DNA of 45,862 nt, taken from positions 1 to 45,862 of the forward strand of contig DASRZP010000005.1 in NCBI GenBank assembly GCA_035686305.1. The letters run 5' to 3'. The position numbers were made by a program, and so were the translations under genes. Origin of the DNA: Thermodesulfovibrionales bacterium. GTDB taxonomy: Bacteria; Nitrospirota; Thermodesulfovibrionia; Thermodesulfovibrionales; UBA9159. A model generated the notes under the pieces. The model was not told where the DNA came from and did no database searches. It worked only from the letters and a program-made list of their open reading frames with translations. Below are positions 1-45,862 of the stretch, in pieces (the first letter of the stretch is position 1; each line of letters starts with the position of its first letter).

Positions 1-615
1 CATCTCTCCTGCCCTCTTTCTCACTCTCGTCGTCATATCGGTCGTAATCATGCCCGGCAGAATGGCATTCACCTGTATCCCCTTTCCGGAGAGCTCTACA
101 GCACAGGCACGGGTGAATGCGATGAGCCCCCCCTTTGCAGCCGCGGAGGTTGTCTGCCCCCTCCCTCCCTTGATTGCGCTGATGGAGGCAATATTGATGA
201 CCTTCCCTGAGTGGGTGGAGAGCATCATCTCTGCAGCATGCCGGGTGCAGAGAAATGCCCCTCTCAGGTTGAGATTGACGACCTTGTCCCATTCGGTCAG
301 CGTCATGCTTAAGAGGAGGTTGTCCTTTATCATGCCTGCATTGTTCACGAGTATGTCCAGCCTGCCGTAGTCTTTCCTGATCCATGCAAACAACCTCTCG
401 ATCTCTTCCGGAAGACCGATGTCAGCCTGGAATATTTCGGCATCTCCCCCTGAGCGCATAACCTGATCCTTCACTTTTTCGGCCTCTCCGTGAGACCTGT
501 TGTAATTAATGATGACACGCGCTCCTGCCTCTGCGAGGCAGACGCTCGTCTCCCTTCCTATTCCCCGGGACCCTCCGGTAACGAGGGCTACCTTATTACT
601 CAAGTCTATCTTCAT
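1..615 (-). CDS. FabG-like short-chain reductase with Tyr-to-Ser active site (3' end beyond window)
   Basis: Short-chain dehydrogenase/reductase, read as 205 codons from the ATG at 615 to the window edge, so the C-terminus is missing. The N-terminal NAD(P)-binding motif TGGSRGIG (residues 13-20), the NNAG motif (about 91-94) and the late PGMITTDM segment are those of 3-oxoacyl-ACP reductases (FabG). The expected catalytic Ser is present (S144) and so is the Lys (K161), but the Tyr of the YxxxK motif is Ser157 (SAAAK). I read this directly from the bases. The ribosome site GAGGAG overlaps the stop of the upstream ketosynthase, 9 nt away, so this is the last visible gene of the synthase operon. 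By family it should reduce 3-ketoacyl-ACP. Without the Tyr it may be inactive, use another donor, or have a structural role. Confidence 0.88.
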   Translation of the reverse strand, partial: MKIDLSNKVALVTGGSRGIGRETSVCLAEAGARVIINYNRSHGEAEKVKDQVMRSGGDAEIFQADIGLPEEIERLFAWIRKDYGRLDILVNNAGMIKDNLLLSMTLTEWDKVVNLNLRGAFLCTRHAAEMMLSTHSGKVINIASISAIKGGRGQTTSAAAKGGLIAFTRACAVELSGKGIQVNAILPGMITTDMTTRVRKRAGEM

Positions 616-624
616 CACCGCTCC

Positions 625-1905
625 TCACCGGTATTTTTTCACCACGACCGATGCATTCTGACCGCCGAACCCAAAGGAGTTGGATATGGCGGCCTTGACG
701 GTCTGTGTCCTCATGACGCCGGGAACGTAATCGAGATCGCACTTGGGATCGGGCTGAGAGAGGTTTATTGTGGGATGGATCGCGTCTCGCTGCACACTGA
801 GCACGGTAAAGACGAATTCAGGGGCGCCCGAGGCTGCCAGGGTGTGGCCTATCATGGACTTGCTTGAACTGATCGGAATCCGGTACGCGCGCTTCTCTCC
901 AAAGACCTCCTTGACGGCCAGGGTTTCGACCACGTCGTTCAGTTTTGTGCTTGTTCCATGGGCATTGATGTAGTCGATCTCATCCGTACCGAGGCCCGCG
1001 TCATCAAGGGAGGCCCGCATTGACTGCACGGCTCCCCGTCCTTCAGGATGGGGCCGGGTGAGCTGGTATGCATCGAGGGAGGCCCCGTATCCTGCGACTT
1101 CAGCATAGATCCGCGCCCCTCTCTGAAGGGCGTGTGATTCCTCCTCAAGGACCGCAACCGCTGCCCCGTCCGCCATGACCAGTCCCGACCGCCTCCTGTC
1201 AAAGGGCCTGCAGAGGGTTCGGGGCTCTTCGTGAGAGGTTGATGCAGCATTCAGGAGCACAAAGAAGATGAGGCCCACAGGATTGGTCATCGTGTCGGAG
1301 CCGCCCACTGCCATCACATCGGCCTCTCCCCGCTGAATCGCCCGGTACCCTATGCCTATGGCCTGAGTGGCAGAAGCACAGGCTGCAGTCACCGTGGCAT
1401 TCATTCCCAGGAGCCCGAACTTCTTGGCGATGAGCGACGAAGGCCTGTGAGAAAGGTTCCTCATAATTGACTCCCTGTGCACCTCTGAAAACTCTTTGCC
1501 GAAGCGGATCATATCGAAGGTACGGTCCTTGTTGATCCACCGGGCGATATCCTCTAAACGGTTAATCCCTATTCCCGATGCAAGGGCGACAGCGTATCGT
1601 TCTCGGTCGCCATACTCCATAGGAAGGGCAGCGTCCCTCAAAGCCTGCTGCGCAGCCCAGAGGGCGATGAGCGTCTTCTTCTCTCCTTCCGTCTTCCCTT
1701 CTTCCCTGAATTCCCTGACGATGGCCTCCATGTCCTCTTCACGCATCGCACCGGCAGCCTGGATGGGTGAGCTGTCGGAAAAAGGGCAGTCAAGCTTCCG
1801 TATGCCCGACTCGCCCTTCAGGACGCTCTGCCAGTTCTCTTCCACAGAGAGGCCGAGGCACGTTGCCAGTCCTAGGCCTGTAATGACGACTCGCCGTTTC
1901 TTCAT
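625..1905 (-). CDS. Beta-ketoacyl-ACP synthase II-like (FabF family), complete triad
   Basis: A 426-aa condensing enzyme of the FabF/KAS II family, which joins malonyl-ACP to a growing acyl-ACP in the cytoplasm. The complete Cys-His-His triad is visible: Cys176 in TAACASA, His316 in NAHGTST and His354 in SMIGHTLAAS. The C-terminal NSFGFGGQNAS segment is also typical. The N-terminus RRVVITGLGLAT fits the family start, so the ATG at 1905 is accepted. It follows the FabZ-like gene by 13 nt. Three ketosynthase homologues in one operon, with a dedicated ACP, point to a secondary acyl product (aryl polyene, ladderane-type or unusual lipid) rather than housekeeping fatty-acid synthesis. That product assignment is inference. 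Confidence 0.93.
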   Translation of the reverse strand: MKKRRVVITGLGLATCLGLSVEENWQSVLKGESGIRKLDCPFSDSSPIQAAGAMREEDMEAIVREFREEGKTEGEKKTLIALWAAQQALRDAALPMEYGDRERYAVALASGIGINRLEDIARWINKDRTFDMIRFGKEFSEVHRESIMRNLSHRPSSLIAKKFGLLGMNATVTAACASATQAIGIGYRAIQRGEADVMAVGGSDTMTNPVGLIFFVLLNAASTSHEEPRTLCRPFDRRRSGLVMADGAAVAVLEEESHALQRGARIYAEVAGYGASLDAYQLTRPHPEGRGAVQSMRASLDDAGLGTDEIDYINAHGTSTKLNDVVETLAVKEVFGEKRAYRIPISSSKSMIGHTLAASGAPEFVFTVLSVQRDAIHPTINLSQPDPKCDLDYVPGVMRTQTVKAAISNSFGFGGQNASVVVKKYR

Positions 1906-1918
1906 CTCGCTGCACCGT

Positions 1919-2368
1919 TCATCGTTCCGCTTCGCTCAGGCCGCTGTAATATCCGAAGAGTCTCCGCAGGTCTTCGGGATTGACCCCGGAGAGATGGCCA
2001 TAAATGATGCGGTTGACATGGGCTATCTCTCTCCCGCCGACAGACATGCTAACCCTTCCCAGGGAGTCCCTCTTCGACGTCGAGATGAGCTCGGCATGGA
2101 TCTCTGCGCTGAATCCGGGCCTCAGGTCTGGTGCCACGACGGCTTCCTCGGCAAGGGCCAGGAACGTGGAGAGCTTGAAATCATAGGAATAGATGATGAG
2201 CCAGCCGAGGAGTTGGGCCATGGCCTCGATCAGGAGCACTGCGGGTACGATGGCCTTCTTCTGATAATGCCCTCTCAGGAATTCCTCGGTAAGGGAAAAG
2301 GTCTTCACCCCTGTTATGGATGCCCCTTTCTCGATCTGAATCACCGAATCATACATGAGGAATCGCAT
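1919..2368 (-). CDS. FabZ-like 3-hydroxyacyl-ACP dehydratase (hotdog fold)
   Basis: About 149 aa. The segment GHYQKKAIVPAVLLIEAMAQ matches the FabZ/FabA active-site stretch, keeping the His of the GH pair and the Glu of EAMAQ, while the usual PG is PA. It should dehydrate 3-hydroxyacyl-ACP to enoyl-ACP. The open frame extends 31 codons upstream (to 2461), but that part lies inside the preceding ketosynthase-like gene. The ATG at 2368, 8 nt after that gene's stop, gives the usual family length and is preferred; the Met five codons in is an alternative. It sits between two ketosynthase homologues, so it is probably part of the same synthase. Confidence 0.85.
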   Translation of the reverse strand: MRFLMYDSVIQIEKGASITGVKTFSLTEEFLRGHYQKKAIVPAVLLIEAMAQLLGWLIIYSYDFKLSTFLALAEEAVVAPDLRPGFSAEIHAELISTSKRDSLGRVSMSVGGREIAHVNRIIYGHLSGVNPEDLRRLFGYYSGLSEAER

Positions 2369-2376
2369 AATGCTAT

Positions 2377-3660
2377 CTACCTGCTGGTACTTTCGATGAC
2401 AAGCGATGCAGCCTGACCCTCGGTACTCTGGCAGTTGATGAGAATCCTCCTTATATCGCATCTCCGGGGCTCGCCGGTGACAAGGCTAAACCGTATCGCG
2501 GGATCGGGATTACGGGTATTGAGCGTCATCGGTATGATGCCGTACCCGAGGATCGATATGCCCAGGACAAGATCAACGAGAGGAGCGGCCGCGAGGAGAT
2601 GCCCGACCGCGGCCTTTGAAGAGAAGACATGAACACGCTCAGGAGATTGAGAGAAGACCTCATGGATTGCCTCGATCTCGTTCCCGTCGCCCTTCGGTGT
2701 CCCCTCGCCATGGGAAATGATGAGGTCGATGTCGGAGGGACCGATCTCCGCACGGCTGAGGGCCTTCTTCATCGAGGCTCCAAGGGCCTTTACCGTGGGC
2801 CCGGGGAGATGCGCCTCAGCCTCACAGGCGCTTCCATAGCCCGTTATCACGGCGAGGGGGATGATGCCCCTCTTCTCCGCGGTCGAAGCCTTCTCGATCA
2901 CCACGACTCCGCATCCCTCACCGAGGACCGTTCCTTTCCGATTCGCATCAAAAGGCTTCACGCAATCCTCCGCGGATCCGGCGCTCCTGTTGAGAATGCC
3001 TGAGAGGTGGCCGCGCGCAAGACTGAAGGGCGTTATTGTCTCACTCACACCGGCCGCGAGGGCAGCGATGCATTTCCCGTCCTCAACGGACTTCATCGCC
3101 TCTGAAACAGCCTGGGCGCCCGAGTCTGCATGGGGGGAAAGGACCGTGTTCTCTCCCTGAATGTCAAGGTCTATAGCCACCTGACAGAAACTGATGTTAT
3201 TGAGCATCGAGAGCGGCCAAAGGGGATGGATCTCCCTATACCCCTCGGCATAAAAGGCGGCATAGTCGATGGTTCCCCGGCCATCGAGGGACTTCATGAC
3301 AGCGGGAAGGAGATCGTCTACGCTGTAATCAACCATCCCCATGCCAGCAAAAAAAGCGATCGATTCCCTCGGGATCTGAGCCCCGTCAAGACCGGACGCG
3401 AAAAAGGCATCACGTGTTGCCTTCATAAGCATGGAGGAATGGGTCTTCATGATCCGCGTCTCCCTGGGATCGACTCCCAGGGACTGCTGGAGATCCCGTA
3501 CCTGAGCGGCGACGGAGCAATCAAAGCCACGGGCATCAAAACCGTCCACGGGCCTGATTCCCGAGCTTCCGGAAATGATCGCATCCCATACAGACGGCAG
3601 ACTGTTGCCGAGGGAACAGACGATGCCTGCCCCTGTGATCACGACGCGGTCATGGGGCAT
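2377..3660 (-). CDS. Ketosynthase homologue lacking the catalytic Cys (chain-length-factor-like)
   Basis: About 427 aa with thiolase/ketosynthase fold signatures: RVVITGAGIVCSLG at the N-terminus, ISHGEGTPKGD and KAAVGHLLAAAP for the two His positions. Where FabF has TACxSG, this protein has PHADSG, so the nucleophile is Ala178 (numbered from the ATG at 3660). The Cys is absent and both His are kept, as in chain-length factors (KS-beta) and decarboxylating KSQ domains, although those usually carry Gln. It may therefore partner an active ketosynthase or decarboxylate malonyl-ACP to start chains. The frame extends to 3810, but homology supports Met at 3660, overlapping the upstream ketosynthase by 11 nt. 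Met at 3702 or 3726 is possible. Confidence 0.86.
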   Translation of the reverse strand: MPHDRVVITGAGIVCSLGNSLPSVWDAIISGSSGIRPVDGFDARGFDCSVAAQVRDLQQSLGVDPRETRIMKTHSSMLMKATRDAFFASGLDGAQIPRESIAFFAGMGMVDYSVDDLLPAVMKSLDGRGTIDYAAFYAEGYREIHPLWPLSMLNNISFCQVAIDLDIQGENTVLSPHADSGAQAVSEAMKSVEDGKCIAALAAGVSETITPFSLARGHLSGILNRSAGSAEDCVKPFDANRKGTVLGEGCGVVVIEKASTAEKRGIIPLAVITGYGSACEAEAHLPGPTVKALGASMKKALSRAEIGPSDIDLIISHGEGTPKGDGNEIEAIHEVFSQSPERVHVFSSKAAVGHLLAAAPLVDLVLGISILGYGIIPMTLNTRNPDPAIRFSLVTGEPRRCDIRRILINCQSTEGQAASLVIESTSR

Positions 3661-4984
3661 GGCTGTCCAGGCAAAGAGAAGGTCCGTCGTCTCGGTCATC
3701 ATACCTGCCGATACAGAGACAGGCATTCTGCCCTCCAAACCCGAAAGAATTGGACAGTGCCCTGCCGTGCTTCTTTCTTCGCGCCTCGTTCGGTACATAA
3801 TCGAGGTCACATTTCGGATCGGGAAACTCGTAGTTAATCGTCGGAAGGATGATCGAACGATTCATGCCCACAAGCGTCAGTATGGCCTCGATCGCCCCGG
3901 CAGCACCTATGGTGTGGCCGAGCATGGACTTGTTGCTGCTCACAGGAATCTCCCGCGCCCGTTCTCCGAAGACCTCCTTTATCGCGGTCGTCTCGGTAGG
4001 ATCGTTTTGCGCCGTGGAAGTCCCGTGGGCATTGATGTAGTCAATGTCCGCAGAAGAGAGCGAAGCGTCCTCTATAGCACCCCTCATCGCCAGCACGGCG
4101 CCGAGCCCCTTGGGATGGGTGTCAGTGATGCGATAGGCGTCGGCTGAGACCCCATATCCGAGCACTTCGCCGAGTATGGGAATCCCCCGCGATCTAGCGT
4201 GCTCAAGATCCTCCAGGATAACCGCTCCGGCTCCCTCCGACATGACAAAGCCGCTCCGCTTCCTGTCAAAGGGTCGTGACGCCTTCTGGGGGGTACTGTA
4301 TTTCTCAGCCAGGGCCTTGATAAGGACGAAGCCGACAAAGCCGACGAAATTCAATTGGGAATCACATCCTCCTGCAATCATCACATCGGCCCTGCCGTCA
4401 CGAATGATCCGGAAGGACTCACCGATGGCCTGAGAACCTGCAGCACAGGCCGATGCGATAGAGAGCGCCGGTCCCGCACACCGAAAAAGTCTCGACAGGA
4501 TCGCACCGCCAACGTCAGGTTTTCTCCGGAGAAAGTTTAGATGTGAGTATCCTTCAAGGGAGAGGAGTCCGCGACTATCCCATCCTTTTCCGTCATAATA
4601 CCTGTGGAGCAAGACAAGGTCTTCGACCGAAGGATTGTCTCCGTGAAAACCGAGAACACAGCCGATTCTCTCCCTCTTCACGACATGGTCCAGACCTGCC
4701 TGACCCGCAGCCTCGCGGGTCGCTTTTGCCATCAGCCTGAGGCCACGGGAAGAGAAGGCAAGAAGCCTGAGAGACTTCTCGTCCTCCTCCTTCTCAAGCC
4801 ATTGGTCATTAACCTCTCCGCCTATCCTGCAGGGAAGGCCCGAGGTATCGAACCTCGACAGATAATCAATTCCCGATTTCCCTTGAGAGGCCTTCTCAAA
4901 GGTATCCTCGGTATTCTTTCCCAGAGGCGTCACCATACCATATCCGGTAATGACGACCCTCCGTCTGGAAGATGATGTCAGCAT
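3650..4984 (-). CDS. Beta-ketoacyl-ACP synthase (FabF family), complete triad
   Basis: A 444-aa FabF-type ketosynthase. Cys180 (ASACAAGSQ), His320 (NAHGTST) and His357 (KSMLGHTIGAAG) form the triad, and NSFGFGGQNA closes the family core. A short C-terminal tail rich in Asp and Ser overlaps the next gene. It immediately follows the ACP gene (25 nt) and precedes the Cys-less homologue with an 11-nt overlap. The order active KS, then inactive KS, resembles KS-alpha/KS-beta pairs of type II polyketide systems, so a heterodimer is a reasonable inference. Sequence style is close to the other active ketosynthase of this operon (both have LPTIN or HPTIN and DPKCDLDYVP segments), suggesting duplication. 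Confidence 0.93.
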   Translation of the reverse strand: MLTSSSRRRVVITGYGMVTPLGKNTEDTFEKASQGKSGIDYLSRFDTSGLPCRIGGEVNDQWLEKEEDEKSLRLLAFSSRGLRLMAKATREAAGQAGLDHVVKRERIGCVLGFHGDNPSVEDLVLLHRYYDGKGWDSRGLLSLEGYSHLNFLRRKPDVGGAILSRLFRCAGPALSIASACAAGSQAIGESFRIIRDGRADVMIAGGCDSQLNFVGFVGFVLIKALAEKYSTPQKASRPFDRKRSGFVMSEGAGAVILEDLEHARSRGIPILGEVLGYGVSADAYRITDTHPKGLGAVLAMRGAIEDASLSSADIDYINAHGTSTAQNDPTETTAIKEVFGERAREIPVSSNKSMLGHTIGAAGAIEAILTLVGMNRSIILPTINYEFPDPKCDLDYVPNEARRKKHGRALSNSFGFGGQNACLCIGRYDDRDDGPSLCLDSHAP

Positions 4985-5009
4985 GACACGCCTGTGAACA
5001 ATACCCCGC

Positions 5010-5576
5010 TCAGAAGAGCTTTTTCTCTTCCTGAACCTTGCTAAGCCAGGCCTTCATGAGATCGTCGCCGTTGTCAAAGGTTGCGTTTGCGCCGCAGGAG
5101 CCGCAGACGATGCGGACACCGTTTTCCGTCTTCCAGGCTGAGTTGCCGCAGGCCGCGCATGCTCCGGGAAGGCTGTCGAGGATATCCATGACTCCCATGG
5201 TCATGGTCTTCACCGTAACGAGGGTAGGCACCTCGTCCATATCCATTCCCGCATGGATTTCAGCAGGAAGGTCTCCTCCCGCCCTGATCTTCAGGAGTTC
5301 AACGGCCTTGTCCGTCAATTGGCCGTTCTCATCGATTGCCGAGCCCTCACCGAACATCTCTTCCACATGTTCGAGGACAAAATGGCGAGCCATCTTGATC
5401 CCGAAGGTCTGCTCCAAACGGTACGTTATGTCGAGAAAGTCCAGGGACTCTGCTCCCAGGTCCTTCATGAGTGAGTCCTCAGGCCCGATTGAGGCCTTAT
5501 CCCTGTTGAGGGTCTCAGCGACCCCTTTCTTTACCTCTTCAAGAACCGTTTCTTCCGAAATGAACTTCTCTTTCAT
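5010..5576 (-). CDS. Acyl carrier protein with C-terminal zinc ribbon
   Basis: A 188-aa protein. Residues 1 to about 95 are an acyl carrier domain with the phosphopantetheine motif DLGAESLDFLDI, attachment site Ser44. After a linker (about 100-135) comes a four-Cys ribbon: Cys140-x2-Cys143 and Cys158-x2-Cys161, followed by a charged tail. Ordinary ACPs are about 75-90 aa, so this is an unusual fusion. The start ATG at 5576 has GGAGGA about 9 nt upstream. It lies between the FabL-like reductase (21 nt upstream) and the first ketosynthase, so it is the dedicated carrier of this cluster. The ribbon may bind zinc and dock partner enzymes; its function is not known from the sequence. Confidence 0.9.
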   Translation of the reverse strand: MKEKFISEETVLEEVKKGVAETLNRDKASIGPEDSLMKDLGAESLDFLDITYRLEQTFGIKMARHFVLEHVEEMFGEGSAIDENGQLTDKAVELLKIRAGGDLPAEIHAGMDMDEVPTLVTVKTMTMGVMDILDSLPGACAACGNSAWKTENGVRIVCGSCGANATFDNGDDLMKAWLSKVQEEKKLF

Positions 5577-5597
5577 ACAAGAGTCCTCCGCTTTGTG

Positions 5598-6395
5598 CTA
5601 CTGATTTTCTCTCTGTCTTACCGTTACCGGTCTGTGGAGCCTGTTGCTGAGCCCCCGGTCAACAACAATCGTCTGGCCACATAGCCCTCTGCTTGCCGGG
5701 CCGCAGAGAAAGAGCGCAGCATCAGCTATCTCATCGGGCTCAACAAAAAGTTCATCAGGTATCTGTGCAACCTCGTCCCAGAGCCGCCTCAGTATCTTGA
5801 AGGAGTCTGTCTTGACGATTCCGCCGCAGACCCCATTGACCGATATCTTCCTGTCGCTCAGGCTCTCGGCGAGGTCCCTCACAGCCGCCTCCATTGCAGC
5901 CTTCATCGTTCCCAGAGGATAGGAAGTGTTGTAAAAGCGGCTTCCGAGGCTCGATATGAAAACGATTTTCCCCCCTCCTCTCTTCTCGAAAAGGGGAAGG
6001 GCCTCCTGAACGCAGAAGATGTTCCCTAGAAAATTTGTCTCCACGAGTTGACGAAGCTCCCGTTCAAAGAGCTGTTCCAAGGGCTTAAAGGGCGCCTTTG
6101 CAGCGTTGAGTACAAGAAAATCCAGGCGGCCGCACCGCTCCCTGATCTCGCTGAACAGGTGATTCACCGACGCCTTCACCGCTATGTCGGCCTGGATGAG
6201 GTATGCACGTCGCCCCATCTCTTCTATCTGCTTCGACAGCATCGCACCCTGCTCCTCGGACTTCCCTCCCGACTTCCTGTAGTTGATGACCACATCGGCG
6301 CCGGAACGTGCAAAGGCGAGGGCCAAAGCGTGCCCGATACCGCGGGAGCTTCCCGTTACTAAAGCGATCGTGCCTCTGAAATCATGCATCTCCAT
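5598..6395 (-). CDS. FabL-like short-chain reductase (candidate enoyl-ACP reductase)
   Basis: A 265-aa short-chain reductase with the NAD(P) motif TGSSRGIG (14-21), LNAA in place of NNAG, and the run SSLGSRFYNTSYPLGTMKAA. Its body resembles Bacillus FabL (enoyl-ACP reductase III): SSLGS, then a Tyr-rich stretch, KAAxEA, CGGIVKTDS and GQTIVVDRG. FabL proteins use Y-x6-K; here Tyr159 lies six residues before Lys165 (Y-x5-K) and a second Tyr is at 155, so the spacing is atypical for both FabG and FabL. It is the first gene of the leftward synthase operon. The start at 6395 is the longest; Met3 is an alternative. Role as enoyl or ketoacyl reductase is inferred. Confidence 0.82.
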   Translation of the reverse strand: MEMHDFRGTIALVTGSSRGIGHALALAFARSGADVVINYRKSGGKSEEQGAMLSKQIEEMGRRAYLIQADIAVKASVNHLFSEIRERCGRLDFLVLNAAKAPFKPLEQLFERELRQLVETNFLGNIFCVQEALPLFEKRGGGKIVFISSLGSRFYNTSYPLGTMKAAMEAAVRDLAESLSDRKISVNGVCGGIVKTDSFKILRRLWDEVAQIPDELFVEPDEIADAALFLCGPASRGLCGQTIVVDRGLSNRLHRPVTVRQRENQ

Positions 6396-6568
6396 ACCTA
6401 TGGCAAACCTGAAATGAACCTCCGGATATGAGGAGGCCCATGATTGAAAGACACCGTTTAAACTCTTCTGTCATGGCAGAAGGCGCCGGGATTTCTGTTC
6501 TCGACAGACGTCGCGAAGTCGAATCTCCGCCTTTCAGGGGTGCTCTTCGAGAGAAGCAGCACGTCAGG

Positions 6569-6658
6569 TGGCGGAGGGGGTGAGATTCGAACTCACGGTA
6601 GAGTCACCCCTACAACGATTTTCAAGACCGTCGCCTTCAACCGCTCGGCCACCCCTCC
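6569..6658 (-). tRNA. tRNA-Ser (anticodon UGA)
   Basis: A 90-nt tRNA on the minus strand. The acceptor stem GGAGGGG pairs with CCCCTCC, followed by discriminator G and an encoded CCA. The anticodon arm is ACGGT-CTTGAAA-ATCGT with TGA in the loop. A long variable arm (GTAGGGGTGACTCTAC) and the T arm GAGTTCGAATCTC are typical of tRNA-Ser. Confidence 0.97.
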
Positions 6659-6673
6659 TTCTGCCACGCCGCT

Positions 6674-6679
6674 ATTATA
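6674..6679 (-). promoter_or_regulatory. -10 box of tRNA-Ser
   Basis: TATAAT on the minus strand, 15 nt upstream of the mature tRNA-Ser 5' end. No good -35 is visible at the matching distance, only a T-rich stretch. Confidence 0.5.
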
Positions 6680-6783
6680 CCAGAGGAGCGAAAAGAAAGA
6701 GAAATCATCGCCGAACAAGGCTTGGCATCGAGGAGGGTAGTCTCATCGACAAAATCCTCGATGCTCCTATGGAGAAGGTCGAG

Positions 6784-6813
6784 TTGAAATAGAGGGCTTT
6801 TTTGTAGTATCAT
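6784..6813 (+). promoter_or_regulatory. Promoter of tRNA-Leu
   Basis: TTGAAA (6784-6789), an 18-nt spacer, then TATCAT (6808-6813). Transcription would start just before the mature tRNA 5' end at 6822. Confidence 0.5.
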
Positions 6814-6821
6814 CCCTGTAT

Positions 6822-6907
6822 GCCGAAGTGGTGGAACCTGGTAGACACGCACGTTTGAGGGGCGTGTGGGGCAACCCATGCGGGTTCGAGTCCCGCCTTC
6901 GGCACCA
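6822..6907 (+). tRNA. tRNA-Leu (anticodon GAG)
   Basis: An 86-nt tRNA. The acceptor stem GCCGAAG pairs with CTTCGGC, discriminator A, encoded CCA. The anticodon arm CACGT-TTGAGGG-GCGTG carries GAG. A long variable arm and the T arm GCGGGTTCGAGTCCCGC fit tRNA-Leu. It is divergent from the tRNA-Ser. The 231 bp after it hold no recognisable gene. Confidence 0.97.
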
Positions 6908-7138
6908 AAATTATAAATAATATTAAATAGATATCCTTCCTATTTTGGTTTACAAAATTCACTTCAAAACGCCTTCAACAGCAGAGATGCAACATTGGCA
7001 TCGGAGAATTCGGGGCCGAACTGAAATTCACATGCAGTGCAGTTACGGTATTCCCAAATCGAGCGATAAGGGCATTCAGGCAGATAGATGGGCCAGATAA
7101 ATGTCCCTCTGTGATTGTCCCAATCTGGGGTTGGATTT

Positions 7139-7609
7139 TTATCTCCTCACGCTCGTCACAATCAGCAGCAGCACTAAACCGTCTGCAAGGACTATGAGAT
7201 TCAGCACCGCGCTCACGGCATGGAGGCGGCTAAACTGTACTCTGGCAGGCGCGTCGGGAGGACGGGCCTCGAAGGAATGGATCTCTTCCTTCACCTTCTT
7301 GATTTCTGGGTGCAATCTGAAGGAGACGAAAAGGTTGATAAGGATTGCTACGACAATGAGAAAGAGCGATAGCCTATGGCCCGCCGCTGAAGGGGGGAAT
7401 CCCGTAAGGAGAAAAAAGACCAAGGCAGCCACGGAAAAAATAATATTCTCAAGAAAGTAGCCGGGGAAGAGCTTGCCTACAATCTCCCCGGCCATATCCC
7501 GCCCGAAGGACCTGAATATGGCCGGGGTAATGATAAAGGTGAAGATGGACATTCCGCCTATCCAGAGGCTGAGGACAAGATTATAGAGGAAATTCCATAG
7601 GGTGTTCAT
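7139..7609 (-). CDS. DUF4149/TMEM205-like small membrane protein
   Basis: About 156 aa with four predicted transmembrane segments (near residues 5-28, 50-70, 80-98 and 130-152). The N-terminal pattern LSLWIGGMSIFTFIITPAIF, with a following FG motif, resembles the DUF4149 (TMEM205-like) family, whose role is poorly known. The frame opens earlier (7675), but the ATG at 7609 has a perfect AAGGAGGT site 5 nt upstream and starts at the first membrane segment. It lies downstream of the dsr hairpin at 7679-7713 in the same direction. It is probably a separate unit, though read-through from dsrP cannot be excluded. Confidence 0.8.
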   Translation of the reverse strand: MNTLWNFLYNLVLSLWIGGMSIFTFIITPAIFRSFGRDMAGEIVGKLFPGYFLENIIFSVAALVFFLLTGFPPSAAGHRLSLFLIVVAILINLFVSFRLHPEIKKVKEEIHSFEARPPDAPARVQFSRLHAVSAVLNLIVLADGLVLLLIVTSVRR

Positions 7610-7678
7610 AGGACCTCCTTGGCCTGTAATATGGGTTAGAACACAATGCGAAAGAGCCTCCCTGCAGTCTCTCAAGAC

Positions 7679-7713
7679 AGAAGAGGCTCATTCCGGGGGA
7701 ACGAGCCTCTTCT
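7679..7713 (-). terminator. Strong hairpin after dsrP
   Basis: AGAAGAGGCTC pairs with GAGCCTCTTCT (11 bp), with a GC-rich loop region that can extend the stem. It lies 19 nt after the dsrP stop. There is no clear T-run on either strand, so it is either a weak terminator or an mRNA 3'-stabilising hairpin for the dsr transcript. Confidence 0.6.
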
Positions 7714-7731
7714 GGAGAAATCCCTGACTTC

Positions 7732-8910
7732 TCAGTGTTCTATTTCTATTCCTTCCGTATCTTCCCGCACCGAGATCGCTATCTTGTAAAGGGCGGTAAG
7801 AACGAGAAACCCGATCGACCAGATACCGAGGGCAATCATCGTTTCAGGTACGGTTGGCCAGTATTCTGTTATCTTCTCGAAGGGGTTGGGAATGAATCCG
7901 CCAACAACAAGGCCGAAACCCTTATCGATCCAGAGAGCGATAAAAAGAGATGCACATGCCACCGCCAGTTTGTTCTCATCCCTGCGGGTGATGGGGTTGA
8001 TGAGGATGACGAGAGATACGACAGCAAGGATGTTTGATACCCACATGAGGGGAACGAGTTTGGCATGGCCTTCAAGTCCTACATAGAGATACTTGAAGGA
8101 ATTCATGTGCCCCGGGATGCTGCTATAGAAGGCCGTAAAGAATTCGAGGCCGAGGAAGAAGACGTTTGCGACCATTGCATAGGTAACGATCTTCGAGAGG
8201 GCCTGGATCTGCTCCCTGCCGGGATCGAATTTCGTGAGCCTTCTCACGATGAGGGCAAGGATAATGAGAAGAGCAGGACCACCGGCAAAGGCAGAAGAGA
8301 GGAAACGGGCAGCCATGATGGCTGAAAGCCAGAAATGTCTTCCCGGAAGTCCAGCGTAAAGAAAGGCTGTGACGGTGTGAATACTGATCGCCCAGGGGAT
8401 AGAAAGATAGATGAGGGGTTTCACCCATGCAGGCGGCGCCACCGCCTTGCGGTCCGCGCCGAGGGTGGTCCAGCCGATGATGAGGTTCAGCGTCAGATAC
8501 CCGATGAGCACAAGGGCATCCCAGAACATCACTGAATTGGGAGTGGGATGGAGCACGACGTTATAGATGCGGATTGGCTGGCCCATATCAACAAAGATAA
8601 AGAGGACGCACATGGTCACTGCAGAGACAGCCAGAAATTCTCCGAGGATGACGATCTTCCCGAATTTCTTGAAGTCGTGGAGATAATAGGGGATGACAAG
8701 CATCACCGCGGATGCGGCTACGCCGACAAGAAAGGTGAACTGTCCTATGTAAAGGCCCCATGACACATCCCTGCTCAGGCCTGTCACTCCCAGACCATTC
8801 TTAAACTGATAGATATAGGCAATGAAACCCGCTCCGATAATGGCGAGCAGGAAGAGCATCCATGTCCAGTATCTTCGGCTTCCGACGAGCGCCTTTTCAA
8901 GCATTCTCAT
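7732..8910 (-). CDS. dsrP: DsrP, NrfD-family quinone-interacting membrane subunit
   Basis: A 392-aa integral membrane protein with about ten hydrophobic segments and the NrfD/PsrC-family layout, for example a conserved [16 protein letters not shown] second helix after a short cytoplasmic N-terminus. In the DsrMKJOP complex it exchanges electrons with the quinone pool, passing them through DsrO and DsrJ. It is the last dsr gene of the operon and overlaps dsrO by 14 nt, implying translational coupling. The polar C-terminal tail ([11 protein letters not shown]) is short. Function is known for the family; order and overlap are seen here. Confidence 0.95.
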
Positions 8911-9682
8911 TCCCTCCTATGATGTAGTAGACACTCGGCTGAGTCCCGAGTTCAGGTTTGCGCCGAATCGTAAAGTGCGCGCTGAGGACCTTCCTGACCT
9001 CCGAGTTCGGGTCGTCGAGATCGCCGAAGATCAGTGCGCCGTTCGACTCCTCGACGCAGGCAGGTCTCAGCCCCTTGACAAGCCTCTCGAAGCAGAAGGT
9101 GCACTTTTCGACAACGCCGATCGTCCTCGTAGGATACTCAGGATTCTGCTCCTTGATAAAGGGCCTCGGGTCCCGGTAATTGAAGCTCCGTGCGCCGAAG
9201 GGACAGGCAGCCATGCAGAACCTGCACCCGATGCAGCGATGCTGGTCCATCATCACAATTCCGTCTTTTCTCTTGAATGTGGCCTTTGTGGGGCAGACCC
9301 TCACGCAGGGCGGATTATCACAATGATTGCAGAGCAGGAGGAAGGGTTTGTGCTTGAGTTCCTCTTCAATATACTCACTCTCCTGACTCGGAAAGGTGTG
9401 CTCGAAGGTGTCGGTCCATATCCACTTGACCTCATCCTTTGGGTTCCCGAAATCAGGGACATTATGGATGCGATGGCAAGCACTCGTGACTCTCCGGTAG
9501 TCTTCTTCTGTCTTGAGCTTCCTCATGTCAATGACCATGGCCCATCTCTTCGCCGTGAGGGCCTTCTCATCGACAAGCACATGGGAGGCCTCGACTTCGT
9601 TTGAATGGAGCCTGAGCGCTGCGCCTCCAAGCCCGAGGACCGTCGACATTCCCGCTATCTTTAAGAATTCTCTCCTGTTCAT
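8897..9682 (-). CDS. dsrO: DsrO, periplasmic iron-sulfur subunit with Tat signal
   Basis: A 261-aa ferredoxin-like protein. The N-terminus [13 protein letters not shown] is a twin-arginine (Tat) signal, so export folded to the periplasm is expected. Cys clusters follow: [14 protein letters not shown] (from about residue 118), [14 protein letters not shown], and [11 protein letters not shown] with further Cys, as in DsrO/HybA/NrfC-type proteins carrying several [4Fe-4S] centres. It should relay electrons between DsrP and DsrJ. Its ATG shares 4 nt (ATGA) with the dsrJ stop, and it overlaps dsrP downstream. Confidence 0.95.
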
Positions 9683-10095
9683 GACGTCTTCTCCTTAGGT
9701 GCGATATGGCAGTCCCAGCAATAAGGCTTCACAGCCATATAGGTGTGGCATGAGTCGCAGAACTCTTTCTTGTTCGAGTGGCAATGCATGCAGGTGTTCT
9801 GAAGACTGATCGTAAACTTCTTCCCTTCAGAATTCACATAGAGCCTCTGGCCGTCGCGCACGGCAAAGTCTCTCCAGTTATTCAAGAGCTTCATATGCTC
9901 GGCCCTCATGAATGCCTTCGGCTCCACGCATTCCTTCTTCCCGTATTCCTTTTCCCATTGGAGGATGGCCGGCGTATCGGTCTTCGGCTCGGGTCTTGGA
10001 TTGGCCCTTCCCATATTGTAGAAAAATGGGAACGTCATAAACGCCGCGAAGATGAGCAGCCCGATAAAGATCTTGCCGCCATTGTATATCTTCAT
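9679..10095 (-). CDS. dsrJ: DsrJ, membrane-anchored triheme cytochrome c
   Basis: A 138-aa protein with an uncleaved-looking N-terminal membrane anchor (about residues 8-28). Three CxxCH heme sites crowd the C-terminus: Cys102-His106, Cys113-His117 and Cys126-His130. A lone upstream Cys56 (KKECVEP) matches the Cys proposed as an axial heme ligand in known DsrJ. It acts on the periplasmic side of the DsrMKJOP complex. The start overlaps the dsrK stop as TAATG, and its stop overlaps the dsrO start, so the operon is tightly coupled. Confidence 0.95.
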   Translation of the reverse strand: MKIYNGGKIFIGLLIFAAFMTFPFFYNMGRANPRPEPKTDTPAILQWEKEYGKKECVEPKAFMRAEHMKLLNNWRDFAVRDGQRLYVNSEGKKFTISLQNTCMHCHSNKKEFCDSCHTYMAVKPYCWDCHIAPKEKTS

Positions 10096-11708
10096 TACTC
10101 CTTCCCCTCCTTTCCCGGAAGCGGTTCGAGGCGAAGGTCCTGTGTCCTCTCCGTCTCTCCCTTCATCACAAGGGCGTTACCGACCAGCTCGTGAAGACCT
10201 GCCACTGCCACGCCAGGCACCCAGTAGTCCATCAAGGTCGAAAGGGTGGCGCGGTCGATGGCGCAGATATTGGCGAGCATATTCACCCCATGCCGCTCCT
10301 TGACAAAGGTGACGGCATTGGCCCTGGGGAACCCTCCCCTCATCCTCAGCTCCATATTCTCAGAGGCGTTGAGACCGGTGCCGCTGCCGCAGCAGAAGGT
10401 CTTTTCCCTGATCGTATCCTCGGGCATCTCATAGAAATGGTTGCAGACGCTCTTGAGCACGTACCGGGGCTCCTCAAAGAACCCCATTCCCCGTGCTGTG
10501 TTGCAAGAGTCATGGTACGTCGCCTTGAGGTGGTCATTGCGGCTCGGATCGAGTTTGAGTTTGCCGTTCTTGATCAGATCCGCAGTGAACTCAGCGATAT
10601 GGACCATTTTCGTCGAGCGTGCATTCTCAAAGACCGTCCCTGTGATGGGCGATTTCGGAATCTCGAGGAAATCAGCCGGACCGTTCCAGGTATCCATATA
10701 TTGATTGATGACCCTCCACATATGGCCACATTCGCCTCCGAGGATCCACTTCACTCCCAGTCTCTTGGCTTCGGCATAGATCTTTGAGTTCAGCCGTTTC
10801 GCCATTTCATTCGTCGTGAAGAACCCGAAGTTTCCGCCCTCAGAGGCATAGGTGCTCCAGGTGTAGTCGAGCCCGAGTTCATGGAAGAGCATGAGATATC
10901 CCATCGCCGTATAGGTCCCGGGGTTGGCGAAGAGGTCGCCCGAAGGCGTTACGAAGAGGATCTCGGCGCCCTTCCTGTTAAAGGTGGGGGTTATCCTGAT
11001 CCCGGTGATCGTCTCGATATCATCGAGGAAGAAGTCGATACTTGAGGTGATGGTATGGGGCTCAAGGCCGAGGTGGTTTCCCTTCATGTAACAGTTCGCC
11101 ACCGGCCCGCCTATCCAGCCAAGTTGTAGTCCGAGGAGATTGAGCAGCTCCCTGCCCATCATCGTGATCTCGGCCTGGTCTATGCCATAAGGACAGAAGA
11201 CCGAGCAGCGCCGGCATTCGGTGCATTGATAGAAGTAATACCACCATTCCTTGATCACTTCAGGGGCGAGTTCCCTCGCGCCTGCGATCTTCCTCAGGAT
11301 CTTTCCTGCAACGGTGAAGTTCCCCCTGTATACCGACCTGAGGAGCTCGGCCCTGAGCACAGGCATATTCTTCGGGTCACCGGATCCGATAAAGAAGTGG
11401 CACTTGTCAGCGCACGCTCCGCATCTTACGCAGATATCCATAAAGACCTGGAAGGAACGGTACTTTCCGAGAAGGTTCTTCATTCCTTCGAGGACGGTCT
11501 TCTCCCAGTTTTCGGGAAGCTTCCAGTCTTCTTCGCTCGGCCTCCATTCCCTCGCATTGGGAAAGCCCACGGTCTCAAGCTCCTTCGGCTTTGCTCCATG
11601 ACAGAACATGTGCTCCCTGATTCCGACAGGAGTATCTATCCATTCGGTCTTGGGCGGGGTGTAATTTATGTTCGCCAGGTCATTCGGTTTTGCAGTAAAT
11701 TTCGCCAT
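10095..11708 (-). CDS. dsrK: DsrK, HdrD-like cytoplasmic iron-sulfur subunit
   Basis: A 537-aa protein homologous to the HdrD subunit of heterodisulfide reductase. Two ferredoxin-type clusters are seen: CVRCGACADKCHF and CTECRRCSVFCPYG. In the C-terminal half CCG-type motifs (HDSCNTARG, then CCGSGTGLN) supply ligands for the catalytic non-cubane [4Fe-4S] centre. In the family it reduces the DsrC trisulfide released by DsrAB, using electrons from DsrM. It follows dsrM by 2 nt and overlaps dsrJ. Confidence 0.96.
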   Translation of the reverse strand: MAKFTAKPNDLANINYTPPKTEWIDTPVGIREHMFCHGAKPKELETVGFPNAREWRPSEEDWKLPENWEKTVLEGMKNLLGKYRSFQVFMDICVRCGACADKCHFFIGSGDPKNMPVLRAELLRSVYRGNFTVAGKILRKIAGARELAPEVIKEWWYYFYQCTECRRCSVFCPYGIDQAEITMMGRELLNLLGLQLGWIGGPVANCYMKGNHLGLEPHTITSSIDFFLDDIETITGIRITPTFNRKGAEILFVTPSGDLFANPGTYTAMGYLMLFHELGLDYTWSTYASEGGNFGFFTTNEMAKRLNSKIYAEAKRLGVKWILGGECGHMWRVINQYMDTWNGPADFLEIPKSPITGTVFENARSTKMVHIAEFTADLIKNGKLKLDPSRNDHLKATYHDSCNTARGMGFFEEPRYVLKSVCNHFYEMPEDTIREKTFCCGSGTGLNASENMELRMRGGFPRANAVTFVKERHGVNMLANICAIDRATLSTLMDYWVPGVAVAGLHELVGNALVMKGETERTQDLRLEPLPGKEGKE

Positions 11709-11710
11709 AG

Positions 11711-12703
11711 CTACTCCTTTTCTACTGGAATTCCAGCGGCCTTCATTTTATCCCTGAAATCATTCTCGTATTCTTCGTAAGTATGGACCTTGACAGGGTA
11801 GTTCCATGGGTTGATGTGCCTCACCATCCTGCTGTTGTTCGGCATGTTCCTCGTGGGGCTGAGAAAGACCCCTGCCATGTGCACCAGTTTGCTGAAGGGG
11901 AAGTAGGCGAAAAGGATACTGATGAGAAAGAGATGGACATAAAAGATGGCTCCGATCCCCCGCGGTATTGCCGGGTTAAGGCTGATGAGTCCCATCGTCA
12001 ACTCCTTCACACCCGCGACATTGACTTTGAAGAAATATCTCATGAGAACACCTGATAGTGCGATGCCGAGAATCAGGAAGAGGGGGAAATAATCCGCGGG
12101 AAGGGAGATGTACCGTATCTGGGGAAGATATACTCTCCTGATTAAGAGGTATGTTACGGCCAGGAGGATGATTGCGTCTGTCATATAAAACAGAGGCGCC
12201 CCTATCTGGAAAAAGGAGTCAAGCGCCTCTACCAGCCGGATAGGGAAAGGCACCTGCTGAACAAAAAACCTCAGGTGTCTGATGAGGATAAGAAGAAATG
12301 ACCAGTGAAAAGCGAGTCCCGCAAGCCAGAGCCACTTCTCTGATCCATAGGAAAGCTGCGGGCCGTCCCTTAATTCGGTCTTGAGGTTCCTGAAGAGGGA
12401 ACGGAAAACAAGGACTTCGAGGGCCATTCTGCCGATAACACCCGGGGTGGTGGATGGGTTTTCGAGTTTATCCTGTTTGATCCAGGGGAAGGATTTCTGC
12501 TGTCCACAGGTAGTGGGGATGCAGAAGGGCACCGGCGCACTCGCCCATTTTAAGACACGGTAGATAATACCGACCGTGAAGATGGCAAAGGCTGCATAGG
12601 GGATGATGACACCGAAGAGAAAATGCAGGTTCGCCCCTTGGACCCCGACAAAGACGAGCAAAACAAGCACGAGTACCGAAAAGAAGGGAAGCAGTATTTT
12701 CAT
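11711..12703 (-). CDS. dsrM: DsrM, cytochrome b membrane subunit
   Basis: A 330-aa membrane protein of the nitrate-reductase gamma (NarI/HdrE) type with about five or six transmembrane helices. Candidate heme-b His residues lie in LAFHWSFLLILIRHLR and in the late helix pair YVHLFLIS and SKLVHMAG. It oxidises menaquinol and passes electrons to DsrK. The C-terminal NMPNNSRMVRH segment is typical of DsrM proteins. AGAGGT precedes the ATG. It heads the dsrMKJOP block, 78 nt after the RsbRD-like gene. Confidence 0.94.
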   Translation of the reverse strand: MKILLPFFSVLVLVLLVFVGVQGANLHFLFGVIIPYAAFAIFTVGIIYRVLKWASAPVPFCIPTTCGQQKSFPWIKQDKLENPSTTPGVIGRMALEVLVFRSLFRNLKTELRDGPQLSYGSEKWLWLAGLAFHWSFLLILIRHLRFFVQQVPFPIRLVEALDSFFQIGAPLFYMTDAIILLAVTYLLIRRVYLPQIRYISLPADYFPLFLILGIALSGVLMRYFFKVNVAGVKELTMGLISLNPAIPRGIGAIFYVHLFLISILFAYFPFSKLVHMAGVFLSPTRNMPNNSRMVRHINPWNYPVKVHTYEEYENDFRDKMKAAGIPVEKE

Positions 12704-12781
12704 TGGTTACCTCTTTCCTGGGTTACGTTGTCACTAAAAACTCCGTCCTGCCGGACAGGTTCTTGCGCAGCCACGCAAGTC

Positions 12782-13279
12782 TCATCTGCTCTCTACAGGT
12801 CTCAAGCCCCATTGCTTCAGTTCCTTTACCCTGAGATCATAGATCTTCTCCCTGCATTTCATGTAAAGATCAAAGGACAGGAGGGCCATGGCGTCGATTC
12901 CTGACTCGAATGCCGATAATTCGTCATAAAGCCTCTCTTCCCTGATCTCCTTCTTGAGGTCTTCCCTGATCACGTTCTTGAGGCTGAAGATGAAGGCTAC
13001 GGCCTGGGATGGGGGAATTTCCTGAACTGCATTGATCCTGATGATCGTGTCGAGGATGGATGAGAGCTTTTCATGATCGCCCCCGCCCGAGAGGAGCTCA
13101 TCGAAGAGACCCTCTATGCCCTTCGAGAGCGTGTGCCCGAGGGGGTTCCTGAACCTGCTCTCCCGGTTTCTCAGAAAAGGAGAGGTATCCTGAGGAAAGA
13201 CCTCGATGGTCTTTTCGAACCATTTCGCTACGATGGCTGATCGTCTTTCCGACAGGAACTTCTCAAGACTCACATTCAT
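12782..13279 (-). CDS. RsbRD N-terminal-domain-like protein in the dsr operon
   Basis: About 165 aa, mostly helical, starting MNVSLEKFLSERRSAIVAKW, the pattern of the RsbT co-antagonist RsbRD N-terminal domain (a globin-like sensor fold without obligatory heme). Such genes are often seen immediately before dsrM in sulfate reducers, but their role is not established. The frame extends 23 codons further, yet the ATG at 13279 has AAGGAG 5 nt upstream and matches the domain start. It has no STAS domain, so it is not a full RsbR. It could sense a ligand or assemble with DsrMK; this is speculation. Confidence 0.78.
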   Translation of the reverse strand: MNVSLEKFLSERRSAIVAKWFEKTIEVFPQDTSPFLRNRESRFRNPLGHTLSKGIEGLFDELLSGGGDHEKLSSILDTIIRINAVQEIPPSQAVAFIFSLKNVIREDLKKEIREERLYDELSAFESGIDAMALLSFDLYMKCREKIYDLRVKELKQWGLRPVESR

Positions 13280-13349
13280 TACTCCTTCTCTCATAGAGCG
13301 AAATGAAGGACTTGCAACGATTCCCGAAGGGCATATGGCATAACACAAT

Positions 13350-13420
13350 CCGCTTCACTCGCAATGACCGAGGGACATTCCGGATGTCATTGCGAGGAGC
13401 GGAAGAGATCAAGCAATCCC
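13350..13420. repeat. Dispersed repeat of the GTCATTGCGAGGAGCG type
   Basis: CGCAATGAC (13360-13368) and GTCATTGCG (13386-13394) form an inverted repeat, followed by AGGAGCGGAAGAGATCAAGC and AATCCC. This resembles the widely seen GTCATTGCGAGGAGCGAAGCGACGAAGCAATC palindromic repeat family of many environmental genomes. It lies between dsrC and the RsbRD-like gene, inside the presumed transcript. Confidence 0.7.
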
Positions 13421-13474
13421 CTTCATATCCATAGAGAATTGCTGCAACTCAAAAGTTTTTTCCCGATTCTTCGT

Positions 13475-13810
13475 CTATACGCAACCTGTCGGTTTCGGGA
13501 GTCCGGCAATCTTACAAGCCTGCTTTGCAGGTCCGCCCGGATAGAGTTCATAAAGATATTTCGTGTTCCCTTTCTCAGGACCCATAACCTTGCCGATCTC
13601 TTTGACAAGGATCTTGATCATGGGAGCGATCTGATACTTCGCATAATAGTCCCGGAGGAAGTTGACGACCTCCCAGTGAGCCTCGGTCATTTCGATCTCC
13701 TCCAGTTTTGCGATGTGTCCGGCGAGGTCCTTGTTCCAGTCGTCGAGGTTTACGAGATACCCGTCATCATCGACTTCGTATTGTTTCCCCTGAAATTCCA
13801 TGGTAGGCAT
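13475..13810 (-). CDS. dsrC: DsrC sulfur-carrier protein
   Basis: 111 aa, the usual DsrC length. The flexible C-terminal arm carries both conserved Cys, Cys99 and Cys110, separated by ten residues with Cys penultimate (CKIAGLPKPTGCV). It is therefore a true DsrC rather than a TusE-like protein that keeps only the last Cys. DsrC accepts sulfur from sulfite on DsrAB as a trisulfide that DsrMKJOP reduces. AAGGAG precedes ATG at 13810; the inner Met4 is an alternative. A 169-nt gap upstream holds its own promoter motif, shared with dsrA, so dsrC probably has separate high-level expression. Confidence 0.97.
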   Translation of the reverse strand: MPTMEFQGKQYEVDDDGYLVNLDDWNKDLAGHIAKLEEIEMTEAHWEVVNFLRDYYAKYQIAPMIKILVKEIGKVMGPEKGNTKYLYELYPGGPAKQACKIAGLPKPTGCV

Positions 13811-13925
13811 AACCTAATTCTCCTTTCTGAGCCGTTTTTTCCAAATGGAAGGGATAATCCCTCTTTCCTCCCAGTAATTTTTCGACGTATCCATACAAGC
13901 GCATTACCGCATTAGGTATAAACCA

Positions 13926-13952
13926 TAATATATGACTCCTCCGCCGGTCAAA
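13926..13952 (-). promoter_or_regulatory. Shared dsr promoter motif upstream of dsrC
   Basis: On the minus strand: TTTGACCG, 10 nt, CATATATTA. Exactly the same two words with the same spacing occur upstream of dsrA (19304-19330). A further upstream palindrome, ATTGATCAAT (13965-13974), resembles a CRP/FNR-type half-site pair. The spacing between TTGACC and TATATT is 13 nt, too short for an ordinary sigma-70 pair, so one word may be an activator site. Confidence 0.6.
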
Positions 13953-13979
13953 TTAAAATAACTTATTGATCAATTTGCC

Positions 13980-14390
13980 TCATTTATCTATGGTGTCTCG
14001 CACTCTTACGAATACCATCTTACCCGAAGAGTCTAGCCGCCGTATCTCTTTTACGGGAGAGAGCTTGTGTGCTCTCGCATCATAATTCAAGACGACCTCC
14101 TCATAGGAATCCTCGCTTGCCAGATCGAGTTCTTCCCCATAGGCAAGGGTAAGGGCATCAAGATAGGCCTCTCCCACATTATGCCCCGTCGGGTCGAGGC
14201 AATAGACGGCACCGCAACGGCACCGTCCTCCAAGAGATTCCCCTGTGGCCGTCTTGATCCTCTCAGGGGCTTTGAGATATTCACTACAGAAGGGACATTT
14301 TGCCGGTTCGGCTTTGTCTTCTCTAACTCTCGGCTTCATCTCGGTCTGGAGCGTCCGCTTCGTTCGAGTATCATAAATCCCCGGTCGCAA
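13980..14390 (-). CDS. Zinc-ribbon protein of unknown function in the dsr cluster
   Basis: Up to 136 aa. A CPFC pair near residue 32 and CRCGAVYC near residue 57 form a ribbon of the CxxC/CxC type. The segment ending CLDPTGHNVGEAYLDAL suggests a small domain of its own. I do not recognise a named family with certainty. The longest start is a TTG at 14390, 4 nt after the HEAT gene's stop. An ATG at 14339 (MKPRVRED) is an equally good start and removes a Thr/Arg-rich lead-in. It is co-directional with dsrN and the HEAT gene and sits just before the dsrC promoter, so it is probably the last gene of the dsrABDN transcript. Confidence 0.68.
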   Translation of the reverse strand: MRPGIYDTRTKRTLQTEMKPRVREDKAEPAKCPFCSEYLKAPERIKTATGESLGGRCRCGAVYCLDPTGHNVGEAYLDALTLAYGEELDLASEDSYEEVVLNYDARAHKLSPVKEIRRLDSSGKMVFVRVRDTIDK

Positions 14391-14394
14391 AAAG

Positions 14395-15048
14395 TCAATG
14401 AGCGCACGGAAAGCCCGCGGATACGCTCTTCATGATATCTCCAACCGTCTCAGCTCTCAACTCATGGTCCTCATAAATCGTAATGCGCTCCGTATCCGAG
14501 ATCATACGGGAGATTGCATCCTTTGCACCGCCGAGCTTCATATGGCAAGCAGCGATCGCCGCAAGACATCTTACCTGCGGGTCGTTATGGTTAAGGCACG
14601 CCATCGATAGTTCAGCAGCTCCTGTCACATGATGGACAAGGCCGGCTTCGGCAAGTCTGCCCATCGCCCACAATACGCCTTTCAGGAACATCTCTTCCTC
14701 ATGGAAGGAGAGGATGATGGACGGTATATCCGCAAAGGCCGCAGGGCTGTTCCGAACAATCTCCCCGAGCATCTCCGGCGCGCTCCACCCGATACTGCCC
14801 GACTCTTCTCTGACGGACCAGATGAGGCGTTGTACGATATTCCTGACCGCGGAAGGGTCCTCCTCGGCAACCGCTCCTGCCGCCTTTCCCATCGCCTCAA
14901 TAGCCCTCCAGCATAGAACGTCTTCCTTGTCATAGGCGAGGGATATGAGGATGCTAAGGACTTTCTTGTTCTTCAGGGCAAGCCCTATCACCCCTTCGAA
15001 GTCTTTCCTCTTGAGCGCATCTTTAATTTCGTCTTTGAGTAAGGGCAC
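14395..15048 (-). CDS. HEAT/PBS-lyase-repeat protein (DVU0298-like)
   Basis: 217 aa of helical repeats, for example CWRAIEAMGKAAGAV, GVLWAMGRLAEAG and QVRCLAAIAACHM, typical of HEAT or PBS-lyase-like repeats. Related proteins (DVU0298 type) occur in sulfate reducers without a known function. Start is GTG at 15048 with TGAGGG just upstream. It follows dsrN by 34 nt and precedes the zinc-ribbon gene by 4 nt. Such repeats usually mediate protein contacts; a chaperone or assembly role for DsrAB or siroheme insertion is conceivable but only inferred from location. Confidence 0.8.
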   Translation of the reverse strand: MPLLKDEIKDALKRKDFEGVIGLALKNKKVLSILISLAYDKEDVLCWRAIEAMGKAAGAVAEEDPSAVRNIVQRLIWSVREESGSIGWSAPEMLGEIVRNSPAAFADIPSIILSFHEEEMFLKGVLWAMGRLAEAGLVHHVTGAAELSMACLNHNDPQVRCLAAIAACHMKLGGAKDAISRMISDTERITIYEDHELRAETVGDIMKSVSAGFPCAH

Positions 15049-15082
15049 AAATTCCCTCAGTGATCTGACTGTCTAAAAGGAC

Positions 15083-16546
15083 CTATGCATTCTGCTTAGC
15101 ACTCCTTGCTCTCCGGTGTGCTGCAGCCTGCCTTATCATCCCTTCAACCCACTCCCTTGCGCCGAGCGCATGGAGATGGGTATACGTTGCCAAAACATTC
15201 TTGAAACAGATTCCGTCCATAGTGTCGCGCATCCCATGACCCCTCTTCATCCTGAAGGCATAGGTAACCCCGGCCCTGTCATCAGCGCCGTACAGGGGTT
15301 TCGAATAATGGAACTCGTGGCCCCTCAGCACCGTACCTTTGGCATAAAAGGGGTTTTCATTGACGACTTCGGCTATTGAATATCCGTGGGCCTGGGGTTT
15401 CCTTTCAAGAGAGAAGACCAGGGGAAAGATGCCTGCCATGGGATAGGCCTTGCTATCGAGGAGCAGACCGTCACCGAGATACATGAGGCCGCCGCACTCT
15501 GCATAAACAGGCAGCCCCTCATTGACGGCATTCTTGAGGGAGTCGCGGAACTCAGTATTCTCAGCAAGGGCTATGGCGTGGGTCTCGGGGAACCCCCCTC
15601 CGATATAAAGGGCATCGATATCAGGCAGATGGCTCGCTGTGAGGGCGCTTGTTTCAACGAGCTCTGCGCCGCAGTCCTCAAGGGCCTCGAAATTTTCCGG
15701 ATAGTAAAACTGGAACGCCGAGTCTCGGACAACGCCGATTCTTACAGGAGGAAGAACATTGACGCTATGACACGATGCCTCACCGAGACTGAGATGTGAA
15801 CCTCCTTTCTCCCCATGCGCGAGTACTCTCTTTTCTCCTTCGAGCACCAATGGCTCAACCGACCTTGCCGCTTCCAGGATCCCATCCATGTCGAGATACT
15901 TCCCGGCGACTTCTTCAGCAAAGGAGATCGCCTGGACAGTGTCAGGGTGCTCCTGGTATGGCGTCAACCCCATGTGACGCTCAGGGAAATCCCCTGACTT
16001 CATTCTTGGTATCGCACCGAAGACAGGCAGGGAACAGTATTGCTCTATTGACGCCCGTATTACCGATTCGTGCCTCCCTCCGGATACCTGATTAAGAACA
16101 ACGCCTCTTATCTTCACGGCTCTGTCGAAGTGCATACACCCCAATACTAAGGCAGCCGTTGTCCTGGTCATTTTTGTGACGTCGACAACGAGAACAACGG
16201 GGGCGTCCAAAAGCTTTGCCAACTCGGCAGTGCTGTAAGAGCCTTCTGCGTCCATACCGTCGTAAAGCCCCCTGTTGCCTTCTATGACCGCGATATCACC
16301 GGTGGCATGTAAACGAAAGGAATCGAGGAGATCCTCTTTCGGGATGAGGAAAGGATCGAGGTTATAGCACGGTCTCTTTGCCGCAACGGACATCCAACCG
16401 GCATCGATATAATCCGGACCCTTTTTGAAAGGGACGATGGTGAGGCCTTTCTGTGACCTGAGAGCGGCAATGAGACCGAGGGAAACGGTCGTCTTTCCGG
16501 AACCGCCCCTGAGCCCGGCAATGACGAGTCGCGGATAAGTCTCCAT
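15083..16546 (-). CDS. dsrN: DsrN, CbiA/CobB-type amidase for siroheme amide
   Basis: A 487-aa cobyrinate a,c-diamide synthase homologue. The N-terminal dethiobiotin-synthetase-like domain has the P-loop GGSGKTT (residues 15-21) and PFKKGPDYID. The C-terminal class I glutamine amidotransferase domain has the nucleophile Cys in VYAECGGLMYL (about residue 345) and a late His in THLHALG. In dsr loci this protein (DsrN) is credited with amidating the siroheme of DsrAB, giving siroheme amide. A role in cobalamin synthesis cannot be ruled out by sequence alone, but no other cob genes are nearby. It is separated from dsrD by a hairpin at 16593-16636. Confidence 0.9.
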   Translation of the reverse strand: METYPRLVIAGLRGGSGKTTVSLGLIAALRSQKGLTIVPFKKGPDYIDAGWMSVAAKRPCYNLDPFLIPKEDLLDSFRLHATGDIAVIEGNRGLYDGMDAEGSYSTAELAKLLDAPVVLVVDVTKMTRTTAALVLGCMHFDRAVKIRGVVLNQVSGGRHESVIRASIEQYCSLPVFGAIPRMKSGDFPERHMGLTPYQEHPDTVQAISFAEEVAGKYLDMDGILEAARSVEPLVLEGEKRVLAHGEKGGSHLSLGEASCHSVNVLPPVRIGVVRDSAFQFYYPENFEALEDCGAELVETSALTASHLPDIDALYIGGGFPETHAIALAENTEFRDSLKNAVNEGLPVYAECGGLMYLGDGLLLDSKAYPMAGIFPLVFSLERKPQAHGYSIAEVVNENPFYAKGTVLRGHEFHYSKPLYGADDRAGVTYAFRMKRGHGMRDTMDGICFKNVLATYTHLHALGAREWVEGMIRQAAAHRRARSAKQNA

Positions 16547-16592
16547 CGCTTATTATAACCGATCTTCACTCGAGGGAAGGGCGCTGAAAAGC

Positions 16593-16636
16593 AAAAAAGG
16601 CAGTCCTCACCTCATTCAGTGAACCTGCCTTTTTTT
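16593..16636 (-). terminator. Intergenic hairpin with T-run between dsrD and dsrN
   Basis: On the minus strand, A-run then GGCAG, a 21-nt loop able to fold further, then CTGCC and a run of six T. This is a Rho-independent-like structure on the dsr strand that could reduce transcription of dsrN and downstream genes relative to dsrABD. The A/T runs make it bidirectional. Confidence 0.65.
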
Positions 16637-16657
16637 GAAGGAAAAGTTCTTGAACAG

Positions 16658-16873
16658 CTATTTCGGAGGAATCTCTACGAAGCTCCCGCCGAAATAGGTG
16701 TAGATCAGTTTGCCATCATCGACGAGATCTTTTAGAGCGTCCTTTACTTCATCCCTTGTAATGCCTGCCTCCGCAGATATGGTCTTCTGGATATCGGAAG
16801 ATTTCAGCTTCTTTTTCCCCACCGACTTCTCGACTAATGCGTAGATTCTCTGTTTGACTTCCTCTTTTTCCAT
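16658..16873 (-). CDS. dsrD: DsrD, winged-helix activator of DsrAB
   Basis: 71 aa, the normal size of DsrD, with the winged-helix order: helices in residues 1-55 (KQRIYALVEKSVGKKKLKSS, then ITRDEVKDALKDLV) and a beta wing GKLIYTYFGGSFVEI. DsrD has been shown in other organisms to stimulate sulfite reduction by DsrAB. Its presence is a practical marker of the reductive pathway. It lies 81 nt downstream of dsrB in the same transcript. Confidence 0.95.
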   Translation of the reverse strand: MEKEEVKQRIYALVEKSVGKKKLKSSDIQKTISAEAGITRDEVKDALKDLVDDGKLIYTYFGGSFVEIPPK

Positions 16874-16954
16874 TCTGCCCCCTCGTTCACACTACATGAC
16901 CGTTTATACGGGGAGGGGGCCGAAGACCCCCTCTCGATCTCTTCCTATCTCACC

Positions 16955-18025
16955 TTACCACTTGAAGGTTGCCGCTGTCCTGAAGGTCTCCCGTGCGATC
17001 ACGAAATCATCGATGTGCTGGAAGGTGAAGGGCAGACCGGTAAGCTTGAAGAACTTCTCCCAGCCTATCCTCTCTATCCATTCTCCGACCCTTTCATGCT
17101 TCTTTGCGCCGGCAATATACGCGTCAAGGATCTTCTTGACCGCTGCTGTCACTTCAGGCCATCTCGGAGGATTGTTCTTGATGAAGGGGACCGCGAGCTT
17201 TGAAAACTTCGGGTTCGACCTGAGGTTTCCGACTTTACCTCCCACAACGATCGCAACGCCGTCATATGCAGGGTCGTGGATCTCCATGGGCGGGCAAACC
17301 GTAAAGCAGTTGCCGCAATACATACACTTGTCGGCATTGACCTTCACGCTCTTTTTCGCCGGGTCAGGGCTGATCGCGCCTGTCGGGCACGATGCTATCG
17401 TGGACGGAATCTCGCAGACATTCTTGACCTTGTCATGGTCCACCACAGGGACCTTTCTGTGGATCGCGACAACGGCGATGTCCGAGCAATGGACCGCGCC
17501 GCACATATTCACACAGCAGGCAACAGCCAGTCTCACCTTATTCGGTGTCTCCTTTGTCGTAAAGTAGTCGGCGAACTCGTCCATCAGCGCCTTTACTATT
17601 CCTGAAGCGTCTGCCGCTGCCGAATGGCAGTGTATCCATCCCTGGGTATGGACGATGTTGCTTATCCTCGAACCGATGCCTCCCATCATATACTTCTTGC
17701 TCTTGAGCTCGTTCTGGAGGGGGACGAGGTTCTTTTCGTCGGAAACAAGAAACTCGGCGTTATTCCTTGTCGTAAATCTGATATAGCCTCCGCAGTACTT
17801 CTCGGCCATATCGGCCATATCCCTGATGGTAGCGGTGCTGAGGAGCCTCGGTGAAGCTACCCTCACCGACCATATCTTGTCACCGCCGTTGCCTACATGG
17901 ACCATTACGCCGGGACTCAAGACTTCGTGATACTTCCAGTCACCGTAATTCTTCTGGATTACGGGCGGCAGAAAATCCTTGTAATGGGGGGGGCCTATAT
18001 CTGTTTTTCTCTGGGGTGCTGACAT
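16955..18025 (-). CDS. dsrB: DsrB, dissimilatory sulfite reductase beta subunit
   Basis: 356 aa. A Cys-rich siroheme/[4Fe-4S] region at 170-180 (CCVNMCGAVHC) is followed by Cys204 and Cys213, and a ferredoxin domain has Cys234, Cys237, Cys240 and Cys244 (CMYCGNCFTVC). The HVGNGGDK and RFTTRNNAEF segments are typical of DsrB. With DsrA it forms the cytoplasmic alpha2-beta2 enzyme that reduces sulfite and loads sulfur on DsrC. The start ATG has AGGAGG upstream; it follows dsrA by 30 nt. Confidence 0.97.
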   Translation of the reverse strand: MSAPQRKTDIGPPHYKDFLPPVIQKNYGDWKYHEVLSPGVMVHVGNGGDKIWSVRVASPRLLSTATIRDMADMAEKYCGGYIRFTTRNNAEFLVSDEKNLVPLQNELKSKKYMMGGIGSRISNIVHTQGWIHCHSAAADASGIVKALMDEFADYFTTKETPNKVRLAVACCVNMCGAVHCSDIAVVAIHRKVPVVDHDKVKNVCEIPSTIASCPTGAISPDPAKKSVKVNADKCMYCGNCFTVCPPMEIHDPAYDGVAIVVGGKVGNLRSNPKFSKLAVPFIKNNPPRWPEVTAAVKKILDAYIAGAKKHERVGEWIERIGWEKFFKLTGLPFTFQHIDDFVIARETFRTAATFKW

Positions 18026-18055
18026 AATCTTCCTCCTTATATTGTTAAACCGGAT

Positions 18056-19240
18056 TTATTTCTGCAGATCTTCTTCGGTCCAGAAGAAGAACGGGTCTCT
18101 CCTCGGCTCTTTCACCTGCTGAGGGGTAGGCTCAATTCCAATATATTCGAGGAACTCCCTCATTCCGCGCCTGATGATGAGTTCTCCGATCCTCTCCCTA
18201 TTCTTCCCATGTTCGTCCCAATATTCCCACATCTTCCGTACGAGGTCCTTGAATTCGTCATAAGGCGGCTCCATCTTCATGAAGGGAACGATGACCCAGG
18301 AGAGGGTGGCGCCTATAACGAAGGGGGCCTTGCTGCCGATGAGGATCGTTGCACCCTTTTCTCCGGTCGGCTTCAGGGCCTTTGTCATCTTTGCGATACA
18401 GTGCATGCAGCGTATGCAGTCTTCATCCTCGATCTTCAGGGCCTTGCCGTCATAGCTCATGCATCTGCTCGGGCACTTGTTGACGACCTCATCGGATATA
18501 TTCATGCCTTTCTTTGCATAGGCGGCAACCTCGTCCTGATTGACTGCTATCTTTCCTTTCCACGTCCCGATGATGGAGCAGTCTGCGCGGGCGATCGATG
18601 CGATACAATCCACGGCGCATCCTGCTGTCTTAAACTTGAATTTGTAAGGGAAGGCAGGTCTGTGCATCTCGTCCTGGAATTCCTGGGTTAGGTTGTAGGT
18701 GATATCGAGGGTATTGATGTTTGACCACTCGCACCGTGCCGGTCCTACGCAGCAGCTCGGCGTTCTCATTGCTGAACCCGAGCCTCCGAGGTCCCAGCCG
18801 CGGGATGAGAACTCTGCGAAGATGGGCTCGAGTTTGTCGGTATCAGTTCCAAGGAGAATGAGGTCCCCTGTTGATCCGTGGAGGTTGGTGAGACCGCTTC
18901 CGTACTTGTCCCAGATGTCACACATCTCTTTCAGGAACTTTGAGGTGTAGAAAAACGCGGATGTCGAGTTGATTCTGACGGTATGGAAGTTTGCGACATT
19001 CGGGAACTCCTCGGGAAGGGAAGAATACCTTCCGATAACGCCTGAACCGTAGCCACGGACGCCGACGATGCCACCATGCTTCCAGTAACCGCGTTTATCC
19101 CTGTAAGACTTTTCGAGCTGTCCAAGCTCGTCGGCCGCCATATCACTCTTTGCAGCGGCCTTCTTGATTTCTGTGACAAAGCTTGGAAAGGGCCCCTTTT
19201 CGAGCTCATCCAATAAGGGAGTCTCATACTTCTTTGGCAT
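18056..19240 (-). CDS. dsrA: DsrA, dissimilatory sulfite reductase alpha subunit
   Basis: 394 aa from the ATG at 19240, which has AAGGAGG 6 nt upstream; the 20 extra codons of the longer frame are rejected. Siroheme-[4Fe-4S] ligands appear as Cys164-x5-Cys170 (CCVGPARC) and Cys208-x3-Cys212 (GCAVDC), and a ferredoxin insert has CIRCMHC at 275-281. GYGSGVIGRYS is the usual substrate-side segment. It is the first gene of the dsr locus, divergent from smc, with a 254-nt spacer that contains the shared dsr motif. Bacterial reductive type is inferred from the linked dsrD. Confidence 0.97.
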   Translation of the reverse strand: MPKKYETPLLDELEKGPFPSFVTEIKKAAAKSDMAADELGQLEKSYRDKRGYWKHGGIVGVRGYGSGVIGRYSSLPEEFPNVANFHTVRINSTSAFFYTSKFLKEMCDIWDKYGSGLTNLHGSTGDLILLGTDTDKLEPIFAEFSSRGWDLGGSGSAMRTPSCCVGPARCEWSNINTLDITYNLTQEFQDEMHRPAFPYKFKFKTAGCAVDCIASIARADCSIIGTWKGKIAVNQDEVAAYAKKGMNISDEVVNKCPSRCMSYDGKALKIEDEDCIRCMHCIAKMTKALKPTGEKGATILIGSKAPFVIGATLSWVIVPFMKMEPPYDEFKDLVRKMWEYWDEHGKNRERIGELIIRRGMREFLEYIGIEPTPQQVKEPRRDPFFFWTEEDLQK

Positions 19241-19303
19241 AACATCCTCCTTGTTTATATTATCCTGCCGAAACGCTGGACCGGGACTAAAGCCATTCAA
19301 GGG

Positions 19304-19330
19304 TAATATATGCGTCCAATTTCGGTCAAA
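19304..19330 (-). promoter_or_regulatory. Shared dsr promoter motif upstream of dsrA
   Basis: TTTGACCG, 10 nt, CATATATTA on the minus strand, about 65 nt before the dsrA start. Words and spacing are identical to the dsrC site at 13926-13952. An ATTGAT word lies further upstream here too (19343-19348). Confidence 0.6.
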
Positions 19331-19494
19331 TAAATAAATTTAATCAATGAATCACAATTGCTTATCAAAAATGTTCAGGTCAAGAACACTTCCGAACCTC
19401 GTCATCCCAGCCTCTCTTCTGTCACTTGTCAGAATCGCTGTCGAGAGGTTATACTACCCTAAACCCGAATCGTTTTTCGTATCTCTGGACACCT

Positions 19495-22400
19495 ATGCGT
19501 ATAGAAAAGATCGAGCTCATCGGATTCAAGTCCTTTGCTGAAAAGACGACCTTTAATCTCCACCCCGGGATAACCTGTATCGTGGGACCGAACGGTTCCG
19601 GGAAGAGCAATATTGTCGACTCCTTCCGCTGGGTCCTGGGAGAACAGAGCGCGAAGAGCCTCAGGGGTGAGAAGATGGAGGAGGTCATCTTCAACGGCTC
19701 TGCAACGAAGAAACCGAGGGGCATGTCCGAGGTGAACCTTATCCTCCTCTTTGATTCTCCTGAGCAGGGCAACGGGGATTCCCATTCACTCACTTCAGTG
19801 TCGAGAAGGCTTTACCGGTCAGGGGACAGCGAATACCTCATGAACAGGAGTCAATGCCGCCTGAAAGATATCAGAGACCTCTTCCTCGATACGGGCCTCG
19901 AGATACGGAGTTATTCGATCCTCGAACAGGGAAGGATCAGCGAGATCCTCAACGCTAAGCCCCAGGACAGGAGGTTCCTCATAGAGGAAGTGGCCGGCGT
20001 CATGAAGTATAAGGTAAGAAGGGCCGAGGCCCTCACGAAACTTGAATCATCGAGGCTCAATCTCCAGAGGATTAACGACATCGTCGCCGAAGTGAAGCGT
20101 CAGATAAACTCCCTCGACAGGCAGGTGAAAAAGGCCGAACGCTTCAAGAAACTCTCTGCCGAGATGAGGGAGATCGAACTGAAGCTGGCAAAACGTGACT
20201 TCACCTTACTCAGCGAATCTCTGCAGGCCATCACCGAGAGCCATACCGCTTCAAAGGAAGAAGAGACGCTCCTCAGGGCAGAGATCAACACTATCGAAAA
20301 CACGAGGGAGACGAGACGCATCGCACTTCTCGAAAAGGAGAAACATCTCGAGTCCCTCACATCAGCCCTTCAGGGTCTCGAAAGGCAGATAGCCGAAGTG
20401 GAGAGGACCATTGCCGTATCGTCAACAGAGAGCAGTCACCTCAGGGAATCTCTCGTGAGAATGACCCATCAGGAAGAAGATATTGGGAAAAGGATCGGTG
20501 AAACAGAGGCGAGGAGAGCCGAACTGATCTCTGTGGAGTCGAACCTCAATGTCGAAATTGAGACGCTCAGGCAGGAACTCTCCGGGAGAAATGAGGCCGT
20601 CCGGGATCTGGAGGCTGAGCTTTCAGAAAGAGAGGGGCTCATCGAGGCAAAACGGAGAGAAGTCTTCAGGATAGCCGAAGACCTCAGTCAGCTGAGCAAC
20701 GAGACCGGGAGGATCGTCACATCCATAGAGAATCTCGAAAGAAAGAGTGCAGCTGCCCTCAAGGAAGCCGAGGATGCCGGACATCAGCTTGCCGCCGTCG
20801 AAGAGAGCATCAGGGAGACTGAGAATGCTATCGTCGGCAAGAACAATGACCAGCTTCTTCTCAATGAAAGAAAGGGCAAGCTTATCGCCGATACCGACGA
20901 ATACCGGACCAGGCTCGACGACCTGAGAACCAGGATTTCAGGATCCCGCGAGGATCTGGCGTCCCTCTCTTCGCGCCTCGGTTCGCTCAGGGAGATCATG
21001 CATGAGGAATTTTCGAAGGAGATCATACCAGGAACCGAAGACCTCCATATCCTCGCATCAGTTGCCGAGGCTCTCGAGGTCGATGAGCCCTATGAGAAGG
21101 CGATCGAAAACGCCCTTGGAGAAAAAGTGAAGGGCTTTATCGTGCCTTCCTTTGAAGATATCCGACATGCGGCATCGATGCTGAGGCAAAAGGGGGTCGG
21201 CAGGACAGCCTTCATTCCGCAGGATGTCATCCATACCTTTGATGCTGAGACGCCCGATCCTGAAAGCAGTGCCGTCATTGCAAGGGCAGTGGACCTAGTG
21301 AGGATCCAGACTGACAGGGATGCATTTTCGCCGGTTATCAGGGCCATGCTCAATAATGTCTTCGTTGTCCGCGATCTCTCAGCCGGGCTCGCTCTCCTGA
21401 GCTCCCGGAATACCTGCACCTTCGTGACCCTTGACGGCGAGATCATCGAACCTTCAGGGGCTGTTATCGTCGGTGAAGGGAGAGGCGTCCTGCGAAGGAA
21501 ACGTGAGATACGGGAGCTCGAAGCCCTGACAGATCAGAAAAAAAGGGAGATCGAAAAACTCGACAGCACCCTTGCCCTGAGCGAAGCCTCTCTTCAGGAC
21601 AAGAAGGGATCGCTGAAGGATGTCGAAACGGCAATAATCAATACGGAGAGAGAGATTTCCCTTCTCAGGCTGACAGCCGATACTCAGAGAGGAGAAAGAG
21701 AGAAGACGAGCAGAAAGCTTGCATATCTCCACATCGAAAAGGAAGAGGTTCTCAGGGAAAGAGAATCTCTCAGGGCAATGGCTGCTGAAAAAGAGAAGGA
21801 GATCGAAAAGGTAGGGGCAAGGAAGGCGGAAGTCGAAGGGATCATTGCCGACATGCAGGATGCCATTCAGAAGAATAAAGAGAGCTATGAGGCCGCACGA
21901 GCCTCGATAACCGAATTGCGGTTGTCCCTCAATTCATACAAGGAGCGGCTCGAATCCATCAAGAAAGAGTCCGAGCATGGCCTGAAGATGCTCTCTGATC
22001 TCACGACGCTCAGGGAACGTCTCGTAGAGGAGAGGGCTGAGATCGATTCGAGGATAGCGAGGTGCGGGGAGGAGATCGAGAAGAACAATGAGTCATTGAA
22101 GGAACTCGTTGTGAAGGCTGACGGCCTCAAGGGAGTGATTTCGGAGAACAGGGAGATCATCCACAACGAATCCGAAGAACTCGCCCATATAGAGCAGGAG
22201 TCAAAGGCCCTCCGCAGCAGACTGGATGTCCTGACGGCACGGCTGGCTGAGATCGATGTCTCAATGGCTGAGCACAGAATAAAGCTCGAAAACCTGACGG
22301 AAGGTATCCGGCTGAATTACGGCATAGCACTAGCCTCCCTCGAGGTTGAACCGGTGGCCCCCGAAGATGAGGAGCGCCTGTCGTCAATACGGGAAAAGAT

Positions 22401-23010
22401 TCTGGAACTCGGCCTGGTAAACCTCGGAACCCTCGAGGAGTATGAGGAGCTGAAGACCCGGTACGAGTTCCTCACGCAACAGCAGGATGATCTCAATAAA
22501 TCCATAGCCGAGTTGGAAGAGGCCATTACCAAGATCAACAGTACGACAAGGAAAAAACTCAGGGACGCCTTTGAACAGCTGAGCGCAAAATTTTCGGAGG
22601 TCTTCAGCTATCTCTTCGGCGGCGGAAAGGCGGAGCTTGTCATGACGGACGAAAACAATATCCTCGATACCGGCATAGACATCATCGCTCAGCCTCCGGG
22701 GAAGAAGCTTCAGAACATCAATCTCCTCTCGGGCGGAGAAAAGGCCCTCACCGCCCTCTCGCTCCTCTTCGCAAGTTTTCTCATCAAGCCTGCCCCCCTC
22801 TGCATCCTCGACGAGGTTGACGCGCCCCTTGATGAAGCAAATGTCGGCAGGTTCGGGAAGATGCTGAGAGAACTCTCGGACAGGATACAGTTCATTGTGG
22901 TAACTCACAACAGGATAACGATGGAGGCTGCTGACTACATCTACGGGATAACGATGGAGGAGCCGGGTGTTTCGAAGGTTATCTCGATGCAACTCGCCGA
23001 TGCCGTGTAA
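19495..23010 (+). CDS. smc: SMC chromosome-segregation ATPase
   Basis: 1171 aa from the ATG at 19495 (MRIEKIELIGFKSF, the invariant SMC start); an upstream in-frame extension of 23 codons is not family-like. Walker A GPNGSGKSN lies at 31-39. Two long coiled coils flank a hinge at roughly residues 505-660 (containing ALGEKVKGFIV and GRTAFIPQDV). The ABC signature LLSGGEKAL lies near 1077 and Walker B LCILDEVDAPLDEAN near 1102. It forms condensin with ScpA and ScpB, which are not in this window. It heads a rightward group with the GlcD-like and mnmE genes. Confidence 0.97.
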   Translation: MRIEKIELIGFKSFAEKTTFNLHPGITCIVGPNGSGKSNIVDSFRWVLGEQSAKSLRGEKMEEVIFNGSATKKPRGMSEVNLILLFDSPEQGNGDSHSLTSVSRRLYRSGDSEYLMNRSQCRLKDIRDLFLDTGLEIRSYSILEQGRISEILNAKPQDRRFLIEEVAGVMKYKVRRAEALTKLESSRLNLQRINDIVAEVKRQINSLDRQVKKAERFKKLSAEMREIELKLAKRDFTLLSESLQAITESHTASKEEETLLRAEINTIENTRETRRIALLEKEKHLESLTSALQGLERQIAEVERTIAVSSTESSHLRESLVRMTHQEEDIGKRIGETEARRAELISVESNLNVEIETLRQELSGRNEAVRDLEAELSEREGLIEAKRREVFRIAEDLSQLSNETGRIVTSIENLERKSAAALKEAEDAGHQLAAVEESIRETENAIVGKNNDQLLLNERKGKLIADTDEYRTRLDDLRTRISGSREDLASLSSRLGSLREIMHEEFSKEIIPGTEDLHILASVAEALEVDEPYEKAIENALGEKVKGFIVPSFEDIRHAASMLRQKGVGRTAFIPQDVIHTFDAETPDPESSAVIARAVDLVRIQTDRDAFSPVIRAMLNNVFVVRDLSAGLALLSSRNTCTFVTLDGEIIEPSGAVIVGEGRGVLRRKREIRELEALTDQKKREIEKLDSTLALSEASLQDKKGSLKDVETAIINTEREISLLRLTADTQRGEREKTSRKLAYLHIEKEEVLRERESLRAMAAEKEKEIEKVGARKAEVEGIIADMQDAIQKNKESYEAARASITELRLSLNSYKERLESIKKESEHGLKMLSDLTTLRERLVEERAEIDSRIARCGEEIEKNNESLKELVVKADGLKGVISENREIIHNESEELAHIEQESKALRSRLDVLTARLAEIDVSMAEHRIKLENLTEGIRLNYGIALASLEVEPVAPEDEERLSSIREKILELGLVNLGTLEEYEELKTRYEFLTQQQDDLNKSIAELEEAITKINSTTRKKLRDAFEQLSAKFSEVFSYLFGGGKAELVMTDENNILDTGIDIIAQPPGKKLQNINLLSGGEKALTALSLLFASFLIKPAPLCILDEVDAPLDEANVGRFGKMLRELSDRIQFIVVTHNRITMEAADYIYGITMEEPGVSKVISMQLADAV

Positions 23011-23076
23011 GCCGTGAAGTGCCGGGACTGTGAAGGAGAGGTGCGACTCACTTTTCGCTGAACGTCGGTGGTCTTT

Positions 23077-23095
23077 TGCTGCATGTCATGCAGCA
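23077..23095. promoter_or_regulatory. 19-bp near-perfect palindrome upstream of the FAD oxidase gene
   Basis: TGCTGCATG-T-CATGCAGCA, nine paired bases around one central base, about 92 nt before the FAD oxidase start. Size and symmetry suit a dimeric repressor site, though it could also fold in RNA. No regulator is known. Confidence 0.4.
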
Positions 23096-23187
23096 GGATG
23101 TTTCCGGTTGCGGAATACCTGGACGAGATCGACGAAGATACTTGGGACAGCATCGCCACAAGGCCCTGTAGCCGCGCGTAGGATCCC

Positions 23188-24549
23188 ATGAAGAGACTCA
23201 TCGACGCATTGCCAGGCATAAGGGCCTCAACAGCCCCTGAGGACCTCATCTGCTACGGCTTTGACGCCTCCGGCACGAATGAACTCCCCTCCGCCGTCTT
23301 CTGGCCGGAAACCGCAGAGGACGTAGTCGCGCTCATGAAGGGCGCCTCTGAAAACGGAATCCCTGTGGTACCGAGAGGCGCAGGGACCGGGATGACGGGC
23401 GGTTCCGTCCCCCTGAAAGGCGCTGCTGTCCTGAGCACGGAGAGGATGAACAGGATCATCGATCTGGACAGCGACAACCTGAATGTCCTTGTTGAGCCCG
23501 GGATCATAAACGGCAGGCTCCAAAGAGCGGTCGAGGCGCAGGGATTATTCTATCCACCTGATCCGGCAAGCATGAATTTCTGTACGATCGGAGGAAACGT
23601 CGCCGAAAATGCAGGTGGGCCCAGGGCCTTGAAGTATGGTGTCACGAGGGATTACGTCATGGAGATCGAGGCGGTGCTTCCCAACGCCGATCTCATCATG
23701 GTGGGCGTGCGAACCCACAAGGGGGTGGTCGGTTACGACCTTGCACGGCTGCTTGTCGGGTCTGAAGGCACCCTGGCCGTAGCCACGAAAATACGGCTCA
23801 AGCTCCTCCCCTTGCCTGATGATATTGTGACCCTCCTCTGTCTTTTTGACGATCTCGAGGCAGGGGGTAAGGCGGTCTCATCCATTACTGCGGCAAGAAT
23901 TATTCCGAGGACCGTCGAGTTCATGGACGGGGAAGCCATAAAGGCAGTCGAAAAGATTCACCCTCTCGGTATCCCCGACAATGCTGCTGCCCTCCTCCTC
24001 ATAGAGATCGACGGACATCCTGAGGCAATCAGGAAAGAAGCGGAGAAGATTGCCGATATCTGCATGAAGTTGCAGGGTGATGTAAGCATGGCTGAGGACG
24101 ATGATGCACGGGAGAGGTTATGGGAGTGCAGACGTTCGGTATCGCCTGCCCTTTACCACCTGAGCCCCGCGAAGATAAGCGAGGATATCGTTGTTCCGCG
24201 AAACAGGATCCCTCAGGCACTGAAGAGCCTGAAGCTGCTTTCAGAAGATAGCGGGATCAAGATCGTGACCTTCGGTCACGCAGGAGACGGGAACATCCAT
24301 GTGAATCTCATGATCGACAGATCCAAAGAGGAAGAGTACCGTAAGGCAGAATCCCTGATAAAGGAGATATTCCGTCTCACCCTCGACCTCGGTGGGACAA
24401 TTTCGGGAGAGCACGGAATCGGCACCACAAAGGCGCCGTATATTGGGATGGAGATAAAGGAACGGGAGATGAGGCTCATGAAGGGAATAAAGAACCTCTT
24501 CGATCCGAAGAACATCCTGAATCCCGGAAAGATATTTCCACACGAATAG
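23188..24549 (+). CDS. GlcD-like FAD-linked oxidase (D-2-hydroxyacid dehydrogenase type)
   Basis: A 453-aa flavoprotein of the FAD_binding_4 / FAD-oxidase C-terminal family (GlcD, D-lactate dehydrogenase type). FAD-binding segments PRGAGTGMTGGSVP (about 62-75) and TIGGNVAENAGGPRALKYG (about 133-151) are clear. The C-terminal domain has FGHAGDGNIHVN and GTISGEHGIGTTKAPY, whose His residues line the active site. It probably oxidises a D-2-hydroxyacid such as glycolate or D-lactate. The usual iron-sulfur partner (GlcF/LldE type) is not adjacent. The 177-nt gap from smc holds a palindrome. Confidence 0.9.
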   Translation: MKRLIDALPGIRASTAPEDLICYGFDASGTNELPSAVFWPETAEDVVALMKGASENGIPVVPRGAGTGMTGGSVPLKGAAVLSTERMNRIIDLDSDNLNVLVEPGIINGRLQRAVEAQGLFYPPDPASMNFCTIGGNVAENAGGPRALKYGVTRDYVMEIEAVLPNADLIMVGVRTHKGVVGYDLARLLVGSEGTLAVATKIRLKLLPLPDDIVTLLCLFDDLEAGGKAVSSITAARIIPRTVEFMDGEAIKAVEKIHPLGIPDNAAALLLIEIDGHPEAIRKEAEKIADICMKLQGDVSMAEDDDARERLWECRRSVSPALYHLSPAKISEDIVVPRNRIPQALKSLKLLSEDSGIKIVTFGHAGDGNIHVNLMIDRSKEEEYRKAESLIKEIFRLTLDLGGTISGEHGIGTTKAPYIGMEIKEREMRLMKGIKNLFDPKNILNPGKIFPHE

Positions 24550-24677
24550 TTTACCGGGGATTCGCCGAAGGCCTTACAGACAACCATGATCCATAGGCTG
24601 CTTGTAACGAGAAGCAACCCTGCGCGTCTCAGGGTACCCGGGCTTGTTGCGCGCTTCGTGGAGATGGAGAATCAATC

Positions 24678-26069
24678 GTGACACCTCTTGATGATACCAT
24701 CGCGGCGATATCCACGCCTCTCGGCGAAGGGGGCATAGGAATCGTGCGGCTGAGCGGTAGCGATGCCATCGCGGTTGCCGGACCGATCTTCTCTTCCCGA
24801 AAAGGCGAGAGGCTGTCGGGGGCTGAGTCGCACAGACTCCTTTACGGCTCTATCAAAGACCCCTTTACCGGCGGCACGATTGATGAGGTCCTCGTCTCGG
24901 TGATGAAGGCTCCTCACACCTATACAAAAGAGGATGTAGTCGAGATAAACTGCCATGGAGGGATGGTCACCCTGCGAAACGTTCTTGAGCTGATCCTTCG
25001 ACAGGGCGCGAGACTTGCAGAGCCCGGAGAGTTCACAAAACGGGCCTTTCTCAATGGAAGGCTGGACCTTTCACAGGCAGAGGCCGTTCTTGACGTCATA
25101 CGGGCGAAGACCGATGCATCGAGGAAGGTTGCCCTCGAACAGCTTTCCGGCGGACTTTCCGGGAAGATCACTGCCCTGAGGGACAGGATTACCTCTCTCT
25201 GCGCCCACATCGAGGCGTATATAGACTTCCCTGAGGATGAGATCGAGCCCGCGTCTCAAGAGAGTCTGCTGAAGGAGATTCAGGATTTGAGAGGAGAGCT
25301 CTCTGTCCTTTCCGGCAGTTTTGAAGAGGGACGTTTCTTCAGGGAGGGACTCAAGGTCGCCCTTGTCGGGAGACCGAATGTCGGGAAGTCATCGCTCCTC
25401 AACGCCCTCCTCAGGAGAGAGCGGGCGATCGTGACGGAAACCCCCGGAACAACGAGAGACGTTCTCGAAGAGCATCTCAATATCAAAGGCCTCCCGGTGA
25501 GGATCATGGACACTGCCGGCATCAGGGAGTCCCATGAGATGGCTGAAAGGGAGGGAGTGGTCAGGAGTCTTAAGGCCCTTGATGAAGCTGACATCGTTAT
25601 CGCTCTCGTTGACGGGAGCATCCTGCCCGATGATCAGGACAGAGAGGTTCTCGAAAGAATCAGAGGGAAGAAGAGCGTCGTTGCCATAAACAAATCAGAC
25701 CTTCCGGCTGCTGATCCTTCCCTCGATGCATACCTCAGCGATTACTCAGACCATATCCTGGAGATATCGGCAAAGACCCTCAGCGGACTTGACGGGTTGA
25801 AGGACAGGCTTCTGGACCTGGCGGCAAACGGCGCTTCTTCAGGCGATATTGCCGGTGTTATCGTCACGAATGTGAGGCACAAGGTCGCCCTTGATCATTC
25901 GGTCTCAGCACTGAGGAGGACGTCTGAAGCCCTGGCTTCACATAAGCCTCTCGAGATCGTTGCTATCGAAATACGGGATGCCCTCGACAGTCTCGGAGAA
26001 ATCGTCGGGGTGGTCACGACTGAGGAGATCCTTAGTAAGATATTCAGTGAGTTCTGTATAGGGAAATAG
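24678..26069 (+). CDS. mnmE: MnmE (TrmE), tRNA uridine-34 modification GTPase
   Basis: 463 aa. The N-terminal tetrahydrofolate-binding domain begins DTIAAISTPLGEGGIGIVRLSG. The G domain (about 220-380) has GRPNVGKSS, TPGTTRD, DTAGIRE and NKSD. The protein ends in the catalytic motif FCIGK. With MnmG it makes cmnm5U34 in tRNA. Start is GTG at 24678 with GGAG 8 nt upstream, and its GTGA overlaps the stop of a possible 31-aa ORF (24586-24681) of doubtful reality. Confidence 0.97.
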   Translation: MTPLDDTIAAISTPLGEGGIGIVRLSGSDAIAVAGPIFSSRKGERLSGAESHRLLYGSIKDPFTGGTIDEVLVSVMKAPHTYTKEDVVEINCHGGMVTLRNVLELILRQGARLAEPGEFTKRAFLNGRLDLSQAEAVLDVIRAKTDASRKVALEQLSGGLSGKITALRDRITSLCAHIEAYIDFPEDEIEPASQESLLKEIQDLRGELSVLSGSFEEGRFFREGLKVALVGRPNVGKSSLLNALLRRERAIVTETPGTTRDVLEEHLNIKGLPVRIMDTAGIRESHEMAEREGVVRSLKALDEADIVIALVDGSILPDDQDREVLERIRGKKSVVAINKSDLPAADPSLDAYLSDYSDHILEISAKTLSGLDGLKDRLLDLAANGASSGDIAGVIVTNVRHKVALDHSVSALRRTSEALASHKPLEIVAIEIRDALDSLGEIVGVVTTEEILSKIFSEFCIGK

Positions 26070-26120
26070 GAATCAAGTTCCTCAAATATTCATTACTTGC
26101 CTAACGTGAGATATTTCTTC

Positions 26121-26150
26121 TTAACAAAGGCAGTCTGGATAATATATAAT
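26121..26150 (+). promoter_or_regulatory. Promoter before the MgtA-type ATPase leader
   Basis: TTAACA (26121-26126), an 18-nt spacer and TATAAT (26145-26150). This is the best promoter-like pair between mnmE and the ATPase. It would leave an untranslated leader of about 380 nt. Confidence 0.5.
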
Positions 26151-26198
26151 TTCAGATGGACGACGTTTGAGCCAGAAAGAACCGAATGAGAGGAGGAC

Positions 26199-26300
26199 GT
26201 GTGGACAGCCCTGACGGAAGTTGTAGCCAGTGCGTTATTCATAATCTCAATCAAGATCTCGATCAAGCCGAACAGAAAGAGCCTGGTCCGCATTGGTTAG
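26199..26300 (+). CDS. Possible 33-aa hydrophobic leader ORF
   Basis: A GTG-initiated frame preceded by AGGAGG only 2 nt away, reading WTALTEVVASALFIISIKI and then a basic tail (33 aa). The hydrophobic stretch could cross a membrane. A second GTG two bases on opens a 45-codon frame (26201-26338) with better spacing but no recognisable character. Either or neither may be translated; both lie in the long ATPase leader. Confidence 0.25.
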   Translation: MWTALTEVVASALFIISIKISIKPNRKSLVRIG

Positions 26301-26400
26301 TCCATGCGGCCTCCGTGTTGAATCGTTCCATCCTCTGATCCTCTTTCGAGCGATTCGCCTCTGGCCGCCACGATCTTTGCGGTTGAAATGGAGGTGAATC

Positions 26401-26547
26401 ATGAAAGACCACAGCAGTATCCCTGCAATCCGGGTTATCCTCTTAACAAACGCAGAGCGCATACCTTCTGACAAGAACATTGTTGGCGCGGGTCAATTGA
26501 TCCATTTCGCCGATAAGGATTCTGAAAGAGGAGGCGATCATGTTTAA
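26401..26547 (+). CDS. 48-aa small ORF coupled to the MgtA-type ATPase
   Basis: ATG at 26401 has a strong GGAGGTGA site 4 nt upstream. The 48-aa product starts MKDHSSIPAIRVILLTNAER and has no recognised family. Its stop overlaps the first eight bases of the ATPase gene (ATGTTTAA), a classic coupling arrangement, and AGAGGAGG inside its end serves the ATPase start. It may be a regulatory leader peptide, comparable in position but not in sequence to mgtL of enteric bacteria, or a small subunit. Confidence 0.5.
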   Translation: MKDHSSIPAIRVILLTNAERIPSDKNIVGAGQLIHFADKDSERGGDHV

Positions 26548-29200
26548 GTTCCTCTACGACTTCTTTATGCCGTCGTGGATACGGAGTATGGCGAGTGCTC
26601 CTCACGCCCGCACCGAGGATGAGAAACGCCTTCTGGAAGTCTGCTCAGTGCCGGATGTTCAAGCTCTGCAAATGATGGGCAGCAATGATCGGGGGCTCAG
26701 CACGGAAGACGCGGAACAACTCCTCGAAAAATATGGGCGCAACGAAATTACCCAGGCGAGACGTCTCAATTTTCTTCAGGACGTACTACGGCGGCTCAAG
26801 AGCCCCCTCGTAGTCCAGCTTCTCGTGATAGCGGTCTTCTCCGGCATAATCGGAGAGCTCAAGTCGGCGATTATCGTGAGTTTTATGATCGTGCTGAGCG
26901 TTGGGTTGTCGTATGTGCTTGACCGGCGTTCAAGCCGGGCTGTCGAAGCTCTGGGCAAGAGAGTGCAATCCCGTGCCGTAGTCTTGAGAGATGGCAAGGA
27001 GACAGAGCTTCCCCTGGCTGAACTGGTTCCCGGCGACATCGTACTCCTTCAGGCCGGCTCAATCGTCCCCGCAGACCTCAGGCTTCTCTCAGCGAGAGAT
27101 TTCTTCGTCAGCCAGGCAACACTAACGGGCGAGTCCATGCCGGTGGAAAAGAACGCGGAAGTCTCCGGCAATGGCGGACGGCCGTTGCTTGAGTTCGGTA
27201 ATGCCTGTTTCCAAGGAACAAGCGTCGGCAGCGGGACGGCCCGAGGCATTGTGGTAAACACGGGGGGACGGACATTTTTCGGGGCCATTGCCGAACGGCT
27301 TTCTGACAGGGCCACAGAGACCAGCTTCGATCTTGGTGTGCGCTCCTTCACCTGGCTCATGATCAGGTTCATGATAATTATGGTCTCCTGCTGCTTTATG
27401 ATCGTTGGCCTCACAAAGGGGAATTGGCTCGAGGCGCTTCTCTTCGGCGTAGCGGTTGCTGTGGGATTGACCCCTGAAATGCTGCCGATGATCGTGACGG
27501 TGAACCTCGCCAAGGGCGCCATATCGATGTCCCGAAAAAAGGTCATTGTAAAGAGACTCTCCGCCATCCAGAACTTCGGCGCCATCGACATCCTCTGCAC
27601 TGACAAGACCGGGACCCTCACCCAGGACCGCGTCATCCTGAAGAAACACGTTGATGTGACCGGAGAGGAGAGCGGAAGCGTCCTGCGTTACGGTTACCTG
27701 AACAGTTATTACCAGACAGGACTCCGCAACCTCCTCGACAGGGCTGTCCTTGAACATACTGAATTCGAGGTGGAACGAACCTGCCGTCTTGTGGATGAAC
27801 TTCCCTTTGATTTTCAGCGCAGGCGCATGTCCGTGGTGGTCGAGTTTGAGGGAGACCATGTCCTGATATGCAAGGGTGCGGTCGAAGAGGTTTACGCCTG
27901 CTGCAAGCACTACCAGTTGGACGGAGAGATTTATCCTCTGATCGACATGATCAGGGACGATCTTTTTGAAGAGGTCGCCCGTCTCAACAACGAAGGCTAC
28001 CGATGCCTCGCCATAGCCTACCGGGAGTTTCTCCGGGAACAGGCGCGATTCACCGTCCAGGATGAATCTGCCCTGATCCTCCTTGGGTATATCGCCTTCC
28101 TCGATCCCCCCAAGGACTCGGCCGCCAGGGCCGTTACATTGCTGCAGGATACGGGGGTGCAGGTTAAGATCCTGACCGGCGATAACGCTCTTGTGACCGG
28201 CAAGATATGCCGCGACGTGGGCCTGAAGGTCCATCGCATAGTCAGCGGTGAGGATCTCGATCGCATGAGCCAGGAGGAGTTTGCTAAGTCCGTCATCGAG
28301 GCGAATGTGATGGTAAAGCTCTCGCCGCTCCAAAAGGAACGGGTGATCGAGTCGTTGCGCCAAGCCGGCCACGTCGTCGGATACATGGGTGACGGCATCA
28401 ACGACGCTCCCGCACTGCGCGCTGCCGACGTAGGAATTTCGGTGGATTCGGCCGTTGATGTGGCAAAGGAGTCTGCCGACATCGTGCTTCTGGAAATGAG
28501 TCTCCTGGTCCTTGAAGACGGCATTCTGGAGGGACGAAAGGTCTTCTCCAATATCATCAAATACATCCGGATGGGGGCGAGTTCAAATTTCGGCAATATG
28601 TTCAGCGTGCTGGGGGCCAGCTATCTTTTGCCCTTCCTGCCGATGCAGCCCGTCCAGATTCTTCTGAACAACCTCCTCTATGACTTCTCCCAGACCGGCA
28701 TCCCCACCGACCATGTGGATGAGGAGCAGATTGCTCGGCCTCGCAAATGGGATATAGGCAACATAAAGTGGTTCATGATCTTTATCGGTCCGTTGAGCTC
28801 GATCTTTGATTATGCGACTTTCGCCCTCATGTGGTTCGTCTTCAATAGCCGGGCCTTTCTCGATGTTGCCGAGGGGCAGGCTGGACGGGAGGTTCATGCG
28901 CAGCTGTTCCAGACCGGGTGGTTCGTAGAATCCCTGTTGACGCAGACGCTCATCGTCCACATCATCCGTACCAAGCGCCTGCCCTTCATTCAGAGCCGCG
29001 CATCTCTTCCGATGACGATGACGACCCTCGTTGTCATGGCTGTCGGCGCCTGGCTGCCCTATTCTCCCTTCGCCTCAACATTAGGCTTTGTTCAGCTGCC
29101 GCTCAGTTACTGGGGATGGATCGCAGCCTTCTTGCTGATGTATAGTGTACTGACACATACCGTGAAGAAATGGTTCTTCAAGACATTCGGAGGTGAATGA
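26540..29200 (+). CDS. mgtA: MgtA-type magnesium-importing P-type ATPase
   Basis: 886 aa. The P-type signature is complete: actuator TGES (196-199), phosphorylation site Asp355 in DKTGTLT, TGDN and GDGINDAPAL (about 618-627). The segment VAVGLTPEMLPMIV followed by KGAISMSRKKVIVK and QNFGAIDIL is characteristic of MgtA/MgtB (P3B) Mg2+ importers. Ten membrane segments are expected (two N-terminal, then M3-M4 near 270-325 and six at the C-terminus). It follows a long leader with small ORFs and overlaps the stop-start region of a PtsN-like gene, which likely modulates it. Confidence 0.93.
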   Translation: MFKFLYDFFMPSWIRSMASAPHARTEDEKRLLEVCSVPDVQALQMMGSNDRGLSTEDAEQLLEKYGRNEITQARRLNFLQDVLRRLKSPLVVQLLVIAVFSGIIGELKSAIIVSFMIVLSVGLSYVLDRRSSRAVEALGKRVQSRAVVLRDGKETELPLAELVPGDIVLLQAGSIVPADLRLLSARDFFVSQATLTGESMPVEKNAEVSGNGGRPLLEFGNACFQGTSVGSGTARGIVVNTGGRTFFGAIAERLSDRATETSFDLGVRSFTWLMIRFMIIMVSCCFMIVGLTKGNWLEALLFGVAVAVGLTPEMLPMIVTVNLAKGAISMSRKKVIVKRLSAIQNFGAIDILCTDKTGTLTQDRVILKKHVDVTGEESGSVLRYGYLNSYYQTGLRNLLDRAVLEHTEFEVERTCRLVDELPFDFQRRRMSVVVEFEGDHVLICKGAVEEVYACCKHYQLDGEIYPLIDMIRDDLFEEVARLNNEGYRCLAIAYREFLREQARFTVQDESALILLGYIAFLDPPKDSAARAVTLLQDTGVQVKILTGDNALVTGKICRDVGLKVHRIVSGEDLDRMSQEEFAKSVIEANVMVKLSPLQKERVIESLRQAGHVVGYMGDGINDAPALRAADVGISVDSAVDVAKESADIVLLEMSLLVLEDGILEGRKVFSNIIKYIRMGASSNFGNMFSVLGASYLLPFLPMQPVQILLNNLLYDFSQTGIPTDHVDEEQIARPRKWDIGNIKWFMIFIGPLSSIFDYATFALMWFVFNSRAFLDVAEGQAGREVHAQLFQTGWFVESLLTQTLIVHIIRTKRLPFIQSRASLPMTMTTLVVMAVGAWLPYSPFASTLGFVQLPLSYWGWIAAFLLMYSVLTHTVKKWFFKTFGGE

Positions 29201-29201
29201 G

Positions 29202-29993
29202 ATGCTGCATACTATTCTTCAGGCCTTGGAAGACGGCCGCGTCATCGAGCTCCCTGACAATGACAAGAAAGATGCCTTTACGGTCCTGGCAAGCCTTCTG
29301 GAAGCGGTCCCCTCAGTGCCTGCAGGGACTGACATCGTCGGCGCCGTGCTGTCCCGTGAGAGTGTCTCCAACACATCTCTGGGAAATGGCTGGGCCTGCC
29401 CCCATGCCCCGGTCACCTTTGATGGTGAATTACTCTGTTCGATAGGCTGGAGTCCCGCCGGTATAGATTATGGCAAACCTGGTGAGCCATCGGTGCGGCT
29501 GATCATAATGTTCCTCGTTCCTGATAACCAGAGGAGCCCCTATCTGAAAGAGGTTTCGACGCTTGTCAAAGTGCTGGGCAAGCATGGGGAATGCAGGGAT
29601 CTTGAGCAGATAGAGGATCTGAATGCCGTTCGTCTGAGGCTGCTGGACATGGCGCATTTTGCCATGGAGGATGCAGGACCCGATACTCGTGCGAGAATGA
29701 TTCAGTTGAAGGCGCGCGCCGTCGTGGCTCCTGTGACTATTCCGGAGTTGGAAAACATGATCATCGAGCCCCTTATGATTATCGCCGGCCCCGGAATCAA
29801 GACTGTGGTTCTTACCCAGAACCGCGAATTGGCCGACCTCACAAAAGACGACGAAACACTTGGTGCAGCCATTACCGATAAGAGCTGGCACGAATTGAAG
29901 GGATGGCGTATTGTGCGCCGGGGCAGTACCAACTATCAGGGAGACAGAGTTGTGTATGACTGCTTCGCCATACAGCCGGCAAAGAAGGAATAA
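29202..29993 (+). CDS. PtsN-like EIIA-domain protein coupled to the MgtA-type ATPase
   Basis: 263 aa. Residues 1 to about 155 resemble PTS EIIA type-2 (PtsN, nitrogen-related) domains, with the phosphorylatable His68 in GNGWACPHA and the later segment VRLIIMFLVPDNQRSPYLKEVSTLVKVL. Residues 160-263 form an additional domain (IPELENMIIEPLMIIAGPGI..) that I do not recognise. ATG at 29202 has GGAGGTGA 5 nt upstream, and the ATPase stop is 1 nt before it. The frame also opens at a GTG at 29193. PtsN-type proteins regulate K+ transport by direct contact in enteric bacteria; control of Mg2+ uptake here is inferred from coupling. Confidence 0.8.
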   Translation: MLHTILQALEDGRVIELPDNDKKDAFTVLASLLEAVPSVPAGTDIVGAVLSRESVSNTSLGNGWACPHAPVTFDGELLCSIGWSPAGIDYGKPGEPSVRLIIMFLVPDNQRSPYLKEVSTLVKVLGKHGECRDLEQIEDLNAVRLRLLDMAHFAMEDAGPDTRARMIQLKARAVVAPVTIPELENMIIEPLMIIAGPGIKTVVLTQNRELADLTKDDETLGAAITDKSWHELKGWRIVRRGSTNYQGDRVVYDCFAIQPAKKE

Positions 29994-30285
29994 TTGCGAT
30001 GCCGCACGATTCTTTTGGCCTCATGCATATCCTGATTTCGAGTTTTCCTTTTCTTATGAGCTCTATGAACTTCGAGACCCCTTCTTCGACTTTTGGCTTA
30101 TCAGGAGAGTCTTCACGTCATCCTTCGCCTCACGAGGGGAGGGACAGGCGTAAGGGGAGTTGCTTTTCATCGTAAGCCTTCTTTCGTTTGTTGCTCATTC
30201 CCTCATCCAGAATACTGTTCCCTTTCCTCCGTTCGTAGAAATGGGGTAACGTTTTCACAGGAATTACGGTACAATATGGTCACTT
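29994..30285. other. Intergenic stretch without recognisable gene
   Basis: No supported gene or clear terminator. A TACAAT box (30270-30275) near the end, with a poor -35, may be the promoter of the following operon. It is preceded by GTTTTCACAGG. Confidence 0.4.
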
Positions 30286-30345
30286 ATGAAAAAGTCTAAC
30301 CACGCCTTCTCGGCTCATGCAGAAGTCAAGGAAAAGCAACGTTGA
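30286..30345 (+). CDS. Possible 19-aa leader ORF before the radical SAM gene
   Basis: ATG at 30286 opens 19 codons (MKKSNHAFSAHAEVKEKQR) whose TGA overlaps the TTG start of the radical SAM gene (TTGA). There is no good ribosome site for it. It may be a coupling leader or chance. Confidence 0.3.
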   Translation: MKKSNHAFSAHAEVKEKQR

Positions 30346-31433
30346 TCCGAGAAAGTGTGTTCAATCGTCTTCATAGGCTGTTTCCCCACCGATTACGGAA
30401 CCTGCGTTGCGACAGGTTGAGACAAATCGATATAGAGCTGAGCAACCGTTGTAATCTACGCTGCAGGATGTGCTGGTTTCATGGAGAAAAGGGCATTGGC
30501 GACCGGTATGAAGGCTGCGAACTCACAACGCGTGAGGTCTTTGGCGTAGTCGATGACATCGGAAAATATACCTCCAGTATATATATAGGCGGATCTGAAC
30601 CGTTCATACGAGAAGATTTTATGGAGATCCTCAGACACATGAAGAGTAAGAACCTTGCGGTCTCCTTTACTACCAATGGAACGTTGTTGGATTCGGGAAA
30701 GATAGAAACGCTTGTTGCCCTTGGCGTTGATGCTGTCTATTTCTCAATAGACGGCAATGAAGAGCTGCACGACCGCGTGCGGGGGAGAGGCGTCTTTCAT
30801 CAGGTAACCCAGAGCGTACGAAAACTTTCCGGAATAAAAAAGAGAAGAATGGGTGTGAAACCCCTTATTATAGTGAATATTGCGGTAAGGTCCGATCTGA
30901 TCGGTCATGTGAAGGAGTCGATGGATGCAATAAGGAACGCAACAGATGACGGTGCTGATCTTTACCGGCTTCATCATCTTTGGTATGCTACGCCAAGCGA
31001 GCTGTCTCGACATCAGTCAGCGGTCACGGAGAAACTGAGCCGATGTGCAGTAGGCGCTGCTAGTCACGTAATCCCCGGTTCTTTTGTGCTTGATCCGGCG
31101 AGATTAGCCGCGGAAATTATGGACGTAAGCAGGTTACCGAAGGTAAGGAGTTATCCTGATTTATCATATACTCAAATCATAAAGTATTATTCGAAAAGCC
31201 CGACCGTGAGAAAGAGATGTATTGCTTCGTTCTTTGCTGCCGTTATCAAACCGAACGGCGACGTAACGTTTTGTCCTGACGAATGGATTGACGACTATAT
31301 TCTCGGCAACATTCTCAATGATAGTTTTCATAATATATGGAACAGCGAAGAGGCACACAAATTTCGCAGGGTGTTATTGCGGGAGAAACATTTTCCAGGC
31401 TGTCAGAGATGCGGCTGGATGTACTCTTACTGA
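30342..31433 (+). CDS. Radical SAM/SPASM-domain protein
   Basis: 363 aa. The radical SAM cluster motif is CNLRCRMC (about residues 37-44, Cx3Cx2C), followed by GGSEPF and FTTNGTLL segments. The C-terminal part (from CIASFFAAVIKPNGDVTFCPDE to CQRCGWMY) is a SPASM-type auxiliary-cluster domain with at least four Cys. Proteins of this build modify peptides or carbohydrates; here the partners are an AlkP-superfamily protein and glycosyltransferases, suggesting a sugar or glycolipid substrate (inference). Start is TTG at 30342, preceded by AAGGAAAAG. Base composition is slightly more AT-rich than the dsr region. Confidence 0.85.
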   Translation: MIRESVFNRLHRLFPHRLRNLRCDRLRQIDIELSNRCNLRCRMCWFHGEKGIGDRYEGCELTTREVFGVVDDIGKYTSSIYIGGSEPFIREDFMEILRHMKSKNLAVSFTTNGTLLDSGKIETLVALGVDAVYFSIDGNEELHDRVRGRGVFHQVTQSVRKLSGIKKRRMGVKPLIIVNIAVRSDLIGHVKESMDAIRNATDDGADLYRLHHLWYATPSELSRHQSAVTEKLSRCAVGAASHVIPGSFVLDPARLAAEIMDVSRLPKVRSYPDLSYTQIIKYYSKSPTVRKRCIASFFAAVIKPNGDVTFCPDEWIDDYILGNILNDSFHNIWNSEEAHKFRRVLLREKHFPGCQRCGWMYSY

Positions 31434-31474
31434 CAGCAGGCATCTGTTTGCGACAGGGTCAAAGGAGGGCTTGA

Positions 31475-33079
31475 GTGGCTTCACCCGCGAAAGTGCTCTT
31501 CCTGGCTATGGATGCTGGGGATAAGTCTCTCATAGAATCCTGGGCCGCTGCCGGGACATTACCTGCCCTTCGTGCGTTGCTTGCCGAAGGGTTGGTCGGA
31601 AATACCATAAGCCTGGAAGGGTTCTTTGAAGGAGCAACGTGGCCGTCTTTTGTTACCGGAGTGACACCCGGCCATCACGGCTTCCATAGGATGATTCAAT
31701 TGAATCCGGGAACCTATGAGTTCCACCGGTGCTTCACCGGCGAGTTTATAAAGCCTGAGCCCTTCTGGAATTACCTTAGCCGCGCCGGACGAAAAGTCGC
31801 CATACTTGACATCCCTCTGTCCGGGATCTCCCGCGAAATCAATGGTATTCAGATGGTGGAATGGGGCTCTCATGATCGCAATTATGGATTGTGCACCTGG
31901 CCGGAGAAACTGAAGAAGGAGGTGCTGACTCGGTTCGGCCGGCACCCGTTACGAAAGTCGTGCGACTCCTATGCACGGACTCCGGAAGAGGTTTGCAGAT
32001 TCAGAGACCTTCTCATTCAGGGCGCACAGAAAAAGGCGGAACTGACCAAGTATTATCTGAATAATGGTGGTTGGGACTTCTTTGCTCAGGTCTTTTCCGA
32101 GAGCCATTGCGTTGGTCATCAATGCTGGCATCTCCATGATCCGAATCATCCAGATTATGATCCTGAGATTGTTGCTATAACAGGCGATCCCATCCTCGAT
32201 GTTTATAGGGCTATCGATGCTGCGATCGGAGATATCCTGACGCACATCGACGACGACACCATGGTTGTCTTCCTTGCAAGTCATGGCATGGCCCACAATA
32301 TTGGCGCACCCTTTCTCCTCAGAGATATTTTGGTCCGCTTGCAGGTAGCGGAGGCTTGTTCTTCTAAGATCCCCATGGGAAGGTCACCCGACATTCTTGA
32401 CAGATTGGACGCTCTCTTTGCCTGGAGTTGGAAATATACTCCGGAGGGGATCAAACAAAGGCTCAAGCCCGTTGCTGATCGTTTTTATGATTGGATTCAC
32501 CGTGGCCATGTCCACGTTCCTTCTTCGGTATTACATATAGATCTGAGAAAAAGTAAGTGCTTCCCGTTGGACAACGGGGGACCAGTCGGCGGTATTCGCA
32601 TCAATGTGGCAGGCAGAGAGCCTGATGGCGTCATCAAGCGAGGAGCGGAAATGGATATGTTCTGTGATGATCTGACTAAAGCGTTGTTAACCATTGTTGA
32701 CTACGATACGGGAATCCCTATGATAAAGAGTGTAAGAAGAACAGACACCTTGTACCAGGGAGAGTGCCTCGATCACCTGCCCGATCTCCTGGTAGAGTGG
32801 AGCGATAAGAAATTGTTGGGCAGCGGGGGCAAAGGGAATGTCGACAGGAGCAAACTGACGCTCACTTCCGAAGGGACAGGGATAATTGAGGGAGTCAATC
32901 ACGACTGCCGAAGCGGTGATCATAGACCCGATGGTCTCTTTATCGTTCTTGGACCGGGGATAAGGGCAGGTCGACTGGAAAGAACGGTTTCTCTCATGGA
33001 TTTTGCGCCTACGTTCAGCAGCTTCTTTGGTGTCACCTTGCCACAAGTCGACGGTGAACCGATGAACGAAATCTTGTAG
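31475..33079 (+). CDS. AlkP-superfamily phosphohydrolase/phosphodiesterase-like protein
   Basis: 534 aa of the predicted AlkP-superfamily phosphohydrolase/phosphomutase type (COG3379-like). Metal-binding Asp13 (LFLAMDAGD) and the nucleophile Thr55 (GATWPSF) are present, and HRPDGLFIVLGPG near the C-terminus supplies the last His. Two Asp usually found in ExDxxxH and SDHG are changed: H211 in SESHCVGH and S269 in ASHGMA. Metal binding may thus be altered. Start is GTG at 31475 with GGAGGG 7 nt upstream. The gene lies 41 nt after the radical SAM gene. A role in cleaving or transferring a phosphate group on a surface glycan is inferred. Confidence 0.82.
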   Translation: MASPAKVLFLAMDAGDKSLIESWAAAGTLPALRALLAEGLVGNTISLEGFFEGATWPSFVTGVTPGHHGFHRMIQLNPGTYEFHRCFTGEFIKPEPFWNYLSRAGRKVAILDIPLSGISREINGIQMVEWGSHDRNYGLCTWPEKLKKEVLTRFGRHPLRKSCDSYARTPEEVCRFRDLLIQGAQKKAELTKYYLNNGGWDFFAQVFSESHCVGHQCWHLHDPNHPDYDPEIVAITGDPILDVYRAIDAAIGDILTHIDDDTMVVFLASHGMAHNIGAPFLLRDILVRLQVAEACSSKIPMGRSPDILDRLDALFAWSWKYTPEGIKQRLKPVADRFYDWIHRGHVHVPSSVLHIDLRKSKCFPLDNGGPVGGIRINVAGREPDGVIKRGAEMDMFCDDLTKALLTIVDYDTGIPMIKSVRRTDTLYQGECLDHLPDLLVEWSDKKLLGSGGKGNVDRSKLTLTSEGTGIIEGVNHDCRSGDHRPDGLFIVLGPGIRAGRLERTVSLMDFAPTFSSFFGVTLPQVDGEPMNEIL

Positions 33080-33137
33080 TCATGCTCGATCGTGAAATCC
33101 CTATCCTGGCAGGCACGGTCATACCGGAACTAGCCCT

Positions 33138-34259
33138 ATGACTCATAAGCCTTCTGTAAGCATCGTATCATCTGTTTTCAACAATCGTCCCTATATCGGA
33201 CAGACCATCCAGAGCGTCCTGAATCAGACGTATGAAGATTGGGAGTGGGTCATTGTAGACGACGGGTCGACAGACGGTACGGGTGATATCATCCGGGGCG
33301 TTAACGATAAGAGGATACGGTATATTTTCCAGGAACACGCTGCATCACGGCATCTTGCGAAGAATTTCAATAGGGCCCTCATGATGTGTAACGGCGACCT
33401 CATTGCCTTAATCGATGGCGATGATTACTGGCCACATGACAAGCTTCAGATACAGGTAGAGAGTTTTGATGACCCGTCCGTTATCCTCAGTTACGGCGAA
33501 TCGTATCTCGTGGACCATGGAGGAAAGAAGATAGGCTTCGTCGGTATTCCGGAAGATCTCAGCTCAGCCAATAATAACCCGAAAGGGTCTGCTTTGAAGA
33601 TCCTGTTGGTCGAAAAGTCTTGCTTCATCGTCAACCCAACAGTCATGATGAGAAAAAATGCTCTCCTGAGAATTGGTGGTTTTCTGGAAGTGAAAGGAAT
33701 GGGACAAGATTTTCCAACGTGGGTCAGACTTGCGCTGGAAGGCACGTTCTCAGCAGTCCCCCGTTGTCTTGGATACTACAGAAAGCATGCCTCCTCGACG
33801 TCCTTTGTGCAGAATCGGGAAGTAGCTTTTAGCGATGAGATCAGGTTTCTCGAACACTTTCTTCTTGAGTTTCGGGTTAAAATGGCCGGCCTTAGTCTTT
33901 CTCATGACAGAGGAGAACTCAGGGAACACTGGGAAGACATGAGAAGGCATATCCCTTACAGCAGCGCCCTGTATCTGCTCATGTTCCGATGCTTTGAGGA
34001 TGCTCGATCGGAATTCAGAAAATTCCTGACAAAGGCACCCTCAGCCAAGAATAACCTCATCTATTCCCTCGTCGTCCTTTCATCATGGTTGAGAACTGAT
34101 CTCGTCAATCCAGTCGCCTTCTTTAAGGAGAAAGTGAAATCTCTCAAAAAACGTCGGCCTTATCATGCAAACCGGCTGCATGAGGCACAGTTTCGAGGAG
34201 ACCGAAAGAATCATCGGGAAAATATGGACGCATCAGGACATTCATGGTTGAAAAGGTGA
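33138..34259 (+). CDS. Glycosyltransferase family 2
   Basis: 373 aa with a GT-A fold: VSIVSSVFNNRPYIGQTIQSV (residues 6-26), then VIVDDGSTDGT and the metal-binding ALIDGDDYW (near 95). The C-terminal third is helical and lacks membrane segments. It transfers a sugar from a nucleotide donor to a glycan or lipid acceptor on the cytoplasmic side. It overlaps the GT4 gene by 16 nt, so both are one transcription unit. Donor and acceptor cannot be told from sequence. Confidence 0.92.
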   Translation: MTHKPSVSIVSSVFNNRPYIGQTIQSVLNQTYEDWEWVIVDDGSTDGTGDIIRGVNDKRIRYIFQEHAASRHLAKNFNRALMMCNGDLIALIDGDDYWPHDKLQIQVESFDDPSVILSYGESYLVDHGGKKIGFVGIPEDLSSANNNPKGSALKILLVEKSCFIVNPTVMMRKNALLRIGGFLEVKGMGQDFPTWVRLALEGTFSAVPRCLGYYRKHASSTSFVQNREVAFSDEIRFLEHFLLEFRVKMAGLSLSHDRGELREHWEDMRRHIPYSSALYLLMFRCFEDARSEFRKFLTKAPSAKNNLIYSLVVLSSWLRTDLVNPVAFFKEKVKSLKKRRPYHANRLHEAQFRGDRKNHRENMDASGHSWLKR

Positions 34260-35386
34260 AGGCCCTCTTTTTTATACCCTCGCTGGAAGGTGGTGGTGCC
34301 GAGCGGGCCATGTCAGAGATTCTCCATCATATGAATAAAGAGAAAATCGAGGCCGTACTCATTCTGTTGTACCCCTGTGACAGTTCTCCTTACAGGGACT
34401 ACTTACCTCGAGGCTTGAAGATCATCGTGGTAGAGAGGGCGTCTGATAATGTCCTTCAGAAGATCAAACAGTATGCTGCGTTCTTGAAGATTGTCTACGA
34501 CGAGAAGCCACACGTCGTCATGAGCATGTTAACCTACAGTAATATCATGGCTATTTCCGCGAAACTCCTCTTCGGAGGAAAGATCATCATCGGCGAGCAC
34601 AACACACTGAGTGAGATAACGAAGACAAAGGAAGGAAGGCAGATGCTGTGGTTTTCTACAGCCCATCTGGTCAAAATATTTTATCGATTTGCGGATAAAA
34701 TCATTGCGGTGTCGGGAGGAGTTAAGACGGATCTCGTTGAGAAATTTAGGATAGCGCCTCATAATATCAGGGTTATCCATAATCCGATAGACCTGAAGCG
34801 CATCCCTGCGTTATGCGGCTGCCCTGGAGAACACCGTTTTTTTAGGGAGGAAGTTCCGATCATCGTATCTGTCGGTAGATTAGTTCCACAAAAAGGGTAC
34901 GATGTTCTCCTTAAGTCCTTCAGCATGGTTGTCAAAGAGATGGATGCGAGACTCATGATCTTGGGTGAAGGCCCCGAAAAGGAATCACTATCAAGGCTGG
35001 CTAATGATCTGGCAATAGGAGAAAAGGTGTCTTTCGTAGGATTTCTGAATAACCCCTTTGCCTTCATATCCAAGGCTGATGTCTTTGTCCTTTCGTCCCA
35101 TTATGAGGGGTTGCCGACGGTCATCTTGGAAGCGATGGCATGCGGAATACCTGTTGTTTCCACAGATTGCAAATATGGACCCAGAGAGATCCTGGAAAAT
35201 GGTCACTATGGCCTGCTCGTCCCCACAGGAGATGCCGATGCCCTTTCACGTGAGATCGTGAGCTTACTGAAAAACAGGGTGCTGAGAGAAAGGTTGTCCA
35301 GATTGGGAAAGGAACGGATAAAGGATTTCTCGCCTGAAAGAATCATACAACAATATGAGGATATAATTTACGGTTGTTGTACTTGA
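34244..35386 (+). CDS. Glycosyltransferase family 4
   Basis: 380 aa with the GT-B fold. The N-terminal domain begins FFIPSLEGGGAERAMSEI. The C-terminal domain (from about residue 205) has SVGRLVPQKGYDVLLKSF and the donor-site EGLPTVILEAMACGIPVVSTD with the E-x7-E pattern. Retaining transfer from a nucleotide sugar is expected. The ATG at 34244 lies inside the GT2 gene. A possible terminator hairpin follows at 35433-35456. It closes the radical SAM, phosphohydrolase, GT2, GT4 operon. Confidence 0.93.
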   Translation: MVEKVKALFFIPSLEGGGAERAMSEILHHMNKEKIEAVLILLYPCDSSPYRDYLPRGLKIIVVERASDNVLQKIKQYAAFLKIVYDEKPHVVMSMLTYSNIMAISAKLLFGGKIIIGEHNTLSEITKTKEGRQMLWFSTAHLVKIFYRFADKIIAVSGGVKTDLVEKFRIAPHNIRVIHNPIDLKRIPALCGCPGEHRFFREEVPIIVSVGRLVPQKGYDVLLKSFSMVVKEMDARLMILGEGPEKESLSRLANDLAIGEKVSFVGFLNNPFAFISKADVFVLSSHYEGLPTVILEAMACGIPVVSTDCKYGPREILENGHYGLLVPTGDADALSREIVSLLKNRVLRERLSRLGKERIKDFSPERIIQQYEDIIYGCCT

Positions 35387-35432
35387 TAGATCATCGAGCA
35401 GACCGGTGTTATTTGACAGAGACTTAAACCGC

Positions 35433-35456
35433 AGAAAAACTACTACAGTTTTTTCC
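35433..35456. terminator. Hairpin with A/T runs after the glycan operon
   Basis: AAAAACT (35435-35441), loop ACTAC, AGTTTTT (35447-35453) followed by TCC. It is AT-rich and weak but placed where a bidirectional terminator is expected. Confidence 0.4.
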
Positions 35457-35506
35457 TGAGCAATACTGAGACCTACAGCCCTGAAAGTCTCCGAGCCTGA
35501 GTTTGT

Positions 35507-35826
35507 CTAAGCTGCTATTTCCTTCAGTACCTCAGGGTGTTTTGCGGCAATGAGAAGCAACGTCTTGGCCGCCCCGGAGGGATTCCTGCGGCCTTGCTCC
35601 CAGTCACGCAGTGTACGGGGAGAGATGCCGAGCAGTTGTGCAAACTTTTCCTGAGATACTCCGGGATTATTTCGTCTTTCTCTACAGTGCCGTCTTTCCT
35701 CGTCACCATGCGGCGCAGGGAACCATCAGGCTGCGGAACAAACTTAGTCTTCCGAGCCCATTCCACACAACCACCCTTTTCAATTGTTTCCATATAACGC
35801 TTGAGTGCTTCTTTAGCTTTGCTCAT
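35507..35826 (-). pseudogene. Frameshifted HTH (XRE/HigA-like) regulator gene
   Basis: The first part (from the ATG at 35826) reads MSKAKEALKRYMETIEKGG, continuing through RRMVTRKDGTVEKDEI. The reading then continues in another frame as NNPGVSQEKFAQLLGISPRT with a following LRDWEQGRRNPSGAAK, a clear XRE/HigA-type helix-turn-helix, ending at a stop at 35507. The shift lies near 35670-35690. Such proteins are often antitoxins. A short in-frame reading just upstream (ending WLKRIKEVFVHEQS, overlapping the ATG) may be the end of a partner gene cut by the IS element. The pseudogene verdict assumes the bases are right. Confidence 0.68.
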
Positions 35827-35930
35827 GGACAAATACTTCCTTGATTCGTTTAAGCCAATCGCGAGGGATAGAGGTGGTCGGGTTTGTTTGGACAGCTGAA
35901 AGCAGTTCTTAAGTGATAAGCTGCGCTGCC

Positions 35931-36765
35931 TCATGCCGCTACCTGCATCTGAGGTAGTGTACTCCAGTAAACATCATCGGGCGTCCTGCGGTCAAGGCTC
36001 TGATGCCGCCGCTGACTGTTGTAAAAGTCAAAATACTCTTTAAGCCCGTCCGGGCCTCGGCAATTGAGCTGTATGCCTTCAGATATACATCTTGATACTT
36101 CACGCTCCACCACAAACGTTCTATAAACACATTGTCTATCCAACGGCCCCTGCCCTCCATACTGATTCTGATACCCTGACCTTTGAGAACTCTAACAAAA
36201 TCATCCGAAGTGAACTGGCTGCCCTGGTCTGTATTGAAAATCTCTGGGGTTCCGTACCGTGCAAGAGCCTCCTGTAGTGCCTCGACACAGAATGAAGCAT
36301 CCAGAGTGTTCGATAACCTCCATGCGAGGACCTTCCGGCTTGCCCAGTCCATGATTGCCATGAGGTAACAGAAACCCCTCGCCATCGGTATGTACGTGAT
36401 ATCTGCGGCCCACATCTGGTTCGATCTGCTGATCTCCAGCTCCCTCAGCAGATAAGGGTAGACCTTATGGTCAGGATGAAGTCTGGATAACCGTGGCTTC
36501 CGGTACATGGGCATTATCCCCATCTTCTTCATCAGCGTAGCCACATGTTGACGGCCTACCTCATGCCCCCTCTCCAGAAGCTGATCCCGAATGCTCCTGC
36601 TTCCCATAAAGGGATATTTCAGGTGAATCTCGTCAATAAGCCTCATCAACTCAAGCTCCTGATCGCTTGCCGGTGCTGCCTCATAGTACAAGCTCGACCG
36701 GGATAGTTCGAGGATCCGGCTTGGCTTTGACGTGTTAAGGGCAACTCGTGCTCCCTATCGATCAT
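35931..36765 (-). pseudogene. IS3 orfB transposase (DDE), two frameshifts
   Basis: An rve-type DDE integrase core. The visible central frame (35939-36691) has MWAADITYIP (first Asp), FNTDQGSQFTS (second Asp) and the region FIERLWWSVKYQDVYLKAY (Glu). Before it, [15 protein letters not shown] is in one frame and KPSRILELSRSSLYYEAAP in the next, explained by one extra A in a short run near 36726-36728. After it, AEAR must shift to DGLKEYFDFYNSQRRHQSLD, explained by one lost G near 36050. The true end is at 35931. Start is an ATG overlapping the orfA stop (ATGA), or a -1 ribosomal shift as usual in IS3. Confidence 0.85.
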
Positions 36766-37064
36766 TTCTTTGCGCTCGGCCCGGCTATGCGCCCGAGCGC
36801 GCTTGATAAAAAATCGTTTTCCATCGCTAACTGCCCAATCTTTGCATGCAGGGCCTTAACGTCTGGCCCGTCCTCCACCTGCTTATCCTTTCCAAACACT
36901 TCCTCCGCCCGCTCCAAGAGCTGTCGCTTCCACTCCGTGATCTGGTTTGGATGCACCTCAAAGCGTTCAGCCAGTTCCACAAGCGTCTGCCCCTCCTTCA
37001 GTGCCTCCAATGCGACCTTCGCCTTGAATGCCGGACTGTGGTTCCTCCTCGGTCTTTTACTCAT
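36762..37064 (-). CDS. IS3 orfA (transposase HTH subunit)
   Basis: 100 aa. The N-terminal helix-turn-helix ([20 protein letters not shown], then [19 protein letters not shown]) is the standard IS3/IS911 OrfA DNA-binding domain. A leucine-rich helix follows, ending [19 protein letters not shown] lies upstream of the ATG. It is intact although orfB is not. Confidence 0.93.
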
Positions 37065-37319
37065 TTCGCTGCTCCTTTCGGCCTTTTACAGGGCTGCCGG
37101 TCAAATTCGGCTTCACCAGATGCCCTGTAGGGAACGATCAGACACCCACTCGATGTCTGATACCCCTTCGATTATCTATTTTAGAGCAGCTTTACCACTT
37201 ATGTCCCTGTCCAGTTTTTCCAGACCAGCTCTGATATCGTCGCGTTCTCCCTTTCCACTTCCGAGCGTGTTTTGCGGCGCCCCTCATTTCCAGAAGAGAG
37301 GCCACTTCATCTTTTGCTG

Positions 37320-37628
37320 TTACTTGACCACTCCGCAGGCCACTCTGTCGCCGCCCCCGCCAAGTGGCGCAGGACTGTCAGAATAATTGTCGCCTCCTGC
37401 ATGGATCATAAGGGATCTCCCCCTGATGTCCGCCACCTTCAGACGCGGTGCAAGAACAGGGAGGGTGGCCTTGCCATCAGAAGCCACATAAAGGGCGGGG
37501 AGGTCACCGAGATGTCCGTTGCCATAGGGCCCCTCCTCCTCCAATTTATATACTCGGGCCGGATACCCGGCCCGGAGTTCGTGTGACAACTCTTCGGGTG
37601 AAAGGACTGTTTTCACCCATTTGGTCAT
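37320..37628 (-). CDS. sodC: Truncated Cu/Zn superoxide dismutase (C-terminal half)
   Basis: 102 aa. From about residue 33 the sequence is Sod[35 protein letters not shown], then [20 protein letters not shown]. The Cu-binding HxH of the first half (FHVHE in family members) is absent, so it cannot be a normal enzyme. The first 32 residues ([20 protein letters not shown]..) are not SodC and come from another source; they look faintly like the start of a HolA-type protein, which I do not trust. It sits 22 nt behind catalase and 104 bp from the IS3 end. Treat as a gene remnant that may still be translated. Confidence 0.72.
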
Positions 37629-37650
37629 CTCTCTCAGGGCCTGTCGAGAT

Positions 37651-39105
37651 TCAGCGACCTTTTACGCCCTTTGCGATGCGGTCGCCGATCTCCTTGTCGA
37701 TATTGCGCCAGTATTCGAACGCACGCTGCAGCACGGGTTCGGACACGCCGTTTTTCAGGTGCCCCACCACGTTGGACACCAGCCGATCGCGCTGGGCGTC
37801 GTCCATGACCTTGCGCACCAGGGTGCCGGGCTGTCCGAAATCGTCGTCGTCCTTGCGCTTGGTGTAGGCGGCGCGGATGAACTCGCCGCTGGCACTCCAG
37901 ATGGCCACCTCGGGATACCGCTTGGGGTCGGCCTTGGGGCCGCCTTTTGAGTTGGGCGCATAGACCGGATCGGAGACGTTCTCAATGCGCATCGTACCGC
38001 CCTTGCTGTAACTGTGCACCGGGCTCTTCGTCCGGTTGACCGGGATCTGCTTATAGTTGACCCCCAGGCGTGCCCGGTGGGCATCCGCGTAGGAAATCAG
38101 GCGGGCGAGCAGCATCTTGTCCGGGCTCGGGCCGATCCCGGGGACGAGGTTGTTTGGCTCGAAAGCTGCCTGCTCGATCTCAGCGTGAAAATCGCTTGGA
38201 TTTCGGTTCAGCGTCAAACGGCCCACTTCGTGCAGCGGATAGTCACCATGCGGCCATACCTTGGTCAGGTCAAAGGGGTTGAAGCGGTAGGTCTTGGCCT
38301 CTTTGAAGGGCATGATCTGGACCTTCAGTGTCCAGCTGGGGTAATTCCCCCGCTTGATCGCCTCGAACAGATCGCGGCGGTGGTAGTCGGCATCCTCGCC
38401 GGCGATCCGGTCGGCTTCTTCCTGGGTGAGGAAATCAATGCCCTGGTCGGTCTTGAAGTGGTACTTCACCCAGAAGCGCTCGCCTTTAGCATTGACCCAC
38501 ATATAGGTGTGGCTCGTGTAGCCGTTCATGTGCCGATAGCTCCTGGGGACTCCGCGATCGCTCATCAGGATGGTGACCTGGTGGGCCGACTCGGGCGAAA
38601 GCGTCCAGAAGTCCCACTGCATGTCGTTGTCGCGCAGGCCGCTGTCCGCACGGCGCTTCTGGGAGTGGATGAAGTGCTGGAACTTCATGGGGTCGCGTAC
38701 GAAAAAAACAGGAGTGTTGTTCCCCACCATGTCATAATTGCCCTCGGTGGTGTAAAACTTCAGCGCAAAGCCGCGCACGTCCCGCCAGGTGTCGGGACTG
38801 CCGCTCTCGCCGGCCACCGTGGAGAACCGGGCCAGTACGCCGGTCTTCGTACCCGGTTGGAACACGGCCGCCTTGGTGTAAGCGCTGACGTCCTTGGTCA
38901 CCTCGAAGTATCCGAAGGCCCCGGAGCCCTTTGCGTGGGGCTGGCGGTCCGGAATCATCTCGCGGTTAAAGTTGGCCATCTGCTCCATCAGGTAGTGGTC
39001 CTGCAGCAGAATCGGGCCATCGGGCCCCACGGTGAGGGAAAACTCCTCACTGGCCACTGGGATCCCGGCATCTGTTGTTGTGGGTTTGCGGTCGTTGTCT
39101 TTCAT
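37651..39105 (-). CDS. katA: Monofunctional heme catalase (small-subunit, clade 3 type)
   Basis: 484 aa. Active-site His57 region [17 protein letters not shown], the distal Asn in [12 protein letters not shown], and the proximal heme-ligand Tyr in [16 protein letters not shown] are all present, as is the NADPH-side region GMVPRSYRH-like ([12 protein letters not shown]). The length fits small-subunit catalases. It decomposes hydrogen peroxide in the cytoplasm. AAAGGAGG lies 7 nt before the ATG. Codon third positions are strongly G/C, more than in neighbouring genes, which suggests transfer. A PerR-like gene lies just upstream, a natural regulator. Confidence 0.96.
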
Positions 39106-39204
39106 GGTAATGCCTCCTTTCTATTCATAGCCCTTAGAGTGAACGGACTATCCCATTGTTCGATCTGACTGATGCGCCATGAGTTGTTAACTAATTTCCT
39201 TTTA

Positions 39205-39255
39205 TCAAGCAGCAAATCTCCCCTTCTGGTGATACCTCCTCTTCTTTTCTGCCAT
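39205..39255 (-). CDS. Possible 16-aa basic peptide before catalase
   Basis: ATG at 39255 has AAAGGAG 6 nt upstream and encodes MAEKKRRYHQKGRFAA. It lies 100 nt before the catalase start, behind a small hairpin (ACCCCG-AAGA-CGGGGT, 39277-39292). It could be a translated leader or the remains of a longer gene. No family is recognised. Confidence 0.35.
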   Translation of the reverse strand: MAEKKRRYHQKGRFAA

Positions 39256-39380
39256 AACAATCTCCTTTCTGTGTTCACCCCGAAGACGGGGTAACAAACG
39301 ATGGTGTACCTAGCAAGGCTGGGGTGCGATGTCTCGCATGTTTATCCAAACAGGAATTGTTCCGATTAAGAAAAAAAACA

Positions 39381-39815
39381 TCAGCGTCTCTTTGCCTGGC
39401 ACTCCCTGCATAACCCATAGTATTCGAAGCGTATCTGTTGAATCCGAAATCCTGTTTTTCGCTCCACGTGCTTTGCCTGAAATGGTATCTCTCCGTGAAA
39501 GTCCTCTATCTTCCCGCATTGCGTACAAACGAGGTTGAGATGGTCGGTTATGTCCCCCTCATATCTGTTTTCTCTATCGTAAAATTCAAGCTCTTTTATC
39601 AGCCCCTCTCTTTTCAGGAGGTTCAATGTGTAATAGACCGTAGAGGCACTTATTTTTGGGACCTTCTTCCTCACCTTTGCCAGGATTTCCATAGCGCTCG
39701 GATGGCTCCTGTCAACGGCAAGGACCTCGATAATTTCCAACCGCTGCCTGGTGAGCTTCAGATTGTTTTTTCTGAGGGTCTCGATGAGTTTGTCTTTTAT
39801 TCCCCTGGCAGCCAC
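39381..39815 (-). CDS. perR: PerR-like Fur-family regulator
   Basis: 144 aa. The N-terminal winged helix (LKLTRQRLEIIEVL, SASTVYYTLNLLKREGLI) and the dimerisation domain with HLNLVCTQCG and CRECQAKR, the two CxxC zinc-site pairs, place it in the Fur family. Gene neighbours (catalase, rubrerythrin) and its own TTAGGAATGATTCCTAT operator suggest a PerR-type peroxide sensor rather than Fur, since a separate Fur gene lies at 44521. Start is taken as GTG at 39815; there is no strong ribosome site, so it is uncertain by a few codons. Confidence 0.88.
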   Translation of the reverse strand: MAARGIKDKLIETLRKNNLKLTRQRLEIIEVLAVDRSHPSAMEILAKVRKKVPKISASTVYYTLNLLKREGLIKELEFYDRENRYEGDITDHLNLVCTQCGKIEDFHGEIPFQAKHVERKTGFRIQQIRFEYYGLCRECQAKRR

Positions 39816-39830
39816 AGAGATTTGCTCATC

Positions 39831-39884
39831 AATTAGGAATGATTCCTATTTGGAAATAGTACCACGGTCGGTTTCCCCTGTCAA
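39831..39884 (-). promoter_or_regulatory. perR promoter with Fur/PerR-type operator
   Basis: On the minus strand TTGACA (39879-39884), 17 nt, TACTAT (39856-39861). Just downstream, covering the expected transcription start, is the palindrome AATAGGAATCATTCCTAATT (39831-39850). Binding there would block transcription, so negative autoregulation is likely. Confidence 0.75.
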
Positions 39885-39982
39885 TATGTCTGCCTTATGT
39901 GGCCGGTCTTCAAGTCATTCCGGAATACCTTCACAGTTCGGACCACAGAAAACGCAATTCAGTATCAACAAAACTCAAAACA

Positions 39983-40387
39983 TCATATGTTTTCGAATTT
40001 CTTGAACTTATTACCCTGGACGCCGCATATGGGGCATCTATCCGGCGCTTTGCCGACAACAGTATGACCACAGACAGGGCAAATATGAACATCGCCGACC
40101 TCCATGTCCTGCCCCGACTTGGCGGAATCCTTTGCCTCTACGTAGAGCGCCGCGTGTATCTTCTCCGCCTCAAGGGCATAGTGCATGGACTTTACCGCTT
40201 TTTTCTCATCCTGCAATTCTGCAACTGTTTTATGCGACGGATACATCTCATTGACCTCGAACTTTTCTCCATCAATGGCGGTATCAAGGTTATCGATGGT
40301 GAGGTTGCTTCCATTCAATGCATTAAGGTGATTCGATGCATGAACCCTCTCTGCAAAGGCTATGGCTCTACAGGGTTTGTGAAGCAC
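39983..40387 (-). CDS. Rubrerythrin with truncated N-terminus
   Basis: 134 aa. IAFAERVHASNHLNAL, EMYPSHKTVAELQDEKKAV and LEAEKIHAALY give helices B to D of the di-iron four-helix bundle, and ICPVCGHTV..CPICG is the C-terminal rubredoxin domain. The first helix with its ligand Glu (GESQANRKY in relatives) is missing: about 45 residues. The frame begins at GTG 40387, about 20 nt after the expected transcription start, and its ribosome site AGAGG touches the start. A deletion joining the promoter to the gene interior explains this. Intact rubrerythrins reduce peroxide; this one probably cannot form a normal di-iron site. Confidence 0.72.
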   Translation of the reverse strand: MLHKPCRAIAFAERVHASNHLNALNGSNLTIDNLDTAIDGEKFEVNEMYPSHKTVAELQDEKKAVKSMHYALEAEKIHAALYVEAKDSAKSGQDMEVGDVHICPVCGHTVVGKAPDRCPICGVQGNKFKKFENI

Positions 40388-40391
40388 CTCT

Positions 40392-40442
40392 AATCCGTAA
40401 TGACTCTCAATTAAATTTTACCTCACTATCCGCCCCTGTCAA
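40392..40442 (-). promoter_or_regulatory. Rubrerythrin promoter with weak PerR-like box
   Basis: TTGACA (40437-40442), 16 nt, TAAAAT (40415-40420) on the minus strand. TGAGAGTCATTACGGATT (40392-40409) matches the perR operator at 12 of 18 positions in the same place after the -10. Both promoters start TTGACAGGGG. Confidence 0.6.
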
Positions 40443-40476
40443 GCCATCCGTTGATTTCATAAGATGAATTTTTGTT

Positions 40477-40626
40477 TCAGCAATTCGTTGAATTATGCTT
40501 CTTCATTCCGCATGCCTCAGAACTGCACCCGGCACAATGCCCTTTCTTCTTCCATAAGGGGCGGTATAAAAGATATACCGCCCCTGAGACGATTACTGCC
40601 ATCAATACGATATCTCCTAACCCCAT
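40477..40626 (-). CDS. FeoB-associated Cys-rich small membrane protein
   Basis: 49 aa, read from the bases. A single N-terminal membrane helix (GDIVLMAVIVSGAVYLLY) is followed by KKKGHCAGCSSEACGMKK and a final Cys, the pattern of the FeoB-associated Cys-rich membrane protein family. The ATG at 40626 lies 1 nt after the FeoB stop with GGGAGG upstream, so the two are coupled. It may hand over or sense iron at FeoB; this is not established. A 12-bp perfect hairpin (40557-40585) lies inside its coding sequence. Confidence 0.85.
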   Translation of the reverse strand: MGLGDIVLMAVIVSGAVYLLYRPLWKKKGHCAGCSSEACGMKKHNSTNC

Positions 40627-40627
40627 C

Positions 40628-42853
40628 TCAGCCTCCCATCCCTAACAATTTCCCGCCTTGATAGATCACTACCGCCACAACCCATGCAAGAATCGAATGG
40701 ATGAGCACGGCCTGACCGTAAATCCTCCAGGTCCCGAACTCCTGTTTCATCGCTGCGGCGACTACCACGCACGGCCAGTAAAGAAGGACAAAAGCCATGA
40801 AGGCATAGGCGCTGAGCGGGCTGAAAACACCCTGTAACGCCTGCCTCAAAGGGGACCTTTCTTCTTTTTCTTCTTGCGATTCCTCAGAGGATAGACTTGT
40901 GATTCCAATCCCTGAAACTACGTTGACCACCGCATTCTTTGAGGCGTTTAGAAAGGACGTGCCCATCTTTTTCAAGTCGTCGATGAAAACAGGCGCTTCC
41001 TTTTTCTCCTCATTCTTGGGAACGTATATCTCTGCCATCGTCCCCACAACGATCTCTTTTGCGATTACGCCTGCCACGAGGGATGATGCAGCCTCCCATT
41101 TCCCGAATCCTGCTGGTTCGAGTACCGGGGCGATGACCTGTCCCATCTTGCCCAACAACGAGTCTCTTTTATTTTCGATTCCCCATGGAATGTTAAGGAG
41201 GAACCATACAAGGATGGAAACGGCGAAGATATAGGTCCCCGCCTTCACGACAAAATGCTTGAGCTTCTGCCATGTGTGGATCATGAGGTCTCTCGAAGTC
41301 GGGATCCTGTATGGCGGAAGCTCCATAATGAACATGGGCGCCTCTTTCTTGAACATGGTCTTCTTTAAGAGATAACCAAGAAGGATTGCCATGACGATGC
41401 CGAGAACGTACATCGACCAGAGAACCGTTCCTGCATTTTTTACAAAAAAGGCTCCTATGAATGCCACGTATACGGGAAGCCGTGCCCCGCAGGACATAAG
41501 AGGTATTAGGAACGCGGTAAGCTTTTTGTCCCTCTCACTTTCAAGGACCCTTGTGGCGTAAATAGCCGGGACGTTGCAGCCGAACCCCAGCAGCATGGGG
41601 ATAAAGGACTTTCCGTGGAGTCCCAGGGCGTGCATAAGCCTGTCCATCACAAAGGCTGCCCGGGCCATGTAGCCGCTTCCCTCAAGGAAGGTGATGAAAA
41701 ACATCATGGCGGCGATGACGGGGACGAACACGAGGACAAAGCCAACGCCGGCAATGACACCGTCGGTGGCGAGGGAATGTATCCAGCCGGGTGCATGAAT
41801 GAAACCCAACATTGCATCGGCCCATCTCTTAAGCGGACCGGTCCTTGCGTCATCAATCCAGTCGGAAAAGGGTTTTGAAACATCAAAGGCGAGCTTGAAG
41901 ACGAGCCACATCGCTGCAAAAAATATCGGGATGCCGAGAAACCGGTTGAGGACGATCTTGTCTATCTTTTCGGTCATCTCCATCTTCTTAATCTCCGGTC
42001 TTTTCAAAACCTCTCTCGCAAGACCCGCTGCCTGAGCATACCGCGCATCTGCCATCACCGATTCAATATCCTCGTCGTGGGCTGCCCGGAGGTGCCGGAG
42101 AGTTTCGCCAAGGAGACCGCTTTCGTCGAGACCGGTCTCTTCGAGAACATGCTCATCTCCTTCCATCAACTTGAAGGCGAGCCACCTTGGCGGGTATGCC
42201 GCCGCAACGGAAGAATGGTCTTTGAAAAGATGATTCTCCACAGCATGGACTGCTGCCTCTATGTCGCCGCCGTAATTAAGTCGTTTCGGCGCGTGAGCAG
42301 CCGGGTTACCGGCGATAAGGATCCCTGCTTTGACAAGTTCATCCATACCCACCTTTTTCGTGGCAACGGTGCAAACTACGGTGATCCCGAGTATTTTCGA
42401 TATCGCCTTCGTATCGATCTTGTAACCCTTTTTCTCCGCCTCGTCGTAGATGTTCAGGGCCATTATGATCGGGATGCCGAGCTCCATCATCTGGATGGTG
42501 AGATAAAGGTTCCTCTCGAGATTGGTCGAGTCCACAACGTTAATGATGACATCGGGCTTATTGTGGACAAGGTAGTCCCGCGCAATGATCTCTTCCTGCG
42601 TATAAGGGCTGAGACTGTAAGTACCGGGAAGATCGACGAGTTTGATCTTCGTCCCTTCAAATTCGAAAAGGGCCTCCTTCTTTTCTACGGTCACGCCCGG
42701 CCAGTTGCCCACATGGAGCCTCGTTCCTGCAATTGCATTTATCAGGGTTGATTTGCCGGAGTTAGGGTTGCCTGCAACTGCAACGGTTATTGTCCTTGTT
42801 TCTGCACCCTTTTCTTTTAACTCTAAACTCTTAACTCCCAACTCTAAGCTCAT
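40628..42853 (-). CDS. feoB: FeoB ferrous iron transporter
   Basis: 741 aa. The N-terminal G domain has GNPNSGKSTL (residues 28-37) and the switch region VEKKEALF, with DLPGTYSLSPY (G3). The C-terminal membrane domain carries two gate motifs: GFGCNVPAIYATRVLE and LMSCGARLPVYVAF. It imports Fe2+ across the inner membrane. It overlaps feoA by 4 nt (ATGA). A downstream Cys-rich helper gene follows. Uptake is likely Fur-controlled through the site at 44489. Confidence 0.97.
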   Translation of the reverse strand: MSLELGVKSLELKEKGAETRTITVAVAGNPNSGKSTLINAIAGTRLHVGNWPGVTVEKKEALFEFEGTKIKLVDLPGTYSLSPYTQEEIIARDYLVHNKPDVIINVVDSTNLERNLYLTIQMMELGIPIIMALNIYDEAEKKGYKIDTKAISKILGITVVCTVATKKVGMDELVKAGILIAGNPAAHAPKRLNYGGDIEAAVHAVENHLFKDHSSVAAAYPPRWLAFKLMEGDEHVLEETGLDESGLLGETLRHLRAAHDEDIESVMADARYAQAAGLAREVLKRPEIKKMEMTEKIDKIVLNRFLGIPIFFAAMWLVFKLAFDVSKPFSDWIDDARTGPLKRWADAMLGFIHAPGWIHSLATDGVIAGVGFVLVFVPVIAAMMFFITFLEGSGYMARAAFVMDRLMHALGLHGKSFIPMLLGFGCNVPAIYATRVLESERDKKLTAFLIPLMSCGARLPVYVAFIGAFFVKNAGTVLWSMYVLGIVMAILLGYLLKKTMFKKEAPMFIMELPPYRIPTSRDLMIHTWQKLKHFVVKAGTYIFAVSILVWFLLNIPWGIENKRDSLLGKMGQVIAPVLEPAGFGKWEAASSLVAGVIAKEIVVGTMAEIYVPKNEEKKEAPVFIDDLKKMGTSFLNASKNAVVNVVSGIGITSLSSEESQEEKEERSPLRQALQGVFSPLSAYAFMAFVLLYWPCVVVAAAMKQEFGTWRIYGQAVLIHSILAWVVAVVIYQGGKLLGMGG

Positions 42854-43080
42854 TTCAGCACCTCCACTGCTATTCCTTCCGCTTCCTTCTTTCTCAGAGA
42901 AAGGTTATAGTTTTTTATTGTCACCTCTATGGGATCGCCCAAGGGCGCCACTTTCTCTACCTTTACTTCCTCTCCTATGAGTATTCCCATGTCCATAAGC
43001 CTTCTTTTGAGCGGACCAATCGCTCCCATTGCTGTTATTTTCCCCTTTTGGCCCGGCTTCAACATCGCTAAGTTCATCAA
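42850..43080 (-). CDS. feoA: FeoA (SH3-like) protein
   Basis: 76 aa. The FeoA domain is clear: PGQKGKITAMGAIGPLKRRL, then DMGILIGEEVKVEKVAPLGD, and a C-terminal LRKKEAEGIAVE. It is thought to bind and regulate FeoB. It ends in the 4-nt overlap with feoB. Confidence 0.95.
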   Translation of the reverse strand: MMNLAMLKPGQKGKITAMGAIGPLKRRLMDMGILIGEEVKVEKVAPLGDPIEVTIKNYNLSLRKKEAEGIAVEVLK

Positions 43081-43129
43081 AACACCTCCTTACGCATTCT
43101 GAATGCAGGCGAAAGCCTATGCCTGCTGA

Positions 43130-43408
43130 CTATTGTCTTTTCACCATTATCCTCATTGCCATACCGCGACCGATGGCGATCCTCGATTCGTCGATCTTCA
43201 GGAGGATAGGGCCTCGCCCCTCATTGTTCAGCATTTCCACGCTCTTCCCGATGCGAAGCCCCATATCCTCCGCATGGCATAATTGATTCCTGCTGGTTCC
43301 ATGACAGACGCCCTTTTGTCCCTTTATCTCCACAATCACGGCCTTGTCGCCTCTGCTCAGAAGCCCAAGTGGTGCCATCGTCTTTTGTCCTCCTTTTTCA
43401 TGAGACAT
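43130..43408 (-). CDS. Second FeoA-domain protein
   Basis: About 92 aa, FeoA-like: LLSRGDKAVIVEIKGQKG, HAEDMGLRIGKSVEML and RIAIGRGMAMRIMVKRQ. Two Cys in the middle (GVCHG, NQLCHAED) are not typical of the shorter FeoA and may bind metal. ATG at 43408 overlaps the upstream stop (TGATG) with GGAG 7 nt before it; ATG at 43378 after AGGAGG is an alternative. Dual FeoA genes are common in anaerobes. Confidence 0.87.
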   Translation of the reverse strand: MSHEKGGQKTMAPLGLLSRGDKAVIVEIKGQKGVCHGTSRNQLCHAEDMGLRIGKSVEMLNNEGRGPILLKIDESRIAIGRGMAMRIMVKRQ

Positions 43409-44193
43409 CAAAATCTCCAGGTTATGCCGCCCCGGATGGAGATATCCATTTCGGGTTTTGTTAAGCCGCCCTTTAAGCCAAGACCGATATCAAGATTCTC
43501 TCTCAGAGAATAGATCAGTCCGCCGAGGATATATGCCAGCGGATTAGTCGACGCACTGTCAGGGTTGGTCGCGAGGCCGATATCCCCCACGAGCTTCAGA
43601 TTCTTAATTACATCAACCGTTGCGGCAAAAGAGGCATGCCACAGGTCCTTCCTCTCGTCGACCTTATTGTCGTTCCTGACATAGGAGAGGTTGATGTGAA
43701 ACGCCCAGGGATTCAGTTCCTTAGAGGCGATCAGGTTGAGGTAATAGGTCATCTTTCCTGCGCCGAGGCCTTTATCTTCATTGCCTGTGGGGATGGTGAG
43801 GCCCGGCTTCAGGGCGAGGCTCAACCCGTCCTCGTCATAGAACCGCCATTTTGCCTCTATAGCCATATCCCCCAGTCCGTCCCCTTTTATCAAGGATCCG
43901 GCACCGTCAGAGCTCCAGGCCTGATAGGGGATACTGATAAATGCTAGATCCAGCGTATCGATGAGCCCATACGTCAATGTTGCCGAGATGTCGCTGTTCT
44001 TTGTCGTAACCCGTCCTTCACGGTCATGTCCGTACTCCCCAAAGAGCTCGATCTGAACATTCCCTTTGCCCTGCGTGCCCGTATCATCCGTAATGAGGGG
44101 AATGGCAGCAAATGCCTCTCCTGAGTTAATCATAAAAAACAATACAACCCACAGAATCTTATTCTTTATTTCCGGCTTCTGAATCCTTTTCAT
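43408..44193 (-). CDS. Outer-membrane beta-barrel protein (phenol MetA-type) in the feo operon
   Basis: 261 aa. An N-terminal signal peptide (about 1-29, ending GEAFA) precedes many short amphipathic strands such as ISATLTYGLIDTLDLAFISIP and FHINLSYVRND. It ends in Phe (GGITWRF), as outer-membrane proteins do. The arrangement resembles the transporter/MetA-type barrel family. Within a Fur-controlled feo operon it may admit iron or another small ligand through the outer membrane (inference). ATG at 44193 has AAAGGAG upstream. It overlaps the Com-like gene by 35 nt. Confidence 0.8.
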   Translation of the reverse strand: MKRIQKPEIKNKILWVVLFFMINSGEAFAAIPLITDDTGTQGKGNVQIELFGEYGHDREGRVTTKNSDISATLTYGLIDTLDLAFISIPYQAWSSDGAGSLIKGDGLGDMAIEAKWRFYDEDGLSLALKPGLTIPTGNEDKGLGAGKMTYYLNLIASKELNPWAFHINLSYVRNDNKVDERKDLWHASFAATVDVIKNLKLVGDIGLATNPDSASTNPLAYILGGLIYSLRENLDIGLGLKGGLTKPEMDISIRGGITWRF

Positions 44194-44458
44194 CTTTTTT
44201 CTCCTTTCTTGACTCTGGACTCAGAGGCCGCTGGTCTTCTTGATTTAATATCTGTTTTCCCTGACACAACTTCTCAAAATCTGCCTTTACAAGAGGAATG
44301 ATGCAAATCCTCTTGCAGCGGCGGCATTTGAGCTCTATGCCTCCGGTTGTTACACACGCCATGAGACTCCCGCATCCGCATCGTAATTGCCGCTCTCCGT
44401 CTGAGCATCTTTTCGATGGACGTCTTTTTTCACAAATGCTGTGATTCATCCTGAGCAT
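44159..44458 (-). CDS. Com-like zinc-finger protein in the feo operon
   Basis: Up to 99 aa. LRCGCGSLMACVTTGGIELKC and then RRCKRI resemble the phage Mu Com zinc finger (Cys pairs around an LxA and GGxExKC core), a translational regulator in Mu. The C-terminal half is charged (SRKEKKDEKDSEAGNKE) and lies over the start of the outer-membrane gene. Com-like fingers are often stand-alone in genomes; its role here is unknown. The first gene after the feo Fur box. ATG at 44446 is an alternative start. Confidence 0.68.
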   Translation of the reverse strand: MLRMNHSICEKRRPSKRCSDGERQLRCGCGSLMACVTTGGIELKCRRCKRICIIPLVKADFEKLCQGKQILNQEDQRPLSPESRKEKKDEKDSEAGNKE

Positions 44459-44488
44459 CCTTGGATTCTCTTATGCCTTCTTAATACT

Positions 44489-44506
44489 GATATGCATTAT
44501 CATTAC
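44489..44506 (-). promoter_or_regulatory. Fur box of the feo operon
   Basis: GTAATGATAATGCATATC on the minus strand shares the TAATGATAAT core and the TATC end with the GATAATGATAATCATTATC consensus. It is about 31 nt before the Com-like start. Confidence 0.7.
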
Positions 44507-44520
44507 TGGAGTAAAAAAAA

Positions 44521-44952
44521 TTATCTACATTTACTGCACATGCCGTATATCTCCAGCTTATGCCTCATCGGAATAAAGTCGTTTGCTTCTGCAAGTTTGT
44601 TTTGAAGCTTTTCTATTTTTTCATCGTGAACTTCGATGAATTGTCCGCATTTCAGACAGACGAGATGGTCATGGTGCTCGTGGCCGACTTTCTGCTCATA
44701 TCGTGTTTTCTGTTTGCCGATCTTTATTTCGTCGGCCAGGCCGCACTCACAGAAGAGACTCAGATTTCTATGGACCGTTGCATAGCCAATCTCTGGATGC
44801 TTCTTTTTTACTGCGTTAAATAATTCCTCAACCGTGATATGCTTGTTAGCAGACAGGAATGCATCAAGAATCACTTCCCTTTGCCTGGTATTGCGCAATC
44901 CTTTTTCTATTATGCAGTTTCTGAAAATGTCTTTTGCGTTGTTCGCACTCAT
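44521..44952 (-). CDS. fur: Fur ferric uptake regulator
   Basis: 143 aa. The winged helix (LRNTRQREVILDAFLSANKH, YATVHRNLSLF) is followed by the metal-rich GHEHHDHLVCLKCGQF and the terminal CSKC, giving two CxxC pairs and the HHDH site. This is close to classical Fur. Its own start lies only about 12 nt from a Fur box (44964-44982), implying autoregulation, and a second box lies ahead of the feo operon. No strong ribosome site is seen at the ATG, so the transcript may be nearly leaderless. Confidence 0.92.
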   Translation of the reverse strand: MSANNAKDIFRNCIIEKGLRNTRQREVILDAFLSANKHITVEELFNAVKKKHPEIGYATVHRNLSLFCECGLADEIKIGKQKTRYEQKVGHEHHDHLVCLKCGQFIEVHDEKIEKLQNKLAEANDFIPMRHKLEIYGMCSKCR

Positions 44953-44963
44953 AATGACATTAC

Positions 44964-44982
44964 GATAATGATAATCACTATC
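44964..44982. promoter_or_regulatory. Fur box upstream of fur
   Basis: GATAATGATAATCACTATC matches the 19-bp Fur consensus GATAATGATAATCATTATC at 18 of 19 positions. Confidence 0.85.
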
Positions 44983-45125
44983 AACATTAACAAATAGAAA
45001 TTAATATGTCAAGCTTTTTTTCAACTCCCATAGCTGACCAGCTTGACCTCATACATCCTGGTCTGGGCAAACGAAAGTCTCAATCCTTTCCGACTATGAT
45101 TTTGCGTCATTATACTTGCTGACGT

Positions 45126-45401
45126 TCATGAGCTCACATGATGCGCCTTTAACAGCCTTAAGACTTCTCTCGCGATTACGGGCGGGGTAAGAACGACGGC
45201 GAGGGCAAAACTGAATTCTTCAGCTCTTGCTTTTTCGATCCCCTCGTGGATATCGTTACCCCGGAACGGTTCCAGTTCCCGGACGAGTTTTGCTCTTCGC
45301 GCCCTAGCCCTGATCTGCCTGAGACTCTCTCCCTGATCGACTCCGTATCCTTCCAGCCGGTTATGTAAACATTCTCTCAGGCATAAACAAAACGCCGTCT
45401 C
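45126..45401 (-). other. Open frame without start codon (likely gene remnant)
   Basis: 92 codons are open, ending with TGA at 45126, reading LHNRLEGYGVDQGESLRQIR and later RRAKLVRELEPFRGND. There is no ATG, GTG or TTG in its first part. It overlaps the end of the IS110 fragment. Amino-acid character looks coding. I do not recognise the family. Confidence 0.4.
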
Positions 45402-45645
45402 TCATAATGTGATAGGCTGCTCTCGACAATTTGTTTGCGAGCGCATTATAGGCAACCGGTTCGTTTGTGTACCTACGTTTCCGATCATAATAGGCCCTCG
45501 CTTCCGGGTCAAACCGCCGCGCAAGCTCTGCTGCCTCCGCATAAGCCCAGGACAGATACTTATTACCATTCTTCCTATTGGTGGTCCCTTTCTTCTTTTC
45601 ATTGCTGAACCTCGCTGCCGGAACCATCTTCTTCGCAGTTATCAC
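45361..45645 (-). pseudogene. IS110-family transposase C-terminal fragment
   Basis: 94 aa. ARFSNEKKKGTTNRKNGNKY and LSWAYAEAAELARRFDPEAR, then YNALANKLSRAAYHIMRD, are the C-terminal Transposase_20 domain (IS110/IS116/IS902). The N-terminal DEDD catalytic half is absent; upstream bases in the same frame are not transposase-like. It is therefore a truncated copy, and no IS ends can be defined here. Confidence 0.78.
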
Positions 45646-45862
45646 AAGTCGAAACTCTATGAGGAGTACGCCTGGAAATAGAAACCTCTGAAAAGATCTG
45701 AAGGCGTTTGTTTTGACCTGCAGAACTAAACCGCTTGCGCGGTGGTAACGAGTAGTCAGTCAGTTCCGAAAAAATAGACCTCTCTTTGTGTTGTCAGGCT
45801 TTGCCTGTTCAGTCCGCCCTTGCTGATCAATTCTTGTCATTTTACAATCTTCTTCTGACGGA
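45646..45862. other. Window end without recognisable gene
   Basis: No supported gene. It contains the sequence that now replaces the 5' part of the IS110 transposase and may belong to another disrupted element. Confidence 0.3.

Follow-up and report, generated by a model that had tools for sequence, protein, structure and literature searches.

The window analysed here, the whole 45,862-nucleotide contig G000:C5 of a Thermodesulfovibrionales bacterium, encodes an acyl carrier protein (ACP) of 188 aa (5010..5576, minus strand, ATG start) in which an insertion of ~50 residues splits the canonical ACP fold (residues ~7-134) and a ~50-residue extension, made of a four-Cys hairpin and a helix, follows that fold. 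Discrete ACPs are normally about 80 residues long, and their partners recognise mainly helix II. The architecture is real, conserved and apparently undescribed; no open-access paper joining an ACP, a zinc ribbon and a ketosynthase was found, subscription journals lying outside this coverage. The protein, hereafter the ribbon ACP, probably serves a secondary type II fatty acid synthase as its own carrier, in a pathway whose chains are loaded onto a lipid.

Architecture of the ribbon ACP

The ACP part is recognised by PF00550 (PP-binding), which matches residues 14-70 with an E-value of 8.5e-9 (36 bits against a cut-off of 20.8), and structure comparison returns the ACP fold with a Z of about 10. 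Helices I and II occupy residues 1-59 (5400..5576, minus strand; model helices 8-23 and 44-58) and include the codon of the phosphopantetheine serine (5445-5447), which is assigned by homology to Ser44 within the motif LGAES(44)LDFLD and is invariant across 37 sequences. When standard ACPs 78-80 aa long are superposed on the model, 78 residues are matched over its residues 6-134, and about 50 residues are therefore inserted between helix II and helix III. This insertion, missed by the sequence-only reading, spans approximately residues 60-112 (5241..5399, minus strand) and carries extra helices at 67-75 and 89-98. Helices III and IV follow at residues 113-135 (5172..5240, minus strand), as placed by the model and the alignment of standard ACPs. 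Another ACP of the same genome (L002), of housekeeping type and adjoined by a FabG-like gene, matches residues 10-62 only, at 34% identity, which indicates that the ribbon ACP is a dedicated second ACP and not the housekeeping one.

All four Cys of the protein (C140, C143, C158 and C161; spacing CxxC-x14-CxxC) fall in residues 136-168 (5073..5171, minus strand), where the predicted model and the alignment describe two Cys knuckles joined by a beta hairpin (148-151/155-158). The C-terminal helix, residues 169-188 (5013..5072, minus strand), bears the motif GDDL...WL...Q, which is conserved more than the Cys. The fusion of an ACP to a four-Cys C-terminal tail, as first proposed from the letters alone, is confirmed by the PF00550 match together with these cysteines. 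A CxxC...CxxC pattern arises in 0.046% of tail shuffles, and the conservation of the four Cys is a stronger argument than this shuffle test for a real tail. The structure predicted from 37 homologues has a mean pLDDT of 92 and a pTM of 0.86, while the tail modelled without the ACP reaches a pLDDT of 75 against 92 for the whole protein, suggesting that the tail probably needs the ACP core.

The architecture had also been called non-standard, and this is borne out by Pfam and NCBIfam, in which no second domain of the ribbon ACP exceeds its cut-off; a known two-domain protein was ruled out on the same ground. All scores of curated zinc-ribbon families on the protein lie under their cut-offs, and sequence matches in the PDB are confined to the ACP part, except for one marginal thymidine kinase. 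A fold search of the PDB with the tail alone gave nothing reaching a Z of 5. Since its fold matches are weak (E 0.26-1.9, Z about 3), with ribosomal ribbons best and the TFIIB ribbon lower, 'zinc ribbon' is a reasonable but unproved name.

The gene cluster and its relation to known systems

In the window, the ACP gene belongs to a tight minus-strand run in the order SDR1, ACP, KS1, CLF, DH1, KS3 and a truncated SDR2. SDR1 (5598..6395) is a FabL-like, enoyl-ACP-reductase-like SDR, assigned from its best NCBIfam match, synteny and a Y-x5-K motif. KS1 (3650..4984) and KS3 (625..1905) are ketosynthases with an intact Cys-His-His, according to family matches and active-site alignment, while CLF (2377..3660, start taken as the ATG at 3660) is a KS-like protein whose active Cys is aligned with Ala. 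DH1 (1919..2368, start taken as the ATG at 2368) is a FabZ-like hot-dog dehydratase (PF07977, E 9.7e-11) with orthologues in syntenic loci, and SDR2 (1..615), a FabG-like reductase, is cut by the contig end. In relatives the operon goes on, reading SDR1-ACP-KS1-CLF-DH1-KS3-SDR2-AcpS-DH2-KS4-LpxL-type acyltransferase. The additional genes, namely AcpS, a second FabZ-like gene (DH2), a second CLF-like KS (KS4) and the LpxL-type acyltransferase, are known from relatives only, because the window ends inside SDR2. The catalytic Tyr of the window SDR2 reads Ser (QTTSAAAK), the residue being Tyr in every orthologue and paralogue compared; given its position near the contig end, this may be an assembly error.

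Just upstream of the cluster lie genes for tRNA-Ser (6569-6658, minus strand) and tRNA-Leu (6822-6907, plus strand); tRNA genes are a common place for insertions. Also upstream, at 7732-12703 (minus strand), are genes whose sequence motifs resemble by eye the dsrMKJOP membrane complex, and this neighbourhood differs in relatives. One related genome, G002, has two more genes past the acyltransferase (L064, 18225-19899, plus strand), one without a Pfam family and the other with a weak condensation-domain match. The same genome contains a second, decayed copy of the cluster (L136, G002:C386:1-9000), formed by the start of SDR1, then an ACP fragment with the end of KS1, a frameshifted KS3 and AcpS fragments, in which CLF, DH1 and most of KS3 are 80-86% identical to those of the window. 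This copy could instead reflect contamination or misassembly.

The constant unit of the cluster is the FabL-like SDR, the ACP and one KS. SDR1 lies immediately before and KS1 immediately after the ACP gene in every locus with enough flank, and the trio stays intact where the cluster is split. The Syntrophobacteraceae loci L042 and L043 are without CLF and KS3, and in the complete genome G020 the trio sits ~45 kb from the remaining cluster genes, CLF included; no acyltransferase was detected in the 20-kb stretch where those remaining genes lie. The expectation that the ACP would always neighbour a KS pair is accordingly correct for most loci but not for these three, where CLF is either missing or distant. 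At a CLF orthologue threshold of E 1e-65 or better, and using the same 296 Nitrospirota genomes for both genes, 18 genomes have ACP and CLF, two have the ACP without CLF (in one of these a CLF narrowly misses the threshold), none has CLF only and 276 have neither. The corresponding Fisher p-value, about 7e-27, is only a guide, since related genomes are not independent. This co-occurrence upholds the idea that the tail is diagnostic of a single type of cluster.

About 60 distinct homologues are found in Nitrospirota, Syntrophobacteraceae, Pseudomonadota, Acidobacteriota and Nitrospinota, including records titled 'Deltaproteobacteria' and Gammaproteobacteria, and full-length homologues with 48-75% identity occur in at least five lineages. 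The ribbon ACP is patchy in Nitrospirota (20/296 genomes) and its ribbon-bearing form is rare in Acidobacteriota (3/179), being nearly universal in the phylum of locus L058, probably Nitrospinota (16 of 18 genomes). A tail-only profile was run on 694 genomes from two phylum samples (345 + 349), with hits in 3/345 genomes from the phylum to which a Syntrophobacteraceae member belongs and in 1/349 from that of a Chromatiales member. It matched only open frames of 189-217 aa and the tail of no other protein in these genomes. The same tail on many unrelated ACPs, which the sequence-only reading had named as the observation that would speak against it, was looked for in this set and not found. The tail as a widespread module was ruled out because in the 694 genomes it occurs solely on frames of ribbon-ACP length.

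The Cys-His-His of KS1 and KS3 is kept throughout their orthologues. At the Cys position, the window CLF has Ala, its orthologues have Ala, Ser, Gly or Pro but never Cys, and KS4 has Ser without exception. The cluster therefore offers two active/inactive KS pairs, of which KS1, with its C-H-H, and the adjacent CLF, with its Cys replaced, form a putative heterodimer of KS/CLF type. KS1, KS3, KS4 and the cluster CLF each constitute a supported group across phyla in a KS tree that leaves the order of the deepest groups without resolution; this fits one common operon whose genes were inherited or transferred together. Regarding SDR1, its FabL score stays below the cut-off (206 vs 328 bits) and all family members have Y-x5-K, not the Y-x6-K of the SDR from a ribbonless sister cluster, which makes enoyl reduction uncertain.

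The nearest system with a worked-out function is the acpXL-lpxXL locus of rhizobia and Agrobacterium, where a specialised ACP acts with FabZ, a pair of KS-like proteins, a dehydrogenase and LpxXL to equip lipid A with a very long fatty acid (PMC11901934). AcpXL (PDB 2kw2, 3lmo) is likewise a dedicated non-canonical ACP, and 3lmo is the top Foldseek match of the ribbon ACP. The two kinds of locus share a FabZ-like protein and a C-H-H KS with a Cys-less KS-like partner (Glu in the three AcpXL loci aligned), and an LpxL-family acyltransferase is present in one AcpXL locus, as it is in relatives of the ribbon cluster. In contrast, AcpXL has about 92 aa and no ribbon against 188 aa with a ribbon in the window, an alcohol dehydrogenase stands where the ribbon cluster has SDRs (PMC11901934), and the ribbon-cluster KS fall outside the FabF1XL group. 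Close kinship with AcpXL was ruled out, as the AcpXL model NF005079 scores 42.6 bits on the window ACP vs a cut-off of 83 and the KS tree gives no grouping. By analogy, the ribbon-ACP system most likely works like the rhizobial AcpXL system without belonging to it.

An alternative, which we regard as unlikely, is that the cluster makes a polyene, either an aryl-polyene or a ladderane-like compound, with the ACP as the carrier of the pigment or polyene. Conjugated chains would result from two KS/CLF-type pairs, a ketoreductase and dehydratases in a cluster whose enoyl reductase is unproven, and KS/CLF type II polyketide and aryl-polyene systems share with the ribbon cluster an active KS with a Cys-less partner, a discrete ACP, a ketoreductase and a dehydratase. 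Anammox ladderane-type FASII clusters likewise contain additional ACPs together with divergent KS whose active sites, the Cys included, are altered (PMC2649909), and the amxACP (7auf) is a fold match to the ribbon ACP (Z 9.8) whose 89-aa chain covers the ACP part only. However, the KS proteins of the ribbon cluster score far below the cut-offs of the specialised KS models listed in NCBIfam and pass only a broad FabF subfamily, and the nearest family of SDR1 is that of the enoyl reductase FabL. Radical SAM and phytoene-desaturase-like genes have been reported in ladderane clusters (PMC2649909), but none was found in the interval examined, from SDR1 to the acyltransferase in the syntenic loci. 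Over the same interval no starter or aromatic-tailoring genes were recognised, nor were aromatic starter enzymes, an exporter or a methyltransferase of aryl-polyene type in complete loci such as L068, the window operon being truncated.

Cysteines of the tail and ribbonless relatives

Outside the Nitrospinota group, each of the 42 distinct homologues that cover the ribbon retains all four Cys, and six of these homologues have the first knuckle shortened to CxC. Within that group, three of the four are lost in 17/17 sequences, the positions reading S, gap, C and T, and the tails keep the surrounding W, GD, WL and Q; most simply, the alignment suggests a single loss in one lineage. Since the tail is retained there without the four-Cys site, a structural metal fits better than a sensor or a catalyst. 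The putative ribbon probably forms a structural zinc site and, as the sequence-only reading suggested, may dock partner enzymes; zinc bound by the four Cys would most likely stiffen the hairpin.

The Nitrospinota-type proteins also disfavour the suggestion that the ribbon senses redox state, since they lost three of their four Cys and the gene was retained. A redox or metal sensor in which the four Cys switch carrier activity by oxidation state is quite improbable: disulfides can form in CxxC pairs, and several of the organisms with this ACP belong to groups that include anaerobes or members active in the sulfur cycle, but all 17 sequences that lack those Cys retain the operon and the remainder of the tail, six others have a shortened knuckle, and joint loss of several Cys is what would be expected of a structural metal site. 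Weakest of all is the notion of a neutral extension on an ordinary ACP paralogue, which, even though three insertion-bearing ribbonless relatives show that some ACPs of the wider group can dispense with a tail, is made very improbable by conservation over at least 40 sequences from several phyla (tail identity 42-70%) and by confident modelling (mean pLDDT 94-96 over residues 121-188).

Those three relatives, L097/L107 from Gammaproteobacteria and L130/L132 and L131/L133 from Acidobacteriota, have the same insertion and end right after helix IV, with only 31-36% identity to the window ACP. The ribbon would consequently have been gained later, by an ACP that already had the insertion, an order suggested by this comparison of sequences. 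The L107 cluster also has a FabL-type SDR, a FabG-like SDR, a KS, a CLF and an acyltransferase, as in relatives of the ribbon cluster, and its FabL-type SDR scores 330.6 bits, just over the FabL cut-off of 328. In Acidobacteriota, the ribbonless expanded ACP of L132 is near a KS pair and that of L133 is beside genes that look by eye like radical SAM genes; both are possibly further related clusters.

Proposed function in a probable secondary fatty acid synthase

The best reading of a dedicated carrier accompanied by two KS pairs, reductases, dehydratases and an LpxL-type acyltransferase is a secondary fatty acid synthase whose product is transferred to a lipid. In the proposed order of reactions, malonyl and acyl groups would be held on the phosphopantetheine of Ser44 and the chain would be elongated by KS1 with CLF and, in relatives, also by KS3 with KS4. 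Processing would fall to the FabG-like SDR2, the FabZ-like DH1 and DH2 and the FabL-like SDR1. In relatives, the LpxL-type acyltransferase may then hand the finished, probably long, chain to an acceptor lipid, for example lipid A. The insertion and the ribbon would set this ACP apart from the housekeeping ACP and enable its recognition by SDR1 and KS1, which are proposed as the recognising partners because they are the two genes from which the ACP never parts. To our knowledge, no other stand-alone ACP carries an appended ribbon as a docking or recognition device.

More tentatively, the cluster may represent an undescribed secondary fatty acid synthase, near-universal in one phylum (probably Nitrospinota) and patchy elsewhere, that makes a chain for an envelope lipid, with the ribbon as a domain for docking KS1 and the FabL-like reductase and a metal-free version of it in one phylum. 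If true, the ribbon ACP would be a natural example of carrier identity built into a type II pathway, by means of an insertion, a Cys ribbon, one KS and one reductase. The cluster would point to a lipid, uncharacterised so far, that is common to several groups of mostly uncultivated bacteria.
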